A DNA stretch of 64,000 nucleotides, taken from NCBI RefSeq assembly GCF_038562415.1, contig NZ_JBCFBA010000013.1:62001-126000 (forward strand). The letters run 5' to 3'. This stretch comes from Solidesulfovibrio sp. GTDB lineage: Bacteria > Desulfobacterota > Desulfovibrionia > Desulfovibrionales > Desulfovibrionaceae. The notes below the pieces were generated by a model. The model saw only the letters and a list, made by a program, of their open reading frames with translations. It did no database searches and had not been told where the DNA came from. Position 1 is the first letter of the stretch; each line of letters starts with the position of its first letter. The translations under genes were made by a program, and so were the position numbers. Below, in pieces: positions 1 to 64,000 of this stretch.

Positions 1-669
1 TGCCGGCACCACGCCGTGAAGCATTTCGTGTTCGCTTCCTCCAGCTCGGTCTACGGCCTCAATACGACCATGCCCTTTTCCGTGCATGACAATGTCGACC
101 ATCCCATCAGCCTCTATGCGGCCTCCAAGAAATCCAACGAACTGATGGCCCATTCCTACAGCTATCTCTTCGGCTTGCCCTGCACGGGCCTGCGCTTTTT
201 CACGGTGTACGGCCCTTGGGGCCGGCCCGACATGGCCTTGTTCTTATTTACGGAAGCGATCCTGGCGGACAAGCCCATCCAGGTCTTCAACCATGGCCGC
301 ATGGAACGGGATTTCACCTATATTGACGATATCGTTGAAGGTGTTGTCCGGGTCACCCTCAATACCGCCGCGCCCAATCCCGACTGGAATCCGGCCCAGC
401 CCGATCCCAGCACCAGTGTGGCGCCCTACCGCCTGTACAACATCGGCAACAACAACAGCGTTTCCCTGCTGCGCTTCATCGAATGCATCGAGGAGGCCCT
501 CGGCAAAAAGGCGATCATGGAAATGATGCCTTTGCAGCCCGGCGATGTACCGGCCACCCGGGCCAATGTGGACGACCTGGTCCGGGATGTGGGTTTTCAG
601 CCGGCCACGCCCCTGGAAACGGGTATCGCCCGTTTCATTGACTGGTACCGCGAATATTACCTGCAATGA
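1..669 (+). CDS. NAD-dependent epimerase/dehydratase, C-terminal part (UDP-glucuronate 4-epimerase type)
   Basis: The reading frame is open from the first base, so the gene starts upstream of the window and its Rossmann NAD-binding N-terminus is missing. What remains has the extended-SDR signature FASSSSVYG, then the catalytic Tyr and Lys in YAASKKSNE, and a sugar-binding region with [13 protein letters not shown]. These features fit the UDP-glucuronate/UDP-galacturonate 4-epimerase group, which makes sugar nucleotides for surface polysaccharide. A GTG at 16 is an internal valine codon and not the true start. The exact substrate cannot be read from this fragment. Confidence 0.88.
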
Positions 670-671
670 TG

Positions 672-700
672 TTGACAGGATGGCATTGGTCCTCTAATCG
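672..700 (+). promoter_or_regulatory. Sigma-70-type promoter in front of the small gene at 745
   Basis: TTGACA at 672-677 is followed after 17 bp by TAATCG at 695-700. The -35 box is perfect, the spacing is ideal and the -10 box is weak. It lies between the epimerase stop and the next start, so it could drive 745-1035 and possibly read on into parA. Confidence 0.5.
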
Positions 701-744
701 GACTTGGACAAACTTCAAAACCGCCTCAAGGACGGACTCGGGAG

Positions 745-1035
745 ATGGAATTCCAGACCACGAAACGTGATCTCGAAACTGTTTTCACGCGCATCCAGAA
801 CCAGGTCGCGGAAGCGAATCTGCCCGACGAGGAGTCGGTCAATCGGCTTGTCCGTCTGGCCCGCAAACTCCACCAGTTGGCCGATGAGGATTGGGTGGAC
901 GAAGCCGAGGATTTCTCGCATCTGGCCGGCCAACTCCTCAACGCCGTCAAGAAAGGCGACGTGGAAGACTGCGTCATGCTTGTCGAATCCCTGGACGATG
1001 CCCAATCCTTCTGCCACCGGATGTTCCGCGACTAG
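745..1035 (+). CDS. Small conserved-type helical protein of unknown function
   Basis: This 96-residue, acidic and predominantly helical protein has no signal peptide, no membrane segment and no recognisable motif. It has one Cys near residue 76 and one near residue 91. The start is the ATG at 745, just after a purine-rich stretch (AAGGACGG, then GGGAG touching the start). It sits directly upstream of parS and parA. Coding is supported by frame-consistent high third-position GC and the absence of a better ORF on either strand. I do not recognise the family with confidence. Confidence 0.7.
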   Translation: MEFQTTKRDLETVFTRIQNQVAEANLPDEESVNRLVRLARKLHQLADEDWVDEAEDFSHLAGQLLNAVKKGDVEDCVMLVESLDDAQSFCHRMFRD

Positions 1036-1043
1036 ACCGGCCG

Positions 1044-1065
1044 GCCTGTTTCACGTGAAACAGGC
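1044..1065. promoter_or_regulatory. parS: parS centromere-like site
   Basis: TGTTTCACGTGAAACA (1047-1062) is exactly the 16-bp consensus parS bound by chromosomal ParB (Spo0J). Here the palindrome extends to 22 bp (1044-1065). It lies 56 bp before parA and about 1.6 kb before parB, as expected for an origin-proximal parABS locus. Confidence 0.95.
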
Positions 1066-1120
1066 GCCGCGCGGCCTCGGTGCATGAGGAAAGGGTCGGT
1101 AACGGCCAAGGAGGCAACGC

Positions 1121-1894
1121 ATGGCGCGGGTCATCGTCATCGCCAACCAGAAGGGCGGTGTGGGCAAAACGACCACCGCCGTGAACCTGGCCGCTTCCCT
1201 GGCGGTCATGGAAAAGAAAACCCTGCTCATCGACTGCGATCCGCAGGCCAATGCCGGCAGCGGGTTGTCCATCTATCCGGAAAAAACCCCCGAGAACCTC
1301 TATTCCGTGCTCTACGAACCCGAGCGCGCCAGGCAGGCCATCGTGGGCACCGAACTGCCCTGCCTCGCCGTGCTGCCGTCCGGTCCGGATCTCGTGGCCG
1401 CGGATATCGAGCTCGTGGACAAGCCCGGCCGGGAATACTACCTGCGCACGCTCATCCAGGGCCTGGCCGAGGACTACGAGTACATCCTCCTCGACTGCCC
1501 GCCGTCCCTGGGCCTGGTGACGCTCAACGCCCTGTGCGCGGCCACGGAAATGCTCGTGCCGCTGCAGTGCGAATACTACGCCCTGGAAGGCATCGCCCAG
1601 TTGCTGCGGACCTATGACCTGGTGCGCAAGCGCTTCAACAACCGCCTGGCGCTGCTCGGCGTGGTCCTGACCATGTACGACGGCCGCAACAAGCTCAATC
1701 GCCACGTCAAGCGCGAAGTCTGGAAATGCTTTCCCAAGCTCTATTTCCAGACGCTCATTCCCCGCAACATCCGCCTGTCCGAAGCCCCGAGCTACGGCAA
1801 ACCCGTGCTCACCCACGACATCAAATCCCGGGGGGCCGAGGCCTATCTGTCCCTGGCCCAGGAGGTCGTGCGCCGCCGGCCGGTCGGCAATTGA
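1121..1894 (+). CDS. parA: ParA/Soj chromosome-partitioning ATPase
   Basis: ParA forms nucleoid-bound ATP dimers that ParB-parS complexes follow during origin segregation. The 257-residue protein has the deviant Walker A motif KGGVGKTTT at residues 11-19, the A' region [11 protein letters not shown], and Walker B in [11 protein letters not shown], all diagnostic of the MinD/ParA family. It lacks the N-terminal HTH of plasmid type Ia ParA, so it is the chromosomal Soj type. The ATG at 1121 follows AAGGAGG at good spacing. parS lies just upstream and parB follows after a gene on the opposite strand. Confidence 0.96.
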
Positions 1895-1906
1895 ACGGAC
1901 GCGAAT

Positions 1907-1943
1907 AAAAAAGGCCGCCCCCGCAAGGAGGCGGCCTTTTTAT
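1907..1943. terminator. Bidirectional rho-independent terminator between parA and the zinc-ribbon gene
   Basis: AAAAAAGGCCGCC (1907-1919) pairs with GGCGGCCTTTTT (1930-1941). The stem has an A tract on one side and a T tract on the other, so it can end transcription from both convergent genes. Confidence 0.85.
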
Positions 1944-1954
1944 TGGGGGCGGGA

Positions 1955-2389
1955 TCAGGAACAGCGATCGACGTAGGGATGGCATTCCACGGTGAGATGT
2001 TTCTTGAAATGCTTTTTGAGGATCAAGGACTTGCAGGACTGGCATTGGAAGGTTACGAGTCCTCCCAGGTTGGCGCCCCGCAGGCGGAACACGCGGGGTT
2101 CGTCGGCGCGCCAGTCCGGCGTGGAGGCGCCGCAGTGTTCGCAGGCCACGTCGTAGGCCGGCGGGTAGGTGAAATCCCAATAGGCCAGCAAGGCCTCCCA
2201 TTCGGACAGGGGTTCGGGCTTGACCTCGGGTTCGGGCCGACAGGACGGGTCCAGGTCGTAGAGGTCCCGTTTGAGGATCGGAAGAACCGCCTCCCGGACA
2301 CGGGACCACAGTTCGGGGCTTATGTGGACACCGCGCGCCTTGCCGTCGGCATCGAACAGTTCCAGTAAATGGGAGGAAATCGGGGGCAC
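1955..2389 (-). CDS. Zinc-ribbon protein of unknown function
   Basis: The 144-residue protein has two CxxC pairs, CEHCG and CQSCK, about 35 residues apart. This forms a likely zinc ribbon in its C-terminal half, followed by a basic HFKKH segment. The N-terminal half is acidic and hydrophilic, with no signal peptide. The GTG at 2389 is preferred because AGGAG lies six bases upstream; an ATG at 2452 would add 21 residues without a visible ribosome site. The gene lies between parA and parB on the opposite strand, converging on the shared terminator after parA and diverging from parB. Function unknown. Confidence 0.72.
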   Translation of the reverse strand: MPPISSHLLELFDADGKARGVHISPELWSRVREAVLPILKRDLYDLDPSCRPEPEVKPEPLSEWEALLAYWDFTYPPAYDVACEHCGASTPDWRADEPRVFRLRGANLGGLVTFQCQSCKSLILKKHFKKHLTVECHPYVDRCS

Positions 2390-2656
2390 GGCCTGCTCCT
2401 GGTTACGGGTCGGTGGGATGGCGCGGATTTTCGGGAGCCGCGCGGAAATCATGGTAGCGCATGCGTCGGCCGCGTCAAGGGACGCGGCGGGCCGTGGGCA
2501 AGACGCACGGCCCGCGCGGGCGGGTGCGGAAAATGTCACGGCTTTGCCGCCTGGCCCGCTGGTATGGAACGCGACAACGTCGCTTGAAAACGGTATTGCG
2601 TGAGCATTGCGGCCGGGCGACCCGCGCGGCCGGAGTTGCGAAAAAGGAATGCGTGC

Positions 2657-3592
2657 ATGGCGCAAGCCCAAAAAGGATTGGGCAGGGGCCTCGAAGCCCT
2701 GCTCGGCGGGTACCGGGAAGAGGAAACGCGGGAAGGTTCCGTCACGCTGGCCCTTGGCGCCATACGGGCCAATCCCGATCAGCCCAGACGGGTGTTCGAA
2801 CCCGAGGCGCTGGCGGAACTGGCGGATTCCATCCGGGAACAGGGCCTGTTGCAGCCCGTGCTGGTGCGGCCCGTATCCGGCGCCGGTGGGGTGAGTCACG
2901 AGATCGTGGCCGGCGAACGCCGCTGGCGCGCGGCCAAGTTGGCCGGATTGGCCGAGATCCCGGTCATCGTGCGCGACGTGGACGACGAACAGGGCCTGGC
3001 CCTGGCCCTGGTGGAAAACCTCCAGCGCGAGGACCTCAACCCCATGGAAGAGGCGGCGGGGTTTCACCTGCTGTCCACGCGCTTCGGCATGAGCCAGGAA
3101 GCCCTGGCCCGGACCGTGGGCAAAAGCCGCCCGGCCGTGGCCAATGCCCTGCGCCTGCTTCAGCTGCCCGAGGCCATGCGGGCCGATGTGTCCGCCGGCA
3201 AGCTGTCGGCCGGGCATGCCCGGGCCCTGCTGGCCGTGGCCGACGAAGGGTTGCGCGAGGCCTTGTGGCGGCGCATCGTGGATCGGGGCGCAAGCGTGCG
3301 CGAGGCCGAGGAAGCGGCCAGCCACGTCAAGGCGCACGGGGTGTTGCCGGCCGATGCCGCAACGGCCAAGCCCGCCGCGCCGCGACGGGAAAAAAGCCGT
3401 GCCGCGCCGGAGAAGCTGCTGGCCGACCTCGAAGGCGCGCTGACCCAGCGGGCCGGGGTCATGGCCAAGGCCACGGGTTCGGTCGATCATGGGCGGATCA
3501 CCTTCCATTTCAGCTCCCGGCGCGAACTGGAGGGCCTGCTCGACCATTTCGGCCTTTCCGGGGTGATCGCGGCCGATGGCGACGGCGTCTAG
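2657..3592 (+). CDS. parB: ParB/Spo0J chromosome-partitioning protein
   Basis: ParB is a CTP-dependent clamp that loads at parS and spreads to build the partition complex. The 311-residue protein starts with the typical KGLGRGLEALLGG. It continues with the ParB/Srx nuclease-like fold (ANPDQPRRVFEPEAL, then the CTP-binding GERRWRAAKLAG), a helix-turn-helix around MSQEALARTVGKSRPAVANALR, and a short C-terminal dimerisation region after an Ala/Lys linker. The ATG at 2657 follows AAAAAGGA. In-frame codons upstream to 2600 lack the family signature. Confidence 0.95.
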   Translation: MAQAQKGLGRGLEALLGGYREEETREGSVTLALGAIRANPDQPRRVFEPEALAELADSIREQGLLQPVLVRPVSGAGGVSHEIVAGERRWRAAKLAGLAEIPVIVRDVDDEQGLALALVENLQREDLNPMEEAAGFHLLSTRFGMSQEALARTVGKSRPAVANALRLLQLPEAMRADVSAGKLSAGHARALLAVADEGLREALWRRIVDRGASVREAEEAASHVKAHGVLPADAATAKPAAPRREKSRAAPEKLLADLEGALTQRAGVMAKATGSVDHGRITFHFSSRRELEGLLDHFGLSGVIAADGDGV

Positions 3593-3697
3593 CCCGTGTT
3601 CGGGTCAAGGCGCGCCAGGGCGTCCTCGCGATGGGTGGTAGGGATTGTCACGGTCCTGTTATGGCGCGGCGCGCAAGCCGAAAAGGCTGGAACGGGT

Positions 3698-4036
3698 TTG
3701 AACGAATCGCATGAGCAACAGGCCGCCGGCTGGCGGCTGTCCACCGGGGAAGCGCCCGGTGTGGTGGTTTTTGGCGGGGAAATCGATTTTTCGGTCACGC
3801 CGCAGGTGCGGGATCGGCTGCTGGAGCTCCTGCGGGACACCTCCGGCGAGGTCGTCCTGGACATGGCCGAGCTGCGCTACATCGACAGCTCGGGCCTGGC
3901 GTTGCTCCTCGAACTGCGCAAGCTCCTGCTCGAAAAAAAGCGCACGGTGCGCATCCGCTCCATCGCGCCGCAGGTGCGCAAGCTCCTGCACCTCACCCAG
4001 CTCGGTGAGATGTTCGGGCTGTCGGACCGGGACTAA
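3698..4036 (+). CDS. STAS-domain protein, MlaB-like
   Basis: The protein of about 112 residues is a single STAS domain with the signature DMAELRYIDSSGLALLLEL. The Ser in IDSSG is the position phosphorylated in anti-sigma-factor antagonists. Because it directly precedes an MlaE permease gene (6-bp gap), the likely role is the MlaB subunit, which binds and stabilises the MlaF ATPase. The start is uncertain: TTG at 3698 is chosen because the ATG at 3711 is in another frame, while GTG at 3596 would add a segment that looks non-coding. Confidence 0.85.
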   Translation: MNESHEQQAAGWRLSTGEAPGVVVFGGEIDFSVTPQVRDRLLELLRDTSGEVVLDMAELRYIDSSGLALLLELRKLLLEKKRTVRIRSIAPQVRKLLHLTQLGEMFGLSDRD

Positions 4037-4041
4037 GCGGG

Positions 4042-4812
4042 ATGGCCGGGGCCGGGGGTGATGGGGGCGTCTTCGTCTGGCTGGTGATGCGGCTTTTCGG
4101 CTGCATCCGGGCCGGCCTCCTGCCCTGGCGTCGGGCCAAGGCCTACCAGCGCTCGCGGCTGTGGTCGCACCTGTCCTGGATCGGCGCGGATTCGCTACCG
4201 ATCATCAGTGTCATCGCCGCCTGCGTGGGCATCATCCTGGCCCTGCAATCGGCCACCCAGCTGGAAAAGGTCGGGGCGTTGAGCTACGTGGCCAACCTGG
4301 TCGGCTTTTCCATCGCCACGGAGCTGGGGCCGCTTTTGACCTGCCTCATCCTGGCCGGCCGGGCCGGGGCGGCCTTTACCGCCGAGATCGCCACCATGCG
4401 CATTTCCGAGGAGATCGACGCCCTGGAGGTCATGGGCATCGATCCGGTCCGGTTCCTGGTCTGGCCGAAATTCGCCGCCATGTGCGTCATGGCCCCCCTG
4501 CTCACCCTGTGGTGCGACGGCGTGGGCATCAGCGCCGGCGGCATCTTTTCCACCCTGGCCCTGGGGCTGTCGGGCAAGGCCTATTTCCTGCAAACCGCCC
4601 ACTTCCTGACCATGCGCGACATTCTGGCCGGCCTGGTCAAAAGCGCCGGCTTCGGCGTCACCATCACGCTCGTTTCCTGCTGGCAGGGCTTCCTGGCCCG
4701 GGAAGGCGCGGCCGACGTCGGCCGGCGCACCACCAAGGCCGTGGTGCAATCGATTTTCCTCATGATCCTTTTGGATTTGTTTTTTACGGCCCTCAATTAT
4801 ATCTTCCGCTGA
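4042..4812 (+). CDS. mlaE: MlaE-type phospholipid ABC transporter permease
   Basis: This 256-residue integral membrane protein of the MlaE family (DUF140) has an amphipathic N-terminus and five or so hydrophobic segments. The family motif ELGPLLTCLILAGRAGAAFTA and the following MRISEEIDALEVMGIDP form the MlaF-coupling region. It acts in the inner membrane, moving glycerophospholipids between inner and outer membranes with the ATPase and MCE protein encoded next. The gene is tightly packed between the STAS gene and the ATPase gene. Confidence 0.93.
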   Translation: MAGAGGDGGVFVWLVMRLFGCIRAGLLPWRRAKAYQRSRLWSHLSWIGADSLPIISVIAACVGIILALQSATQLEKVGALSYVANLVGFSIATELGPLLTCLILAGRAGAAFTAEIATMRISEEIDALEVMGIDPVRFLVWPKFAAMCVMAPLLTLWCDGVGISAGGIFSTLALGLSGKAYFLQTAHFLTMRDILAGLVKSAGFGVTITLVSCWQGFLAREGAADVGRRTTKAVVQSIFLMILLDLFFTALNYIFR

Positions 4813-4827
4813 AAAAGGAGCGTTGCC

Positions 4828-5682
4828 GTGTCGGGCCGACTGGAATCGCCGGAAATCGCCTTGCGCGACGTGAGTGTGGGCTACGGCGAGCGCACGGTGC
4901 TCTCGGGCGTGCGCACGGTGCTGCCCGGCGGCAGGATCAGCGTGATCCTCGGCGGCTCGGGCTGCGGCAAATCCACGCTTCTGCGCAACATCATCGGCCT
5001 CGTGCCCATCCAGTCGGGCCGCATCGTCCTCGGCGGCCGGGACATGGCCGCCATGGACGCGGCCGAACAGTTGGCCATGCGCCGGCGCATGGGCGTGCTG
5101 TTCCAGGACGGGGCGCTCCTGGGCTCGCTGCGCCTGGGCGAGAACATCGCCCTGCCCCTGCGCGAGCACACCGACCTCTCGGATTCGCTCATCGAGGAGG
5201 TCGTGCGGCTCAAGCTGCGGCTGGTGGGCCTGGCCGATTTCCTGGACTATTTCCCGAGCGAACTTTCGGGCGGCATGCGCAAGCGGGCCGGCCTGGCCCG
5301 GGCCATGGCCCTCGATCCGGCGGTGCTGTTGTGCGACGAGCCGACCTCCGGCCTCGATCCCGTGACCGCCGCGGACATGGACCAACTGGTGCTGGAACTC
5401 AAGGCCACCTTCGATATGACCATCGTGGTGGTCACCCACGATCTGGCCAGCCTCTACGCCATCGCCGACCACGTGGTGGTGCTGCGCGACGGCCGGATGC
5501 TCTTCGAAGGGCCGCTGGCCGCCCTGGCCGACTGCGACGAGCCCTTCATCCGGCGGTTCCTGGGCCGGATGCCGTCGCGGGAAAGCAAGGTGTTGCCGGG
5601 GACCTGGGCCGAACTGGTTGCCGGCCGCCGCCGGGGCCTGGCCGGCGGGATCGCGCAAGGGGGGCCTGATGCTGTCGGCTAA
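4828..5682 (+). CDS. mlaF: MlaF-type ABC transporter ATPase
   Basis: The 284-residue ATPase has Walker A GGSGCGKST (residues 42-50), Q-loop FQDGALLGSL, signature LSGGMRKRAGLARA, Walker B LLCDEPTSGLDP and the switch His in VVVTHD. The GGMRKR variant of the signature is typical of MlaF (lipid-transport ABC) proteins. The GTG start at 4828 follows AAAAAGGAG. The 3' end overlaps the MCE gene by 14 bp, indicating translational coupling. It energises the MlaE permease from the cytoplasm. Confidence 0.94.
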   Translation: MSGRLESPEIALRDVSVGYGERTVLSGVRTVLPGGRISVILGGSGCGKSTLLRNIIGLVPIQSGRIVLGGRDMAAMDAAEQLAMRRRMGVLFQDGALLGSLRLGENIALPLREHTDLSDSLIEEVVRLKLRLVGLADFLDYFPSELSGGMRKRAGLARAMALDPAVLLCDEPTSGLDPVTAADMDQLVLELKATFDMTIVVVTHDLASLYAIADHVVVLRDGRMLFEGPLAALADCDEPFIRRFLGRMPSRESKVLPGTWAELVAGRRRGLAGGIAQGGPDAVG

Positions 5683-6574
5683 GGCGAGCAAGTCCGATTA
5701 TGCCAAGGCCGTGGGGACGCTGCTGCTTGGGCTGTGCATCCTGGGCGCGTTCATGGTGGTGCTTGGCGGCAACTGGTTCTGGGTCAAGTACGACAAATAC
5801 AGGGTCTCTTTCGCTTCGGTCAAGGATTTGAGCCCGGGGCGGACGGTCAAGTACGCCGGCCTGGACATCGGCCGCGTGGCCGCCATCGACCTGGACCCGG
5901 CCAATCCCCGGCGCATTGCCGTGGGCCTCGACATCCGCAGGGGCTTCCCGCTCTACGAAGGCACGGTGGCGCGCATCGCCCAGAAGGGCCTGGTGGGCGA
6001 TTACTACGTCCTGCTGGAACTGCGCGGGGAACCGGGGCCGCGGTTGCAGCCCGGGAGCGACCTGCCGGCGATATCCACCATGGACATGCAGGAGCTGGCG
6101 GCCAAGGCCGGCGAGATGCTCGACGACGTGCGGCCCAAGATCAACGAGATCGCGGACAACATCGCCAAGCTTTTCACCGAGGAGAATACCGAATCCCTCA
6201 AGCGGGCCCTGGAAGGCACGCCCGTCCTTGTCGAGGACCTGCGCCGGGCGGCCAACGATTTCCGCAAGAACTGGGACATGCTGTCGGCCAAGGGCGGCCT
6301 GGCCGCGGACAGCCTGGACAAGACCCTGCGCCGGATGGAAAAGGCCGTAACCAGCCTGGAAGGCGAGCTGACCAGGACCTTGGAGAATTTCCGCAAACAG
6401 GGCGACCGGATCGGCGGCCTGGTCGGCGACGTGCGCCAGGGGTTCGGCTACGATCAGGAACAGTTGGAAGACATTCTCAAAAATCTCAACCGGACGAGCC
6501 GCGAGATCAAGGAGCTTTCCGGGCGCCTGCGCGAGCGGCCCTGGGAGCTGTTGCGGCCGCCCACGGGAAAATAA
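5669..6574 (+). CDS. mlaD: MCE-domain lipid-binding protein, MlaD-like
   Basis: The 301-residue protein has one N-terminal transmembrane helix (about residues 15-35) and then an MCE domain (about 40-115, with KDLSPGRTVKYAGLDIGRV). A long helical, coiled-coil-prone C-terminal part follows. MCE proteins form periplasmic hexamers that carry phospholipid. The ATG at 5669 lies behind AAGGGGGG inside the end of the ATPase gene. The long helical tail exceeds E. coli MlaD (183 residues) and resembles MCE proteins with extended needle-like helices. Confidence 0.92.
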   Translation: MLSAKASKSDYAKAVGTLLLGLCILGAFMVVLGGNWFWVKYDKYRVSFASVKDLSPGRTVKYAGLDIGRVAAIDLDPANPRRIAVGLDIRRGFPLYEGTVARIAQKGLVGDYYVLLELRGEPGPRLQPGSDLPAISTMDMQELAAKAGEMLDDVRPKINEIADNIAKLFTEENTESLKRALEGTPVLVEDLRRAANDFRKNWDMLSAKGGLAADSLDKTLRRMEKAVTSLEGELTRTLENFRKQGDRIGGLVGDVRQGFGYDQEQLEDILKNLNRTSREIKELSGRLRERPWELLRPPTGK

Positions 6575-6576
6575 GC

Positions 6577-7209
6577 ATGGGTATCGCGACGTTTTGCGGC
6601 CGGAGTCTGTTGGTTGTGGTTGTCGCGGCGAGCCTGGCCGGCTGTTTCGGCAAGCCGCCGCCGCCGCAACGCTATCTGCGTGTGGAACTGGAGCAGGCCC
6701 CCTGCCCCGGCGAAACGGCGGCCCAGCATCGCCTGCCGCTCGGTTTCAAGGGCCTGACCGCCATGGAGAACCTGGACCGCACCGCCGTGCTGACCGCCCG
6801 GGACCGGGTGCTCACGGCCAGCCTCGAATACTACTGGGAGGGGCCGCCGCAAGACGTGGTGGGCCGGGCCCTGCGCCAGGGCCTCGAATGCCAGTCCACG
6901 GGCCTGACCCCGGTGGATTACCAGCCGCGCGTGGCCCACGACGCGGTGCTCACGGGCCAGGTCACGGCCTTTAACGTCGAGGAGACCGAGGGCGGCCGGT
7001 TCGTGGTTTCCGTCCATCTGGACCTGTGGACCAAGAACATGACCGCGCGCGTCTCGGCCGGCGATTTCAACGCCTATTATCCGCTGGAGAATTTCAGCGG
7101 CCCGACCATCGCCGCCGCCGCGTCCAACGCCCTGGGCCGCATCGTGCCCAAGGTGGTGGAATGGCTCGACAGCGGCATGCCCAAGCTCCAAAAGGCCCTG
7201 GCCCAATAA
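6577..7209 (+). CDS. ABC-transport auxiliary lipoprotein (PqiC/DUF330-like)
   Basis: The 210-residue protein has a hydrophobic N-terminus ending in the lipobox LAGC, with the lipidated Cys at residue 23, so it is a lipoprotein. The mature part, with strand-rich segments such as LDLWTKNMTARVS, fits the auxiliary lipoprotein family found with MCE/Mla operons (PqiC-like). That family usually anchors the lipid-transfer complex at the outer membrane. It starts 2 bp after the MCE stop codon and is the last Mla gene in the operon. Confidence 0.82.
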   Translation: MGIATFCGRSLLVVVVAASLAGCFGKPPPPQRYLRVELEQAPCPGETAAQHRLPLGFKGLTAMENLDRTAVLTARDRVLTASLEYYWEGPPQDVVGRALRQGLECQSTGLTPVDYQPRVAHDAVLTGQVTAFNVEETEGGRFVVSVHLDLWTKNMTARVSAGDFNAYYPLENFSGPTIAAAASNALGRIVPKVVEWLDSGMPKLQKALAQ

Positions 7210-7219
7210 GGGGGAAGCC

Positions 7220-7621
7220 ATGTTGTGGGCGTTTGCCATCATTGCCGAGCAGCGTATCGGCGAAGCCATGGCCCGGGGCGAATTCGACAACCTGGAAGGC
7301 CGGGGCAGGAAGATCGACTTCGCGGACGAATCCATGATCCCGCAAGACCTGCGCATGGCCTACAAGATCCTCAAAAACGCCGGTTACCTGCCCCAGGAGC
7401 TCCTGGAGGAGAAAGAGATCGTCACGGCCACGGAACTGCTCGCCGCGGCCACGGACGAGCAGGAGCGCTACCGCCAGATGCAAAAGCTCAATCTCCTCGT
7501 GACCAAGGTCAACGCCCGGCGGCGCCGGCCCGTCAACCTGGAAAAGGACCAGGCCTACTACCGGAAGGTCGTGGAGCGGGTGTCCGTCAGGCAACGCAAA
7601 CCGGAAACGAAAGATTCATAA
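7220..7621 (+). CDS. DUF1992 / DnaJ-homologue subfamily C member 28 domain protein
   Basis: This 133-residue soluble protein begins with the conserved block AEQRIGEAMARGEFDNLEGRGRK split over residues 9-31, then DLRMAYKILKNAGYLP. This is the hallmark of the DUF1992 family (human DNAJC28 C-terminal region, bacterial YhdN-like proteins). No J domain is present. The ATG at 7220 follows GGGGAAG, 10 bp after the lipoprotein gene, so it is probably in the same operon. The biochemical role of the family is not established. Confidence 0.85.
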   Translation: MLWAFAIIAEQRIGEAMARGEFDNLEGRGRKIDFADESMIPQDLRMAYKILKNAGYLPQELLEEKEIVTATELLAAATDEQERYRQMQKLNLLVTKVNARRRRPVNLEKDQAYYRKVVERVSVRQRKPETKDS

Positions 7622-7673
7622 TTCCAAAGCGATAGGTCTGCCTGGTCGGCCAAGGAAGCGCCACGGGACGCCG

Positions 7674-8699
7674 TCAGGACACCACGATGGCGGCATCCTG
7701 GGAAAGGCCGAGAAAAAACCGGCGATCGTCCTGGCCCAGGGGCAATTGCTCGTCCGTGGCCAGCATGGCGTAGGCCTTGCGGACCTCGGTGCGCACGGCG
7801 GCGAGCCGGTGCAGCCGCCTGGCCGGCGCGCCCGAGGCGGCCAGGCGACGGGCCAGGGCCAGGAGGGTCTTGGCCCGGGCCAGGACCGTGTGGCGCGAAA
7901 GGGCCTTGTCCCGGCCCGAGGCGGCGATGGCCGGCAGATTCGGGTCGTCAAGGGCTTGCAAGGCCAGGCGGGCGGCCTCGACGGGGTCGCCGCGCCGGTA
8001 GGTCAGCAGGTCGCGGCCGGGGGTGAACAGGTCGCGCAGGCCGTTGCCCACCTCCTCGGTCAAAAGGGCCGCGCCGCTGGCCAGGGCCTCGAACACCCGG
8101 AAATTGAGCTCCCCGGCGGCGCTCTGGTTGAGGACCAGGCGGGAGCGGGCGAAAATGGGCGCGAAATCGCCGGAGGCGGTAAAAAGGGGCGCCTTGGTGC
8201 GAAACGCCCGCAAAAAGGGTTTTCGGGCGGCATTGACCCGCCCTTCCAGGGTACCGACGAAGGAAACCGGGATGTCGCGGGGCTGGCCCGGATCGACCGT
8301 GCGGACGGGGTCGCAGAAAAGCGGCAGCCATTTGGCCGGGCGGCCCTGGGGCGAAAAGGAAAACAGGGGAAGATAGTCCTTCTGGGCCACGCACACGGCA
8401 TCGAAGCCGGCGCTGTAGGGCATGTGCCAGGGGTGCATGTACTGGTCCACGGAATAGCCGATGACAACGGCCGGCAAGGTCTCGAAGCCGAAGACCCAGG
8501 GGATCTGGCAGGCGTCGCACCAGAAGACGAGGTCCGGGGCGAAGCCCCGCCCCTCCAGCAGGGACGCGAACCGCCGGGCGGACAGGGGTTCGGTCAGGGC
8601 GATGTCGCAGGATCGGTCCGTGCCCAGGGACAGGACGTCGTGGCCGAGGGCCCGGAAGGTGGCGACGAAGGCCGTGTGGTGCACATTGACGATGCGCAT
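7674..8699 (-). CDS. CgeB-like glycosyltransferase
   Basis: The 341-residue protein has an N-terminal Rossmann-like half ([20 protein letters not shown]) and a C-terminal GT-B half. The latter contains [20 protein letters not shown], the nucleotide-sugar-binding Glyco_trans_1_2 region of CgeB-type transferases. It probably glycosylates a surface structure or flagellin; the acceptor cannot be inferred. ATG at 8699 is chosen because the fold begins there; ATG codons further upstream (to 8741) add a low-complexity tail. Confidence 0.8.
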
Positions 8700-8827
8700 G
8701 GCGTCACGGCCTCGCGTCATGTTCCGAAGGGAAAAGGCCACGCGGCGAACTTGCCAGAAGCGGCCCGCGTGTGGAAAACTTCCCGCCTCGGCATGTCGCC
8801 GTACCCAATCGCACCAAGGAAACCGCC

Positions 8828-10504
8828 ATGCGCAGCTCGCAATTCAAATCCGGTCTGGAAAAAGCCCCCCACCGGTCCCTGCTCTACGCCCTGGGCCTGA
8901 CCCGGGAGGAAATGGAACGGCCGCTTATCGGCGTGGTCAATTCCGCCAACGAGGTCGTGCCCGGCCACATCCACTTGAACACCATCGCCGAGGCCGTCAA
9001 GGCCGGCATCCGCCTGGCCGGCGGCACGCCCATGACCTTTCCCGTCATCGGCGTGTGCGACGGGCTGGCCATGAACCACGCCGGCATGCACTACTCGCTG
9101 GTCAGCCGCGAGATCATCGCCGATTCCATCGAGATCATGGCCATGGCCCATCCCTTCGACGCCCTGGTGTGCATCCCCAACTGCGACAAGGTCGTGCCGG
9201 GCATGCTCATGGCCATGCTGCGGCTCAACATCCCCGCGGTCATCGTCAGCGGCGGCCCGATGCTCGCCGGCACCACCGGCGAAGGCTCGTGCGACCTGAT
9301 CGACGTGTTCGAGGCCGTGGGCAAGTTCAAGCGCGGCGGCATCGACCAGGACCAGCTCGACGAGCTCGAGCAGAACGCCTGTCCGGGCTGCGGCTCCTGT
9401 TCGGGCATGTTCACGGCCAATTCCATGAACTGCCTGTCGGAATCCGTGGGCCTGGGCCTGCCCGGCAACGGCACCATTCCCGCCGTCACGGCCAAGCGCG
9501 TGCGCCTGGCCAAGGCGGCCGGCATGCGCGTCATGGACCTGCTGGCCAAAAATATCCGCCCCCGGGACATCGTCACGGAAAAGAGCCTGGAAAACGCCGT
9601 GACCATGGACATGGCCCTGGGCTGCTCCACCAACACCGTGCTGCACCTGCCGGCTGTTTTCGCCGAGGCCGGCCTGCCGCTCACCCTGGACATCTTCGAT
9701 ACAATGTCCCGCAAGACGCCCAACCTCTGCAAGCTCTCCCCGGCCGGCCACCATTACCTCGACGACCTGGAGCGCGCCGGCGGCATCCCGGCCGTCATGA
9801 GCGTGCTGGCCGAAAAAGGCCTGCTCCACCTCGACGTCCTGACCGCCACGGGCAAGACGCTGGGCGAGAACCTGCGCGACCTCAAGGCCCGGGTCAAAAA
9901 CTTCGACGTCATCCGGGCCAGGGAGCCGTATGCCCAGGAAGGCGGCATCGCCATCCTGCGCGGCAGTCTGGCCCCGGATGGGGCCGTGGTCAAGCAGTCG
10001 GCCGTGGCCCCGTCGATGATGCGCCACACCGGCCCGGCCCGGGTCTTCGACGACGAGGAAGCGGCCAATGTGGCCATCCTCGGCGGGGAGATCAAGCCCG
10101 GCGACGTGGTGGTCATCCGCTACGAAGGCCCCCAGGGCGGGCCGGGCATGCGCGAGATGCTCTCCCCCACCTCCAACATCATGGGCATGGGCCTGGGCGA
10201 GACCGTGGCGCTTATTACCGACGGCCGTTTCAGCGGCGGCACGCGCGGCGCGGCCATCGGCCACGTCTCGCCCGAGGCGGCCGATGGAGGCCCCATCGGC
10301 CTGCTTCGCGACGGCGACGTCATCGACATCGACATCCCGGGACGCAGGCTGGAGATGCGCGTCGAGGCCGCCGAGTTGGAGCGGCGGCGCCAAGGCCATG
10401 TGATGCCGAAAAAGGACATCCCCTCCCCCCTGCTGCGCCGCTATGCCGCCCTGGTCAAATCCGCCGCCCAGGGCGCGGTCTACAAGGACCCGGCCGCACG
10501 GTAG
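8828..10504 (+). CDS. ilvD: Dihydroxy-acid dehydratase
   Basis: IlvD dehydrates 2,3-dihydroxy-isovalerate and 2,3-dihydroxy-3-methylvalerate to the 2-oxo acids, in valine, isoleucine and leucine synthesis. At 558 residues it has the usual length. Iron-sulfur ligands are visible in [11 protein letters not shown] and [18 protein letters not shown], and the C-terminal half has the conserved RFSGGTRG and [10 protein letters not shown] blocks. The ATG at 8828 follows AAGGAAA. It stands alone, with its own terminator. Confidence 0.97.
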
Positions 10505-10525
10505 CAGCCGGCGTCGACGGAAACG

Positions 10526-10565
10526 ACAACGCCCCTCCCGGTCGTCTGGCCGGGAGGGGCGTTGT
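10526..10565. terminator. Bidirectional terminator after ilvD
   Basis: ACAACGCCCCTCCCGG (10526-10541) pairs with CCGGGAGGGGCGTTGT (10550-10565), a perfect 16-bp stem. It lies between the convergent ilvD and TPR genes. The flanking T run is short (TTT). Confidence 0.8.
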
Positions 10566-10591
10566 TTATGGAGGCAAAGGAGGTGTGGCCG

Positions 10592-11203
10592 CTATTTGGT
10601 CGAAAGCTCCTGGATGGCCTCGGTGACGGTGTGGCCGTCGGGCAGCTTGGCATTGGGGTTTTTGAGGGCCAGGGCCTTGAGGACCGCCAACGCGCCGGCC
10701 TTGTCGTTCTTGTCGTGGGTCAGCACGATGGATTTGTTGAAGGCGGCGATGACGTGGCCGGGGGTGATGGCCAGGGCCTTGTCAAAGGCGTTGAGGGCTT
10801 TGTCGAACTGGCCGATCTCCCGGTACATGACGCCCTGGTCGGTGAGCACGTCGGCCTGGCGGGGATCCAGGGTCAGGGATTTCTCGTACGCCTTGATGGC
10901 CTGTTCCGGCTGATGGGTATCGAAATAGAGATTGCCGAGCTCGGTCCAGGCGGCGGTATTGGCCGGTTCGAGCTGGGTCTGCTTTTCCAGGGCCTTGATG
11001 CGGTCGACCAGGGCGGGATTGGGTTCGGGCGCGGCCGAGGGCGGCATCTGGGCGGTCTGCTGGGAGGCCGGGGACGGCGCGGGTTTGCCCCCGACGAGGC
11101 CATGGACGGTGAACCCGAGGAAAAAGCCCACCAGCAGGGCCAGGACGATGCCCAAAATGGCGGCGTTGCGGTTTATGACAGGGGCGTTGGTGGTGTCGCG
11201 CAT
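10592..11203 (-). CDS. Membrane-anchored TPR protein
   Basis: The 203-residue protein has a short cytoplasmic N-terminus, one transmembrane helix (about residues 15-38, ILGIVLALLVGFFLGFTVHG) and a Pro/Ala linker. About three tetratricopeptide repeats follow (NTAAWTELGNLYFDTHQPEQAIKAYEKSL split across a repeat, then DVLTDQGVMYREIGQFDKAL). It probably scaffolds protein contacts outside the cytoplasm. The ATG at 11203 follows GGAAGGAG; the ORF extends 22 codons upstream without a better site. Confidence 0.83.
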   Translation of the reverse strand: MRDTTNAPVINRNAAILGIVLALLVGFFLGFTVHGLVGGKPAPSPASQQTAQMPPSAAPEPNPALVDRIKALEKQTQLEPANTAAWTELGNLYFDTHQPEQAIKAYEKSLTLDPRQADVLTDQGVMYREIGQFDKALNAFDKALAITPGHVIAAFNKSIVLTHDKNDKAGALAVLKALALKNPNAKLPDGHTVTEAIQELSTK

Positions 11204-11401
11204 GGAGTCTCCTTCCGTGGTCCGGGAACGTGTCGGCGGCAACCTAGCAACGTCGCGACCGATTGTCATCGGTTCGTTAGCGGCCCGAAGCGGCGGGGAA
11301 CCGCTTCGGGCTCATGGCGCGCAAAGAGGGTGCGAGGGTGTTTACGCGCTTTATGCTGACAGCAAGGCGCAGTGGGCGGCCTTGTTGATTGCCAAAGGGG
11401 C

Positions 11402-11650
11402 TTAAGGATCAACGGTTCGCCGCAGTTTGTCGAATTCCTCCCGTGAGATGGCGCCGCCTTCCAGCCGGGCGCGCAGCAGGCGCAGGGCATCGTCCCTGTC
11501 GGCCCTGGCGGTATGCCTGCGCCGTTTGCCGGCTTGCCGTCGTCGGGAAACGAGGACAACCGCGACGGCGACCAAGAGAAGCCAGGCAAGGACGAGGGCG
11601 CGGCCGATGCCGAAATCGGCCAGCAACTCGGGAAGAGAGGAGGAATGCAC
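11402..11650 (-). CDS. Small membrane protein with SHOCT domain
   Basis: This 82-residue protein has one transmembrane helix (about residues 17-35, RALVLAWLLLVAVAVVLV), a basic segment, and a C-terminal SHOCT motif (LRARLEGGAISREEFDKLR). SHOCT domains are short oligomerisation modules found in many small bacterial proteins. The start is GTG at 11650 with only a weak GGACGG behind it. It is 63 bp upstream of the Spy-like gene's stop and on the same strand, so co-transcription from the sigma-54-type promoter is possible. Confidence 0.75.
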   Translation of the reverse strand: MHSSSLPELLADFGIGRALVLAWLLLVAVAVVLVSRRRQAGKRRRHTARADRDDALRLLRARLEGGAISREEFDKLRRTVDP

Positions 11651-11713
11651 GGGAACCGTCCGCTTGGCGCGAAAGGGCCCGGGGCCGGACCTGGGTCCGG
11701 CCCCGGCCGGGGG

Positions 11714-12187
11714 TTACTGGCAGCCGCCGCCGCAGGGGCCGGCGCCGCCCATCATGCCGCCGCCCATCATGCCGCGATGGTGGTAGCCGCCAAGGGCGTT
11801 GGGGCCGATTTCCTTGGCCACCTGGATGCGGAACTGGGTCTTTTCGGCGAGCAGCTGGCCTTCGATGTCGCCGATCTGCTTGGTCAGGGCGGTGATCTTG
11901 GCCTGGTCGGCATTCTGGAGAACGACCAGGGCGTTGAGCTCGGCCCGCTTGACGCCGAGTTCGGCGCGCAGTTGCGCGGTCTTGGCGGCGTAGGCGTCAT
12001 GGAGCTTCTGGAACGCCGTCTGCTGTTCGGGGGTCAGGTTGGCCATCATGCCGGCTCCGTAACCGGGACAGCCGCCTGCGCCGGCACCGGGGCCGGGGCC
12101 GCCGCCGGGGCGGGCCAGGGCCAGGGAAGCGGTCAGCGCGACGGTCGCCACAGCCGCCAAAGCGATGCCAAACGTCTTGCCTTGCAT
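11714..12187 (-). CDS. Periplasmic Spy/CpxP/ZraP-like metal-stress protein
   Basis: The 157-residue protein has a cleavable signal peptide (about residues 1-25, ending SLALA-RP), a Gly-rich linker and an LTxxQ-family helical domain (LTPEQQTAFQKLHDAYAAKTA). It ends in a metal-binding-type tail rich in His, Met, Gly and Cys (YHHRGMMGGGMMGG). The architecture matches ZraP, a zinc-binding periplasmic chaperone, and related metal sensors. The ATG at 12187 follows CTGGAGGATT. A sigma-54-type promoter lies about 100 bp upstream, which is also how zraP is controlled in enterobacteria. Confidence 0.85.
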   Translation of the reverse strand: MQGKTFGIALAAVATVALTASLALARPGGGPGPGAGAGGCPGYGAGMMANLTPEQQTAFQKLHDAYAAKTAQLRAELGVKRAELNALVVLQNADQAKITALTKQIGDIEGQLLAEKTQFRIQVAKEIGPNALGGYHHRGMMGGGMMGGAGPCGGGCQ

Positions 12188-12287
12188 GGAAATCCTCCAG
12201 GGTTTGTCGGCCGAAGCCGAAAGGGTTCGAGTTGCCGCCAGGTTCCAGCCGGCACAGAGCCAGCCGTTGCGGCGGATACCCAGGGTA

Positions 12288-12303
12288 AGCAGGGTCCGTG
12301 CCA
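12288..12303 (-). promoter_or_regulatory. Sigma-54 (-24/-12) promoter of the Spy/ZraP-like gene
   Basis: On the minus strand TGGCACG-GACC-CTGCT matches the sigma-54 consensus TGGCACG-N4-TTGCW at all but one base, with the required GG/GC spacing. The expected start of transcription leaves a leader of about 90 bases to the ATG at 12187. The rest of the 12188-12424 gap is AT-rich and shows no gene. Confidence 0.7.
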
Positions 12304-12424
12304 AAATGAATTCGCTTTTTATTTTGGGATAGTATGAAGAAAAATACGATTGCTGGCCGGCAAGGCCGCATAAAAAGGATACAGGTATCCGCACGGACTG
12401 TTCGAAGTGTATGAAAAAGAGACG

Positions 12425-13870
12425 CTAGGGGTCACGAAGCGAGGCTTCGGCGGTCAGGGCATCGATGATGCGCGCGGCAACGGGCTTGGCCGTGGCCGCG
12501 TTGCCCGGGGCCAGGGGCCGGGCCATGCAGACATGGCAGGCCTCGTCGTAGATGTGGTCCTCGGCGTTGGTGTCGATGTCCTCCACGTTGTGGCGGTCGG
12601 TCACCAGCGACGGGATGGTGCGGATGAACTGCTCGCAGACATCGTAGACCACCAGCATGGGCGGGCCGTCGTCACGGGGCCGCAGGCGCTCGTGGAACTG
12701 GCGGATCTTGACCGTGCGGCTGGGATCGCCGGGGGAGAGATACAGTCCGGCGGCGGCGAAGGTCTCGGCCGTGCTCGGCCCCTGGCCGCCGCCGCGGTAA
12801 TCGGGTTTCCTGGCGAAACAGTCCGGCCCGGCCAGGCGGGTGATGGCCCGCCCCGCGATGCCCAGGCGTTGTTCCCGTTCCACGATTCCGGCGGCGATGC
12901 GGGAGTCGGTCAGGCGCAGCCCCTGGTTGGGCTGGCCGTTGGAGCCGTACCATTCGGAAAACCGCAACAGCCGGCCATCGGCGTCCACCCACCACCAGCC
13001 CACGGAAAAGGGCGCGCCGTAGCCCCAGTCGAAGGACATGAAAACAGGGGCGTCCGGGGGAACCGGCAGGGGCGAAACGACATGGTGGCGACGGGAAAAA
13101 GCGAAGGCCTGGCCGAGGAAGATGTCCCAATCGCCGTCGCGGTAGGCCGAACGGTAGGGTTCGGGCAGGGCTTCCAGGCGTTTGGCGTAGTGGGGATCGC
13201 GGGCGAGCAGGATGGGGTTGTCGGCGAGTTTGGCGGCAATGAAGCAGCGCAGCATTCCCCCTTCGGCGTCCGGGGCGCGCTTCGGTACCATGGGCGGGGA
13301 GAAATCCACGAACCGGGCCTTGACGAAGGCGTGCCCTACCCCACCCGGGTTCGAGGCGCAGACGATGCCCGGGATCTTGTGGCGGAGCTCCGGCGGCACG
13401 TCCAGGGCGCAGCGCAGCCGCCCCCGCAGGTAGTCGTACTGGAATTCCGTGAAATGGGTCAGCTCGTCGATGAGCAGCAGATGGATTTCCAGGCCCTGGT
13501 AGGCGAACACGTCGGCCTCGCGGGGACAGCCGCAAAAGGTGAGCCGGGAGCCGTTTAGGAACTCGAAGCACCGCCTGGAGGCGACATACCGGCACAGGGC
13601 CGGGGGAAACTGGGACAGGGCCGGCAGGATGTGGTTGCGTTCCAGTTCGGGGATGGTGCGGCGGAAAAAATAGGCGCTCAGGCCCGGCACGCGCAGGCAG
13701 GAAAGCAAGGCCTCGAAGCGCAGGGCATGGCTTTTGCCGGGTCCGGCCGCGCCGCCGAAAAGGACCTCGTTGGCCGGGCAGGCGTGCAAGGCCGCCTGGC
13801 GCGGTTGGGGGGCATAGTCCAGGACCACGGGCCCGGGAGGTGCCGATATGTCGTCAAAATGGCGTGCCAT
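12425..13870 (-). CDS. Phage terminase large subunit
   Basis: The 481-residue protein is a complete-looking TerL. The ATPase has Walker A GGAAGPGKS (about residues 39-47) and Walker B HLLLIDELTHF, followed by the coupling motif IVCASNPGG. The C-terminal RNase-H-like nuclease begins with MSFDWGYGAPF and has further acidic residues (DVCEQF, EDHIYDEACH). TerL packages phage DNA and cuts it at the portal. The ATG at 13870 follows AGGAA. It is the last gene of the remnant and has no portal gene next to it. Confidence 0.92.
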   Translation of the reverse strand: MARHFDDISAPPGPVVLDYAPQPRQAALHACPANEVLFGGAAGPGKSHALRFEALLSCLRVPGLSAYFFRRTIPELERNHILPALSQFPPALCRYVASRRCFEFLNGSRLTFCGCPREADVFAYQGLEIHLLLIDELTHFTEFQYDYLRGRLRCALDVPPELRHKIPGIVCASNPGGVGHAFVKARFVDFSPPMVPKRAPDAEGGMLRCFIAAKLADNPILLARDPHYAKRLEALPEPYRSAYRDGDWDIFLGQAFAFSRRHHVVSPLPVPPDAPVFMSFDWGYGAPFSVGWWWVDADGRLLRFSEWYGSNGQPNQGLRLTDSRIAAGIVEREQRLGIAGRAITRLAGPDCFARKPDYRGGGQGPSTAETFAAAGLYLSPGDPSRTVKIRQFHERLRPRDDGPPMLVVYDVCEQFIRTIPSLVTDRHNVEDIDTNAEDHIYDEACHVCMARPLAPGNAATAKPVAARIIDALTAEASLRDP

Positions 13871-13987
13871 AGGGTTCCTGTCCGCAAGATGATTTTGCAA
13901 CAAGCTGAAATAACGGAGTTTATATTTGGCATGGTTTGGGCAGCACACGGACCGCAAGCCAAGTGAAGGTTGTGGAGGGCTGTTACA

Positions 13988-14314
13988 ATGCGAATGCGTC
14001 CGCGTGCTGGCCTGATGCTGTTTCTCGGGGCAGTGGTGGTGGCCGCGATGCTGGGCGGCAGCGTCATGCGCCGTCAGCAGACGGGACTTGGCGCCTACGG
14101 TCGCGTGCTGGCGGCGGCGCGTCTGGCGCCCGCGCCGGACCGGCGGCCGGGATCGGATTGCCTGATGCGCATGGTGCTGTTGCGGCAACGGGACCGGGAG
14201 GCGAACAGCCGCAAGACGGAACGGGAGCGGGGTTGCGCCAGCGAACGGGAGGGCCTGTCCCGGGCCTGCGCCTTCGGGCAGTGGCCTGCCCCGGGGGGAG
14301 GCCAGAGCCTGTAG
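13988..14314 (+). CDS. Possible small membrane protein inside the phage remnant
   Basis: This 108-residue ORF on the opposite strand fills most of the 467-bp gap between the two terminase genes. It has a hydrophobic N-terminal segment (about residues 8-25, AGLMLFLGAVVVAAMLGG), then an Arg-rich hydrophilic part. The ATG at 13988 has GGAGG nine bases upstream, which is the main support. No family is recognised and the Arg-rich tail could be a high-GC artefact. If it is not a gene, the gap holds nothing else that I can see. Confidence 0.4.
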   Translation: MRMRPRAGLMLFLGAVVVAAMLGGSVMRRQQTGLGAYGRVLAAARLAPAPDRRPGSDCLMRMVLLRQRDREANSRKTERERGCASEREGLSRACAFGQWPAPGGGQSL

Positions 14315-14337
14315 CGGGCGTTGGCGGCTTGGGCGGG

Positions 14338-14907
14338 CTAGCCCCCCTGCCCCGCCTCCCCGGCTTGGGGCGGGGACGCGTCGTCGCGGGGGGGCGGGTC
14401 CGGTGGCGGGACGCGGGTGATGACGGTGATGGACCGGGGTTCGGGGCCATCGTCGGCGGATTTGTCGCGCGCCCCCAGATGCCGCGACAAGGCGGCCAGG
14501 GCTTGGGGCTTGCCGTGGAGCTTGATGCGCAGGCCCTTGCCGGGGGTTTCCACGATTTCGGCCACGCAGGCGGTCTGCCGCGGGCCAAGCTCCCGGGCGG
14601 CGCGCAGGGTGACGCCCGTTTCGTCCCAGTCAACGAAGTCGCGGATGTCGGCAAAGGCGATGCGGGCCAGCTCCGCCACCACCCGGTCCTGGGTGATGCC
14701 CGTGCGCCGGCTGCGCCGGTCCATGGCCGCCTCGATGGCCTGGCGCACATGGGGGAGGTTTCGCAGCCGCGCCCCGAGGGTTTCGGCGCTTTTTTCGCTG
14801 TAGCCGGCCCGGATCGCGGCCGCGCCGGCTTTGAGGTCCACGAGGTATTCCTCCACGAACCGGCGTTGGCGGTCGGTGAGGCGCGTGCGGCCGGGTGTGG
14901 GTGGCAT
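14338..14907 (-). CDS. Phage terminase small subunit
   Basis: The 189-residue protein starts with LTDRQRRFVEEYLVDLKAGAAAIRAGYSEKSAETLGARL (split), the HTH region of the Terminase_2 family that recognises packaging sites. An oligomerisation segment follows (ITQDRVVAELARIAFADIRDFVDWD), then a Pro-rich tail. The ATG at 14907 is the first Met of the conserved region. It pairs with the large subunit downstream. Confidence 0.9.
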   Translation of the reverse strand: MPPTPGRTRLTDRQRRFVEEYLVDLKAGAAAIRAGYSEKSAETLGARLRNLPHVRQAIEAAMDRRSRRTGITQDRVVAELARIAFADIRDFVDWDETGVTLRAARELGPRQTACVAEIVETPGKGLRIKLHGKPQALAALSRHLGARDKSADDGPEPRSITVITRVPPPDPPPRDDASPPQAGEAGQGG

Positions 14908-14945
14908 GGCGGTTCTCCGGTATGGTCGACAGGGCGTCGGGGGGG

Positions 14946-15068
14946 TTAATGGATGCGCGCCGACGGGCCGGTCCAGCCCCACAGGGCCAGGATGTCGGCC
15001 AGGGTCAGATGGGGATTGAGGGAAGCCAGGGCGTCGAGGCTTGGGGGCACGGCCGGGGCCTGGGGCAT
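14946..15068 (-). CDS. 40-residue phage peptide
   Basis: This short ORF between the terminase small subunit and the TM/coiled-coil gene has a clear ribosome site (AAAGGAG) before the ATG at 15068. The peptide has a helical stretch LDALASLNPHLTLADILALWGW and no known domain. Position and ribosome site are the only evidence for expression. Confidence 0.55.
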   Translation of the reverse strand: MPQAPAVPPSLDALASLNPHLTLADILALWGWTGPSARIH

Positions 15069-15109
15069 GGGCGGCTCCTTTCCGCGTTGGCGGGGTTGGG
15101 GGTAAAGGC

Positions 15110-15379
15110 CTAGGCGGCCAGGTCGCGTTCTTCGAGGATGGTCAGGCGGGTGGCGTGGTTTTCCAGGCGTTCGGCCAGGCGTTCCAGCTCGGGCCGGGTG
15201 GGATAGCCCTTGGCCAGTTCCAGCCGGCAGTCGGCCTGGGCCTTTTCCAGGGCGCGCAGGCGGTCTTCCAGGGACTCGATGGCCCGGGCCACGTCGGCCA
15301 TCCATTTGCGGGTGAAAAACAGGACCAGCCCGACCAGGAAGGACATCCAGACGGGCAGGAAGGCCTGCTCAGGCGCCAT
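15110..15379 (-). CDS. Phage membrane protein with coiled coil (spanin/holin-associated type)
   Basis: The 89-residue protein has one N-terminal transmembrane helix (about residues 8-24, LPVWMSFLVGLVLFF), then a long charged coiled coil (IESLEDRLRALEKAQADCRLEL and ERLAERLENHATRLTILEE). This layout is common in phage lysis cassettes, as an inner spanin or holin accessory. Its start lies within the 3' end of the holin-like gene (11-bp overlap), so the two are translationally coupled. Confidence 0.7.
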   Translation of the reverse strand: MAPEQAFLPVWMSFLVGLVLFFTRKWMADVARAIESLEDRLRALEKAQADCRLELAKGYPTRPELERLAERLENHATRLTILEERDLAA

Positions 15380-15608
15380 GGGCGGCTCCGCCGGGCGTGG
15401 CGGCCGGTTTGCGGGAGAGAAGGGGCAGCACCCGCTCGGCCAGGTCGATGCCGGCCTGGGAGCCGATGGCCGCCAGGGCGATGTCGGTGACGGACCGGAT
15501 CTCCTCGTCGCTCAGCCCCAGGCTCCATTTCCGGTTGACGGCGATGACGGCGATGGAACAGGCCGCGGCCAACAGTTTCCGGGACAGGAATTTGTCCAGG
15601 GTGTTCAT
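15369..15608 (-). CDS. Holin-like phage protein
   Basis: The 79-residue protein has an N-terminal KFLSRKLLAAACSIAVIAVN hydrophobic helix and a second, more weakly hydrophobic helix (VTDIALAAIGSQAGIDLAERVL). The pattern is similar to small phage membrane proteins annotated as holins. The ATG at 15608 overlaps the stop codon of the zinc-ribbon gene (ATGA). The role is inferred from size and neighbourhood, not from a specific motif. Confidence 0.6.
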   Translation of the reverse strand: MNTLDKFLSRKLLAAACSIAVIAVNRKWSLGLSDEEIRSVTDIALAAIGSQAGIDLAERVLPLLSRKPAATPGGAAHGA

Positions 15609-15850
15609 GACAACCGCTCCATGGGGAGAGGCCCGCAATTGCCCGCGCCGCAGTAGGGGCAGGACGGCGGCCCGGCAAAGGCCGTGCGGCAGGCCGAGCC
15701 GGCGAACACCGTGCCGCAGGCGGCGCAGGCACGGTGGACCTTGTCGGAAACGAAGCAGATGGTGCCGTCCTCGGCCACGTTGGCGTAGCTGGACAGGACC
15801 GCGCCGCGCAGATCGCCGGAAAAGGCCGGCAGGGTCGAATTCGTTTGCAT
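15605..15850 (-). CDS. Small zinc-ribbon phage protein
   Basis: The 81-residue protein has two Cys pairs, CAACG and CPYCG, about 22 residues apart, plus CRTAF between them, consistent with a zinc ribbon. The ATG at 15850 follows GGAAGG. It is the first gene of the leftward cluster and may be regulatory. It has no signal peptide. Function unknown. Confidence 0.65.
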   Translation of the reverse strand: MQTNSTLPAFSGDLRGAVLSSYANVAEDGTICFVSDKVHRACAACGTVFAGSACRTAFAGPPSCPYCGAGNCGPLPMERLS

Positions 15851-16020
15851 GTCGCACCTTCCTTGAAAGCCAAGTGACCATGGAAGGCGGACAAGAACCA
15901 GCCGGTCTATGTCAAAATAAAAAATCCTATTTCCCGGATGGGGATTGTTGCGGCGTCGCGCTTTACAAGGCATTCCGCCTTGGGCATCCTTTCCGCCACA
16001 TGGTCGGAAAGGAGGAATGC

Positions 16021-16353
16021 ATGTCCCTGCGCTTTGTCGTGTTGGCGGGTCTTGTCGCGTTGGTGGCCGGGTGCGCCGTCGCCGCCGGCGGCGCGCCGCG
16101 GATGACGGTCTCGGACTATTATGCCTTCTGCTCCGCCCTGCCGACGCCCGGGGCCTGTCTTTCCGACCCCATCTGCCTGCGCTACGGCAAGGAGTTGTCC
16201 TCGCCGCCGGCGGACCTCACCGGTTGCCTGGCCATGTGCCGGGAAACCTACAACGCCCTTTACGTCGACAACCTGATGAACGGTTGCGCCGACACCCTGG
16301 AACGGGCCTGGGACCTGTGCGACCAGTTCTGCCGCCGCCACGACAAGCCCTAG
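16021..16353 (+). CDS. Cys-rich lipoprotein
   Basis: The 110-residue protein has a signal sequence with lipobox LVAGC (Cys at residue 18). The mature part has eight further cysteines (for example CSALPTPGACLSDPICLRYG and CLAMCRETY), suggesting a small disulfide-stabilised domain. AAAGGAGG precedes the ATG at 16021. It is on the plus strand, opposite to the phage genes, and may be a later insertion or a lysogenic-conversion gene. No family recognised. Confidence 0.72.
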   Translation: MSLRFVVLAGLVALVAGCAVAAGGAPRMTVSDYYAFCSALPTPGACLSDPICLRYGKELSSPPADLTGCLAMCRETYNALYVDNLMNGCADTLERAWDLCDQFCRRHDKP

Positions 16354-16527
16354 GGACGCATTCCGGGAAGCTCGGCCCGGGGCCTTGCCCGCGGTCGGGG
16401 CCTCGGCCGGAAATGCCCCGGGGAAGCCGGCATTTTGCCGCCGCTTCTTGCGGGTGCGTCCTGGGGGGAGTATATGCTGGCCGGACACATTGGCGAAACG
16501 CCCGATGATCCGGGTGAGGGGCAGGCC

Positions 16528-18216
16528 ATGACGGGATGCGGCCAGGGCGACGACGCGGCGGGGGGTGGTGTCCCGCGCCAGGGCGAGTCCGTGGGGGCGA
16601 CGGCCGGGACGGCGCGCGTCGGGCGGTCCGCCGGACCCGGCGACGGGGATGCCGGCCGCCAGTTGGCCGAGGCCCGGGCCGAGGCGCGAACCCTCTTCGA
16701 CACGGCCCTGTCGGGCCTGCTCCTGGAACGAGACGGCCGCATCGAGAAGGTCAACGCCCGGTGGGCCGAACAGTTCGGCTATCCGCCGGCCGCGGTGGTC
16801 GGCCGGGACGGCGCGTTCCTGTTTCCCAGCGCGCGCGAGCACCAGGCCTTTCGCCAGGCCGCCGACCGCGATCTGGCGGCCGGCGGCGAGCATGTCGGCG
16901 AATACCGCCTGCGCCGGGCTGACGGCGGCCCCATCGACATGCGCTGCCGGGGCAGGCGCATCGGGGGGGAAGAGGCCGCCGGCCGCGTGGTCTGGGCCTT
17001 TGCCGACATCACCGAGACCAAACGCCTGGAAGCGGAACTGCGGGCCACGAAAGCCGCGGCCGAGGAAGCCAGCCTGGCCAAGGCGCGGTTCGTGGCCAAC
17101 CTCAGCCACGAGTTGCGAACGCCCCTAAACGGCATCATCGGCCTGTCCCAGCTCCTTCTCGACAGCGACGCCGCCGGCGAAACCAGGGAACACCTGGCCG
17201 TGATCCGGCAATCGGCCGGCATCCTGCGCGACATCGTCGACGAGCTGCTCGACCTGTCCACGGTCGAGGCCGGCCGGATCGTCCTGCATCCGGTGGCGTT
17301 TCGCCTGCAGGACGAGTTGTTGCCGCTGCTGCGCAATTTCGCCAGCCAAAGCCGCACCCGGGCCTTCGACTTCGCCTACCAGTTCGATGCCCGGCTGCCC
17401 GTCGGGGTCATCGCGGACCCCAACCGCCTCCGGCAGATCTGCATCACCCTGATCGGCAACGCCTTCAAGCATACCCGGAAGGGATCCGTCACGGTTCGCT
17501 TCGCCCTGGCCGAGGCCGGACAGGCGCTCGTCGGCGCCGGGAAGGTGCGCCTCGCCGTGACGGTGACGGACACGGGGGTGGGCATCGAGCCCGGCCGGCA
17601 GGCGTCCCTGTTCGAGCCCTTCGGCATCGGCGACGACCCGCGCACGAAACAGTACGCCGGCGCCGGCGTCGACCTGGCCGTGGCCCGGCGGCTGGCCCGG
17701 ATCATGGACGGCGACATCGTGGTCGATTCCGCGCCCGGGCGGGGCAGCGCCTTCGTGCTGACCTTCGCCTGCGCCCTGCCCGCCGCCAGCCGGCCGGCGG
17801 CCACGGCCGAGCCCGCCGCGCCCCGGGCGACGGGCAAGCCGGGACTGCGCATCCTGTTGGCCGAGGACGAGCCCGTCAATCGCATCTACACCGTGCGCGC
17901 CTTGCAAAAGCTCGGGCATCAGGTGAAAACCGCCGCCGACGGGCGCGAGGCCCTGGTCATGCTGGCCCGCGAACCCTTCGACCTGGTGCTCATGGACATC
18001 CAGATGCCGCGCCTAAACGGCCTGGAGGCCACGCGCCTGATCCGGTCGGGCCAGGTGGCGGGCAATGTCACCGCCATTCCGGTGGTGGCGCTGACGGCCT
18101 ATGCCATGGAGGCGGACCGGGAACGGGGATTGGAGGCCGGCATGGACGAATACGTGGCCAAACCGTTCGAGCCGCGCGAGCTGGCCGAGGCCATGGAACG
18201 GGCCCTGGCCAAGTAA
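16528..18216 (+). CDS. PAS-containing hybrid sensor histidine kinase
   Basis: The 562-residue cytoplasmic protein has a PAS domain (about residues 50-165), a HisKA dimerisation domain with the phospho-His in LSHELRTPLNG (His 194), a HATPase domain, and a C-terminal receiver. The receiver Asp is in LVLMDIQMPR (Asp 490), and KPFEPRE carries the conserved Lys. The ATPase N box (IGNAFKHT) and G1 box (DTGVGIEP) are intact. The G2 box reads GAGVDLAV instead of GTGLGLAI, which may weaken ATP handling. No transmembrane segment is present. ATG at 16528 is chosen (GAGGGG upstream); ATG at 16474 is an alternative. Confidence 0.88.
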   Translation: MTGCGQGDDAAGGGVPRQGESVGATAGTARVGRSAGPGDGDAGRQLAEARAEARTLFDTALSGLLLERDGRIEKVNARWAEQFGYPPAAVVGRDGAFLFPSAREHQAFRQAADRDLAAGGEHVGEYRLRRADGGPIDMRCRGRRIGGEEAAGRVVWAFADITETKRLEAELRATKAAAEEASLAKARFVANLSHELRTPLNGIIGLSQLLLDSDAAGETREHLAVIRQSAGILRDIVDELLDLSTVEAGRIVLHPVAFRLQDELLPLLRNFASQSRTRAFDFAYQFDARLPVGVIADPNRLRQICITLIGNAFKHTRKGSVTVRFALAEAGQALVGAGKVRLAVTVTDTGVGIEPGRQASLFEPFGIGDDPRTKQYAGAGVDLAVARRLARIMDGDIVVDSAPGRGSAFVLTFACALPAASRPAATAEPAAPRATGKPGLRILLAEDEPVNRIYTVRALQKLGHQVKTAADGREALVMLAREPFDLVLMDIQMPRLNGLEATRLIRSGQVAGNVTAIPVVALTAYAMEADRERGLEAGMDEYVAKPFEPRELAEAMERALAK

Positions 18217-18225
18217 TCGGGCCTG

Positions 18226-18480
18226 TTAGTGGGTGCTGGCGACGATGCGGCGCAGATGCCGATCGGAAAGGCCGAATTGGTCCCGCAGGGCGAAGAGGTC
18301 GACCCCGGCGCGGTACATGCGCCGGATTTCGCTGTCGCGGCGGCGCTTGCGGGCGGTGGTGCCGTTGGGGATATCGAGGCGGCAGCCACCCCACTCGGCG
18401 ATCAAGGCGTCCACGGCCGCCCGGGCCGCGGGCTCGCCCAGGCTCGCCGCCAGTCTTGCCTCCAATTCGGCTTCGCGCAT
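18226..18480 (-). CDS. Mor-like HTH regulator
   Basis: The 84-residue basic protein carries RRDSEIRRMYRAGVDLFALRDQFGLSDRHLRRI (split), the helix-turn-helix of Mor-type phage late-gene activators and related small regulators. The ATG at 18480 follows GGAG. It is transcribed towards the phage remnant and away from the CI-like repressor gene. The 139 bp between the two hold two operator-like inverted repeats. Likely job: activation of the phage-remnant genes, held off by the repressor. Confidence 0.7.
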   Translation of the reverse strand: MREAELEARLAASLGEPAARAAVDALIAEWGGCRLDIPNGTTARKRRRDSEIRRMYRAGVDLFALRDQFGLSDRHLRRIVASTH

Positions 18481-18535
18481 GGAACCATCTCCACGGGTTT
18501 TGCTTGGACGGAAGGGTCTTGCCGAAGTCCATAAG

Positions 18536-18552
18536 TATTCCTATGTGGAATA
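18536..18552. promoter_or_regulatory. Operator O1 of the CI-like repressor
   Basis: TATTCC-TATGT-GGAATA is a perfect inverted repeat with a 5-bp centre. It lies in the divergent promoter region between the Mor-like gene and the S24-peptidase repressor gene. It is closely related to O2 and to the copy at 19487. Confidence 0.65.
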
Positions 18553-18567
18553 TTTGTCAAGAATATT

Positions 18568-18583
18568 ATTCCAAAAAAGGAAT
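18568..18583. promoter_or_regulatory. Operator O2 of the CI-like repressor
   Basis: ATTCC-AAAAAA-GGAAT has the same arms as O1 with a 6-bp centre. It lies 37 bp before the repressor start, a suitable position for autoregulation. Confidence 0.6.
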
Positions 18584-18619
18584 GGACATTCCCCCTCCCC
18601 CTGAGGCACAAGAGGCGTC

Positions 18620-19453
18620 ATGATCCAAGCGTCCCTGGCTGCGTCACCGCCCGATGGGCCGGCCCTGCGTACCGAGGAAGACCGGTGCTTCTGGAAGGCC
18701 CTGGTGGACCTGGCCGGCATGGAGAACCCCAATCAGGGGGATCTGGCCGCTTATGTAGGCGTTTCCCAAGGGTATGTGAGCAAGATCCTGGCCGGCAAGC
18801 AGGCGCCCAAGCCGGCCCTGCGCCGCCGGTTCGCGGAGTTTTTCAACCTCTCCTACGAGGAGATGATCGCCCTTGGCCACGAACGCCTGGAAGGCCAGGG
18901 CTACGTGCCGCAGGGGCCGGTTCCCCGGCGCTACCAGGTCCGCGAAGCCCGCTACGGCGGGGAGCCGGGCCGGCCGGCCGGCCCGGCCGGGGAAGCGACG
19001 GCCCTGCAGGCCCTGTTGCGCGACATCCGGGCCCGGGAGGCCCATCAGCTCCAGTACACCGAGGTGCCGCTGCGCGAGGCCACGGGGTCCATGGGCGGCG
19101 GATCGACGGAGACGGGCGACCGGACGCTGACGTATTTGAGTTTTCGCACGGAGTGGATCCGGGCCAAGGGCAATCCGGAATACATGGCCGTTATCCGGGC
19201 CTTCGGCGACAGCATGGAGCCGACCATTCCCGACGGCAGCGTGGTGCTCGTGGACGAGGGCCGGCGACAGTTCGTCAAAAACAAGATCTACTACCTGCGC
19301 TACAACGGCCAGATGTACATCAAGCGCCTGGTGGAGCGCGACGGCCACCTCTGCGTCGCCTCGGACAACGACCCCAACCTGCTGGTCGTCTCCGATGCCG
19401 ACGATTTCGAAATCATCGGCCGCTGTATCTGGTCGGCCCGGGAACTGGACTGA
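18620..19453 (+). CDS. CI-like phage repressor with S24 peptidase domain
   Basis: The 277-residue protein has an N-terminal HTH (about residues 33-62, GDLAAYVGVSQGYVSKILAGK), a linker, and a C-terminal LexA/CI-type autopeptidase. In the latter the nucleophile Ser lies in GDSMEPTIPDG and the catalytic Lys in MYIKRLVER. Such repressors maintain lysogeny and cleave themselves when RecA is activated. The ATG at 18620 follows AAGAGG. Inverted repeats ATTCC-N5/6-GGAAT flank the gene on both sides. It is probably the immunity gene of the 12.4-15.9 kb remnant. Confidence 0.9.
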   Translation: MIQASLAASPPDGPALRTEEDRCFWKALVDLAGMENPNQGDLAAYVGVSQGYVSKILAGKQAPKPALRRRFAEFFNLSYEEMIALGHERLEGQGYVPQGPVPRRYQVREARYGGEPGRPAGPAGEATALQALLRDIRAREAHQLQYTEVPLREATGSMGGGSTETGDRTLTYLSFRTEWIRAKGNPEYMAVIRAFGDSMEPTIPDGSVVLVDEGRRQFVKNKIYYLRYNGQMYIKRLVERDGHLCVASDNDPNLLVVSDADDFEIIGRCIWSARELD

Positions 19454-19486
19454 TCGTCGACACCGAGGAATATTAACATTTCTATT

Positions 19487-19502
19487 ATTCCATAAAAGGA
19501 AT
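19487..19502. promoter_or_regulatory. Distal copy of the repressor operator (O3)
   Basis: ATTCC-ATAAAA-GGAAT repeats the O2 arrangement; it overlaps a second palindrome GGAATATTCC (19498-19507). It lies between the convergent 3' ends of the repressor and chemotaxis genes, where no promoter is expected. A role in looping, or a relic, is possible. Confidence 0.5.
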
Positions 19503-19543
19503 ATTCCGACGGCGTCGGAGCCCGGGGCCGGCTCCCCCCCGGC

Positions 19544-21598
19544 TCAACACTCCTTGCCGATGCAATCCTGGCGAAACGCCGCCACCATGTCCTCCAGGGC
19601 CTCCACCTGCCGGCCCATGTTGTCCACCACCCCGGCCGATTCGCGCATGCCCCGGGCGATGTCCGCCGACAGCCGGCTGACGTCCTCCTCGGCCTTGTTG
19701 ATCTCTTCGCTGGCCGCCGACTGCTGCTCGGCCGCCGCGGCGATGCCCTGCACCTGGGAACTCGTCTCGTCCACCAGGGCCACGATGGCCCGCAAGGCCT
19801 CCTCCGAAGCGCCGGCCAGCTCCGTGGCCCGCACGACCGCCTGGGCGGCCTCGTCCACCTTGCCCATGCTTTCGCGCACGCCCGACTGGATGGCGCCGAT
19901 GGAGCCGCCCACTTCCTTGGTGGCGGTCATGGTCTTTTCGGCCAGCTTGCGGACCTCGTCGGCCACCACGGCGAAACCGCGCCCGGCCTCGCCGGCCCGG
20001 GCCGCCTCGATGGCGGCGTTTAAGGCCAGCAGGTTGGTCTGGTCGGCGATATCCGAAATCACGTTCAGGATGGCCCCCACGGCCTGCGCCTTTTCCCCCA
20101 GGGCGTCCATGCCGGCCTTGACCTCCCGGGACACGGCCGCCACCCGGCTGATGGCCGCCAGGGACATGTCCACCACATCCCGGCCCGCCTCGGCCCGCGC
20201 CCGGGCATCCCCGGCCTTGGTCGCGGCCCGGGCGGCGTTTCGGGCCACCTCGAGCACGGTGGCGTTCATTTCCTCCATGGACGTGGCCGTTTCCGTGGTG
20301 CGGCGCTCCTGTTCCGCAACCGAGGCGACCACGGCGGACACCTCCGAGGACAGCTGGGCGGAGCCGTCGGCCAGGGCCTGTATCACGCCCTGGAGCCGGT
20401 CGGCGGCCAGGAGCAGGCCCTGGGTCCGGGCCTCGGCGGCCTGGGCCTGGGCCTGCCTGGTTTCTTCGAGGGCCTGGGTCGCCCGGGCGGCCTGGGCCTG
20501 GGCCTCCTCGCCCTTGGCCCGGGCTTCGTCCAGATGGGCCCTGATGGCGCGGCTCATGGACACGAGGGATTCGGCCAGGGTTTGCAGTTCGTCGCCGGAG
20601 CGGATGTCCAGGTCGCGGTCCAGTTCGCCCCGGGCCACGGCGGCGGAAAAGGCCACGCACCGGCCAAGGCCCCGCAGCACGGCCAGCCGCAGCAGCACGA
20701 CGATGGCCAGGACCATGGCCACCGTGAAAGCGAGGGCGATGGCGATGTTTTGCCGCGTGGCGGCGTCGGCGAAGGCCTGGAATTCCCGGACCGGGGCTTC
20801 GACCACGAAGAACCAGCCGGTCCTGGGCTCCCGGGTCACGGCCGCCAGGTGGGCTCCGGTGGCGTCCGTGTAGGCGATCACGCCCGTGCCGGTCACGCCC
20901 AGCAGGCGCTTGCCGGTTTCTCCGGCGGCGAAATCGTTTTTCATGAGCAGGGACTTGTCCGGATGGGCCAGGACCATGCCCTGGCCGTCGAGGATGAAGG
21001 CGTAGCCCGTCTGGCCGATCTTGGTGGCGGAGAGGTCGTTGGTCAGGGAATCCAGGTCCATGCCGGTGTTGACCAGGCCCACGAGCCGGCCCGAGGCGTC
21101 GCGCAGGGGCTGGGCCAGGACGATCACGGGCTTGCCCGTGGTGCGGCTGACGATGGCCTTGGAGACCACGTCGACCTTGCTCTGTCCGACGACCTGCTCG
21201 AAGTAGTCGCGGTCCGTCACCTTGACCTTGCCGATGGAGGGCGGATTGCTCGAAGCCGTGGAAACGCCCTGGGCGTTGAAGGTGTTGGCGTAGTCCGCCC
21301 CGGGCATGGCCCGGGTCATGGCGGTGAGCAGTTCGTTGGCCTGGGCGGTTTGTTCGCCCGCGGCGGCGGCGGCCAGCAGGGGCAGTTTGGCGAAGCTGCC
21401 GAGCACCCCGAGATTGGCGCGCACGGTCCCGGAAATGTCCTTGGCCATGGACTGGCACAAAAGGACCATGGCCTGCCCTTCGACGTGCTCCAGGGCCTGT
21501 TTGGAAGCCCGCTCGTTGAGGGTCACCAGGACGGTCATGCCGATGACGACGAGGGCGAAAATGGGTGTGAAAAACTTGGCGTGAAGTGACAGGCGCAT
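19544..21598 (-). CDS. Methyl-accepting chemotaxis protein with double-Cache sensor
   Basis: The 684-residue receptor has a first transmembrane helix (about residues 8-28) and a periplasmic dCache-type domain ([20 protein letters not shown], then [17 protein letters not shown]). A second helix (about residues 288-308), a HAMP region and a cytoplasmic signalling domain follow. The hairpin tip reads [19 protein letters not shown], followed by [18 protein letters not shown]. dCache receptors commonly bind amino acids or organic acids; the ligand here is unknown. AGGAGGGA precedes the ATG at 21598. Confidence 0.93.
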
Positions 21599-21806
21599 AC
21601 CGTTCCCTCCTGACGAGGTTGCGAGATGGCCGTGAGAACGCAACGGCGAGGCTTACAACAGTGCCAGGAAAACCACACCGTGTCCACAACTCCGGCTTTT
21701 TTCCGAGGATTGGGCTGTGGCGGGAAATCGGGGTTGCCTGCCGCGGCCCTGTGGAGATATGCAGGCAAATGCGAGAGCGCCTTGCATGGGATTTGAGGTA
21801 GTAAGC

Positions 21807-23237
21807 ATGGAAAGCATCGTCACGCACCGCCGCCCGGCCGGTCCGACCGGTTGGGGGCGAGTCCGGATCGCGGCGATCCTGGTTGGCGTTTTCCTCTTCG
21901 CCGTCCGGTCGGCCACGGCCGAGCCGGTGGCGCTTTCGCCCGACGAAAAGGCCTATTTGGCCGTCCATGGCCCGGTGACCCTGTGCGTGGACCCGGACTG
22001 GGTCCCCTTTGAATCCATCAATGCCAGGGGCGAGCACGAGGGCATCGCCGCCGATCTGTTGCGCCTGCTCGCCCGGCGCACCGGCGTGACCTTCGAACTC
22101 GTCCCCACCAGGGACTGGGACGAAAGCCTGGAAGCCTCCAAGGACGGACGCTGCCAGGTCCTCAGCTTCCTCAACAAAACCCCGGCCCGGGACGAATGGC
22201 TGCTTTTCACCGAGCCCATCTTCAACGACTCCAACGTGTTCATCACCCGGGAGGAGCATCCCTTCATCGACGACCCGGCCGGGCTGACGGGGGAGTCCAT
22301 CGTCTTCCCGCGCGGCACGTCCATGGAGGAGCGGGTGCGTTCCGAGTACCCCAACCTGCGGATCCTGACCACGGATTCGGAAATGGACGCGCTGAGCATG
22401 GTTTCGGACCGCAAGGCCGACATGACCATGCGTTCGCTTATCATCGCCGCCTACACCATCAAGAAGGAAGGGCTGTTCAATCTCAAGATCGCCGGCCGGC
22501 TGCCCAATTACGCCAACAACCTGCGCCTGGGCGTGGTCGGGACGCAGCCCGTGCTGCGCGACATCCTCGACAAGGGCGTGGCCTCCATCACCCCCCAGGA
22601 ACGGGGGCGCATCGTCAACGAGCACGTGGCCATCAACGTGCAGACCGGCCTGGACAAGGCGCTCGTCCTGAAGATCGGCCTGGCTTTCGCCCTGGTGGCC
22701 GGCCTGGGACTGGCCTGGAATTACAAGCTCAAGAAGTACAACGCCGAGCTCATGCGCCTGTCGCGCACCGACCTGCTGACCGACCTGCCCAACCGCCGTC
22801 AGGTCATGGCCAGGCTCGACGAGGAGCTCGGGCGGGCCGGCCGCTACCACCGGCCCTTTTCCGTCATCATTCTCGACATCGACCACTTCAAGGCCATAAA
22901 CGACCGCCTCGGCCATCAGGGCGGGGACAGGTTCCTCATCGCCTTCGCCGGGGTCTTGCGGGAAACGGTCCGGTCCTGCGACCTGGCCGGCCGCATCGGC
23001 GGCGAGGAATTCCTGGTGCTGTGTCCGGAGACCGACCGGGAGCAGGCCGCGCACCTGGCCGAGCGCATCCGCGCCGCCGTGGCCGGCCATGCCTTCGAAC
23101 CCGGCCGGCGGCATTCCATCAGCGCCGGCGTGGCCGCCCTGCTCCCCGGCGAAACGGCCGACGCGCTCCTTTGCCGGGCCGACGATGCCCTGTACCGCTG
23201 CAAGGAAGGCGGCCGCAACAAGGTCTGCGTTCTGTAG
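21807..23237 (+). CDS. Diguanylate cyclase with periplasmic solute-binding sensor domain
   Basis: The 476-residue protein has a signal anchor (about residues 15-35), then a bacterial extracellular solute-binding family 3 domain (TLCVDPDWVPFESINARGEHEG, split). A transmembrane helix near residue 290 and a GGDEF domain follow. The active site reads GGEEF (398-402), with substrate-site DIDHFKAIND. An inhibitory RxxD (RSCD) lies at the right distance before it, so product inhibition is likely. It makes cyclic di-GMP in response to a periplasmic ligand. GAGGTA precedes the ATG at 21807. Confidence 0.92.
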   Translation: MESIVTHRRPAGPTGWGRVRIAAILVGVFLFAVRSATAEPVALSPDEKAYLAVHGPVTLCVDPDWVPFESINARGEHEGIAADLLRLLARRTGVTFELVPTRDWDESLEASKDGRCQVLSFLNKTPARDEWLLFTEPIFNDSNVFITREEHPFIDDPAGLTGESIVFPRGTSMEERVRSEYPNLRILTTDSEMDALSMVSDRKADMTMRSLIIAAYTIKKEGLFNLKIAGRLPNYANNLRLGVVGTQPVLRDILDKGVASITPQERGRIVNEHVAINVQTGLDKALVLKIGLAFALVAGLGLAWNYKLKKYNAELMRLSRTDLLTDLPNRRQVMARLDEELGRAGRYHRPFSVIILDIDHFKAINDRLGHQGGDRFLIAFAGVLRETVRSCDLAGRIGGEEFLVLCPETDREQAAHLAERIRAAVAGHAFEPGRRHSISAGVAALLPGETADALLCRADDALYRCKEGGRNKVCVL

Positions 23238-23304
23238 GGGCCGGCGGCCGCCCCTGGCGTGGGGGCTGGCCCTTGGCCGGCGCTTGGGGTATGCGGAACG
23301 CACC

Positions 23305-24132
23305 ATGCGACGCGCCCTGGTCACCCTGGTCGTCGGCGAGGCCTACAGGCGCCGCTTCGCCGCCCACGCCGCCCCGGTCCTGCGGGCCTACGCCAAGGCC
23401 CACGGCCTGTCCCTGGTGGTCCTCGACAGGCTCCTGGACGATTCGGACATCGGCCGGTCGCGCTCGCCGGCCTGGCAGAAGTGCCTGATTTTCCGCCATC
23501 CGAAGCTGCGGGCCTGCGGACAAGTGGCCTGGCTCGACGCGGACATCCTCGTGCGCCCCGATGCGCCGAGCGTCTTTGCCGGGGTTGCGCCCGAAGCCTT
23601 CGGCGCGGTGGACCATTTCGGGAGCCCCACGCCCGAGGTCTTCGCCAGGGCCCGGGCGACCATCCGGGACTACCAGGCCCGCCACGGCATCACGGCCGCC
23701 GACGAGGCCACGCCGCGGGCCTTTTACGGCCGCTACGGCTACGCCGACGGCCCGGACCGGGTCGCCCAGACCGGGGTGCTGGTGCTCTCCCCCGAGGCCC
23801 ACGGCCCGCTGCTGGAGGCGGCCTACCGCGAAGGCCGCCGGCCGGACGGCCGGGAGATGCTTTTCGAGATGCGCCCCTTGAGCTGGCATTTGCTGCGCGG
23901 CTCGCCGGTCCACTGGCTCGATCCCCGTTTCAACACGCTGTGGTCCACCGCGCTTTTCGCCCACTACCCGTTCCTGGCCGATCCGGGCTTCCGGGCGGCC
24001 TGGCGGGAGCGCCCGGACCTTTTCGTCGACCTCAAGGCCCGTTGCCTGGCGGCCTGCCACGCCGGCGCCCATTTCCTGCATTTCGCCGGGACGGCCGAGG
24101 ACATGGCCGCCTTTCGCCCCCCTACCCCGTAA
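23305..24132 (+). CDS. Nucleotide-diphospho-sugar transferase-like protein
   Basis: The 275-residue soluble protein has a GT-A-type N-terminal region with the metal-binding DxD in VAWLDADILV (about residues 74-83), preceded by WQKCLIFRHP. A C-terminal HFLHFAG resembles the metal-binding His region of GT8-like enzymes. It probably transfers a sugar to a surface glycan. The ATG at 23305 begins the fold; no strong ribosome site is present and it may be translated by coupling with the cyclase gene 67 bp upstream. Confidence 0.7.
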   Translation: MRRALVTLVVGEAYRRRFAAHAAPVLRAYAKAHGLSLVVLDRLLDDSDIGRSRSPAWQKCLIFRHPKLRACGQVAWLDADILVRPDAPSVFAGVAPEAFGAVDHFGSPTPEVFARARATIRDYQARHGITAADEATPRAFYGRYGYADGPDRVAQTGVLVLSPEAHGPLLEAAYREGRRPDGREMLFEMRPLSWHLLRGSPVHWLDPRFNTLWSTALFAHYPFLADPGFRAAWRERPDLFVDLKARCLAACHAGAHFLHFAGTAEDMAAFRPPTP

Positions 24133-24167
24133 CCCCTGCCCTGCCCCGCGCATCGAGGAACCTTGCC

Positions 24168-24491
24168 ATGGGATTCGCCTGGTTTTCCCTGCTTCTGGCC
24201 GGCCTGTTCGAAATCGGCTGGCCCATCGGACTCAAATTGGCCCAGACCCCGGGGCGGCTGATCCTTGGCGTCAGCCTGGCCGTTTTCTGCATGGCCGCCA
24301 GCGGCCTGTTCCTGTATCTGGCCCAGCGCACGATCCCCATGGGCACCGCCTACGCCGTCTGGACGGGCATCGGCGCGGCCGGGGCCTTCGCCGTGGGCAT
24401 ACTGGCCTACGGCGACGCCACGAGCCTTCCACGCCTGGCCGGCGTCGGGCTCATCGTCGCCGGCGTGGCCACGCTCAAGCTGGCGTCCTGA
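24168..24491 (+). CDS. gdx: SMR-family guanidinium exporter (Gdx/SugE type)
   Basis: The 107-residue four-helix membrane protein carries the essential Glu in LFEIGWPIGLK and the conserved GTAYAVWTGIGAAGA of helix 3. The GLK following the Glu segment, and the overall pattern, fit the Gdx (formerly SugE) subtype, which exchanges guanidinium for protons, rather than the EmrE multidrug subtype. GAGGAA precedes the ATG at 24168. No guanidine riboswitch is visible in the short gap upstream. Confidence 0.85.
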   Translation: MGFAWFSLLLAGLFEIGWPIGLKLAQTPGRLILGVSLAVFCMAASGLFLYLAQRTIPMGTAYAVWTGIGAAGAFAVGILAYGDATSLPRLAGVGLIVAGVATLKLAS

Positions 24492-24608
24492 GCGAGCCAC
24501 CTCCCCAAAAGAGGGAAAAGGGAAAGCGGGCGTCCGCCCAAGGACTCACGCCCGAGGTGATGTCGAGGATGGCGCTACTGCCGGCCCAAGGAAGTGGCCT
24601 TGGGCCAT

Positions 24609-25958
24609 TCAGGGTTTCTTGAGCACCGCGCCGTAGAAGGCTTCGCCCAGGGCGGCGTCGGGCGCGGCCGGGACCTCGGTTTCGAGCACGAGGTCCCGGT
24701 GGCGGTTGCCGAGGCGGTCCACGGCCTGCTCGTTTTCGGCCGGATTGGTGGTGCAGGTCACGTAGACCAGGCGTCCGCCCGGGGCCAGGTTGGCGTAGGC
24801 CGCCTCCAGCATGGCCCGCTGCAGGCGGACCAGGCCGGCCAGGTCCTCGGGCCGGCGGCGCCATTTGGCGTCGGGCCGCCGCGACAACACGCCCAGCCCC
24901 GAACAGGGGGCGTCGAGAAGGATCGTCCCCGGCGCCCGGCCCAGGGGCATGCGCGTGGCCGAGGCCCGAAACGCGGCGATGGGCGGCAGGCCCAGGCGGC
25001 AGGCTTCCCGGGCCAGGCCCGAAAGCTTGGCGGCGAGCATGTCGCCGGCGAAGATCTTCTTGCCGGCCTCGGCCAGGGCCAGGGTCTTGCCGCCCCGCCC
25101 GGCGCAGGCGTCGAACACCGGCTCGGGCCAGCCGTCCAGGCCGAGCCTGGCCAGGACCAACTGGGCGGCGGCGGACTGGCGCGACAGGCGCCCCTCGGCC
25201 AGGGCCGCGCCGAGGTCCACCCCGGCCGGCGTGGTGTCGGTTCCGGCCGGCAGGGCCAGGGTGGGAAAGGCGGCCAGCCTCGTTTCGGGCAGGCCCGCCA
25301 GGGCGTCGAAGAGTTCCCGGGCGCCCGGCCTGGTCCGGTTGACCCGCAGCCCCAGGGGCGCCGGTTCCAGTTGCGACGCGAGGAAGGCTTCGGCCGTTTC
25401 GTGGCCGCCGTCGCGCAGCCACATGGCCACGATCCATTCGGGGCAGGAATAAAAGCGGCTCAGGAATTCCTGTTCGGTGCAGCGGTCGCGGCGGTAAAAG
25501 CCCGGATCGGCCAGGGCGCCGGGATCGGCGGCGAGGCGGCGCAGCACGGCGTTGGCCATGCCCGACAGCCCCTTGCCGCCCCGTTTGCGCACGGCGGTCA
25601 CGGCCCAGTCCACCGAGGCGTAGGCCGGCACCTTGGAGCAAAAAAGGATCTCGTAGGCGGCCAGGGCCAGCACCCGGCCGACCGGCGCCGGCACGGCGTC
25701 GGGGTTTTTGAGAAACCGCGACAGGATGTATTCCAGCCGGCCGCGCAGGCGCAGAAAGCCGTAGACCAGTTCCGTGGCCAGGCCCCGGTCGCGGGGATCG
25801 AGGCCCGGGACGTCCAGGGCGGCGTCCAGGACGGCCTGGGCGTCCTGCCCCGCGCCCGGTCCCCGGACGGGCCGGGTGGGGTCGGGCAGGACGCGGCCGA
25901 GGACGGCCAGGGCAATCGCCCGTGCCGGCGGGATGCCGGCCTGCCCTTCCCGGCTCAA
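24609..25958 (-). CDS. rsmB: 16S rRNA (cytosine-967-C5)-methyltransferase
   Basis: The 449-residue protein has the N-terminal NusB-like helical domain (RGLATELVYGFLRLRGRLEYIL) and a Rossmann methyltransferase domain. The latter has SAM-binding DACAGRGGKTLALAE, motif IV DAPCSGLGVLSRRPD and the nucleophile Cys region VYVTCTTNPAENE. It methylates C967 of 16S rRNA. No ATG fits; the TTG at 25958 overlaps the TGA of the DUF116 gene (TTGA), implying coupled translation. Confidence 0.9.
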   Translation of the reverse strand: MSREGQAGIPPARAIALAVLGRVLPDPTRPVRGPGAGQDAQAVLDAALDVPGLDPRDRGLATELVYGFLRLRGRLEYILSRFLKNPDAVPAPVGRVLALAAYEILFCSKVPAYASVDWAVTAVRKRGGKGLSGMANAVLRRLAADPGALADPGFYRRDRCTEQEFLSRFYSCPEWIVAMWLRDGGHETAEAFLASQLEPAPLGLRVNRTRPGARELFDALAGLPETRLAAFPTLALPAGTDTTPAGVDLGAALAEGRLSRQSAAAQLVLARLGLDGWPEPVFDACAGRGGKTLALAEAGKKIFAGDMLAAKLSGLAREACRLGLPPIAAFRASATRMPLGRAPGTILLDAPCSGLGVLSRRPDAKWRRRPEDLAGLVRLQRAMLEAAYANLAPGGRLVYVTCTTNPAENEQAVDRLGNRHRDLVLETEVPAAPDAALGEAFYGAVLKKP

Positions 25959-26803
25959 CGGGGGCCGCCCAGGGCGGAAACGGGCTTGCCAAGCGAGGTC
26001 AGCCCGGTGAAACGATCGAAAAGGGGATTTTTGGCCTCGCCGTTGACCAGGAAAAAGCGCAAGGCGTTCTCCAGGTGCGGCAGGGCCACCCGGGTGTCCA
26101 GGCAGGGGCCGTTGGGCCGTTCGTTGAGCACGCCGTAGACCGGAATGGGATAGGTGTCCTGGATGCCGCTGGTCAGGTCGCGCTCGCAGGCCACGGCCAG
26201 GATGAGCCGGGGCCGCTTTTGCACCACGATGCGCCGGGCGATGGTGCCGCCGGTGGCGATGGCGATATGCACGCCGTAGGCCTCGGACAGGGTGATGAGC
26301 CCGTCCACCGGGCACTGGCCGCAGCGCTTGCAGTTGTTGATGTCGTAGGTGAGCCTATGCAGGCAGCGGCTCGATTGCAGGCAGTGCGGCAGCAGCACCA
26401 GGATCTGGGACGGGTCGTAGCGCCGCCCTTCGGCGGCGACCATCTCGTTGTTGACCTTGATGAAGGACCCCCGCACCCGGCTCTTGGACAGGCGGAACAG
26501 CCGGGCGAAAATGGTCATCAGCGGCAGGAAGACCTTGGCCATGACGCCGCGCAGATGATCCGAGCCCAGAAACGGCCGGCCCAGGGTGACGCTGATGGCC
26601 AGGCCCAGGGTGGCCCACAGCACGAGCAGGATGGCCGCGGCGAAAAAGGCACCCAGCACCCAGGGCACCAGGGGGTGGATGTTGGCCAGGCCGATGTACG
26701 GCACGACCCAGACAAGGGCCAAGACCGCGCACACGGCCAGGCCCGTGCCGCACAACAGCCCGATGAACAGCCGTTTTCTCGAAGGTTCGTTGCGTTCCAC
26801 CAC
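25955..26803 (-). CDS. DUF116 membrane protein with Cys cluster
   Basis: The 282-residue protein has two transmembrane helices near the N-terminus (about residues 11-33 and 45-70). A cytoplasmic DUF116 domain follows, with the conserved LLPHCLQSSRC, CKRCGQCPVDGL (a possible iron-sulfur or zinc site), GGTIARRIV and ACERDLTSGIQD. The family function is unknown; it is frequent next to fmt and rsmB in anaerobic bacteria, as here. The start is GTG at 26803. Confidence 0.85.
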   Translation of the reverse strand: MVERNEPSRKRLFIGLLCGTGLAVCAVLALVWVVPYIGLANIHPLVPWVLGAFFAAAILLVLWATLGLAISVTLGRPFLGSDHLRGVMAKVFLPLMTIFARLFRLSKSRVRGSFIKVNNEMVAAEGRRYDPSQILVLLPHCLQSSRCLHRLTYDINNCKRCGQCPVDGLITLSEAYGVHIAIATGGTIARRIVVQKRPRLILAVACERDLTSGIQDTYPIPVYGVLNERPNGPCLDTRVALPHLENALRFFLVNGEAKNPLFDRFTGLTSLGKPVSALGGPR

Positions 26804-26827
26804 TGCTGGGTCCCTTTCGGACGGATC

Positions 26828-27853
26828 CTAGGCGGTCCCGCCCGTGTCCGGCGGGCCGCACACGGCCAGGGCGTCGTCCTCGCACTTGCCGAGGTAGCCG
26901 CAGGAGAAGGCCTTGGCGTCCATGGGCCGCTTGCCGGCCGGCACGACCGTGGGGATGAAATAGACGGCGTCGGCGCAGGCCACGCCCAGATGGCATTCCA
27001 TGAGGCCCAGGATGTCGCCGGGCTTGGCCCCGGGCGGCAGGGGGCAGCCCACCCGGCCGGGATGGGCGATGATGCGCAGCGGTTCCCTGTCCGGGGCGGG
27101 TTTCCAGAAGAAAAAGGCGCCCGGATGGGGGGTCATGGCCCGGATCAGGTTGTGCACCTCGGCCGCCGGCCGGTTCCAGTCGACGAAGGCCTCGGCCTTG
27201 TCGATTTTTTTGGCGTAGGTGACCTTGTCCGGGTCCTGCTCCACCAGGGGCACGCTGCCGGTGCGCAGGCGCCGCAGCGTGTGCGCGAGCAGCCGGCCGC
27301 CCAGGTCGGCCAGTTCGGCGCGCAGTTCGCCGGCGGTGTCGTTTTGGCCGATGGCCAGCACGCGCTGCAGGATCATGGGCCCGGCGTCCAGGGCGGCCAC
27401 CATGCGCATGATGGTGACCCCGGTGAGGGTGTCGCCGGCGGCGATGGCCCGTTCGATGGGCGCGGCGCCGCGCCAGGCCGGCAGCAGCGAGGCGTGGACG
27501 TTTATGGGCATACGGCGCGGGATGTCGAGGACGGCTTGCGGCAGGATCATGCCGTAGGCGGCCACGAGCAGCACGTCCGGGGCGTAGGCGGCCAGCCGCG
27601 CCACCTCGGCCGGGTCCTTGAAGGTCTCGGGCTGGTGGATGGGCAGGCCTTTTTCCAGGGCCAGCATCTTGACCGGGCCGGGCAGGCACTTCTTGCCCCG
27701 CCCGCACGGGCGGTCGGGCTGGGTGTAGACCGCGGCCACGGTCACGTCGTCGCTTGCCAGCACGTGTTCGAGGACCGTGGCCGCGAACTGCGGCGTGCCC
27801 ATGAACACGGCCCTCAGCTTGTCTGGTCCGCCGTTTCCCGCTGTCTGGTCCAT
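26828..27853 (-). CDS. fmt: Methionyl-tRNA formyltransferase
   Basis: Fmt formylates initiator Met-tRNA with 10-formyl-tetrahydrofolate. The 341-residue protein has the family start VFMGTPQFA, the catalytic INVHASLLPAWRGAAPI, and the C-terminal tRNA-binding OB-like domain. ATG at 27853 overlaps the def gene by 40 bp; family members usually begin close to the FMGTP motif, so the first dozen residues could be extra. Its position right after def is the classic def-fmt pairing. Confidence 0.95.
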   Translation of the reverse strand: MDQTAGNGGPDKLRAVFMGTPQFAATVLEHVLASDDVTVAAVYTQPDRPCGRGKKCLPGPVKMLALEKGLPIHQPETFKDPAEVARLAAYAPDVLLVAAYGMILPQAVLDIPRRMPINVHASLLPAWRGAAPIERAIAAGDTLTGVTIMRMVAALDAGPMILQRVLAIGQNDTAGELRAELADLGGRLLAHTLRRLRTGSVPLVEQDPDKVTYAKKIDKAEAFVDWNRPAAEVHNLIRAMTPHPGAFFFWKPAPDREPLRIIAHPGRVGCPLPPGAKPGDILGLMECHLGVACADAVYFIPTVVPAGKRPMDAKAFSCGYLGKCEDDALAVCGPPDTGGTA

Positions 27854-28338
27854 CGTTTCACCCGCTTGTCGTACATGGCGCGCTTGAGCCGGCTGATGCG
27901 GTCGATGAAAAGCACGCCGCTCAGGTGGTCGATCTCGTGCTGGAGGCAGACGGCCAAAAGGCCGTCGGCCTCGATTTCCATCGCCTTGCCGTCCAGGTCC
28001 AGGGCCTTGACCGTGACGGTGGCCGCCCGGCGCACGTTGGTGCGGTACTCCCGCACCGACAGGCAGCCCTCCTCGTCCTCCTGCTCGCCGCTGGCGGCGG
28101 TGATGACGGGGTTGACCAGGGTCATGAGCCCCTCGCGCTTGTCCGGCCCGGACAGGTCGATGACGATGAGGCGGATGGAATGGCCCACCTGGGGCGCGGC
28201 CAGGCCGATGCCCTGGTTGGCGTACATGGCCTCGGCCATGGCCGAGGCCAGCTCCCGGACCTCCGGGGTGACGGCCACCACGGGCACGGCCTGCCTGGCC
28301 AGGATCGGATGCGGATACTTCAATATCTCAAGCGGCAT
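27814..28338 (-). CDS. def: Peptide deformylase
   Basis: The 174-residue metalloenzyme removes the N-formyl group from new proteins. All three family motifs are present: GIGLAAPQ, EEGCLSV (metal-binding Cys) and QHEIDHL (two metal His and the catalytic Glu). A basic C-terminal tail (KRAMYDKRVKRW) follows. It sits between aspS and fmt on the same strand with only a 5-bp gap to aspS. Confidence 0.97.
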   Translation of the reverse strand: MPLEILKYPHPILARQAVPVVAVTPEVRELASAMAEAMYANQGIGLAAPQVGHSIRLIVIDLSGPDKREGLMTLVNPVITAASGEQEDEEGCLSVREYRTNVRRAATVTVKALDLDGKAMEIEADGLLAVCLQHEIDHLSGVLFIDRISRLKRAMYDKRVKRWTRQRETADQTS

Positions 28339-28343
28339 GGGTC

Positions 28344-30149
28344 TTACGCTTTATCCTTGTCCTTGTCCCGCGCGCGCAGTTTGATGCCCAGTTCGCGCAA
28401 CTGGGCGAGGGAGACTTCCCCCGGCGCTTCGGTGAGAAGGCACATGGCCTTCTGGGTCTTGGGGAAGGCGATGACGTCGCGGATGGATTTGGCGCCGGCA
28501 AGGATCATGATAAGGCGGTCCAGGCCAAAGGCAATGCCGCCGTGGGGCGGGGCGCCGTACTCCAGGGCGCGCAGCAGGAAGCCGAACTTCTCCTCGGCTT
28601 CCTCGGCCCCGATGCCGAGCACGGCGAACATGGCTTTTTGGGTCTCGCGGTCGTGGATGCGGATGGAGCCGCCGCCGATCTCGCTGCCGTTTAAGACCAG
28701 GTCGTAGGCCCGGGACAGGGCGCCGGCCGGGTCGTCGGCCAGCTTCTCCAGGTTGCCGGGCTGGGGCGCGGTGAAGGGATGGTGGCGGGCGGCGTAGCGC
28801 TTGGCCTCGGGGTCGTATTCGAGGAGCGGAAAGTCCGTGACCCACACCGGGGCGAAGGTGCCTTCGGGGATGAGCCCGAAGCGCTCGCCGAGCTGGATGC
28901 GCAGGTAGCCCAGGGCGGTGTTGACCATGTCCGCGGCGCCGGCCTGGAAAAAGACGATGTCCCCGACTTCCAGGCCGAAGGCCTCGGTCAGGCCGGCCTT
29001 CTCGGCCTCGGACAGGAACTTGGCGAAGGGCGACTGCCATTCGTCGTCCTTGATCTTGATCCAGGCCAGGCCCTTGGCCCCGTAGATTTTCACGAATTCC
29101 GTCAGGTCGTCGATTTCCTTGCGCGACAGGGCCGCCCCGCCGGGCACGCGGATGCCCTTGACCAGCTCGGCCTTAGCAAAGACCTGGAACTGGCTTTCGC
29201 GCACCACGGCGCTGACGTCGACGAGCTTGAGGCCAAAGCGGATGTCCGGCTTGTCCAGGCCGTAGTCGCGGATGGCCTCGGCGAAGGTCATGCGCGGGAA
29301 CACCTCGGGCAGGGCCACGCCGGCGGCCTCGCGAAACATGGTGCGCACCATGTTCTCGGCCATGCCCATGACCTGCTCCTCGTCGACGAAGCTCATCTCG
29401 ATGTCGACCTGCGTGAATTCCGGCTGGCGGTCGGCGCGCAGGTCCTCGTCGCGAAAGCACTTGACCACCTGGTAGTAGCGGTCGAAGCCGGACATCATGA
29501 GCAGTTGCTTGAAAAGCTGGGGCGACTGGGGCAGGGCGTAGAACGCGCCGTTGCTTAGGCGACTGGGCACCAGGAAGTCGCGGGCGCCCTCGGGCGTGGA
29601 CTTGGTCAGGACCGGGGTTTCGATCTCCAGGAACCCCAGGCCGTCGAGGGAGCGGCGGATGCTCTGGACGGCCTTGTTGCGCAGGAGGAAGTTGGCGGCG
29701 AGCTTGGGCCGGCGCAGGTCCAGGTAGCGGTATTTGAGCCGCAGCATCTCCGAGGCGTCGATGCGGTCCTCGATGGGGAACGGCGGCGTGGCGGCGGTGT
29801 TGAGCAGCTTGAACTCCGTCACTTCCACTTCGACCGCGCCCGTGGGCATGTTGGGGTTGGCCATGCCCTCGGGCCGGGCGCGCACGCGGCCGCGCACGGC
29901 CAGCACGTATTCCACGCGCAGGACGTGGGCGCGCTCGAGCGCCGCCTCGCTGCCCTCGGGGCAGAACACGACCTGGGTGAGGCCTCCCCGGTCGCGCAGG
30001 TCGATGAAAATCAGGCCGCCGTGGTCGCGGCGGAACTGGGCCCAGCCCATCAGGCAGACCTCGCCGCCGACGTCCGAGGCCCGAAGCGCCCCGCAGTCGT
30101 GGCTGCGCCGCCAGTCGTCCAGCCTGTCGAGGACAAGCGTCTCGCTCAT
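28344..30149 (-). CDS. aspS: Aspartyl-tRNA synthetase
   Basis: The 601-residue class II enzyme has an N-terminal anticodon-binding OB fold (VCLMGWAQFRRDHGGLIFIDLRD, split) and motif 2 in FRDEDLRADRQPEFTQVDIE. A GAD insertion domain, as in bacterial-type AspRS, and motif 3 in GIAFGLDRLIM follow. GGAT precedes the ATG at 30149. The bacterial-type length suggests a possibly non-discriminating enzyme, but this cannot be decided from sequence alone. It is co-directional with hisS upstream and def downstream. Confidence 0.97.
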   Translation of the reverse strand: MSETLVLDRLDDWRRSHDCGALRASDVGGEVCLMGWAQFRRDHGGLIFIDLRDRGGLTQVVFCPEGSEAALERAHVLRVEYVLAVRGRVRARPEGMANPNMPTGAVEVEVTEFKLLNTAATPPFPIEDRIDASEMLRLKYRYLDLRRPKLAANFLLRNKAVQSIRRSLDGLGFLEIETPVLTKSTPEGARDFLVPSRLSNGAFYALPQSPQLFKQLLMMSGFDRYYQVVKCFRDEDLRADRQPEFTQVDIEMSFVDEEQVMGMAENMVRTMFREAAGVALPEVFPRMTFAEAIRDYGLDKPDIRFGLKLVDVSAVVRESQFQVFAKAELVKGIRVPGGAALSRKEIDDLTEFVKIYGAKGLAWIKIKDDEWQSPFAKFLSEAEKAGLTEAFGLEVGDIVFFQAGAADMVNTALGYLRIQLGERFGLIPEGTFAPVWVTDFPLLEYDPEAKRYAARHHPFTAPQPGNLEKLADDPAGALSRAYDLVLNGSEIGGGSIRIHDRETQKAMFAVLGIGAEEAEEKFGFLLRALEYGAPPHGGIAFGLDRLIMILAGAKSIRDVIAFPKTQKAMCLLTEAPGEVSLAQLRELGIKLRARDKDKDKA

Positions 30150-30325
30150 GGAGTCATCCTTTTTCACGAAGGCGGGGAAAAGCCGTGGGCACGGCTTTTC
30201 CCCTGGCCTTTTGTTTTTCTTTGCGCCCGATGCCGGGCATTCCCGCAAGCGGCAAACCACCCTTTCCAGGGGGTTCGGGGGGATGATCCCCCCCGATGGG
30301 GGTACGGGGGCGACGCCCCCGTTTC
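30150..30325. other. GC-hairpin-rich spacer between hisS and aspS
   Basis: This 176-bp gap holds a near-continuous inverted repeat GGGGAAAAGCCGTG (30174-30187) / CACGGCTTTTCCCC (30190-30203). To the right are several G/C-tract hairpins (GGGGGG-ATGAT-CCCCCC near 30280, CGGGGGCGACGCCCCCG near 30305-30321). On the minus strand these would form in the hisS-aspS message, but no T tract follows the first one. They may be attenuators or intergenic repeats. No ORF is credible here. Confidence 0.5.
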
Positions 30326-31591
30326 TTATCCTTCCTTCGCTTCTTCCAAACGCGCCCGCAAATAGGCGGCGAGCAGGTCCTGGCTCACGGTTTCCTGGCC
30401 GCCGGCCCGCATGTCCTTGACCACTACCGTGCCGGCGGCCAGTTCGTCGGTGCCGAGCACCAGGCAGAAGCGGGCGCCGGACTTGTCGGCGGCGCGCAAC
30501 TGGCTCTTGGCGCTTTTGGCGGCAAAGGGCGCCTCGCCGCCAAAGCCGGCCCGGCGCAGGCCCTGGGCCAACAGCAGGCCCTTGGCCAGGCCCGAGGCGT
30601 CGAGCACGGCCAGGAAGAAGTCCGGGGCGGCCTCCAGGTCGCGGTCGATGAGCAGGGCCAGGCGTTCCATGCCGCAGGCGAATCCCACGCCCGGCACGTC
30701 CGGGCCGCCGAGGGAGGCGACCAGGCCGTCGTAGCGGCCGCCGCCGGCCACGGACGACTGGGCGCCGATGTCGCCGGAGACGATCTCGAAGGTGGTGCGC
30801 ACGTAGTAGTCGAGGCCGCGCACGAGCCTGGGGTTGAGCGTATAGCCCAGCCCGGCGTCGTCGAGGACGCCCGTGACCACGGCGAAGTGCGCGGCGCACT
30901 CCGGGCAGAGGTGGTCGGTGATTTTCGGCGCGTCGGCGGTGAACTCCTTGCACTGGGGCACCTTGCAATCGAGCACGCGCAGCGGGTTGGTCAGCTTGCG
31001 GCGCATGCAGTCCTCGCACAGCCGCTCCTTGTGCATGCCCTTCAAAAATTCGCGCAGGGTGTCGAGAAAGACCGGCCGGCAGGCCTTGCAGCCCAGGGAA
31101 TTGAGCTCCACCGTGAGGTTGGCCAGCCCCAGGGCGCGCAGGTACTGCTCGAGCATGAGCAGGACCTCGGCGTCGAGCAGGGCGTCGGGCGAGCCCACCG
31201 CCTCGACGTCGATCTGGTGGAACTGGCGCATGCGGCCTTTTTGCGGCCGTTCGTAGCGGAACATGGGGCCGTGGGCGAAATACTTGACCAGCCCCTCGCC
31301 GGCGCGCTTGTCCTCGACGAGCGCCCGCATGACCCCGGCCGTGGCCTCGGGGCGCAGGGTGAGGGAGCGGCCCTTGCGGTCCGGGAAGGTGTACATCTCC
31401 TTTTGCACCACGTCGGTCTCCTCGCCGATGGAGCGGGCGAACAGCTCGGTGCGTTCGAGGACTGGCAGGCGCAGTTCCCTGTAGCCGTAGCGGGAAAAGA
31501 CGTCGCGGGCGGTGGCCTCGATGAAGGAGAAGACGCCGGAATCCGGCGGAAACAGGTCGGCGAAGCCTTTGATCTTTTGTATCTTGTCCAT
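30326..31591 (-). CDS. hisS: Histidyl-tRNA synthetase
   Basis: The 421-residue class II synthetase has motif 2 in FRYERPQKGRMRQFHQIDVE, the histidine-specific signatures RGLDYYVRT and VAGGGRYDGL, and a C-terminal anticodon-binding domain. The insertion domain carries Cys pairs (CEDCM and CPECA), so it may bind zinc. ATG at 31591 matches the conserved KIKGFADLFP start. It is the first gene of the minus-strand translation cluster running down to rsmB. Confidence 0.97.
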   Translation of the reverse strand: MDKIQKIKGFADLFPPDSGVFSFIEATARDVFSRYGYRELRLPVLERTELFARSIGEETDVVQKEMYTFPDRKGRSLTLRPEATAGVMRALVEDKRAGEGLVKYFAHGPMFRYERPQKGRMRQFHQIDVEAVGSPDALLDAEVLLMLEQYLRALGLANLTVELNSLGCKACRPVFLDTLREFLKGMHKERLCEDCMRRKLTNPLRVLDCKVPQCKEFTADAPKITDHLCPECAAHFAVVTGVLDDAGLGYTLNPRLVRGLDYYVRTTFEIVSGDIGAQSSVAGGGRYDGLVASLGGPDVPGVGFACGMERLALLIDRDLEAAPDFFLAVLDASGLAKGLLLAQGLRRAGFGGEAPFAAKSAKSQLRAADKSGARFCLVLGTDELAAGTVVVKDMRAGGQETVSQDLLAAYLRARLEEAKEG

Positions 31592-31681
31592 GGAGCGTGA
31601 TCCGGGGGCGGCACGCGGCCGCGTTGTTGGGAAAGGCACGCGAGAGTAGACGAGACGGCCCTGGTTGTCAAAAGGCCGGCC

Positions 31682-32413
31682 CTAGCCCAGGCAGGCCTTG
31701 GCCTTGAGCGCCGGCAGGGGCGTCATGACCGGGTCGTCGGCCAGGCTGACCACGTCGGCGCAGTAGGCGCCCACGGGCAGGGACAGGATGGGGGCGTTTA
31801 TCTGCCGCCAGGGCGCGGCCTCGCGCCAGGAGGCCTTGGGGCCGGCCAGGACGCTGCCGGCGCGCTGGGATCGCCGGCCCAGGGATGCGCGCAAAAGCCG
31901 GCCCATGCCGCAGGGCGTGAACCAGTGGGCCTGCGCCAGGGGCCCCCGGGCGGAGCCCGGGAAAAGGCGCATGGACAGGCCATAGCAGGAGCAGCGGTTG
32001 AGGTAGCCGACGAGCAGGGCCTTCTTGGTCACCCGGGCGGCTTCGCGCAGGGCCAGGGCCGGGTCGGGGCAGAATTCCAGGACGGTCAGCAGCACGCCGA
32101 ACTCGAAGGCGTTGTCGTCGAAGGGCAGATGGCCGGCGTCGCCCAGGTGCAGGTCGGCCTTGGCCCCCAGGCGGCGGCGGGCCGCCTCGAGCATGGCCGG
32201 GGAGGCGTCCAGGCCCGTGACGTCGAAGCCCGCGCCGTGCAGGACATCGAGGAAGATGCCCGTGCCGCAGCCGATTTCCAGCAGCCGCTGGCCGCGGCGG
32301 GGCCAGTCCGAGGTCAGGCGCTCGATGAGCCGTATTTCGCGCGTCAGGGCGAACGCGCCGGGTGGCGTCTGGAACCAGGCGTCGTAGCGCCTCGCGGTTT
32401 CGTTGTCCCACAT
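31682..32413 (-). CDS. SAM-dependent methyltransferase
   Basis: The 243-residue class I methyltransferase has motif I LLEIGCGTGIFLDVL, motif II acidic residue in VTGLDASP, and motif IV region FEFGVLLTVLEFCPDP. The C-terminal half has little similarity to enzymes of known substrate (Methyltransf_11 type). There is no clear ribosome-binding site before the ATG at 32413. Substrate unknown. Confidence 0.85.
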   Translation of the reverse strand: MWDNETARRYDAWFQTPPGAFALTREIRLIERLTSDWPRRGQRLLEIGCGTGIFLDVLHGAGFDVTGLDASPAMLEAARRRLGAKADLHLGDAGHLPFDDNAFEFGVLLTVLEFCPDPALALREAARVTKKALLVGYLNRCSCYGLSMRLFPGSARGPLAQAHWFTPCGMGRLLRASLGRRSQRAGSVLAGPKASWREAAPWRQINAPILSLPVGAYCADVVSLADDPVMTPLPALKAKACLG

Positions 32414-32489
32414 GATGCTGTGTCACGCCGCCAGGCGGCCCTCCTTCCGGAAACATCGAAGCGGCGCCGTCGCGCCGGAGGCCGCCGGC

Positions 32490-32894
32490 CTACTGGGGCA
32501 GCATGGGGTGCAAGGTGCTGCGGCCGGCGTAATTGTGCCAGACCCGGCCGTCCTTGACGAGGTAGGTGCTGGGCTCGGTATCGCTGGTCATGCGGTCGCC
32601 TTGTATCGTGAACGGCATCCAGCCCTTGTGTTCCTCCAGGGTCTTGCCGTCGCGCCACGCGTAGTACACGGCGTATTGGCCGCCCTTGTTGACCAGGCAG
32701 TAGCTGTACGTGTTGGGCCGCCTGAACTCCGAGGGCCGCGACCGGTGGTAGCAGCCGACAAGGAGCGGATCGGGCTCCTTGAGGACCTTGGCGTAGACGG
32801 TGGGCTCGCCGGCCAATTCCGGCCGGGAGGCGGCGGAACCGGCGCAACCGGCCAGCAGCAGGACCGCTGCCGCCACGAGGAAGGCGCGTCGCAT
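32490..32894 (-). CDS. Lipoprotein of unknown function
   Basis: The 134-residue protein has a lipobox LLAGC (Cys 17). The mature part includes a YSYCLVNKGGQYAVYYAWRDGK segment with strand-like character and one more Cys pair candidate (VGCYHR). Product and family are not recognised. The ATG at 32894 has AAGGAG-like bases upstream on its strand. It faces away from the Pro/Gly-rich protein gene and is separate from it by 100 bp. Confidence 0.75.
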   Translation of the reverse strand: MRRAFLVAAAVLLLAGCAGSAASRPELAGEPTVYAKVLKEPDPLLVGCYHRSRPSEFRRPNTYSYCLVNKGGQYAVYYAWRDGKTLEEHKGWMPFTIQGDRMTSDTEPSTYLVKDGRVWHNYAGRSTLHPMLPQ

Positions 32895-32994
32895 GGAAAG
32901 GCTCCTTGGCTACGGTGTCCCGGCGGCAGTTCCCACCGATTCGCCTCTTTTAGCCGCGACGGCCACAGGCGTCAACGGAGCGGCGCGGCCTGCT

Positions 32995-33786
32995 TCAGCG
33001 TCCGGGGCCGGGCCGGGCCGGGCCGAAATTGGGGCCGGGCTGCCGGGCCGCGCCCGGGCCGGGCTGGGTCGGGCCGAAATTCGGCCCCGGCTGCCGGGCG
33101 ACGCCCAGTCCGGGTTGCGCCGGCCCGAAATTGGCGCCGGGCTGGCGCACGGCCATGGGGCCGGGCTGGGCCGGCCCGAAGTTGGCCCCGGGCTGGCGGG
33201 GAACGCCGGGCATTACGCCCGGCCCCATCCCCGGCCCGACCATGCCGGGGCCTGGCCCGACAACACCCGGCCCGACGACCCCGGGCCGCGGCCCGGGCCT
33301 GACGACCCCGGGTCCGGGCACGACGACCGTCGGACCCGGCCCGGGGCCAGGATACGGCCTCGGCCCGACCCAGGGGCCGACGCCGACCACCACGTCCGGC
33401 CCGTAAGCGGGATAGGCCGGGTAGGGGTAGCCCGGGTAGGGATAGGGATACGGATAGGCCGGGTAGGGATAGCCCGGGTACGGATAGGCCGGATACGGAT
33501 AGCCCGGCCCGATCGAGACGGCCACAGGCCACGGCCAGGGGCCGGGCCGGGGACCGCGCCAGGGGGCCGGCCCGACGAAGCCTGGTCCGACGAAGCCCGG
33601 CCCCACGGGACGCGGGCCGACGACCGGCCCCATGGGGCCGCCGGGACGGGGGCCGCCCACCGGCCCCAGCGGTCCCCCGACCCTCGGGCCGGCGGGACCG
33701 GGTTGGGACTGCCCTTGGCGCACCTGCGCCGCCAGGGCGACGAGACTGAGCAACACGATACCGACAATGGGCCAAACGCGTTTCAT
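32995..33786 (-). CDS. Secreted Pro/Gly/Tyr-rich repeat protein
   Basis: The 263-residue protein has a signal-like N-terminus (residues 1-21) and is then almost entirely Pro, Gly, Val, Ala and Tyr. Residues 94-129 are a Tyr-Pro tract (units PAYPYP and PGYPYP). Residues 197-263 are four tandem 17-residue units of the form RQPGxNFGPxQPG, encoded by 51-bp DNA repeats (32998-33198). No cysteine is present. It could be an extracellular matrix, adhesive or surface protein; the function is unknown. Coding is supported by the signal peptide and the preserved frame across the repeats. Confidence 0.65.
   Translation of the reverse strand: MKRVWPIVGIVLLSLVALAAQVRQGQSQPGPAGPRVGGPLGPVGGPRPGGPMGPVVGPRPVGPGFVGPGFVGPAPWRGPRPGPWPWPVAVSIGPGYPYPAYPYPGYPYPAYPYPYPYPGYPYPAYPAYGPDVVVGVGPWVGPRPYPGPGPGPTVVVPGPGVVRPGPRPGVVGPGVVGPGPGMVGPGMGPGVMPGVPRQPGANFGPAQPGPMAVRQPGANFGPAQPGLGVARQPGPNFGPTQPGPGAARQPGPNFGPARPGPGR
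32998..33198 (-). repeat. Four tandem 51-bp coding repeats
   Basis: Each unit encodes RQPG-N-FGP-QPG with variation at a few codons (Ala/Pro, Ala/Thr, Gln/Arg). The fourth unit is one codon short at the end of the gene. Confidence 0.8.
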
Positions 33787-33911
33787 GGCCGCCTCCGGGA
33801 CGGGACCCGCCAGGCATCCCGCCTCTATCCGACGATACCCATTGCGGCGACGATGACAAGGGGGCCGGGAAGGTTTTATCGTCGGGCCGACCGGAGAAGT
33901 CGGAGGTGCGG

Positions 33912-35198
33912 ATGGACGTGTACGGCAAGGGTGGCTGCGCCCTGGTGGCCGAGGCCGACCCGTGGGCCCGGGAGGTGCTTCTTGGGCTGTTGCGGGGCCG
34001 CTGTTCCCGGTTGATCGAGGCCGACGGCCTGGAGGAGGCCATGCGGTCCCTGGGCCGCCAGGTGCCGGACCTGGCCGTGGTGGCCGCCGACCTGCCGGGC
34101 GGGGCGGCGATCCTGGCGGCGGCGCTTCGCGAACCGGGCCGGCGGGTGCCGCTGTTCCTCACCGGCACGGCCGAGGACATCCGCCGGGTGTTGGAAACGG
34201 TGTCCCTGCCCGGGGTGCGGGTGGCCCAGAAACCCTTCGATTCGGCGGCCCTGGGCGAGGCGTTCGACGAGGCCCTGGCCGGGGCGGCCCTGGCCGGCGG
34301 CCTGGAGGAGGCCTGGGAGCTGGCCCGCCGCCTGCTCGACGACATGCCCCAGCCGGCGGTCATCCTGCAGGGCGAACGGGTGCTGGCCATCAACCGGGCC
34401 TGGCTGCGCTTTCTGGGCCTTGCCTCCATGCAGGAGTTCAAGTCCCGGGGCTTTGTCCTGGAGCAGTTCCTGGCCGATCCGCCGCCCGAGGAGGGGCTGG
34501 CCGCCTGGGCCTGCCGGCTGGCCGACGACCCGCTGGACCGGCAGCACCGCCTGCGCCTGACCCATCCCGACCGGCCGGGCCAGCCGCCGCAGGTGTTCCA
34601 GGCCGCCGCCTCGCGCCTGCCCGGGGCCGGCCGCTGCCTGCTGACCCTGGCCGACGTGACGGAACTGGAGCTCGAGCGCCGCGAACTCCTGGACCTGGCC
34701 AACCTCGACCCCCTGACCCGGGCGCTCAACCGCCGCAAGCTGTCCGAGGTGCTCGACGACGAGGCCTCGCGGGCGGCGCGTTACGGGACGCCCCTTTCGG
34801 TGGTGCTGCTGGACATCGACCACTTCAAGGCCATAAACGATACGCGCGGCCACGACGCGGGCGACGCGGTGCTGGTGGAGCTTGCCTCCCGGCTGCGGGC
34901 GGGGTTGCGCAAGGTGGACCGGTTGGCCCGGTTCGGCGGCGAGGAATTCGTCGTCGTCGCCCCGGGCATCGACCTGGCCCGGGCGGCCGAGTTGGCCGAG
35001 CGGCTGCGCCTGGCCGTGGCCGGCGCGCCCTTCGCCGCCGCCGGCCGGGTGACGGCCAGCTTCGGCCTGGCCCAGTTCGTGCCGCCCGAGGCCCCGGAAG
35101 CGACGCTGTCGCGGGCGGACCAGGCCCTCTACCGGGCCAAGGCCGGCGGCAGAAACCGGGTGGAGCCCGAGGCTTCGCCCCCAAACGCAGCAGGATAA
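33912..35198 (+). CDS. Diguanylate cyclase with degenerate receiver and PAS-like domain
   Basis: The 428-residue soluble protein has a receiver-like N-terminal domain (residues 8-120), a PAS-like middle (about 138-250, PQPAVILQGERVLAINRAWLRFLG) and a GGDEF domain. The active site is GGEEF (342-346), with DIDHFKAIND and an inhibitory RKVD (RxxD) five residues ahead. The receiver ends in a normal KPFDS but has AADLPGG where a phospho-Asp loop is expected, so it may not be phosphorylated. GGAGGT precedes the ATG at 33912. Confidence 0.9.
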   Translation: MDVYGKGGCALVAEADPWAREVLLGLLRGRCSRLIEADGLEEAMRSLGRQVPDLAVVAADLPGGAAILAAALREPGRRVPLFLTGTAEDIRRVLETVSLPGVRVAQKPFDSAALGEAFDEALAGAALAGGLEEAWELARRLLDDMPQPAVILQGERVLAINRAWLRFLGLASMQEFKSRGFVLEQFLADPPPEEGLAAWACRLADDPLDRQHRLRLTHPDRPGQPPQVFQAAASRLPGAGRCLLTLADVTELELERRELLDLANLDPLTRALNRRKLSEVLDDEASRAARYGTPLSVVLLDIDHFKAINDTRGHDAGDAVLVELASRLRAGLRKVDRLARFGGEEFVVVAPGIDLARAAELAERLRLAVAGAPFAAAGRVTASFGLAQFVPPEAPEATLSRADQALYRAKAGGRNRVEPEASPPNAAG

Positions 35199-35207
35199 GC
35201 GGGTACC

Positions 35208-35681
35208 ATGGACGCCACGGACAAGCGCATTCTCGACATCATCCAGACGGGTTTTCCCATCGCGCCGCGCCCCTACGCCGTGGTCGGCGAGTGGGTGGGT
35301 TTGACCGAAGCCGAGACCCTGGCCCGGGTGCGGGCGCTTCGGGGCAAGGGCATCATCCGCCGCATCGGCGCCAACTTCCAGTCGGCCAGGATCGGCTTTT
35401 TCTCCACGCTGTGCGCCGCCTCGGCCCCCGAGGACAAGCGCGAGGCCTTCATCCAAGTCGTCAACGCCCACCCCGGCGTGACCCACAACTACCTGCGCGA
35501 TCATCCCCTCAACATCTGGTTCACCATGATCGGCCCCTCCCGCGAGGCCATCGCCGAGGGGCTGGCCGAAATCACCCGGCAAACCGGCATCGCCATCCTC
35601 AACCTGCCGGCCGACCGGCTGTTCAAGATCCGCGTGGATTTCGCCCTAAGCGACGCCGAAACGCCGGCCGAGGAGGCGTAG
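35208..35681 (+). CDS. ahbA: Siroheme decarboxylase subunit, AhbA-like (Lrp/AsnC fold)
   Basis: AhbA and AhbB together turn siroheme into didecarboxysiroheme in the alternative haem pathway of sulfate reducers and archaea. The 157-residue protein has an AsnC-like HTH (about residues 5-50, with RVRALRGKGIIRRIGANF). The C-terminal domain has GVTHNYLRDHPLNIWFT, whose His residues resemble the siroheme-binding region, and ends with LFKIRVDF. It was chosen over an AsnC regulator because of the ANFQSARIGF and HNYLR blocks. No ahbB neighbour lies in the window. The start is ATG at 35208. Confidence 0.75.
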   Translation: MDATDKRILDIIQTGFPIAPRPYAVVGEWVGLTEAETLARVRALRGKGIIRRIGANFQSARIGFFSTLCAASAPEDKREAFIQVVNAHPGVTHNYLRDHPLNIWFTMIGPSREAIAEGLAEITRQTGIAILNLPADRLFKIRVDFALSDAETPAEEA

Positions 35682-35794
35682 GGGCGCTAAGGGGCGTGGC
35701 GGCATTGCCTTGTGGCGTATCGTGGCTATTGTGTTGCAGGAAAAACGAGGCCGGCGATCCCCAACGAACCGCCCGAACCGGAAGGAAGTGCGCC

Positions 35795-36229
35795 ATGCCC
35801 GATGCCATCCATGCGGTCTGCCCGAAATGCCTCGCCGTCAACCGCGTCCTGACCGGCCGCCTGGACAGCGGGCCGGTGTGCGGCAAATGCCGCGCCCCCA
35901 TCCTGGAGCCCCATCCGGTGGTGCTGACGGCGGCCAGCTTCGACACCTTTCTGGCCAAAAGCGACCTGCCGGTGCTGGTCGATTTCTGGGCGCCCTGGTG
36001 CGCGCCCTGCCGGGCCATGGCCCCGGCCTTCGACCAGGCGGCGGCCATGCTCCATCCGCGCGTGATCCTGGCCAAGTGCGACACCCAGGAAGAACTGGCC
36101 ATCGCCGACCGCATGCACATCCAGGGCGTGCCGACCATGGTTCTTTTCGTGGCCGGCCGGGAGAAGGCCCGCATCTCCGGCGCGCGCGGCGCCGCCGACC
36201 TCGTGGCCTGGGTGCGGCAGAACCTCTAG
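35795..36229 (+). CDS. trxC: Thioredoxin 2 (TrxC type)
   Basis: The 144-residue protein has an N-terminal zinc-finger with CPKC and CGKC, then a thioredoxin fold with active site FWAPWCAPCRAMAP and the cis-proline segment GVPTMVLF. This is the TrxC layout: a zinc-binding thioredoxin that reduces protein disulfides under oxidative stress. GGAAGGAAG precedes the ATG at 35795. Confidence 0.95.
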   Translation: MPDAIHAVCPKCLAVNRVLTGRLDSGPVCGKCRAPILEPHPVVLTAASFDTFLAKSDLPVLVDFWAPWCAPCRAMAPAFDQAAAMLHPRVILAKCDTQEELAIADRMHIQGVPTMVLFVAGREKARISGARGAADLVAWVRQNL

Positions 36230-36341
36230 TCGCGTCCTCGAAAAAGACATATACTTGTCGAAGCGTAACAAATGAGAATAGCTATTTTTTCTTAAAAAAT
36301 ACTATACCCGCGAGGCTTCGCGGCGTCGGCGGGAGGCTGGG
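36230..36341. promoter_or_regulatory. AT-rich promoter region before the ferredoxin-nitroreductase gene
   Basis: This short AT-rich island in GC-rich surroundings contains an AT-only hairpin TATTTTTT-CTT-AAAAAATA (36283-36301). In plus orientation the T run follows trxC, and the region also lies upstream of the next start. It may act as a weak terminator for trxC and a promoter zone for the next gene. No -35/-10 pair is convincing. Confidence 0.35.
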
Positions 36342-37136
36342 ATGTCGCGTGTGGAAATCGACCGGGAGCGTTGCGCCCGGGACGGGCTGTGCCGGCTGGA
36401 GTGTCCGCTGTCCCTTCTCGAGGCCGATCCCGACGGCTTCCCCGTGCCCGGGCCACGCCTGGAGGCGGCCTGCATCGGCTGCGGGCACTGCCTGGCCGTG
36501 TGTCCCAAGGGCTGCCTGCGCCTGAACGGGCTTGGCCAGGAGGACCTGGCCCCGGCCGGGAAAGCCCCGGACGTCGCGCCCGAGGCGTTGCTGGAATTCA
36601 TGAAATCCCGGCGCTCCGTGCGCCACTTCGCCGACCGCCCGGTGCCGCGCGAGGTCCTGGCCGCCTGCCTGGAGACCGCCCGCTACGCCCCCTCGGCCCT
36701 CAACACCCAGCCGGCCCATTACCTGGTCCTGACCGACCGGCCGGTCATGGCGACCCTGTCGGCGGCCTGCGCCGACGTGCTTCGGGCCACGGGCCGCAGC
36801 CCCGATTTCCTGCGCGCCTACGACGCCGGCCAGGATTCGATCCTGCGCGGGGCGCCCTGCCTGGTGGTGGCCCACGCCAAGCGCGACGCGCCCATCCCGC
36901 CGGCAACCGACTGCGTTATCGCGCTCGCCCACCTGGAGCTGGCCGCGCACTGCCTGGGCCTGGGCGCCTGCTGGGCCGGCATCCTGCGCCACGTCGTCTC
37001 CGTGCACGCCCCGGCCCGGGCCCTGCTCGAGTTGCCCGAGGGCCACGACATGTACGGCGGGCTCATGCTCGGCTACCCGCGTTTTCCCCTCAGGCACCTG
37101 CCGCCGCGTCGGCCGCTTCGGGTCGACTGGCGCTGA
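36342..37136 (+). CDS. Ferredoxin-nitroreductase fusion protein
   Basis: The 264-residue protein has an N-terminal two-cluster ferredoxin domain (residues 1-60: CARDGLCRLECP and CIGCGHCLAVCPKGC, ligands for two 4Fe-4S clusters). A nitroreductase-family FMN domain follows (MKSRRSVRHFADRPVPREVL, ARYAPSALNTQPAHYLVL). Electrons probably pass from an external donor through the clusters to FMN for reduction of an unidentified organic substrate. Such fusions are frequent in strict anaerobes. GGGAGG precedes the ATG at 36342. Confidence 0.92.
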   Translation: MSRVEIDRERCARDGLCRLECPLSLLEADPDGFPVPGPRLEAACIGCGHCLAVCPKGCLRLNGLGQEDLAPAGKAPDVAPEALLEFMKSRRSVRHFADRPVPREVLAACLETARYAPSALNTQPAHYLVLTDRPVMATLSAACADVLRATGRSPDFLRAYDAGQDSILRGAPCLVVAHAKRDAPIPPATDCVIALAHLELAAHCLGLGACWAGILRHVVSVHAPARALLELPEGHDMYGGLMLGYPRFPLRHLPPRRPLRVDWR

Positions 37137-37185
37137 AGGGCGCCGCCGCGTTGCGGCAACGGCCGGACGGTCCCGGGGGCCCGGG

Positions 37186-38091
37186 TCACCGCGCCAGGCC
37201 CTGGCCGGCGAAGGCCGCCGCGTCGAGGCGCACGGTCACCGTCCGTTCGGGCGCGCCCGCATCGAGGGTGCGCAGGTACAGCGTCCCCGGCCCCGAGGCC
37301 GGCAGGGCCACGGCGAAGACGGCCATGGTGCGCGTGGAGGCGGGCGTGCCGCCCGTGCGCCAGATGCTGTTGTCCGGCCCGGCGTTGCGGTCGCCGGACA
37401 GGGGCAGCAGGGCGTCGAGGTCGGCGGGTTTGCGGACCTGGGCCAGCAGTTCCCCGATGCGCGCTTCCCGGGTGCGGCTGGAGACGCCGATGCGCCGGTT
37501 GTCGGCGGCAAGCGCCGGTTCCAGGTAGTGGTTGGTCTGCCACAGCGGCCCGGCGGCGACGCGTGTGACGGCGAATTTCCCGCCCGGGGCCGTTTCCACC
37601 CGGGCGATCCCGTTGCGGTCGGCCAGCATGTAGAAGCAGGGTTTGGCGTTGGCGAAGAGGTCGGCCCGGGCCACGGCCTCGTCCACGCTGGCGCACTGGC
37701 GCAACAGCCGGCGCAGGATGCCGCTGACACCCTTCTCGGCCTTGCGCTCCTCCCCGGGGATGCTCGATACGGTGGCCGTGACGGCCGCCAGGCCCTTTTC
37801 GTTGACCCCGGCCTTGAGCCCGTCCGCCCCGCCGCCGGTGGCGAAAAGCCCCAGGTAGCGGTAGCCGGCCTTGGGCGCGACCAGGGCGAGGGATTGGGTC
37901 TGGTCGGGCCGCCAGTCCCGGTTTTTGACCACAATGGTGCCGCCGCCGGCCACGTCGGCTGGCCCGGCCAGGCCGAACAGCGTGCAGGCCTCGGCCCTCC
38001 CCGCCGGACGGCAGACGCTCCAAAGGAGCAGGGCGCACACAAGGAGCCGGCCGAGCCGGATTACTGGAGGCGCTGGCCGTTGTCGCAGCAA
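37186..38091 (-). CDS. Secreted Ntn-hydrolase (acyl-transferase/C45-like)
   Basis: The protein of about 301 residues has a signal peptide and then Cys as likely N-terminal nucleophile (EACTLFGLAG). Downstream are NRDWRPDQ, the Asn/Arg/Asp box seen in linear amide hydrolases of the AAT/C45 and choloylglycine type, and GVNEKGLAAVTATV. These suggest a self-processed periplasmic amidase or acyltransferase. No ATG precedes the signal peptide: TTG at 38091 (AAGAAGGA upstream) is preferred, GTG at 38040 is the alternative. The TTG start overlaps the preceding Cys-rich membrane gene. Confidence 0.75.
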   Translation of the reverse strand: MLRQRPAPPVIRLGRLLVCALLLWSVCRPAGRAEACTLFGLAGPADVAGGGTIVVKNRDWRPDQTQSLALVAPKAGYRYLGLFATGGGADGLKAGVNEKGLAAVTATVSSIPGEERKAEKGVSGILRRLLRQCASVDEAVARADLFANAKPCFYMLADRNGIARVETAPGGKFAVTRVAAGPLWQTNHYLEPALAADNRRIGVSSRTREARIGELLAQVRKPADLDALLPLSGDRNAGPDNSIWRTGGTPASTRTMAVFAVALPASGPGTLYLRTLDAGAPERTVTVRLDAAAFAGQGLAR

Positions 38092-38225
38092 GTATCCTTC
38101 TTTTCCGGGCTCTGGCAGCCGCCGTTGCAACCGCAACCGCAGCCCGAGCTTTTCTTGAAAAAGAAACGGCGGATGACATAGCCGGCCGCCAGGGCGATGA
38201 TCAGGAAAACGATGACTTTGTCCAC
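38061..38225 (-). CDS. FeoB-associated Cys-rich membrane protein
   Basis: The 54-residue protein has one transmembrane helix (about residues 3-22, KVIVFLIIALAAGYVIRRF), then SSGCGCGCNGGCQSPEKK and a second CC pair. This matches the FeoB-associated Cys-rich family (PF12669). Members usually follow feoB and are thought to help ferrous iron uptake; here no feoA or feoB is nearby. AAGGAGGAG precedes the GTG at 38225. It overlaps the start of the Ntn-hydrolase gene by 31 bp. Confidence 0.85.
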   Translation of the reverse strand: MDKVIVFLIIALAAGYVIRRFFFKKSSGCGCGCNGGCQSPEKKDTCCDNGQRLQ

Positions 38226-38364
38226 AGGCTCCTCCTTGAAATTGAAAATCAACATCTGGCATGAGAATAACCCCTTTCCAAGTTCGCGCAAGATGTTTTA
38301 TCGTCATAAAAAACAATCCCCTTGAACCCGGGCCGCCCCCTGGCCGGCCCAGAGGGCGCGTCGC

Positions 38365-39234
38365 ATGGAAAAGCACCTGCTCGTGGCCGTCGGCGACGAA
38401 TACCAAACATCGCAAAGTCTGCGTTTCGTGCATCATTTTTTCACGGCCCGCCAGGACCTCAAGCTGACGCTTTTTTACGTCGTCCCCCGGCGCCCGGACT
38501 GGCGGCTCGACCCCATCAACCTGGAAGCCAATCCCGAGGCCGTGGTCCACATCGAGCAGGACAAGGCCGCGCACGGCGTGCCGGCCATGGAACAGGCCAA
38601 GGAATGGCTCTATACCATGGGTTTTTCCAAGGAGCAGGTGCGGGTCAAGTTTTCCCAGGGCAAGCTCGGCACGGTCAAGGAGATCATCAAGGAATCCGAG
38701 GAAGGGCTCTACGACGCGGCGGTTTTGGGGCGTCGGGGCATTTCCTGGTTCGAGGAGATGGTCTCCGACAGCGTGTCCCACCGCATCCTCTGGGAACAGC
38801 TGACCTTTCCCATCTGGATCTGCCGCAATCCCCAACGGGACCGCAAGAACGTCCTGGTGTGCGTGGACGGCTCCGAGGAGTGCCTGCGGGTGGCCGACCA
38901 CGTGGGCTACATGCTGCGCCACGAGCCCGGCCACGACATCATCCTGCTCCATGTCTGCGCCGACGACCGCTGCATCGACGCCGAGACCATCTTCGGCCGG
39001 GCCATGGCCGAGATCAAGGCCAACGACATCGCCGACGACCGGATTTCCATCAAGGTGCTGACCTCGTCCAATCCGGCCAAGACCATCTTGCACGAGGCCG
39101 AGGCCCGGCGCTACGCCGCCGTGGCCATTGGCCGCACGAGCCACAAGCCATCGACGCTCAAGCACATTTTCGCCACGACCAGCCTCAAGATCCTGCGGGG
39201 CATCGAGGGCGCGGCGTTGTGGCTGTGCAAATAA
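38365..39234 (+). CDS. Tandem universal stress protein
   Basis: The 289-residue protein has two UspA folds (about residues 1-150 and 165-289), starting with HLLVAVGDEYQTS and NVLVCVDGSEECLRVA. The glycine-rich nucleotide-binding loop is only partly kept: VLGRRGISWFEEMVSDSVS in the first domain, IGRTSHKPSTLKH in the second. ATP binding may therefore be restricted to the first half or lost. It lies just upstream of a small helical protein gene with which it may be co-transcribed. Confidence 0.88.
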   Translation: MEKHLLVAVGDEYQTSQSLRFVHHFFTARQDLKLTLFYVVPRRPDWRLDPINLEANPEAVVHIEQDKAAHGVPAMEQAKEWLYTMGFSKEQVRVKFSQGKLGTVKEIIKESEEGLYDAAVLGRRGISWFEEMVSDSVSHRILWEQLTFPIWICRNPQRDRKNVLVCVDGSEECLRVADHVGYMLRHEPGHDIILLHVCADDRCIDAETIFGRAMAEIKANDIADDRISIKVLTSSNPAKTILHEAEARRYAAVAIGRTSHKPSTLKHIFATTSLKILRGIEGAALWLCK

Positions 39235-39257
39235 CGCGGGCGGGCAAGGAGACGGGC

Positions 39258-39521
39258 ATGGCGGCAGGTGTCTGGGACGGCCTCGACAAGGAACGCGTGT
39301 CCAGGGCGCTGGTCACGGCCTTTTTGAGCGACGAGTACCTCGAGGTGCTGGCGGCGATCAACAACGCCGAAACCATCGCCGAAATCGACGCGGCCCGGGA
39401 ACGGGTCAAGGAACTCATGGGCCTGTGGCGCGAGGAGGTGCCGGAGTACGCCTTCGTCATCGACGCGCTGTATCTGTTTTCCGACAAGCTGCGGCTGCAA
39501 CTGGCGGAAGACATGCGCTAG
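39258..39521 (+). CDS. Small helical protein of unknown function
   Basis: This 87-residue acidic helical protein (for example ERVSRALVTAFLSDEYLEVL and FVIDALYLFSDKLRLQLAED) has no membrane segment and no cysteine. AAGGAGAC precedes the ATG at 39258, 23 bp after the stress-protein gene, so it is likely the second gene of the same operon. No family recognised. Confidence 0.65.
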   Translation: MAAGVWDGLDKERVSRALVTAFLSDEYLEVLAAINNAETIAEIDAARERVKELMGLWREEVPEYAFVIDALYLFSDKLRLQLAEDMR

Positions 39522-39742
39522 GCCTTTTTCGCGACGGCTTCGAGACGTCGGCGCCGCCGGCCGGTGCCGGAAAGGCGGACAGGCGTCTCCAACCTGGTCC
39601 GGGGACCGAAAAAAAGCGAGGGTTGTTTGAACCACAAAGCGATCGTGGATTTTGTGCCGCATGCGTAGCAAGGGCTACTGCATGCGCGCAAGGAGTGCGG
39701 CAGGGCCTTTGCTCGATCCTAATCGACACATTAGGAGGGAGC
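39522..39742. other. Intergenic region with imperfect hairpin
   Basis: No ORF is credible in these 221 bp. An imperfect hairpin is formed by GCATGC-G-TAGC (39659-39669) and GCTA-CT-GCATGC (39674-39685). The promoter of the CD3324-type gene should lie here, but no clear -35/-10 pair is seen. Confidence 0.4.
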
Positions 39743-40018
39743 ATGACGGCTTATGCCAAGGCAAGCGAGGTGCTGCCCGGCCCTCTGCTTGAAGCGATAC
39801 AACGGCACGTCGACGGCGCGTACCTGTATATCCCCCGTCGGGAGGAAAACAGGAAGCGCTGGGGCGAAGGCAATGACGCCAGGAAACTGCTGCGACAGCG
39901 AAACGCCGCCATCCGCGCGGCCTACGGAGACGGCGCGTCGGTGGAGGCCCTTGCCGCCTCCTACTGCCTGTCGCCCAAAACCGTGTACAAGATCCTCGCG
40001 GCGAAAAACCGCGAGTAG
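39743..40018 (+). CDS. CD3324-family small regulator
   Basis: The 91-residue protein fits the CD3324 family: an N-terminal ASEVLPGPLLEAIQRHVDGAYLYIP, then RKRWGEGNDARKLLRQRNAAIRAAYGDG, and a C-terminal HTH (SVEALAASYCLSPKTVYKIL) related to the Mor family. Members are small DNA-binding regulators with unclear targets. AGGAGG precedes the ATG at 39743, and a strong terminator follows at once. Confidence 0.85.
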   Translation: MTAYAKASEVLPGPLLEAIQRHVDGAYLYIPRREENRKRWGEGNDARKLLRQRNAAIRAAYGDGASVEALAASYCLSPKTVYKILAAKNRE

Positions 40019-40029
40019 ACCGCATCCCA

Positions 40030-40061
40030 AAGCCCGCCTTGGCCGCCAGGCGGGCTTTTTT
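40030..40061 (+). terminator. Rho-independent terminator after the CD3324-family gene
   Basis: AAGCCCGCCT (40030-40039) pairs with AGGCGGGCTT (40048-40057), an 8-bp loop, followed by TTTT. Confidence 0.85.
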
Positions 40062-40177
40062 GCGCCCGGCCGCGCGCGTCCTGCTGTCGCCCGTTCGCTT
40101 CGCAAGCGGAAAGGAGGTTTTCCCCGCCAAGGCGTCTGGTATGGTGCCGCCAATGCAACCGCATGTGCGAGGAAGTC

Positions 40178-40885
40178 ATGGAAAACACGTTTACGGCCTT
40201 TTTCGACCCCCCTTTCGTCCAAGGCAACCTGATGGGCCCCAACTGCCTGCGCCTGCTGGAGGAACTCCTCGAAAGCGTCGACATCCGGGACGCCGCTCGG
40301 GTGCTCGATCTCGGCTGCGGCACGGGCCTGACCTCCATGTCCCTGGCGTCGCGTTCCAAGGCCCAGGTCGTGGCCTACGACCTGTGGATCGATCCCACGG
40401 AGAACGGCAAACGGTTCGCCCGGTGCGGCTTCGCCGACCGGATCGTGCCGGTGCAGGGCCGGGCGCAGGCCATGCCCCTGGCCAGGCGTTTCTTCGACGC
40501 CGTCTTTTGCATCGACGCCTACTGTTATTTCGGGGCGGCCGCGGGCTTTCTCGAATACGCCCTGGCCCCGTTCGTCAAACCCGGCGGCCTGATCGCCCTG
40601 GCGATCCCGGGCCTCAAGAAGGACTTCACCGACGAGGTGCCGGAAGTCCTGCGCCCGTACTGGCAGGAGGACATCAACTTCTATTCGGCCGCCTGGTGGG
40701 CGGACCTTTTCGGCCGCTGCCCGGCGGTCCGGCTGGAGCGCTGCTTCTCCATGGCCTGCCACGACGCGGCCTGGCGGGACTGGCTGGCCTGCAACCATCC
40801 CTACGCCGTGCGCGACCGGGACATGATGCGGGCCGAGGCCGGATTGTACTTCGACACCATCGGCGTCGTGGCCCGGGTCGTTTGA
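40178..40885 (+). CDS. SAM-dependent methyltransferase, SAM-binding motif intact
   Basis: The 235-residue class I methyltransferase has motif I ARVLDLGCGTGLTSM and motif II VVAYDLWIDP. Its motif IV region FFDAVFCIDAYCYFG and the unusual Cys-rich segment suggest a specialised substrate. The layout (GPNCLRLLEELL upstream of motif I) resembles MerR-associated or YafE-like small methyltransferases. GAGGAAG precedes the ATG at 40178. Confidence 0.85.
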   Translation: MENTFTAFFDPPFVQGNLMGPNCLRLLEELLESVDIRDAARVLDLGCGTGLTSMSLASRSKAQVVAYDLWIDPTENGKRFARCGFADRIVPVQGRAQAMPLARRFFDAVFCIDAYCYFGAAAGFLEYALAPFVKPGGLIALAIPGLKKDFTDEVPEVLRPYWQEDINFYSAAWWADLFGRCPAVRLERCFSMACHDAAWRDWLACNHPYAVRDRDMMRAEAGLYFDTIGVVARVV

Positions 40886-40982
40886 CCGGCGCGGCCGGCC
40901 GCCGCCGGCTTCGGGAAGGCGCCCGGCGGACACGGGGCCGGCGGCGGCTTGACTCCGCCGGCCGGGCGCCCTATCATGAGGG

Positions 40983-41088
40983 CTCCAAAGGGGAGTAGCT
41001 GTTCCGGACAGGGTCAACATCCCTGCGGCGTGCATCGTCGCCTGGCCCTGTCGTCGGTCCCTCGGAACCGATCGGCGAGACCTTTGGC
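40983..41088 (+). ncRNA. Manganese (yybP-ykoY) riboswitch
   Basis: The RNA has the conserved yybP-ykoY features in order: GGGGAGTAG (40990-40998), TCAACAT (41014-41020) and CGGCGAGACCTTT (41073-41083). P1 is CCAAAGG (40985-40991) with CCTTTGG (41081-41087). This aptamer binds Mn2+. The 3' strand of P1 is also the 5' strand of the terminator at 41081-41116, so metal binding should hold P1 and prevent termination. It lies directly upstream of a cation antiporter gene, a usual target. Confidence 0.88.
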
Positions 41089-41116
41089 ATGCGTGCGCGT
41101 GCCAAAGGTTTTTTTT
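41081..41116 (+). terminator. Riboswitch-controlled terminator
   Basis: CCTTTGGCA (41081-41089) pairs with TGCCAAAGG (41100-41108), followed by eight T (41109-41116). It shares CCTTTGG with the riboswitch P1 helix, so the two structures exclude each other. Confidence 0.88.
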
Positions 41117-41145
41117 CGCCGGCCGCGCCAAACCGAGGAGTGCTC

Positions 41146-42369
41146 ATGCGCAAACTGCTTCCCCTGTGGCTGGCCGTGGCCGCCTGTCTGCCCGGCCTGG
41201 CCTGTTCCCTGCTGGCCGTCCACCTGTCCGCGCCGGCCGCCGCCGCCATCGCCGGCGGGGCCATTCTCGGCGCCTCCTTCCTGCTGCTGTGGGCCTGCGA
41301 CGTGGCCCAAAACGACATTCCGCAAGCCCTGGCCCTGGCCGTGGTGGCGCTGATCGCCGTTTTGCCGGAATACGCCGTGGACATGTATTTCACCTGGATG
41401 GCCGGCAAGCATCCCGAATCCGACTACGCCCATTTCGCCATCGCCAACATGACCGGCGCCAACAGGCTTCTCATCGGCGTGGCCTGGACGGCCGTGGCCG
41501 TGGTGGTCTGGTGGCGCACCCGCCAGCCCGTGATCCTGGAGCCGGCCCGCAGGACCGAGGTGCTCTTCCTGGGCCTGGCCACGGCCTACGCCATGAGCGT
41601 TCCCCTGTCGGGCACGCTCACCTGGGTGGACGGCGCGGTGCTCATCGGCCTGTACGTCGTCTACATCGTCATCGCCGCCCGGCGCGAATGCGAGGAGCCG
41701 GATCTCGAAGGCGTGGCCGCCTGTCTGGCCAGGCTGGCCGCGGGCCGGCGCCGGCTGGCCACGGCCGTCCTGTTTCTCTTCGCCGCCGGGGTCATCGTGG
41801 CCAATGCCGAGCAATTCAGCGAGGGCCTGGTGGCCACGGGGCGGCTGCTCGGGGTCAACGAGTTCCTGCTCGTCCAGTGGCTGGCGCCCATCGCCTCCGA
41901 GGCGCCGGAATTCATCGTGGCCATCATGTTCGCCCTGCGCGGCATGGCCGGCTTGGCCCTGGGGAGCCTGATCTCCTCCAAGCTCAACCAGTGGACGCTG
42001 CTCGTGGGCATGATCCCCGGGGTCTACGGCGTGTCGTCGGGCAGCTTCGCCAGCCCCATGCCCTTGGACGGCGTGCAGATGCACGAGATCCTGCTCACCG
42101 CCGCCCAGTCGCTGCTGGCCGTGGGCCTTTTGGCCGGGTTGCGCCTGGACATCCGGGGGGCCATGCTGCTTTTTGGGCTTTTCTGCGGCCAGTTTTTGGC
42201 CCCGGCCGTGCCCGAATCCTTCTGGAGGCTGCTGCCGGGGCATCTTGACGGCGGCCAGGTCCACTTTTTCTTCACGTTCCTGTATGTGGGGGCCTTCGCC
42301 CTGCTGCTGCCGCGCATCGCCCCGCAACTGGCGGCGCTGGTGCGGCGCGACGGCCAGCGGGCCTCTTGA
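41146..42369 (+). CDS. CaCA-family sodium/calcium (or Mn2+) antiporter
   Basis: The 407-residue membrane protein has about ten helices and the two alpha repeats typical of cation/Ca2+ exchangers. They are ALIAVLPEYAVDM (first repeat) and APIASEAPEFIVAIMFALRGMAGLALGSLISSKLNQW (split, second repeat), with the ion-binding Glu in PE of each. Control by the manganese riboswitch upstream suggests that it exports Mn2+ or exchanges Ca2+/Mn2+. GAGGAG precedes the ATG at 41146. Confidence 0.9.
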   Translation: MRKLLPLWLAVAACLPGLACSLLAVHLSAPAAAAIAGGAILGASFLLLWACDVAQNDIPQALALAVVALIAVLPEYAVDMYFTWMAGKHPESDYAHFAIANMTGANRLLIGVAWTAVAVVVWWRTRQPVILEPARRTEVLFLGLATAYAMSVPLSGTLTWVDGAVLIGLYVVYIVIAARRECEEPDLEGVAACLARLAAGRRRLATAVLFLFAAGVIVANAEQFSEGLVATGRLLGVNEFLLVQWLAPIASEAPEFIVAIMFALRGMAGLALGSLISSKLNQWTLLVGMIPGVYGVSSGSFASPMPLDGVQMHEILLTAAQSLLAVGLLAGLRLDIRGAMLLFGLFCGQFLAPAVPESFWRLLPGHLDGGQVHFFFTFLYVGAFALLLPRIAPQLAALVRRDGQRAS

Positions 42370-42395
42370 CGCCGCCCCGGCGCGGCCCTATGTGA

Positions 42396-42430
42396 CGCGC
42401 CCGCCCGGACGCGACGTCCGGGCGGGCGCG
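42396..42430. repeat. Perfect 16-bp hairpin without T tract
   Basis: CGCGCCCGCCCGGACG (42396-42411) pairs completely with the strand at 42415-42430 around a 3-bp loop. It lies between the antiporter and TRIC genes, 22 bp before the TRIC start. Confidence 0.6.
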
Positions 42431-42451
42431 TAGCCCAAGGAGGCCGTCGCC

Positions 42452-43117
42452 ATGGACCAGGCATTCCAACTGCCGCTGTTCCTCGATTTGTTCGCCGTGT
42501 TCCTGATGGCCGCCACCGGCGCCATCGAGGCCATCCGTCGGGAGTTCGACCTTGTCGGGCTGCTCGGCCTGTCGCTGGCCACCGGGGTGGGCGGGGCGCT
42601 GATACGCGACGGCATCTTCCTCCAGGCCGGCGTGCCGGCCGTGGTGCGCAACCAGGACTACCTGCTGGCCGTGGCCGGGGCGGCGGCGGCCTGCCTGATT
42701 TTCGGCCGGCGGGCGGTGCTGTCGGAAAAGCTCGTGGCCGTGGTGGACGCGGCCGCCCTGGGGGCCTACGCCGTGGTGGGCATGGAGAAGTCCCTGGCCT
42801 TTGGCCTGGATTTCGCCCCGGCGGTGCTGGTCGGCACGGTCAACGCCTGCGGCGGCGGCATCCTGCGCGACGTGCTGACCCGCGAGGCGCCGCTGGTGTT
42901 CCGGCCGGGGCAGTTCTACGCCTTTGCCGCGCTCATCGGCTGCCTGGCCTATCCGCTGCTGCGCCAAAGCGACGCCCTGCCGCCCCTGGCCGCCGCCCTG
43001 GGGGCCATCGGCGTGACCTTCCTGCTGCGCATGCTGGCCATCACCCGCAACTGGCGCACGGCCCCGGTGCGCGATACCGGCCTTTTCGGCTCCACCCGCC
43101 AGCCGCCCGTGGCTTGA
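42452..43117 (+). CDS. TRIC-type cation channel (YadS/UPF0126 family)
   Basis: The 221-residue protein has seven hydrophobic segments in two three-helix repeats. The family glycine motifs are GGALIRDGIFLQ (first repeat) and NACGGGILRDVLTRE (second repeat). Bacterial TRIC proteins form trimeric potassium-conducting channels. AAGGAGG precedes the ATG at 42452. The short distance from the riboswitch-controlled antiporter suggests that the two ion-transport genes can be co-transcribed through the strong hairpin. Confidence 0.92.
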   Translation: MDQAFQLPLFLDLFAVFLMAATGAIEAIRREFDLVGLLGLSLATGVGGALIRDGIFLQAGVPAVVRNQDYLLAVAGAAAACLIFGRRAVLSEKLVAVVDAAALGAYAVVGMEKSLAFGLDFAPAVLVGTVNACGGGILRDVLTREAPLVFRPGQFYAFAALIGCLAYPLLRQSDALPPLAAALGAIGVTFLLRMLAITRNWRTAPVRDTGLFGSTRQPPVA

Positions 43118-43838
43118 CGCCGCGCCTGCCGCGTTGCGCAGTGGCTGAACCCCGTTCTCATCGGGGAAGCAATACGCCGCCAGGCCCTGGTGTCCGGATT
43201 GCGCAATCGGCCCTGCGGCGACGAATCGCATTTCTCCCCTCACGCTGTTGTTGCGTTCCCCGATTTTTTTCCGGAAACCATATCGAAATTCGCGTTTCGA
43301 CGGCGTCCGCCATCCGGCCAGGCCGCCTCATTTTGCGGTCGGGAGACTTTCGTGCCGGCCAGGCCATGAAGTTTCGCGGCAGTCCCTGGAGTTTTGCTGT
43401 CTGTTTATTCGACAAATGCGTGAGAATTGCGTTGATGCTCCCGCGCAATGAAGAAAATACGAGTGGATGTCGCCTTGCAAAATTTGGATGAAAATTGTCA
43501 CGGATTGGCATAAATGAGTGTTTGTTTCGCCTCGTGTATCCCGTACCCGGGGGCAGATGGAAGAAAATATTCTGCCGGCCTTTCCGCTTGACGGGCATTC
43601 CCGGGGAGATGTACGGATTAAGTGGTCGAATTGATTTGTGATAACGTATGGCAAATAGGGGGCGGCTGTCGGGGACGGCCGCTTGCTCCCTGCGAGCCCG
43701 CCCGGGTCGGTTGGGCATGCGCCGGGAGACCGCCGGTCGTGACCCGGCGGCGAGGTCGGCGTCGGGAGCGTGTCATTGGGCGGTGGCCCTTGCGGAGGGC
43801 GGTGGCGTTCGTGTGCCTGTTACACAAGGAGGTGCCTC
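43118..43838. other. 721-bp intergenic region upstream of a chemotaxis receptor
   Basis: No coding frame here is convincing. A small hairpin CCCCG-N7-CGGGG lies near 43151-43167. TTAAGTGG-N11-TGTGATAA (43619-43645) resembles a sigma-28 (FliA) promoter, a class that often drives receptors, but the match is only moderate and the leader would be about 190 bases. The region around 43250-43640 is less GC-rich than its surroundings. Confidence 0.35.
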
Positions 43839-45734
43839 GTGCAGTGGTTCCATGACATGAAAGTCGGCACGAAACTGGTTGCATCGTTTATCGTGATGGC
43901 GGTCCTGACGGCCGTGGTCGGCTATTTCGGCATCAGCAAGATGTCCGTTGTCAACGAAATGGGCGACAACATCTACCAATATGAATTGCTGGGCGTGTCC
44001 TATATCAAGGAAGCGAACATCGGCCTGATCTGCGTGGATCGGGCCTTGAAGAATTTCCTCTTGTCCTCGACCGCGGAAGACAGAGAGAAATATTTGGCGA
44101 ACCTGAACACCTTCGAAAAACAGTATCGTGAGAATCTGGAGAAGGCCCGTCCGTTGTTGCATTCCGACAAGGCCAAACAAATCTATGACAAGCTCACTGA
44201 AGCCTGGTCGGACTACAAACCGGTCATCCTGAAGATCATTGAGCTCGGCAAGGCCGAAGCCCTGCAGGAGAGGCGCGATTCGGTGGAATTGTCCATGAAG
44301 GCCGGCCGGCAGAAAAGCGACCTCGTGGACGAGCTCCTGGGCCAGCTGACCACCGTGAAGGAAGACAACGCCAAGCAGTATTCGGCGGAGACGACGAAAA
44401 TCTACGAAGAAAGCCGCAGCCTGCTGCTCGGCGTGGCGGCGGGAAGCGTCCTGCTCGGCCTGGCCCTGGGCTTCGGCATCGCCCGCAGCATCAGCCAGCC
44501 CCTGAGGGCCTCGGTCGCCTTTGCCGATGGCCTGGCCGTGGGGGATCTGGGGCGGCGGCTGGACATTGCGCGCAACGACGAGGTGGGCATGCTGGTCGCC
44601 GCCATGCGCCGGGTGGCCGCGGCCGAAAAAGGCGTGGCCGAAACCGTGGGCAAGCTGGCCATGGGCGATCTGGACGTGGACGTTACGCCGCGTTCGGAGG
44701 CCGACGTTTTGCTGCGCTCCCTCGGGGTGCTGGTGGCGGCGGACCGAGAGGTGGTGGCGCTGGCCCGCAAGCTCTCCGGAGGCGACCTGGATGTCGCGGT
44801 GGAGGCGCGCTCCGAAAGGGACCAGTTGATGCAATCCCTGGGGGAAATGCTGGCCCGGTTGACCGAGGTGGTCCTGGAGGTCCAGTCCGGGTCGGAAAAC
44901 GTGGCCTCGGGCTCCGAGGAGCTGTCCTCCTCCGCCGAGACCCTGTCCCAAGGGGCCAGCGAGCAGGCCTCGTCCGTGGAGGAGTGCTCCTCCTCCATGG
45001 AGGAGATGGCTTCCTCCATCCAGCAAAACGCCGACAACGCCCGCCAGACCGAGGCCCTGGCCCGCAAGGCCGCCGATGGCGCCAAGCGGTCGGGCGAAGC
45101 CATGGCCAATACCGTCAAGGCCATGCGGGACATCGCCTCCAAGATCCACGTCATCGAGGAAATCGCCCGCCAGACCGATCTGCTGGCCCTCAACGCCGCC
45201 GTGGAAGCGGCCAGGGCCGGCGATCACGGCCGCGGCTTCGCCGTGGTGGCCGCCGAGGTCCGCAAGCTCGCCGAACGCAGCCAGAACGCGGCCGCGGAGA
45301 TCAATACCCTGTCCGCCGACTCTCTGAGCGTGGTCGAGGAATCCGGCGAACTGCTGAACAGGCTTGTGCCGGACATCCTCAAGACATCCGACCTGGTCCA
45401 GGAAATCGCCGCCTCGTCCCAGGAACAAAACGCCGGAGCCAGCCAGGTCAACAAGGCCATCCAGCAACTCGACCAGGTCGTCCAGCAAAACGCCAGCGCC
45501 TCCGAGGAGCTGGCCTCCACCTCCGAGGAACTCTCGAGCCAGGCCGAACACCTCCAGATGTCCATCGGGTTTTTCCGGGTCGGCGGCACCCGGCCCAAGG
45601 CCACCGGACAGGCCGCGCCCGCCAAGGCGCAGCACCGCGCCGCGGTCAAGCCCAGGGGCCGCGCGTACGGGGCCAGGGTGTACCTGGGAAGCGAGGCCGC
45701 CGCGGTCCCGGAGCAGCAGTTCGAACCGTATTGA
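43839..45734 (+). CDS. Methyl-accepting chemotaxis protein with four-helix-bundle sensor
   Basis: The 631-residue receptor has a first transmembrane helix (about residues 12-32) and a periplasmic 4HB_MCP_1 type domain ([25 protein letters not shown], split). A second helix (about residues 192-212), HAMP-like repeats (including a second [21 protein letters not shown] segment) and the MCP signalling domain follow, with tip [20 protein letters not shown]. It ends in a Gln/Phe-rich tail without a CheR pentapeptide. GTG at 43839 is chosen because AAGGAGG precedes it; MKVGTKL at 43857 is the alternative. Confidence 0.9.
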
Positions 45735-45797
45735 CGCCGCGGCGCCACAAGGGGCAATGATGGGGAAGAGCCCGCCCTGGGGCGGGGAGGAGCCCGC

Positions 45798-46442
45798 ATG
45801 CACCAGCCCATCAGCACCCTTTTTTGCGACGTCGGCGGCGTCATGCTCACCAACGGCTGGGACCGGGCGGCCCGGCGCCTGGCCTGCGAAACCTTCGGCC
45901 TGGACGGCGCCGAGGTCGACGAGCGCCACCACCTGACCTTCGACGCCTACGAGGAAGGCAAGCTCAGCCTCGACGCCTACCTCGACCGCACCGTCTTTTA
46001 CGCGCCGCGCGCCTTTTCGCGCCAGGATTTCGTGGCCTTCATGCTGGCCCGGTCCGAACCCCTGCCGGGAATGCGCGACTACCTGCGCGCCTTAAAGGCC
46101 CGGCACGGCATCAAGATCGTGGCCGTCAACAACGAAGGCCGCGAACTCAATATGCACCGCATCCGCGCCTTCGGCCTGGGCTGTTTCGTCGACGCCTTTG
46201 TCTCCTCCTGCTTCGTGCACTGCCGCAAGCCCGACGCCGACATCTTCCGCCTGGCCCTGGACATCGCCCAGGCCACCCCGGAAACGTCGGCCTACATCGA
46301 CGACCGGGCCCTGTTCGTGGAAGTGGCGGCCACCCTCGGCATCCGGGGCGTGGTCCACGTCGACGCCGCGACCACGGCCAGGGCCCTGGAAGCCCTGGGC
46401 GGGTTCGCCGCGTATTGCGCGCCGCAGCCGCAAATGGGGTAG
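45798..46442 (+). CDS. HAD-superfamily hydrolase
   Basis: The 214-residue protein has HAD motif I as CDVGGVML, with nucleophile Asp 11. The usual second Asp, the general acid, is Gly 13. Motif II is represented by VNNEG, and motif III/IV by CRKPDADIF and YIDDRALFVEVA. The missing second Asp suggests dehalogenase-like or non-phosphatase chemistry, though some HAD-IA phosphatases also have DxG. GGAGGAG precedes the ATG at 45798. Confidence 0.85.
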   Translation: MHQPISTLFCDVGGVMLTNGWDRAARRLACETFGLDGAEVDERHHLTFDAYEEGKLSLDAYLDRTVFYAPRAFSRQDFVAFMLARSEPLPGMRDYLRALKARHGIKIVAVNNEGRELNMHRIRAFGLGCFVDAFVSSCFVHCRKPDADIFRLALDIAQATPETSAYIDDRALFVEVAATLGIRGVVHVDAATTARALEALGGFAAYCAPQPQMG

Positions 46443-46514
46443 GGTGGTGGCGCGGGGCTTCCCGGGCGGCGCGTATTCCGCTATGCCCGGGCGGGAAATC
46501 GACAGGAGGTCAGC

Positions 46515-46886
46515 ATGACCAAGATCGCCATTCCCTCCCGCGACGGCCAGGTGGACGAGCATTTCGGCCACTGCGGCTATTTCACGGTGCTCACCGTCGA
46601 CGACGGCAACCGGATCGTCGCCGAGGAGACCTTCACCCCGCCGGCCCAGTGCGGCTGCCGGTCCAACCTGGTGGAAACCCTGGTCGGCCTGGGGGTTTCG
46701 GCGCTGGTTGCCGGCAACATGGGCCAGGGCGCGGCGGACAAGCTGCGCCGGGCCGGGCTCACGGTGGTGCGCGGCGCCTCGGGCCCGGTGCGGGCGGCGG
46801 CCGAGGCCTTTCTCGACGGGAAACTGACGGACACCGATGCCGGCTGCGCCTCCCACGGCCACGACTGCCTGCATCCCCTCCAGTAG
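46515..46886 (+). CDS. NifX/NafY-like iron-molybdenum cofactor-binding protein
   Basis: The 123-residue protein has the family start KIAIPSRDGQVDEHFGHCGYF and GVSALVAGNMGQGAADKL. These place it in the dinitrogenase FeMo-cofactor biosynthesis (NifX/NafY/NifB-C) family. Extra cysteines (CGCRS, CASHGHDC) could bind metal or an Fe-S cluster. Such single-domain proteins also occur outside nif clusters, and no other nif gene is present here. AGGAGG precedes the ATG at 46515. Confidence 0.88.
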   Translation: MTKIAIPSRDGQVDEHFGHCGYFTVLTVDDGNRIVAEETFTPPAQCGCRSNLVETLVGLGVSALVAGNMGQGAADKLRRAGLTVVRGASGPVRAAAEAFLDGKLTDTDAGCASHGHDCLHPLQ

Positions 46887-46910
46887 CCCGGCCTCCCGAC
46901 AGGCCAGCCC

Positions 46911-46947
46911 AAGGGGCGTCTCCGGCGTGCCCGGAGGCGCCCCTTTT
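46911..46947. terminator. Bidirectional terminator between the NifX-like and sulfotransferase genes
   Basis: AAGGGGCGTCTCCGG (46911-46925) pairs with CCGGAGGCGCCCCTT (46931-46945), one mismatch, followed by TT and preceded by AA. It lies between two convergent genes. Confidence 0.8.
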
Positions 46948-46957
46948 CGCTGGCGCT

Positions 46958-48100
46958 TCAGAGCAGCCTGCGAAACGCCGCCGCGCCGGCCGCGCCCACG
47001 TTCCCCGCCGGCCGGTCCGGGTCGTAGCCCAGGCGCGCCATGGCCTCGCGGCAGATGTCCGCCACCAGCGCGTAGTCCCCGTAATCGTTGACGTGGGCGA
47101 CCTTGCCCGTGCGGGCGTAGAGTGCCGCCATGGCCGGGTTGTCGGCCGGCAGGGGGGACAGGCGGCAAAATTCCAGAATGCGGGCCACGCTGCCGGCCGG
47201 ATCGGCCAGCACGGATTCGAAGCGCACGGTGAGGAGGTTGGGCAGGCTTGGGGCCAGGTCCTCCATGAACAGGGCGGCGTCGCGCCACAGCCGGGCCGTG
47301 GCGCGCACGTCGTCGGCCCCGAAGCGGCCCACGTATTCGGCCAGGCGCGGCAGGCGCGGATAGGGCACGAAGTCGTCCAGGCGCATGGAAAGCGGCCGGC
47401 CCGAGGCCTTGACCGTGGCCAGCTGGGTCCGGCAGGCCCGCAGGAGCTTGATCATGGAATTGGCCGTGGGCCTGGGGTCGCGCACCAGATGGATGATCCG
47501 GGCGTCGGGGAACAGGCCCGAAAGCGCCGGCACATAGGGGATGAAGGCCGGATTCTTGGTGAAAAAGCGCTTGCCCGGGCCAAAAAGGGCGACCACGCGG
47601 GAGAGCGTGTCGTGGACGTCGCGGATGGTCCCCGGGCCGAGGTCGGCCAGGCGCACCGGGTCGTAGGTCAGGCAGGCCGGGTCCCAGCCCAGCCACTCGC
47701 CCCAGAAAAGCGTCCCTTCGGAAGGGCTTTTCAGGGAATGGACCACCGAGTCGCCGATGAAGCGCTCCCCCTTGGCGTCGATGCCCAGCAGGCCCGTCAC
47801 CAGGTTGGCCGCCCGGAAGCAGGTCGGGAAGTGGTGGGTCAGGTGTGTGATGTAGGCCACGTCCGGGTGGGCGCACAACAGCGTTTGCAGCCAGGTCGAG
47901 CCGGTGCGGGGCAGCCCGGCCACGACGATGGGGGCGGTCAGCGGTTCCAGGTGCCGGGGCCGGGGCCGGGGCAGGAGGCGCTCGAGGATTTCCAGGCGCC
48001 GGGTCAGCTTGCGGCTGTCGGTGATGGGGAAGGCGAACTGGGAGGCGAAGCCGCGGCGCAGCAGCAGGCGCGAAAGCAGGTTGGGGTACTCCGTCACCAA
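46958..48100 (-). CDS. PAPS-dependent sulfotransferase
   Basis: The 380-residue protein has the 5'-phosphosulfate loop in VVAGLPRTGSTWLQTLL and the 3'-phosphate-binding region in IIHLVRDPRPTANSMIKLL. This fits the Sulfotransfer_3 type. It moves sulfate from PAPS to an unknown acceptor (a lipid, sugar or protein). It lies 10 bp upstream of the papain-like gene (48111-49280) on the same strand and is probably co-transcribed with it and the sensor kinase. Confidence 0.88.
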   Translation of the reverse strand: MVTEYPNLLSRLLLRRGFASQFAFPITDSRKLTRRLEILERLLPRPRPRHLEPLTAPIVVAGLPRTGSTWLQTLLCAHPDVAYITHLTHHFPTCFRAANLVTGLLGIDAKGERFIGDSVVHSLKSPSEGTLFWGEWLGWDPACLTYDPVRLADLGPGTIRDVHDTLSRVVALFGPGKRFFTKNPAFIPYVPALSGLFPDARIIHLVRDPRPTANSMIKLLRACRTQLATVKASGRPLSMRLDDFVPYPRLPRLAEYVGRFGADDVRATARLWRDAALFMEDLAPSLPNLLTVRFESVLADPAGSVARILEFCRLSPLPADNPAMAALYARTGKVAHVNDYGDYALVADICREAMARLGYDPDRPAGNVGAAGAAAFRRLL

Positions 48101-48110
48101 GGCGTCCTCC

Positions 48111-49280
48111 CTAGGGCCGCGGGGCGGCGTCGAAAAGGTGGAAGGGCTTGACGCCCAGGCGCCGGGCCAGGGCGGCCAGGGGCGGCATCAGGCGCAGCAG
48201 GCCGGCCAGCAGCGCTCCCGCCGCCGGCCCCGGCTGGCGCAGGCCGAAATGGGTGGCCAGGGGGATGGTCAGGTAGGGATCGGGTGTGTCGGCCAGGGCC
48301 AGGAGCCGGTCGATGGCCAGGCGCGTGCCGTCGACCGGCCGGCCGGGCGGCAGGGCGCCCAGGAGCGTGGACAGTCCCCGGCCGTTGCCCCGTTTCAGCC
48401 AGGCGCGGGCCGCCTCGGGCGACAGGCCGTGGCAGGCCAGGGCCGCGCGCAGGGTCGGGGCGATGCCGGCATAGGCCAAAAGCAGCAACCGGCGCTCGGC
48501 CAGGGGGACGGCCTGGTTTTGGCCGTAGAGGATCGGTGAGAACCGGGGCAGCAGTTCGCAAAATCCCGCCGGCAGGGTGGCGGCGGGGTAGGCGGCCAGG
48601 GCCGTGAGGCCGTGGGCCTCGGCCAGGGCGTAGAAATCGCCGCCCGCGCCGCCGGGAATGGCGGCGTAAAAACCCTGACGGGCCAGACTGAAAAAGCGCG
48701 TCAACACCGTGGTGGTGATGTCCCGGGCGGCCAGGGCCGGCGAGCAGTCCACGCCCGAACCCTCCAGAAAGGCCCGCACGAAGGCCGAGCAGTTGGCCGC
48801 CGCGCCGAGCCCTTGCCCGAGCCGCTCCTCGCGGTCGAGCACCAGGGTGAAGCGCGGCTTGCTGGCGACGAGCGCGTCGAGCACGGCCGCGGCCAAGTCG
48901 GGATCGATGGCCGGGTGGCGCAGGATGAGCCAGTGCAGCACGTCGGCCGGGCCTTCGCGGGTCGTCCAGGCGGCCAGGGGCAGGCGTCGGGCGCCGCCGG
49001 CGTGGCCGTTGAGGGCCGGGTAGCAGTCCTCCGCGAAAAGCCCTTCGGGGAGCTCGCGGATCACGCCGCAGTGGGAATAGCCCGACAGGTTGCTGGAGGC
49101 CAGGCCGATGGATTCCGGCAGGGCGAGCAGCCGCAGGATCACGTCCCCGGTGCGGGGCCGCGAGGCGTTGTGCCCCGGGCGGCCTTGCGCCTCGGCGCCG
49201 AAGAGGCCGCCGGCGCGCAGCACGTCCATGCCCTGGTCGAAGCGCTCGCCCGGGCCGGCCGCGGCAAGGCGGCGGCTCAT
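48111..49280 (-). CDS. Possible permuted papain-like (NlpC/P60, YiiX-type) protein
   Basis: The 389-residue protein has no signal peptide. The segment TGDVILRLLALPESIGLASSNLSGYSHCGVI (split) ends in SHCGVI, a candidate catalytic His. Later, AANCSAFVRAFLEG provides a candidate nucleophile Cys. His before Cys is the order of circularly permuted NlpC/P60 enzymes. This is inference from motif order only. The ATG at 49280 overlaps the sensor-kinase stop codon (ATGA), so the two genes are coupled. Confidence 0.5.
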   Translation of the reverse strand: MSRRLAAAGPGERFDQGMDVLRAGGLFGAEAQGRPGHNASRPRTGDVILRLLALPESIGLASSNLSGYSHCGVIRELPEGLFAEDCYPALNGHAGGARRLPLAAWTTREGPADVLHWLILRHPAIDPDLAAAVLDALVASKPRFTLVLDREERLGQGLGAAANCSAFVRAFLEGSGVDCSPALAARDITTTVLTRFFSLARQGFYAAIPGGAGGDFYALAEAHGLTALAAYPAATLPAGFCELLPRFSPILYGQNQAVPLAERRLLLLAYAGIAPTLRAALACHGLSPEAARAWLKRGNGRGLSTLLGALPPGRPVDGTRLAIDRLLALADTPDPYLTIPLATHFGLRQPGPAAGALLAGLLRLMPPLAALARRLGVKPFHLFDAAPRP

Positions 49281-51442
49281 GCCGGGGCTCCGGGCGGAAA
49301 GGGGAGCGTGGGCAGCGTGAGCGGCAGGCGCAAGGTGAAGCGGCTGCCGCGCCCGGGGGTGCTTTCCACCGTGATCTCGCCGTTCATGAGCCGGGCCAGG
49401 CGCCTGGCGATGGCCAGGCCCAGGCCCGTGCCGCCGAAGCGCCGGGTGGCCGAGCCGTCGCCCTGGGTGAAGGCCTCGAAGATGCGTTCGAGGTTGCCTT
49501 CGGCGATGCCGATGCCGGTGTCGGTGACGGCGATGGCGACGACCATGCCCGCCGCGCCGCCGTCCTCGCCGGGGCAGGTTTCGTGGCATTGGGCCGTTAT
49601 GGTCACGCTTCCCTCCCGGGTGAACTTGACGGCGTTGACGGCCAGGGCGAGCAGGGCGCGGCGCAGCTTGTCGCCGTCGCCGCGGACCAGCGGCGGGATG
49701 TCCGCGGAGGCGGCGACCGTGCATTGCAGGCCCTTGGCCGCCGCCAGGGGGCCGATTTCGGCCGTGACGGCCTCGAGGATGCCGCCGAGGGTGAAGACCT
49801 CCTCCTCCAGTTCCACTTGTCCCGTTTCGATCAGGGACAGGTCGAGGAGGTCGGTCATGAGGGTGAGCAGGGCGGCGGAGGCGCTGGCGATGTCGTCGAG
49901 GCACTGGCGTTGTTCCTCGGTCGGGGAAAGGCCGGCCAGGACTTGGGCCATGCCGAGGATGCCGTTTAGGGGCGTGCGGATTTCGTGGCCGAGGTTGGCC
50001 AGAAACAGGCTCTTGGCCCGGCTGGCCGCCTCGGCCTCCTCCCGGGCGCGCACGAGCGCCGTGGCGTCGCGGGCGAACAGCGCCGCCTTGTCGGGCTTGC
50101 CGTCGCCGTCGCCGGGCAACGGGGCCAGGATGTGGTCGAGGATGATGCCGTTGCGCGCGTCCGTGAAGCGCTGGATGCGGCCGGTGTCCAGGGCCTTGCG
50201 CAGGTATCCCAGCCGGGATGCGGCCAGGGGCGCCTCGAAGAGGTCGCTGAAAAGGCGTCCCATCGCGCTTTTGGGCGTCAGGCCCAGGCTTTGGGCGGCG
50301 GCCACGTTGATGGCCAGGACGCGGCCGTCGGGATCGGCCAGGATGACCCGGTCGTTGGTGGCGTCGAGCAGGGCGGTCAGGGTGCGGGCGTTTTGCCGGG
50401 CCGTGGCCTCGGCCGCCTTGCGGGCGTGGATGTCCTCGATGACGCTGATGCAGTACAGGGGCGCGCCGTCCCTGTCCCGGGCCAGGGAAACCGTCAGCTG
50501 CGCCCAGATCGTGTCGCCGTCCTTGCGCAGGTAGCGTTTTTCCATGGAATACGTGGCGATCTCGCCGGCCAGGAGGCGGCCGATCAGCGTCAGGTCCTCG
50601 TCGATGTCTTCCGGGTGGGTGATGCTGGCGAATCCCGTGGCCGTCAGTTCCTGCGGGGAGTAGCCGGTGATGGCGGCGAAGCGCTCGTTGACGTGCAGGA
50701 ACTTCCCGTCGAGGGACACATGGGCGATGCCCACGGCGGCCAGTTCGAAGGTTTCGCGAAACCGGCGCTCCGAGGCGGCCAGGGCTTCCCGGGCGGCGAT
50801 GGCGGCGGCGGTGTTGCGCCGGGCTCGGCCCACGAAACGCAGGCCCGAGACGATGAAAAGCGGCGTGAAAACGGCCAGGCACCACAGGGCGGCGGTGGCA
50901 TGCCGCTCCTCGGCGGCCAGGGCGGTGTCGGCACGCGCGGATATGGCGGCGTCGCAGGTTTCGAGGGCGCTTCGCAGCGCGCCCAGGGCCTCCTCGTAGC
51001 CCAGGCCGCGCAGGATGGCCCAGGCCTGCCCCGGCTCGTAGCGACGGGCCCGCTCCAGGGCCTCTTGCTGCAAACCGGCGACCGCCTCGCTTAATTGGGC
51101 GAGTGTCTGGGGCTGGGTGCCGAGGTTGGCTTCCTGCGCCCGTTGCGCCAGGACGCGCAGCTGTTCTTGGGCGCTTGCCCGGGTGTCGGTGTGGCGGGCC
51201 ACGAATTCCTGTTCGCCCGTGGCGGCCGCCAGCAGGGCCAGGTGGTGCATTTTTTCAACGGCCAAGCGCAGGTCGTCGATGGCCGCGTCCGCTTGCATGA
51301 GATGGTCGTGGAACCGCCTGGCATTGCGATTGGCGGCCAGCAGCAGTGTGCCCAGGATGAGGTACAGGCACGCTCCTGCCGCAATCAACAGGTAGGCTTG
51401 GCGCGTGGGAAACGGGCGCGGGGGGGGGCTCGCTTGGGGCAT
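49277..51442 (-). CDS. Membrane sensor histidine kinase with two PAS domains
   Basis: The 721-residue protein has a helix near the N-terminus (about residues 12-34), a periplasmic helical region and a second helix. PAS domains at about 240-360 and 370-480 follow, then HisKA with the phospho-His in LGHEIRTPLNG (His 486) and HATPase with N box ALAVNAVKFT and intact G boxes DTGIGIAEG and GTGLGLAIA. No receiver is attached. The partner response regulator is not in the window. The weak ribosome site before the ATG at 51442 leaves the start slightly uncertain. Confidence 0.9.
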   Translation of the reverse strand: MPQASPPPRPFPTRQAYLLIAAGACLYLILGTLLLAANRNARRFHDHLMQADAAIDDLRLAVEKMHHLALLAAATGEQEFVARHTDTRASAQEQLRVLAQRAQEANLGTQPQTLAQLSEAVAGLQQEALERARRYEPGQAWAILRGLGYEEALGALRSALETCDAAISARADTALAAEERHATAALWCLAVFTPLFIVSGLRFVGRARRNTAAAIAAREALAASERRFRETFELAAVGIAHVSLDGKFLHVNERFAAITGYSPQELTATGFASITHPEDIDEDLTLIGRLLAGEIATYSMEKRYLRKDGDTIWAQLTVSLARDRDGAPLYCISVIEDIHARKAAEATARQNARTLTALLDATNDRVILADPDGRVLAINVAAAQSLGLTPKSAMGRLFSDLFEAPLAASRLGYLRKALDTGRIQRFTDARNGIILDHILAPLPGDGDGKPDKAALFARDATALVRAREEAEAASRAKSLFLANLGHEIRTPLNGILGMAQVLAGLSPTEEQRQCLDDIASASAALLTLMTDLLDLSLIETGQVELEEEVFTLGGILEAVTAEIGPLAAAKGLQCTVAASADIPPLVRGDGDKLRRALLALAVNAVKFTREGSVTITAQCHETCPGEDGGAAGMVVAIAVTDTGIGIAEGNLERIFEAFTQGDGSATRRFGGTGLGLAIARRLARLMNGEITVESTPGRGSRFTLRLPLTLPTLPFPPGAPA

Positions 51443-51574
51443 GGCGGCGGTTGCGGGTGAGGCGGGTTGAAGTTGACCGGGGCATCGACGACGCCGCACG
51501 AGCCGTCTTCGGGGCGAGGCAACACCACCCACGCGCTTGGTAAGGGAAATGCCGCCGTTAGGCAAGGATGCCGG

Positions 51575-51889
51575 TTACGTTCGCTTGTCCAGGATGGCTT
51601 CCTCGGCCATGGCCCGGGCGGCGCGCACCACCTTGAGCCAGTCGCTTTCGGGAAAGGCCCGCAGGACCTGGCGCGTGACCGGATCGAGGATTTCGATCCG
51701 CGTGATCCTGGTGGCCTCGTCGACCACCAGCCTGGAAGCGGTGGCCCGGACCAGGGATTCGATGCGCACGGTGTCGCGGTCGGACGGGGCACGGGAGGCG
51801 TGCCCGCCGGACCGGGGCGGATCGGCGGGGCCGGTGCTGGCGGCCGGTTCGGCGCCGCCCAGGGCGGCATTGGGGTCGATTTCGTGCAT
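51575..51889 (-). CDS. FlaG-like small protein
   Basis: The 104-residue protein has a disordered Gly/Pro/Ala-rich N-terminal half, then a compact domain VDEATRITRIEILDPVTRQVLRAFPE. Its pattern resembles FlaG family proteins (conserved G-x-V-I-R-Q-I-P), though the hallmark is only partly kept. FlaG influences flagellar filament length. GGAAAG precedes the ATG at 51889. Treat the family name as a hypothesis. Confidence 0.5.
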   Translation of the reverse strand: MHEIDPNAALGGAEPAASTGPADPPRSGGHASRAPSDRDTVRIESLVRATASRLVVDEATRITRIEILDPVTRQVLRAFPESDWLKVVRAARAMAEEAILDKRT

Positions 51890-51966
51890 GTCGGCTTTCC
51901 GCCGCCTGCCCCGGGGCAGGGGCGGCCTCCCGCTTCTCGTCCCATCGGCCGGCGCGGCGCCGATCT

Positions 51967-52869
51967 TTAGCCCGACCGGCCGCCGGCGGCGGCGCGGGGC
52001 AGCGGGGCGCGCAGCCGTTCCCGGGCTCCGTCCCAGATGGTCAGCAGCACCGAGCCGATGATGAGCCCGGCGCCGAGGTAGCCGACGCAGCTGAAACGCT
52101 CGCCGAACATGGCATAGGCCAGAATCGCGGCGATGACCGGCTCCAGGGTGGCCACCACCGCCGCCCGGGTGGCCTCCAGGCGCTTGAGGCCGGCGTAGTA
52201 GATGGAATAGGCCCCGTAGGTCGAAAGCAGGGCCAGGATCAGGCAGGGAATGGCCCCGGCCAGGGTCGGCCGGGTGAAGTGGACAAAGGGCAACAGCGTG
52301 AGCGAGCCCACGGGCAGGGCGTAGAGGAACAGGGTCGGCGTGCGGTAGCGGCCGAGGTAGTATTTGCCGAAAAGATAGTAGAGCGCATAGGTCACGCCCG
52401 AGAGCAGGCCGAAAAACACGGCCTTGCCGCCGAAGGCCGCCTCGCCGGAAAAGCCCGGCCCCAGGCTGATGCCGGCCACGCCCGCGATGGTGGCGAAGAC
52501 GGCCGCGATCTTGTAGCCGCCCATGGGTTCCTTGAGGAACAGCCAGGAGAGCAGCGCCACCCAGGCCGGGGCGGTGTAGAGCAGCACCGAGGCCAGGGCC
52601 GCGCCGCCAGCCTCCACGGCCACGACATAGGCCCCGAAGAGCCCGGCGATGCCGGCCACGCCGAAGCCGGCCACGGCCGGCAGGTCGCGGGGGGCGATGC
52701 GGGTTTCGCGGCGGATGACGGCCTGGGCCGCGAAAAAGACCCAGGCCAGCGTGGTGCGCCAGAAGGCCACTTCCACCGTGTCCATGCCGGCGGCGAAGGA
52801 CAGCTTGGACAGCGGTCCGATGAGCCCCCACAGCGAGGCGGCGGCGAGGACGTAGAGGTATCCGGACAT
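51967..52869 (-). CDS. EamA/DMT-superfamily transporter
   Basis: The 300-residue protein has ten transmembrane helices arranged as two EamA repeats (GYLYVLAAASLWGLIGPLSK and GLLSGVTYALYYLFGKYYLG mark the repeat starts). DMT transporters export amino acids, sugars or other small metabolites; the substrate is not evident. GGGAGCG precedes the ATG at 52869. Confidence 0.9.
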   Translation of the reverse strand: MSGYLYVLAAASLWGLIGPLSKLSFAAGMDTVEVAFWRTTLAWVFFAAQAVIRRETRIAPRDLPAVAGFGVAGIAGLFGAYVVAVEAGGAALASVLLYTAPAWVALLSWLFLKEPMGGYKIAAVFATIAGVAGISLGPGFSGEAAFGGKAVFFGLLSGVTYALYYLFGKYYLGRYRTPTLFLYALPVGSLTLLPFVHFTRPTLAGAIPCLILALLSTYGAYSIYYAGLKRLEATRAAVVATLEPVIAAILAYAMFGERFSCVGYLGAGLIIGSVLLTIWDGARERLRAPLPRAAAGGRSG

Positions 52870-53044
52870 GGGCGCTCCCGCTTTGGCGATGATGGCGGCG
52901 AGGCCTACGGTAGCAGAATCGGGCGGCAAGCGAAAGGAAAAACCCTGTGCCGGGAGGGGAATGGGCCGTGGATTTGTTGCTTGTTTCGCCGGCTCGTACT
53001 ATGCGTCGAAAGATGCGCCCGGTGCCCGGGCAAAAGGAGCGAGC

Positions 53045-53491
53045 ATGCTGACGCGCAAGCTTTTTTGCGTAAGCGACCCCACCCACGCCGACTTCGGCTG
53101 GGCCGCCGAGAGTGTTTTTTTCCACATGCGCAAGTTCGACGCCTGCGGCAACACCACTTCCCACTGGACCCTGCCCGTGGCGGGCACGGTGGCCGGCGAA
53201 CTGACTTGCGCCGTGTGCGGCGGGGCGGTTTTCGTGGCCAAGGTCCCGGTGGCCTCGGTGGAGGACGTGATGGCCTGCGACCTCCTCGGCCGCTGCCGGG
53301 CCGCCCCGGCCGACGCCAACCTGGCCCGGCTGGAGGCCCTGGCCGCCCGGCTGGCCGCCATCGGCTACCCGGCCGAGCGGGCCCGCATCGCCCCGGCCGT
53401 GGCCGCCCTGCTGGCGGCGGTGGCGGACGACGCCGCGGCCGCGGCCATCCTGTCCCGTCATGGGATCAAGGAAATTTTTCCCGGCCCCTAG
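53045..53491 (+). CDS. Small CxxC protein of unknown function
   Basis: The 148-residue protein has a CAVCG pair and further cysteines in the N-terminal half. The C-terminal half is a long Ala-rich helix that may form a bundle. There is no signal peptide. AAAAGGAG precedes the ATG at 53045. It is near the aldolase gene but separated by 96 bp. Confidence 0.65.
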   Translation: MLTRKLFCVSDPTHADFGWAAESVFFHMRKFDACGNTTSHWTLPVAGTVAGELTCAVCGGAVFVAKVPVASVEDVMACDLLGRCRAAPADANLARLEALAARLAAIGYPAERARIAPAVAALLAAVADDAAAAAILSRHGIKEIFPGP

Positions 53492-53587
53492 ACCGGCCCA
53501 GCCCCTTTTGTCACACTTCGGCGATAAGAAAGGAACGCCCCATTCGCGCCCCGGGCCACGGCCCGGCGTCAAGCCCAGGAGGACTGC

Positions 53588-54862
53588 ATGACCAAGCCCG
53601 ATACCGCGTTTGAACAGGCCCTGGCCGTCGGCCGCCCGCCCAACGTCAAAAAGCTGTTCCCCAATTCCCGGGCGCTGCTGGTGAGCGGCAAGGCCATCGA
53701 CCGGGCCATGCGCAAAAAGGGCCAGGCCATGACCATCGCCGCCAACGCCCGCAGCAGCTTCGTGCTGCGCGGGGCGCTGCTGGCCGCCCAGCGCGCCGAC
53801 GCGGCCATCATCCTCGAAATCGCCCGTTCCGAGTCCAACTACTGCGACGTCAACATGTGGAACATCGCCCGCCAGGCCGACCAGGCCGCCAACGAGCTGG
53901 GCGTGACCGTGCCCGTGGCCATCCACGCCGACCACTACGGCATCAAGAAGCCCGGCGACGTGGCCGAGGCCAAGGTGGAGATTCCCACGCTGTTCGAGGC
54001 CGGCATCACCTCCATCGCCATCGACGCCTCCCACCTGCCCGACGCGGAAAACCTGCTGGCCAACATCGACCTGGCCCCCTTCGTGCCGACCTGGGCCGGC
54101 TACGAGACGGAAGTCGGCGAGATCAAGGGCAAGTCCGGCCTGTCCACGCCCGAGGAGGCCCTGTTCCTCATCCGGGGCCTCAACGCCCACGGCATCCATC
54201 CCGACTGGATCGCGCTCAATAACGGCACCACCCACGGCATCGAGGCCTCGGCCACGGGCATCCAGGTGGAGCTGACCGCCCGCATCCACGAGGTGCTCGC
54301 CCCCTACGGCATCTCCGGCGCCCAGCACGGCACCTCGGGCAACTCCTCGGAGAAGCTCAAGGAAATCGCGGCGAAAACCGCCACGACCAAGGCCAACGTG
54401 GCCACGGCCCTGCAGATGATCTCCTGGGGCGTGGCCGTCAACGACTACGGCAACGCCATTATCGACGCGGCCGGCAAGTTCATCAAGGAACCGGGCAAGG
54501 GCCTCGACGACGCCCTGTGGGCCGAGATGACGGCCTATGCCGACGGCAAGGCCATCAAGGCCGGCGATTACAAGAAGCTCAACTGCGCCTTCGAGAAACG
54601 GCTCCTGGCCCAGCCCGCCGCCGTGCGGGCGCGCATGTCCGAGGCCGTGGCCGAGTTCGTGTATTGGCTGCTGACCGACGTGTTTGGCGCCGGCGGTACG
54701 GGCCCCCTGGCCATCGAGGCCCTGCTCGCCGCCGGCTCTCACGACCTGGGCCCCAAGGCCGGGCGCATCGAGGACCCGGCCGCCTGGAGCCGCGAGAAGA
54801 TCCTGGAGCGCGCGGCGGCCATGACCCGCGACAAGGGGCCGGAAGGCGATTTCGACGATTAG
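53588..54862 (+). CDS. fba: Class II aldolase (fructose-bisphosphate aldolase family)
   Basis: Class II aldolases use zinc to cleave or form ketose bisphosphates in glycolysis. The 424-residue protein has VAIHADHYGI with the zinc His, DASHLPD, and GTTHGIEA with another metal-binding His. It is longer than the usual 340-360 residues, and the C-terminal extension (EKILERAAAMTRDK) is helical. Substrate may not be fructose bisphosphate itself. AGGAGG precedes the ATG at 53588. It is the last host gene before the prophage end. Confidence 0.82.
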   Translation: MTKPDTAFEQALAVGRPPNVKKLFPNSRALLVSGKAIDRAMRKKGQAMTIAANARSSFVLRGALLAAQRADAAIILEIARSESNYCDVNMWNIARQADQAANELGVTVPVAIHADHYGIKKPGDVAEAKVEIPTLFEAGITSIAIDASHLPDAENLLANIDLAPFVPTWAGYETEVGEIKGKSGLSTPEEALFLIRGLNAHGIHPDWIALNNGTTHGIEASATGIQVELTARIHEVLAPYGISGAQHGTSGNSSEKLKEIAAKTATTKANVATALQMISWGVAVNDYGNAIIDAAGKFIKEPGKGLDDALWAEMTAYADGKAIKAGDYKKLNCAFEKRLLAQPAAVRARMSEAVAEFVYWLLTDVFGAGGTGPLAIEALLAAGSHDLGPKAGRIEDPAAWSREKILERAAAMTRDKGPEGDFDD

Positions 54863-54879
54863 GGGGCGGTGTGTTCTTA

Positions 54880-54896
54880 GACACAGGGTTTGCGGA
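54880..54896 (+). promoter_or_regulatory. Transposase-binding site L1
   Basis: GACAnnn-GGTTTGCGGA begins about 8 bp from the presumed end. The same 17-bp pattern recurs at 54987 and 55028. Spacing 107 and 41 bp mirrors Mu L1-L2-L3. Confidence 0.65.
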
Positions 54897-54901
54897 TAAG
54901 C

Positions 54902-54957
54902 GGGATATGCCGGGATGAGACGGGATTTCGTGGGATGATCCAGCATTCTCGCGGGAT
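54902..54957. repeat. Phased GGGAT series
   Basis: GGGAT occurs at 54902, 54912, 54922 and 54932, exactly one per 10 bp, with a fifth at 54953. A related GCGGAT lies at 54892. The series sits between L1 and L2 of the prophage end. Confidence 0.8.
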
Positions 54958-54986
54958 TAGGGCCTGTCTCCGTCACCAGGATCAGG

Positions 54987-55003
54987 GACATCAGGTTTGC
55001 GGA
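54987..55003 (+). promoter_or_regulatory. Transposase-binding site L2
   Basis: GACA-TCA-GGTTTGCGGA, the same pattern as L1 (54880) and L3 (55028). Confidence 0.6.
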
Positions 55004-55027
55004 ATCCCGCTCAAACCGGCATTTTCG

Positions 55028-55044
55028 GACAAAATGTTTGCGGA
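55028..55044 (+). promoter_or_regulatory. Transposase-binding site L3
   Basis: GACA-AAA-TGTTTGCGGA, ending two bases before the stop codon of the cargo gene at 55046. Confidence 0.6.
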
Positions 55045-55045
55045 A

Positions 55046-55519
55046 TTAAACGAAGGCCTTTTCAGCCTTTAAAAACCGTTTAAACATCGTTTCATATTCT
55101 TGAGAAACATAGTACTGAGGATTCTTTCTTATATTTTCAATTATTTTCGCGGCTAGGGCACTGACGCCCGCCGCTGGCAGTCCAGAAAAGAAAAAATAAG
55201 AGCCTATGGGCTCTGAAAAGACAAGATATAGCACAAAAGTCAAGGCCCATATCGAAAATGATATTTTCATGATTTTATTTGGAGTCTTACTTTTTTGATT
55301 AATAACAAAAGCTATGAAGGCATCTCTTACAGGAAAGCCACACGCGGGGCATTCCACTGCTTGAGAGCTAAGCAAAAAATCACATTCTGGGCATGGTATC
55401 AGAGTGCTGGTGTTGACTGGTAGCCCAATACTATTGAACGTTAAATCGCCAGCAACCTGGATGTTGCTAGAGCCGTTGCTAATTTTTTGAAGGACGGAGC
55501 TTTTTTGATTCTTGTTCAA
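55046..55519 (-). CDS. Prophage cargo protein: zinc ribbon plus membrane segments
   Basis: The 157-residue protein has an N-terminal SNGSSNIQVAGDLTFN motif (about residues 14-30), then a zinc ribbon (CPECD and CPACG). A hydrophobic region with two likely transmembrane segments follows (ISFSIWALTFVLYLVF and a Phe/Gly-rich second one), and a charged tail. The gene is AT-rich compared with host genes. The start is TTG at 55519. It has its own sigma-70-type promoter (55543-55571) and lies last before the phage end, a usual place for exclusion or conversion genes. Family unknown. Confidence 0.7.
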   Translation of the reverse strand: MNKNQKSSVLQKISNGSSNIQVAGDLTFNSIGLPVNTSTLIPCPECDFLLSSQAVECPACGFPVRDAFIAFVINQKSKTPNKIMKISFSIWALTFVLYLVFSEPIGSYFFFSGLPAAGVSALAAKIIENIRKNPQYYVSQEYETMFKRFLKAEKAFV

Positions 55520-55542
55520 AGCATGAAATCCAATCTGACAAT

Positions 55543-55571
55543 CTTATACTTCATGTTGCACCTAAAGACAA
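55543..55571 (-). promoter_or_regulatory. Promoter of the terminal cargo gene
   Basis: On the minus strand TTGTCT (55571-55566) is followed after 17 bp by TATAAG (55548-55543). The leader to the TTG start is about 20 bases. It lies outside the repressor operator region, so the gene could be expressed independently of it. Confidence 0.5.
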
Positions 55572-55679
55572 CACCCACAAAATGTTCGCACAATCGCATG
55601 CACGGGATCATCAGACGAAAGTTTAGGCTTATCACACAGTGCAAAACAGAATTTTTCTCTTATAACACCCAGAAACAAT

Positions 55680-56441
55680 TCAAAAATTTTCGCCATAAAT
55701 TTGCTTCAGCATATCCCGCCAATGAGCAACCCAGGTTCGAAACTCTGCAAGCGAAAGCTTGCTTCGAGATGTGGTGCCAAATTTTTCCTGCATATATGCT
55801 ACAACTTCCGGGGATTTGGGCTCATAGCCAAGCTTTGCGAGATATTCTCGCTCTAACCTAAACAAATTCTTCTTGTTATGTTCATAGTCGTCTTTTTGAG
55901 ATGCCCGCTCATTACGGCCTGAATAAGTATTGTCAATCATTCTCTCTATCTGTTTTACAATTCTAGCTCCTTCAGATTCTGGCATATGCCATATTGTAGT
56001 AAAGTTTTCGCTTTTTGAAAGACCGAGTTTATTTAGAGTAATTCTTTGAGATGCTCCAAAATTTTTGCTAGGATCAAAGTCAATTCTACGTTGTGCCAAA
56101 TCTTTAGAGAGTCTTGCAATCCTCTGTTTTAGAGTCGCATTCGCGCCAATGGTCCCCGGTGGAAAAGGAGCGGGAGCCGGCTTTGGTGTCTTTTTTGTTT
56201 CGTTAATATTTAAAACGCCAACTTGAACATTTCCATTGCCATTAATAATTTGACTTATATTCTTCCCTACCTTTGATTTCCTTTGCCGTTTTGGCTTCTC
56301 TTCCTTTGTTGTATTTTCCATCGGTTCCGCTTCGATATGCTCTTTCATTATGTTAAGAGCTTCGTTTAAGCATTCCTCCCGAATTTCATCTGCTTTCTTT
56401 GACGGCCTAACAAACTTTATTATTTTTTTGTCATCAGACAT
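55680..56441 (-). CDS. Prophage cargo protein with NG-motif, unknown function
   Basis: The 253-residue protein is basic and soluble. Its N-terminal third carries a KPKRQRKSK stretch and SQIINGNGNVQVGVLNIN (about residues 62-79), closely related in pattern to the motif in the next cargo gene. The C-terminal 120 residues are helical and charged (KSENFTTIWHMPESEGARI, then LAEFRTWVAHWRDMLKQIYG). AGAGGAG precedes the ATG at 56441, 14 bp after the repressor gene. No family recognised. Confidence 0.75.
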   Translation of the reverse strand: MSDDKKIIKFVRPSKKADEIREECLNEALNIMKEHIEAEPMENTTKEEKPKRQRKSKVGKNISQIINGNGNVQVGVLNINETKKTPKPAPAPFPPGTIGANATLKQRIARLSKDLAQRRIDFDPSKNFGASQRITLNKLGLSKSENFTTIWHMPESEGARIVKQIERMIDNTYSGRNERASQKDDYEHNKKNLFRLEREYLAKLGYEPKSPEVVAYMQEKFGTTSRSKLSLAEFRTWVAHWRDMLKQIYGENF

Positions 56442-56455
56442 GCCTATCGCTCCTC

Positions 56456-56941
56456 TTAAGATGCAACCTCAGAAAGCGTCTTTATAATTGAAGTGTCAAT
56501 CTCGCCTTTTGCAGCAGAAGCCTTGTACAGAAGGAGCGCTACACGTGCCTTTTTAGATGGTGGCAGCTTTATATTTGTGTCATTCAAAAAAGATTCAAGA
56601 CGCTCTAAGACTATAACAAAAAGTTTTTCGTCAACACCTTGTGATATACTTTCTTCGTCAGAAGGGATAGCGCGCAGCAACCAGTCAGCTGTTGTGCCAA
56701 GAGATTCACATATCTTTATTATTATATCGCCTTTTGGAAAACTTCCTTCCTCAAAACGTTGAATAGACGACATTGCGACTCCTAAGGACTTCGCAAGATC
56801 GTTTCGTGAAAGTCCCCTCTCCTCGCGTAGCTTCCGAAGCCTTTTACCGAAATCCAGGTTGCTGTTCTCGGATGGGGATGAGCAACCTGATCCGCAACCA
56901 GCCTGGGAGAGTGTGGTTGTATTGTATCTATCCGGTTTCAT
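56456..56941 (-). CDS. Prophage repressor, XRE-family HTH
   Basis: The 161-residue protein has an XRE-type HTH (about residues 31-85, RLRKLREERGLSRNDLAKSLGVAMSSIQRFEEG split) and a helical C-terminal half for dimerisation. It is transcribed leftward from the shared early control region, the position of Mu c. The first 29 residues are Cys/Ser/Gly-rich and contain operator-like DNA (AGCAACCTG at 56881 and its complement at 56855), and no ribosome site precedes ATG 56941, so the true start may be further inside. Confidence 0.85.
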   Translation of the reverse strand: MKPDRYNTTTLSQAGCGSGCSSPSENSNLDFGKRLRKLREERGLSRNDLAKSLGVAMSSIQRFEEGSFPKGDIIIKICESLGTTADWLLRAIPSDEESISQGVDEKLFVIVLERLESFLNDTNIKLPPSKKARVALLLYKASAAKGEIDTSIIKTLSEVAS

Positions 56942-57028
56942 TTATTTTTTCATAAAAAAGTAGAAAATTTCTAAATTTAGGCACCAGCAACCTGTTCCAG
57001 GTTGACATTACCTAAAATTAGGTAGAAT
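56855..57028. promoter_or_regulatory. Early promoter and operator region of the prophage
   Basis: The early promoter has TTGACA (57002-57007) and TAGAAT (57023-57028), 15 bp apart. The palindrome ACCTAA-AA-TTAGGT (57010-57023) sits between them. CTAAATTTAG (56971-56980) is a related site. AGCAACCTG occurs at 56881-56889 and 56986-56994 and as its complement at 56855-56863, and AACCTG-TTC-CAGGTT (56989-57003) overlaps the -35 box. These fit binding sites for the repressor and the Ner-like protein. Confidence 0.65.
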
Positions 57029-57092
57029 TTTCTTGCAAGCGGTTGCCGCCCACAACTCTTTAGTCAGTAACCCGGAACCCTAGTGGCGTGCA

Positions 57093-57542
57093 ATGTCGAA
57101 GAAGCGCGAGAATTTTGACCCGAAGGTGGTCCAACTGACCCTCCCACTGTCCGAGATTCCTTCCGGGCGGCGCGAGTCAGGTACGTTGCGCACCAAGGAA
57201 CGGGTCAAGGCCGCCCTGAAGGACGGCATCGCCAAATGCGGCCTCCCCCGGGAAGTCATTGCCGAGGAACTGACCCGCCTGACGGGTGAAAGCATCAGCG
57301 TTCACAGCCTCAACAACTGGGTTGCCCCGGGCAAAGAGGATCGCTCCTTGCCGCTGGAGTACGCCGCCGCCCTCACTGTCATCACGGGTGACGTCCGCAT
57401 TGTCCAAGCAGCACTCTCCTGTGCCGGGCTTCTCGTCTTGAGCGAGGAGGATGCTTCCTTTTTCCACCTCGGCAAGCTTGTGGCCGAAGAACGCGCCAGA
57501 TCCAGGAAGAAACGCCAACTGCTCGAAAAGATCAGGGTATGA
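57093..57542 (+). CDS. Early prophage DNA-binding protein
   Basis: The 149-residue protein has a central segment VKAALKDGIAKCGLPREVIAEELTRLTGESISVHSLNNWV, resembling an HTH that contacts DNA, and a basic C-terminus (RARSRKKRQLL). It is the first rightward gene after the early promoter, a place occupied by Ner-type regulators in Mu. Its stop overlaps the next start (ATGA). Role inferred from position. Confidence 0.75.
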   Translation: MSKKRENFDPKVVQLTLPLSEIPSGRRESGTLRTKERVKAALKDGIAKCGLPREVIAEELTRLTGESISVHSLNNWVAPGKEDRSLPLEYAAALTVITGDVRIVQAALSCAGLLVLSEEDASFFHLGKLVAEERARSRKKRQLLEKIRV

Positions 57543-57754
57543 CCATGAACACAGTAGAGATCAGAGTCTGGATGCTTAGGAGAGGGGTCACATCGAAAGA
57601 CATAGCGAGTGACCTTCAAGTGACAAAAGTGGCGGTAAACAGATTTATTGCTGGCGATATGACGTCAAATAGATTGCGGCAGTATCTTTTGAGCAAGGGC
57701 TGTCCCGGCAATCTGTTGCCTGCTCAAAAGCCAACCAGAGGCTCAAAGGCATAA
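57539..57754 (+). CDS. Ner-like HTH regulator
   Basis: The 71-residue protein is about the size of Mu Ner (75 residues) and is mostly an HTH: VEIRVWMLRRGVTSKDIASD, then LQVTKVAVNRFIAGDMTS. Ner represses the early promoter in lytic growth. The start is ATG 57539 (overlapping the previous stop) or ATG 57545, both in the same frame. Confidence 0.75.
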   Translation: MTMNTVEIRVWMLRRGVTSKDIASDLQVTKVAVNRFIAGDMTSNRLRQYLLSKGCPGNLLPAQKPTRGSKA

Positions 57755-57767
57755 CGGTATTTTGATT

Positions 57768-59759
57768 ATGCAGTCTCTTGCCTTTACAGCATCAGAGGTC
57801 GCCGGGGCGATGAAAATTTCTCGCCAAGCGGTGGACAAAAGAGCACGGGCAGAGAAATGGCCCTCGCAGCTCAAGGGCAAGAATCGATATTATGCTCTCG
57901 ACGGTTTACCTAAAGAGATGCATCCGGCGCTCTGCATCATGTTCCCGGAACGTTTCCCCTCGACGGCTCCTCTTGAACAGGAGCCGACCACCGTCCCTGA
58001 CTACAACGCTGAAGCCATTTGGGAGCACTACCGCAGCAAGTCCGAAGCGGCCCGGCAGCGGGCGGCAGAGAAGCACAAGCTGTTGATCCAGGTCGAAACG
58101 CTGGTGGATGCCGGAATAAAGCGGTGCGCGGCTTTCGACACAGTAGGCAAAGTCAACGCCATCAGCCCCAAGGTCATTCAGAACTGGTACTACGGCAAGG
58201 GAGCCAAGCGCGGCGTGCGCGATTACCACAAGAAGGACTGGCTTGCCGTCCTGGTGGACGAATACACGAACGCCAAGCCGAGGCAGGAAGAAAACTGCCA
58301 CCCTATGGCCTGGGACTGGTTCCTTGCCCACTATCTGGACCGCAGTCGGCCCACCCTGGCCGATTCCTACCGCCGCCTTCAGGAAACAGCGCGCGAACAT
58401 CACTGGGACATTCCCTGCGCCCGGACCCTTAAACGCCGTCTGGAAAGCGAAATTCCCCCAATCCAGATTGCCTACCTCCGCGAGGGGGAAAAGGCCATGC
58501 GCCGGTTCTACCCGGCCCAGGAGCGGGACAAGAACTGTTTCATGGCGGGGGAAGCCGTCAACGGCGACGGCCTCAAATTCGACAAGTTCTGGGTCGAGTT
58601 CGAGGACGGCGAAGTCATCAACACGGCCACGGCCTGGATATGGCAGGATGTCTATTCCGGCAAGCTCCTGGCCTGGAGGCTGGGCAAGACCGAGAACACC
58701 GACCTCTTCCGGCTCTCCCTCTATGATCTTACGGAAACCGTGGTCCCGTCCTTCGCCTGGATGGACAACACCCGGGTGGCCGCCAACAAGGCTATGACCG
58801 GCCGTAGTCCGCGCCGTCGTCGCTTCAAGAATCAGCCCTCGGACCCCGTGGGCATGATGCAGAAGCTCGGGATCGAACCGCGTTTCACCAACCCCGATCA
58901 GAAAGTGAGCAACCCCGGCGTGAAGCCGGTGGAACGCGCCTTCGGGATCGGGGGCATCCATGACGCTGTGCGCTTCCATCCCCGCTTCGCGGACCGTGGC
59001 ATCAGCAAGGCCACGGCCATTCCGGTGGGAGAACTCCGCGCAGTGCTGGAAGATGAAGTAGTGCGCTTCAACGCGCGGGCAGGCCGCAAAAGCGAGGTCT
59101 GCCAAGGACGCAGCTACGATGCGGTCTTTGCCGAGAGCTTTGTGAAGTATCCGGTCCGCAAGATCACGAATACCCAGCGCAGCTTGCTCTTGCTCATGCA
59201 AGAGGTTGTGCGCGTGCATCGTGATGATGGAGGAATCGCCCTCGACGCGGGCAAGGGGCCACACGGTCGCAATCGATACTGGAACGAGCGGCTTCCACAG
59301 TATGAAGGCCGCGAAGTACTTGCTTATTTCGATCCTGAAAATCTGCAAAATGACGTCCAGGTCTACACATTGGACGGGAATTTCATTTGCGAAGCCCAGT
59401 GGCTTCCCGGGACAGCGTTCAATGATGTCGAAGCTGCCCGCGAATGGAACAAGAACAAACGCCGCTATCTCAAGGCACAAAAGGAGACTGCCAAGGCGCA
59501 ACAACGCATGGACAAGCTGGAAATGGCCCGGCTTTATCCCTCGCCGACGGTTCCGGATCAACCCAAGGCCGCTGTCATAGCGCCGACGTTCGGCGGCGCG
59601 GACCTGCCGGGCACGGCCGGGCTGGAAAGTGTGGACGAGAAGCGGCTGGAAGAACTTCGGGCGGGCGCGGACAACTTGATTCGGCGAGTGGCCGAACAGC
59701 GCCGCCTGGATCAGGAATGGGAACTCCCGACAGGGCGGGCGGCCCTGCCGGGAGCATGA
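57768..59759 (+). CDS. Mu A-type transposase
   Basis: The 663-residue protein has the same length as Mu A. An N-terminal winged-helix enhancer-binding region (FTASEVAGAMKISRQAVDKRARAEKW split) is followed by DNA-binding helices and the RNase-H-like core. Catalytic residues are visible as NGDGLKFD (Asp 267), WMDNTRVAANK (Asp 333) and KPVERAFG (Glu 389), next to Mu positions 269, 336 and 392. The C-terminal region that contacts MuB follows. ATG at 57768 is chosen, TTG 57762 being the alternative. Confidence 0.95.
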   Translation: MQSLAFTASEVAGAMKISRQAVDKRARAEKWPSQLKGKNRYYALDGLPKEMHPALCIMFPERFPSTAPLEQEPTTVPDYNAEAIWEHYRSKSEAARQRAAEKHKLLIQVETLVDAGIKRCAAFDTVGKVNAISPKVIQNWYYGKGAKRGVRDYHKKDWLAVLVDEYTNAKPRQEENCHPMAWDWFLAHYLDRSRPTLADSYRRLQETAREHHWDIPCARTLKRRLESEIPPIQIAYLREGEKAMRRFYPAQERDKNCFMAGEAVNGDGLKFDKFWVEFEDGEVINTATAWIWQDVYSGKLLAWRLGKTENTDLFRLSLYDLTETVVPSFAWMDNTRVAANKAMTGRSPRRRRFKNQPSDPVGMMQKLGIEPRFTNPDQKVSNPGVKPVERAFGIGGIHDAVRFHPRFADRGISKATAIPVGELRAVLEDEVVRFNARAGRKSEVCQGRSYDAVFAESFVKYPVRKITNTQRSLLLLMQEVVRVHRDDGGIALDAGKGPHGRNRYWNERLPQYEGREVLAYFDPENLQNDVQVYTLDGNFICEAQWLPGTAFNDVEAAREWNKNKRRYLKAQKETAKAQQRMDKLEMARLYPSPTVPDQPKAAVIAPTFGGADLPGTAGLESVDEKRLEELRAGADNLIRRVAEQRRLDQEWELPTGRAALPGA

Positions 59760-59797
59760 AAAAGGGTATCGAGTACCTCTAACTGAAGGAACTAGAC

Positions 59798-60757
59798 ATG
59801 GAATTGCGTGCTGTCAATGCCGATTCGACAATGCCTTTGACCGGGGACGTGCGGGAACTGGTGCGCGCCGAAATGGAGCGCGGCGGGATGAGTCAAGCCC
59901 AGGTGGCGCGGGAGGCCGGGATCAATTCCGCCCGGTTGAGCCAATGGCTTGCCGACAAATACCAGGGCGACAACGCGACGGTGGACGCGGCCATGCGCAC
60001 ATGGCTCAAGGCACGGTCCGAGCGGGCTTCCGGTGATGCTCGTCTTCCGGGGGCTCCGGGTTGGATACCGACCGCCACGGCCAAGCGTGTTCAGGCGGCG
60101 CTGTTCTATGCGCAGATGGCCGGCGACATTGCCGTCACCTACGGCGGCGCGGGCGTGGGGAAGACTTGCACCGCCATGCAGTATCAGCGGGAAAATCCCA
60201 ACGTCTGGATTGCCACCATGACGCCCGCCACATCCAGCTTGGCCACCTGCCTGGAGCGCATCGCCCTAAGCGTGGGCATCCGGGAGGTGCCCCAAGGGGC
60301 GCTTCGCATCGAATCAGCCATCACCAGTCGCATCCAGGGAACCGGAGGCCTCCTCATTGTGGATGAGGCCCAGCACTTGAGCAAAGCCGCTCTTGAGGGG
60401 GTGCGCAGCATTCATGACCTGACCCAGGTAGGTCTGGCGCTCCTGGGGAATGAGAGCGTCTACGCCCAGCTTACGGGCGGATCGCGTCAGGCCCACTTTG
60501 CCCAACTCTTCAGCCGGATCGGCCGCCGGCTTCGGCTGAATACCCCGGACAAAGAGGACGTCGAGGCTTTGCTTGATGCCTGGAGCGTGCCCGGCGACGC
60601 CAGGGAAAATTGCCGGCAAGTTGCCCGGCAAAATGGCGCATTGCGAGGCCTGACCAAGATGCTGCGTGTCGCTTCGATGATGGCCGCAGGGGAAGGCCAT
60701 GCGCTGTCGAACGAGCATGTCAGGGCCGCTTGGTGTGATCTTGGGGGCAAGGCGTAA
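59798..60757 (+). CDS. Mu B-type target-capture ATPase
   Basis: MuB is an AAA+ ATPase that binds target DNA and delivers it to the transposase. The 319-residue protein has an N-terminal HTH (MSQAQVAREAGINSARLSQWLADK, split), Walker A GGAGVGKT (about residues 115-122), Walker B LLIVDEAQHLS and an arginine-bearing FSRIGRRLRL. Mu B has 312 residues. GAAGGA precedes the ATG at 59798. Confidence 0.94.
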   Translation: MELRAVNADSTMPLTGDVRELVRAEMERGGMSQAQVAREAGINSARLSQWLADKYQGDNATVDAAMRTWLKARSERASGDARLPGAPGWIPTATAKRVQAALFYAQMAGDIAVTYGGAGVGKTCTAMQYQRENPNVWIATMTPATSSLATCLERIALSVGIREVPQGALRIESAITSRIQGTGGLLIVDEAQHLSKAALEGVRSIHDLTQVGLALLGNESVYAQLTGGSRQAHFAQLFSRIGRRLRLNTPDKEDVEALLDAWSVPGDARENCRQVARQNGALRGLTKMLRVASMMAAGEGHALSNEHVRAAWCDLGGKA

Positions 60758-60789
60758 GCAACAGGGAGCTACTTCGGGGGGAGGTTGAT

Positions 60790-61059
60790 ATGAAAAGATA
60801 TTTTGAATGGGAAAATACAGCACTTGGCATCAACTGCCAGTGTCAGTCGTTCATGGCCCTTGTCAGGGAGTGCTTTGTCTCAATCGCCAGTGACGATCGC
60901 TTCGGGCTGTCGGAACAGGCCTGTTCCGGGGCGTTCATGGTTCTGGATTTGATTTCCGAAGGCATGGACGGAATGGCCGAATTGGCGACCTCCCGGGCGG
61001 CTCCTGGTGCCGACTCCGGGAACACCGCTCCCGCGCAAGCACAGTCCAGGGCAGCGTGA
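60790..61059 (+). CDS. Small early prophage protein of unknown function
   Basis: The 89-residue protein is probably helical, with three Cys (CQCQ and CFVS region plus EQACSG) and a C-terminal Ala/Ser tail. GGGGAGG precedes the ATG at 60790. It lies between MuB and GemA, where Mu carries its semi-essential early genes. No match recognised. Confidence 0.6.
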   Translation: MKRYFEWENTALGINCQCQSFMALVRECFVSIASDDRFGLSEQACSGAFMVLDLISEGMDGMAELATSRAAPGADSGNTAPAQAQSRAA

Positions 61060-61221
61060 CAGGCAGGGAGCAGGTCAAACCGCTGCACCAAGACACGCGA
61101 GAACCCATTTACTGGTAGTTTACTGGGCATTTTCCGGGGCAAGGCCAGGGCCGAGGTCATGGCGAGGCCAAAAAGCGATTCCAGGGGTCTTCTCGCACGA
61201 ATCCAAAGGAGGTTGGGTCAA

Positions 61222-61803
61222 ATGGCTAAAATACTTGAAATGCCGAGTGCGCTTGCCGACCTCAAGGCGAGACGCGAGGAACGCCGCCAAAAACTGATGG
61301 GGCCGGGCAAAAAGGCCACTGACAGCCGGAGCGAGAGCATCCGCAAGGGCCTGCTGGCCAAGGTCCACATAGCCAAGGCCCAGCTTGGCTTGGACGATGC
61401 CGACTGGCGGGCGATCCTGGAAGAGCGCTTCGGGGTGAACTCCTCGGCCCTCCTGTCCCTCGGCCAGTTGGAAACCCTGGTCAGCCACCTTGAAAAATGC
61501 GGCTGGAAGCCCACCCGCGCCCGCAAGCCTTTCGACCGCCACGGCAAACCCCACGTCGCCACCCATGACGATACCGGCATGGGCCGCGAGGGGCAGATGC
61601 GCAAGATCGAGGCCTTGCTTGCCGAGCTTGGCCGGGCCGAAGGGCGGTATATGCCCTGGGACTACGCCGCCGCGATCCTCAAGCACCAGACCGGCCTGAC
61701 CCGGCTTGAATATGCCGAGCCGATCCAGCTCAAGGGGGTCATCGCGGCGCTTTCCAAAAACATTGCCCGCAAGAGGAAGCGCGCCGATGCTGCAAACGCC
61801 TGA
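61222..61803 (+). CDS. GemA-like protein (Mu gp16, DUF1018)
   Basis: The 193-residue protein carries IRKGLLAKVHIAKAQLGLDDADWRAILEERFGVNSSALLSLGQLETLVSHLE (split), the core of the GemA/DUF1018 family. In Mu this protein modulates host gene expression and DNA topology. ATG 61222 is chosen because AAAGGAGG is right upstream. ATG 61159 would add 21 residues. The gene overlaps the Mor-like gene by 17 bp. Confidence 0.88.
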   Translation: MAKILEMPSALADLKARREERRQKLMGPGKKATDSRSESIRKGLLAKVHIAKAQLGLDDADWRAILEERFGVNSSALLSLGQLETLVSHLEKCGWKPTRARKPFDRHGKPHVATHDDTGMGREGQMRKIEALLAELGRAEGRYMPWDYAAAILKHQTGLTRLEYAEPIQLKGVIAALSKNIARKRKRADAANA

Positions 61804-62377
61804 AACGGATGACTCCGGCGGTCTTTTTCAAGAACTCGTCATGCAGATCGGGCTTCGAAATGCCTGCCGCCTTTGCGCCAGCAAGGGCGGCAGGTCTGTT
61901 TATCTTCCGATCCCTGAAAACCTGTCGCCTGACCACTGGCTGGTTGAACTCCTGGGCACGGAAGATGCGGCAAAAGTGGCCGGGTACATGGGCGGGGCCA
62001 AGATACTCCTGCCGCTTGGCCCGTATGGGGGCCAACGGGGCCAGACGCGTCTGGGCATCAAAATGGCCCTGGCCAATGGCCATACCGTTCAACAGATCGC
62101 CGCCATGTTCGGCGTGACCACCCGAACGGTCCGCCGACACAAAAATGGCCCGGCAGAACATGCCCAGGCCAAAACCGATGAAAGCAAGGAGCTTATCGGG
62201 GCGTTACAGAAACAGGCCCGGCAGATCGAGGCCACGCCCATTGAGTTGATCGAGGTCATGAGACGGCTTTTACGGCGCGTGCCCAAAGAGACCCTTGAAA
62301 GGGCCTTGCAGCGGATTCGCCAGGACGCCGCCGGACAATCGGAAACGTCAGACGGGCCGGCGAGGCCCCAGAAGTAG
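61787..62377 (+). CDS. Mor-like middle/late-gene activator
   Basis: The 196-residue protein has an N-terminal domain (SVYLPIPENL) and an HTH QIAAMFGVTTRTVRRH, as in the Mor/C transcription activators. A charged C-terminal helical region of about 80 residues extends beyond the usual 129-residue Mor size. In Mu, Mor switches from early to middle transcription. AGAGGAAG precedes the ATG at 61787. Confidence 0.75.
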   Translation: MLQTPETDDSGGLFQELVMQIGLRNACRLCASKGGRSVYLPIPENLSPDHWLVELLGTEDAAKVAGYMGGAKILLPLGPYGGQRGQTRLGIKMALANGHTVQQIAAMFGVTTRTVRRHKNGPAEHAQAKTDESKELIGALQKQARQIEATPIELIEVMRRLLRRVPKETLERALQRIRQDAAGQSETSDGPARPQK

Positions 62378-62385
62378 GAGAAATC

Positions 62386-63057
62386 ATGGAGTTGGCACAA
62401 GGAACCCCCCTTGAGATGACGCCGCCCCCGGCCGGAAGCGCGGGACCGCCTGTGTGGGTTCACATTCTGCCCGTGGGGCGATTTCAATGCAGGGACGGGC
62501 GTGGGCCGTTCGTGATGAACGATCCCCAGGCCGTCATCAACAACACCGTGGCGTACCACGGGACAGCGGACATCCCCGTGGACTATGACCACCAGCTTCT
62601 TTGGACCAGGAACAACGGCCAGCCGGCCCCGGCCGCTGGCTGGATCAAGGAGCTTGCCGCCAAACCGGACGGCATCTGGGGGCGCGCGGAGTGGACCCAA
62701 GTAGCGGCCGCCCGCATTGTGGCCAAGGAATACCGCTACCTGTCTCCCGTCTTCCTCTATGACGCGGCCGGCACTGTCATGAAGATCGAGTGCGTGGCCC
62801 TGGTAAACAATCCGGCCCTGGAGTTGACGGCCATCGCATCGGCTGGCTTCGGCACGTTCGGACCGCCGACCTTGTCGGCTGAGGAAAGGGCCGTCTGTTC
62901 GCAGTTGGGCCTATCCGAGGCCGAGTTTTACCGGGCGAACCAGCGCCGTCAGCATGAAAAAGCGGAATGTGCGCGCCAAGTCGTCGAGGATCATACGATA
63001 TGCTCCATGCTTGGCATTTCCCTGGCTGACTATCTCCATGCCAAGCAACAAAGATAA
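62386..63057 (+). CDS. Mu I-type phage protease, short form
   Basis: The 223-residue protein begins like Mu I (gp32) proteases: WVHILPVGRFQCRDGRGPF, then VDYDHQLLWTRNNGQPAPAAGWIKEL and YRYLSPVFLYDAAG. The C-terminal LSAEERAVCSQLGLSEAEFYRANQ and a second similar unit follow. Mu-type proteins are about 350 residues, so the middle scaffold region is shorter or missing. AGGAGAAATC precedes the ATG at 62386. Confidence 0.78.
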   Translation: MELAQGTPLEMTPPPAGSAGPPVWVHILPVGRFQCRDGRGPFVMNDPQAVINNTVAYHGTADIPVDYDHQLLWTRNNGQPAPAAGWIKELAAKPDGIWGRAEWTQVAAARIVAKEYRYLSPVFLYDAAGTVMKIECVALVNNPALELTAIASAGFGTFGPPTLSAEERAVCSQLGLSEAEFYRANQRRQHEKAECARQVVEDHTICSMLGISLADYLHAKQQR

Positions 63058-63091
63058 TTCGGCGATCGACACAACATAAAAGGATGGCTAT

Positions 63092-63763
63092 ATGGACAAC
63101 ATGAATAGACCGCTGGAGAGTTTTACCCAGGAAACGCTTCAAAAAGTCCTAAAGTTGGAAAGCAACATCCGTTCCAACCTCGAAGAGGTTGAGAGGAAAA
63201 TCGAAACGACCCAGGAACGCATCTTGGCGACAACGACCGAGATCACCAAGATTGAAGGCTTACACCGTGACATCGAACTGACCAGACGCGAACGCCAGAA
63301 AATGCTGGCTGCTGGCGTAGACCACCAGGAGATCACCGCACGCATCAAGGGCTTGCAAGAGGAGCTACAGGCCGGACAGCCCGACCTTGAACTCCTTCAG
63401 GACGAAAGAGCCGGCCTGGAACAGGCCCTCGAAAAGTTCCAAAAGGACAGGCTACAAGTCCTTCGGGAGCTTGAAGAGATGGACCTGAAGGTCAAGCTCG
63501 TCCGTCACATGGTCGTCGTCAACGAGTACAACGAGCAGGCCGCCAAGTTCTCGGAGGTCGTTGCAAGATACTGGGAAACCCGGGACGTCTTGCCGAAGAA
63601 ATTTAACGACCTTGCCTGGGGCAAGGGGATTCCTTCCGCCGCCCACGGCATCCACAACACGGCGCTCTGGCGCATCCCGATCCTTCGCCAGGAGTGGGTC
63701 AAGAACTCCGGGCAGCAGGTCTTCCATTTCACGAAATGGAAGGACCTGCCCGAAACCTATTAA
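63092..63763 (+). CDS. Coiled-coil prophage protein
   Basis: The 223-residue protein is almost wholly coiled coil from residue 15 to about 150 (heptad-like LKLESNIRSNLEEVERKIET, then QEELQAGQPDLELLQDERAG). A mixed C-terminal domain follows (VARYWETRDVLPKKFNDLAWG and KNSGQQVFHFTKWKDLPE). AAAAGGA precedes the ATG at 63092. In this place Mu carries head genes, so it may be a scaffold or an added gene. It is followed directly by the RNA-like repeats. Confidence 0.7.
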   Translation: MDNMNRPLESFTQETLQKVLKLESNIRSNLEEVERKIETTQERILATTTEITKIEGLHRDIELTRRERQKMLAAGVDHQEITARIKGLQEELQAGQPDLELLQDERAGLEQALEKFQKDRLQVLRELEEMDLKVKLVRHMVVVNEYNEQAAKFSEVVARYWETRDVLPKKFNDLAWGKGIPSAAHGIHNTALWRIPILRQEWVKNSGQQVFHFTKWKDLPETY

Positions 63764-63802
63764 CCGTCTTGAGGGCGGCAGCAACCTACGTTATTATCCA
63801 AA

Positions 63803-63900
63803 CCATGCCCCCGAGAGTCCGGGAATGTCGCTGCCGGACGGGGCGGACCTGTAAAACCAGGGAGTCCCACCGTGGAGTTTGCGCACCACCGGGGGCATGG
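63803..63900. other. Foldable repeat element, copy 1 (possible non-coding RNA)
   Basis: CCATGCCCCC (63803-63812) pairs with GGGGGCATGG (63891-63900). Inside are three more stems: GTCCGG/CCGGAC (63818-63839), GGACCTG/CAGG with AGTCC (63845-63866), and GTGG/CCAC (63873-63889). The form is that of a four-way cloverleaf, but it has no tRNA consensus. The element could also encode a 52-residue Cys-rich peptide (63805-63963), though this is not favoured. Copy 2 begins 169 bp further on. Confidence 0.55.
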
Positions 63901-63971
63901 CTTTTCATGGTCAGTCGGGAAAATTGCCCGAGCTTGAGTGGGTGTCTTGAAGTCGGTATGTAAGCAGGCGG

Positions 63972-64000
63972 TCATGCCTCCGAGAGGCCGGGAATGACGC
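63972..64000. repeat. Foldable repeat element, copy 2 (cut by the window end)
   Basis: The 28 bases from 63973 match the 28 bases from 63804 at 24 positions or more (CATGCC-CCGAGAG-CCGGGAATG-CGC). The outer-stem differences (C to T) would be compatible with a compensating change downstream. The rest lies beyond the window. Confidence 0.7.

Follow-up and report, generated by a model that had tools for sequence, protein, structure and literature searches.

Cloverleaf RNAs beside the MuF head gene of Mu-like phages: candidate tRNA-mimic antidotes to a predicted RNase toxin domain

Introduction

In type III toxin–antitoxin systems (ToxIN and relatives) a structured RNA, sometimes repeated, counters an endoribonuclease, and the toxin gene is immediately preceded by the RNA repeats, within a single operon. 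Polymorphic toxins of the MuF type are associated with proteins in the corresponding role: small ORFs, putative immunity genes, follow 89.4% of 191 MuF toxin genes, compared with 25.5% of 952 short MuF genes (Jamet et al. 2017, PMC5576092), and Bxa, a MuF polymorphic toxin, has two immunity proteins (PMC11699363). The MuF-C region of Mu gp30 has been assigned to the PBECR domains, which are RNase domains of the BECR fold; BECR active sites have a histidine in the first helix, and one possibility named for PBECR domains is that they spare host tRNA and rRNA (Iyer et al. 2017, PMC5512222). tRNases of the BECR fold are listed by Zhang et al. 2012 (PMC3482391).

The locus described here lies at the right end of the window (the whole stretch of 64,000 nucleotides that was analysed, G000:C13:62001-126000), an end that falls inside an array of structured RNAs; no description of such an RNA was found in the open-licence literature of PubMed Central. 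We consider it fairly probable that this is a tRNA-mimic immunity RNA, inhibiting a head-delivered and perhaps tRNA-directed RNase, and that the array in the window represents orphan immunity in a minimal Mu-like element.

Results

The features of the right-hand part of the window are as follows (window coordinates, strand, description).

57762..59759, +, MuA-like transposase gene (profile match)
59798..60757, +, MuB-like transposition protein gene (profile match)
61159..61803, +, GemA-like gene (profile match)
61706..62377, +, ORF with a Mor-like (late activator) profile match
62386..63057, +, shortened Mu gene I (head protease); the best stretch is positions 1-137 of a 330-position profile
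63092..63763, +, coiled-coil protein gene adjoining the array, and unlikely to be its partner
63769..63797, +, sigma-70-like promoter of copy 1 (TTGAGG, 17 bp, TATTAT); stricter scan, 1 found, 0.2 expected in shuffles
63803..63903, +, RNA gene, copy 1 (cloverleaf, central arm type V1); match to the model R1 at 63799-63904, E 2.5e-25 (R1 was built with copy 1)
63934..63962, +, sigma-70-like promoter of copy 2 (TTGAGT, 17 bp, TATGTA); from the pattern search, absent from the stricter scan
63972..64000, +, RNA copy 2, start only, cut by the window end; R1 partial match 63968-64000

MuA-, MuB-, GemA- and Mor-like genes in this order identify a Mu-like transposable element, and the RNA stands at the end of this minimal element, after the shortened gene I and the coiled-coil gene, and shares the strand of its neighbours. 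The original prediction, that a Mu-like element carries a structured RNA in several copies, is borne out. The first 28 bases of copy 1 do recur at 63973, 169 bp further on, with 89% identity, and extension to the right, proposed as a way of counting the repeats, completed copy 2 (L007:1972-2075, equivalent to window positions 63972-64075) and added copy 3 (L007:2295-2398, equivalent to 64295-64398). A second triple array is present on contig C17 (near L008:9665-9763, 9851-9952 and 10020-10117), making six full copies in G000 by DNA search, three on each of the two contigs. R1 gave seven matches in this genome, the seventh being a decayed piece on contig C28. Decayed copies, with pieces of array spacer alongside, were seen at L029:8228-8310 (G000, contig C28) and at L030:9899-10010 (G002).

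Other parts of the prediction fared less well. The hairpin noted in the spacer (63915-63931) is present in the sequence; it was not seen in the matching C17 spacer, and is taken as incidental. A search for a reverse transcriptase or nuclease gene downstream had been suggested; none was seen after the array, where the next ORFs have the appearance of host genes. The coiled-coil gene, pointed out as a neighbour of the array, does not look like the partner: its homologues in G003 and G010 lack an R1 match. Repeats resembling TTTACTGG are found before gemA (window 61107-61128) and, in G012 and G047 (L016, L017), before the RNA promoter; they are perhaps sites of a regulator.

Every full copy forms a four-way junction, comprising a long outer stem, a D-like arm, a central arm and a T-like arm. 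This confirms the foldable element of outer stem and three inner arms that had been proposed: the stretch 63795-63910 has a minimum free energy (MFE) of -55.1 kcal/mol (z -3.0, 1/200 shuffles as stable), and its reverse strand folds equally well (z -3.3). The central arm is of two types, V1 (a stem with a variable tip) and V2 (a stem with a CCUGGNA loop), arranged V1, V2, V2 on C13 and V1, V2, V1 on C17, and the type differs even between close relatives, for example L031 and L034.

Covariation of the outer stem, which the prediction itself had named as decisive, was found across homologues. The six G000 copies alone show both-side changes in 10/33 pairs. For 16 sequences from six genome loci and six IMG/VR contigs, in an alignment fitted to the model, 95.3% of cells were paired (shuffled mean 81.6), both-side changes were seen in 19/33 pairs (0/500 shuffles as high), and the covariation score was 0.431, compared with 0.051-0.096 with slid partners; the number of further pair types was no better than shuffled (297/500). 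An independent MAFFT/RNAalifold analysis of 15 sequences returned the same fold, with both-side changes in 14/29 pairs. On comparative sequence evidence the element is a covarying cloverleaf RNA gene. No Rfam 15 family lay over it at gathering score, nor at E up to 10, 1 or 0.5, and ARAGORN called a tRNA in 0/8 loci with the window-type RNA (L007 and L008 included).

All seven copies considered for promoters (six from G000, one from G009) are preceded by TTG[AC]NN-17-TANNNN ending 6-11 nt before the stem, against 0.04 of 7 expected in shuffles, for a pattern chosen after inspection. The stricter scan revealed no terminator-like site behind the window copies (1.3 expected). Each copy is read as a putative transcription unit of its own.

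R1 matches were obtained in 5/288 genomes of the family. In G012, in G047 (two prophages) and in eight IMG/VR contigs, a Mu-like head operon has the RNA in the gap separating gene F from gene I; the suggested connection with the head-gene region holds in these relatives, while the G000 copies stand elsewhere. Single copies prevail among the relatives examined, arrays being the less common form. A pattern scan of viral contigs gave nine stretches, eight of them confirmed by R1 (L039 was not), and a pattern scan of genome contigs gave 62, none convincing with R1 (best L068, E 0.0095). The two prophages of G047 (L027 and L028, on C1 near 1.33 Mb and 3.42 Mb) are about 2.1 Mb apart and identical over 801 bases around the RNA. 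The Mu-like prophage of G012 also carries a type II hammerhead ribozyme (L026:19672-19736, minus strand; Rfam RF02276, 65.4 bits), and an IMG/VR contig has a match to Rfam sRNA-Xcc1 upstream of gene F (L308:629-714, minus strand; 73.5 bits).

In 11/11 loci with the window-type RNA and full head genes, the RNA is on the strand opposite the head genes, with its 3′ end at the F stop. Such an arrangement would suit an antisense or other regulatory RNA acting in cis on gene F or on the late head operon. We judge this very unlikely, given that the G000 copies form triplets at a distance from any gene F and read in the same direction as the genes around them, and that selection has preserved the fold through changes of the stem sequence. 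The G000 RNA shows, moreover, that the RNA is not tied to gene F, which favours action in trans.

What an immunity RNA would act upon is suggested by gene F itself. In RNA-bearing phages F combines a Phage_Mu_F domain with a C-terminal part related to Pfam MuF_C, and a portal homologue stands beside it in the 11 window-type loci and in annotated phages. PF04233 (the MuF N-terminal domain) was present in 5/5 proteins scanned, and PF18819 (MuF_C) matched at the cut-off in L111 (27.6 bits), below it in L110 and L027, and not at all in L026 and L129. Our own domain profile recognises all five, of which four contributed to it and L129 did not. The model R2 had its best match at the 3′ end of the domain, on the opposite strand, in 8/19 further loci, none of which was used to build it (E 1.3e-5 to 0.089); among 33 IMG/VR relatives of F it finds the RNA in nine, those with the closest C-termini, and it misses L111, L129 and L130, where the domain is present and the RNA is visible by eye or by scan.

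A search with the domain alone matched 18/288 family genomes, with no match in G000, G002 or G009, all carriers of orphan RNAs, and a six-frame search of the array loci found no piece of the toxin domain. A partner gene had been placed outside the window; it is gene F of other phages, through its MuF_C-type domain, that appears to supply the partner.

The domain alignment has the motif HxxRxxK or HAxxxKH in an early helix, and an AlphaFold2 model from an alignment of 28 domains (pLDDT 89.5, pTM 0.84) places a histidine-bearing helix before the strands. Foldseek with the predicted domain returned nothing at E <= 0.001. Structural re-alignment put RelE first (4fxe, Z 4.4, rmsd 3.7, 73 aligned), followed by the CDI toxins 6cp9 (Z 4.2) and 7m5f (3.1), the unrelated DcpS 6gbs (3.0) and the CDI toxin 6vek (2.9), values so low, with an unrelated chain among the top five, that they prove nothing alone. 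This ranking of RelE and CDI toxins agrees with the PBECR assignment of MuF-C (PMC5512222), and the partner domain is predicted to be an RNase toxin. ToxN-like folds were not listed in the re-alignment, to which no evidential weight is attached.

A small immunity ORF directly downstream of F is not the rule; in most motif-intact loci that place is taken by the RNA. One exception, L299 and L149 (which share the same C-terminus), keeps the motif and has no RNA, its slot being filled by an ORF on the opposite strand that may be a protein replacement for the RNA.

L299:3940-4737 (same protein in L149), -, 265-aa ORF in the RNA slot, on the strand that the RNA would use

By eye, the same slot in further domain-bearing loci holds cloverleaf RNAs that grade into plainly tRNA-like ones, with T-arms such as GCGGGUUCAAUUCCCGC or GUUGGUUCGAAUCCAAC, D-arms, and acceptor stems of 7-12 bp; no RNA was seen in the slot of L141 or L149. 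In most of them the central arm consists of a long stem closed by a small loop, and a normal anticodon loop is absent; no CCA end was noticed by eye in the sequences of the tRNA-like RNAs. ARAGORN called a tRNA in 1/41 tRNA-like loci of one set and 2/20 of another, and weak tRNA-clan Rfam matches, below gathering score, were obtained in L165 and L147. The window-type and tRNA-like RNAs are joined by slot, architecture and partner, not by demonstrated sequence homology.

Among named phages, B3 (Pseudomonas) and Pmp9 and AFS-2018a (Pasteurella) have 123-124 nt separating F from the next head gene, and the RNA lies in this gap, where it is not annotated as RNA and, in B3, underlies the hypothetical ORF34. 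In Mu, D108, JBD67, JBD18 and CF177a, F and the next gene overlap, and no such RNA was seen. Searches by F protein yielded 27 loci for B3, 24 for Pmp9, 71 for AFS-2018a and 17 for L154. A Pasteurella-type RNA pattern was found in 66/71 AFS-type loci (L168, L221-L290), twice in four of them; of the pattern-negative loci, L226, L227, L265 and L271 hold variants by eye, and in L259 the contig ends within F. Two RNAs were also seen by eye in L260 and in L204/L205, so tandem copies are not unique to the window. In 27 of these RNAs all eight acceptor pairs showed both-side changes, and the predicted D and T pairs were invariant, a combination that suggests that the protein reads the tRNA elbow. Promoter-bearing, RNA-like candidates were also seen 3′ of MuF genes whose C-terminus the toxin profile does not recognise (L113, L118, L119, L306 and L307); perhaps these are further toxin types with such RNAs.

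Presence of the RNA followed the state of the active-site motif. Loci were classed by the motif histidine after removal of those with identical 3′ regions, and four automatic signals of an RNA were scored: a promoter, an acceptor-plus-T-arm scan exceeding 99% of shuffles (a loose version, with its 99% level at 13.2 in 570 shuffles), the Pasteurella-type pattern, and a T-arm motif. Some signal was present in 101/105 motif-intact loci against 1/16 motif-lost loci, and two signals or the Pasteurella-type pattern in 69/105 against 0/16, counts that are not independent trials, since the loci share ancestry. A promoter was among the signals in 80/105 motif-intact and 0/16 motif-lost loci. Where the domain was unrecognised, 10/30 loci had any signal (mostly a promoter) and 1/30 had two signals or the Pasteurella-type pattern.

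Individual departures were few. Of the four motif-intact loci with no signal, L138 has an R2 match (E 0.04) and an RNA by eye, L302 has a shifted F frame with the RNA further on, L141 is a short piece, and L149 is a real exception; the sole motif-lost locus with a signal, L194, was scored by the scan alone. Seventeen loci were first classed as lost, among them L210, whose motif reads HKHHK and is misaligned, and which is counted as intact in the 105/16 tally. In 15 of these 17 the next gene is at most 60 nt from F (L185 gave no value), and a crude ORF caller placed the next ORF within 60 nt in 11/104 loci then classed intact. The MFE z-score proved a weak detector of the RNA, with z <= -2 in 38/104 then-intact loci (coding controls 7 and 6 of 104), 0/17 then-lost loci, and 8/30 loci in which no domain was recognised (0 in both controls).

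A tree of 73 F proteins, 55 of its rows being RNA loci already judged positive, serves to count losses and is no survey, its rows having been chosen by hand; it also carries a long-branch warning. Loss of the motif required four changes on this tree, at least three of them forced by well supported branches, in Mu/D108, in the JBD67-type Pseudomonas clade, in a second Pseudomonas-type clade, and in L304, where the motif was lost through a short in-frame deletion. B3 and L176, inside the same group, keep both motif and RNA. The phylogeny indicates joint loss of RNA and motif in three lineages at the least and probably in four, one of them that of phage Mu.

These losses bear on two further explanations. 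The RNA could be a decoy tRNA, or another small RNA, directed against host defences such as anticodon nucleases and housed in a convenient slot after gene F; the RNAs are tRNA-like, and phage tRNAs are described as evading tRNA-targeting defences (PMC10264068, PMC11555353). A decoy would not be predicted to disappear jointly with its neighbour's active-site motif in several lineages, and we hold this explanation to be quite unlikely. An RNA cofactor that serves the folding, loading or retention of the RNase domain in the head, or that is packaged and delivered alongside this domain, would show the same linkage and co-loss. It is nonetheless an unlikely account, as the RNA has its own housekeeping-type promoter on the strand opposite the head genes, and as the toxin-less copies and arrays of G000, G002 and G009 are left unexplained.

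Discussion

Sequence supports the RNA fold, the promoter, the slot, the linkage, the co-loss, the tRNA-like form and the orphan copies on which the proposed antidote role is built. We infer toxicity of the domain, tRNA as its target, inhibition by mimicry, and protection against superinfection. On this proposal, the head-borne domain would enter the cell alongside the phage DNA and there attack tRNA or a tRNA-like substrate; the possibility that PBECR domains leave host tRNA and rRNA alone (PMC5512222) counts against this. The RNA, with its housekeeping-type promoter on the opposite strand, could be transcribed in the silent prophage, at a time when F is not expressed and the threat comes from incoming virions. 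It would mimic tRNA, with the elbow (D and T arms) kept and a normal anticodon loop mostly absent, and would in this way occupy the toxin while not being attacked by it. The orphan array, six copies in two minimal Mu-like elements, would probably shield its host cell, and also the element in which it resides, against phages that carry the toxin. We put forward more tentatively, as a possibility somewhat short of probable, a widespread and so far unrecognised class of RNA immunity, in which phages have made tRNA-like RNAs with no normal anticodon loop into dedicated antidotes to a capsid-delivered RNase, and in which arrays in minimal mobile elements are orphan immunity against phages bearing the toxin. 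Overall, the interpretation offered by the original prediction is partly supported.

If true, a delivered-toxin system has an RNA where its immunity protein would be, and the shape of that RNA, a tRNA lacking a normal anticodon loop, hints at the target of the toxin. The C-terminal domain of MuF head proteins (Mu gp30 and relatives) would gain a testable role, the unannotated gap in phages such as B3 would be explained, and the RNA would serve readers of genomes as a marker of live toxin domains.

The pair, as judged from its genes, would work like a toxin with its immunity or like a type III antitoxin, yet it departs from the usual arrangement of either. Type III toxin–antitoxin systems are alike in that a structured RNA, at times repeated, would counter an endoribonuclease; here, however, the RNA has its own promoter and lies beyond the 3′ end of the toxin gene, in the other orientation, which is not the type III arrangement, and the RNA is a tRNA-like cloverleaf set against a phage-head-delivered toxin. 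MuF polymorphic toxins, as far as the cited accounts describe them, share the MuF N-terminal domain after the portal gene, the C-terminal effector and an immunity slot beside the toxin gene, although here a structured RNA, encoded on the opposite strand, takes that slot in place of a small ORF. The PBECR/MuF-C domains are of the same kind as the partner domain, with a histidine in an early helix; a linked RNA is not mentioned in the part of that account drawn on here (PMC5512222), and in the present data Mu's own histidine motif is gone together with the RNA. Defence-evading phage tRNAs (PMC10264068, PMC11555353) are likewise phage-encoded RNAs of tRNA fold in a conflict over tRNA, but they have anticodons, whereas the opponent proposed here is the phage's own toxin.
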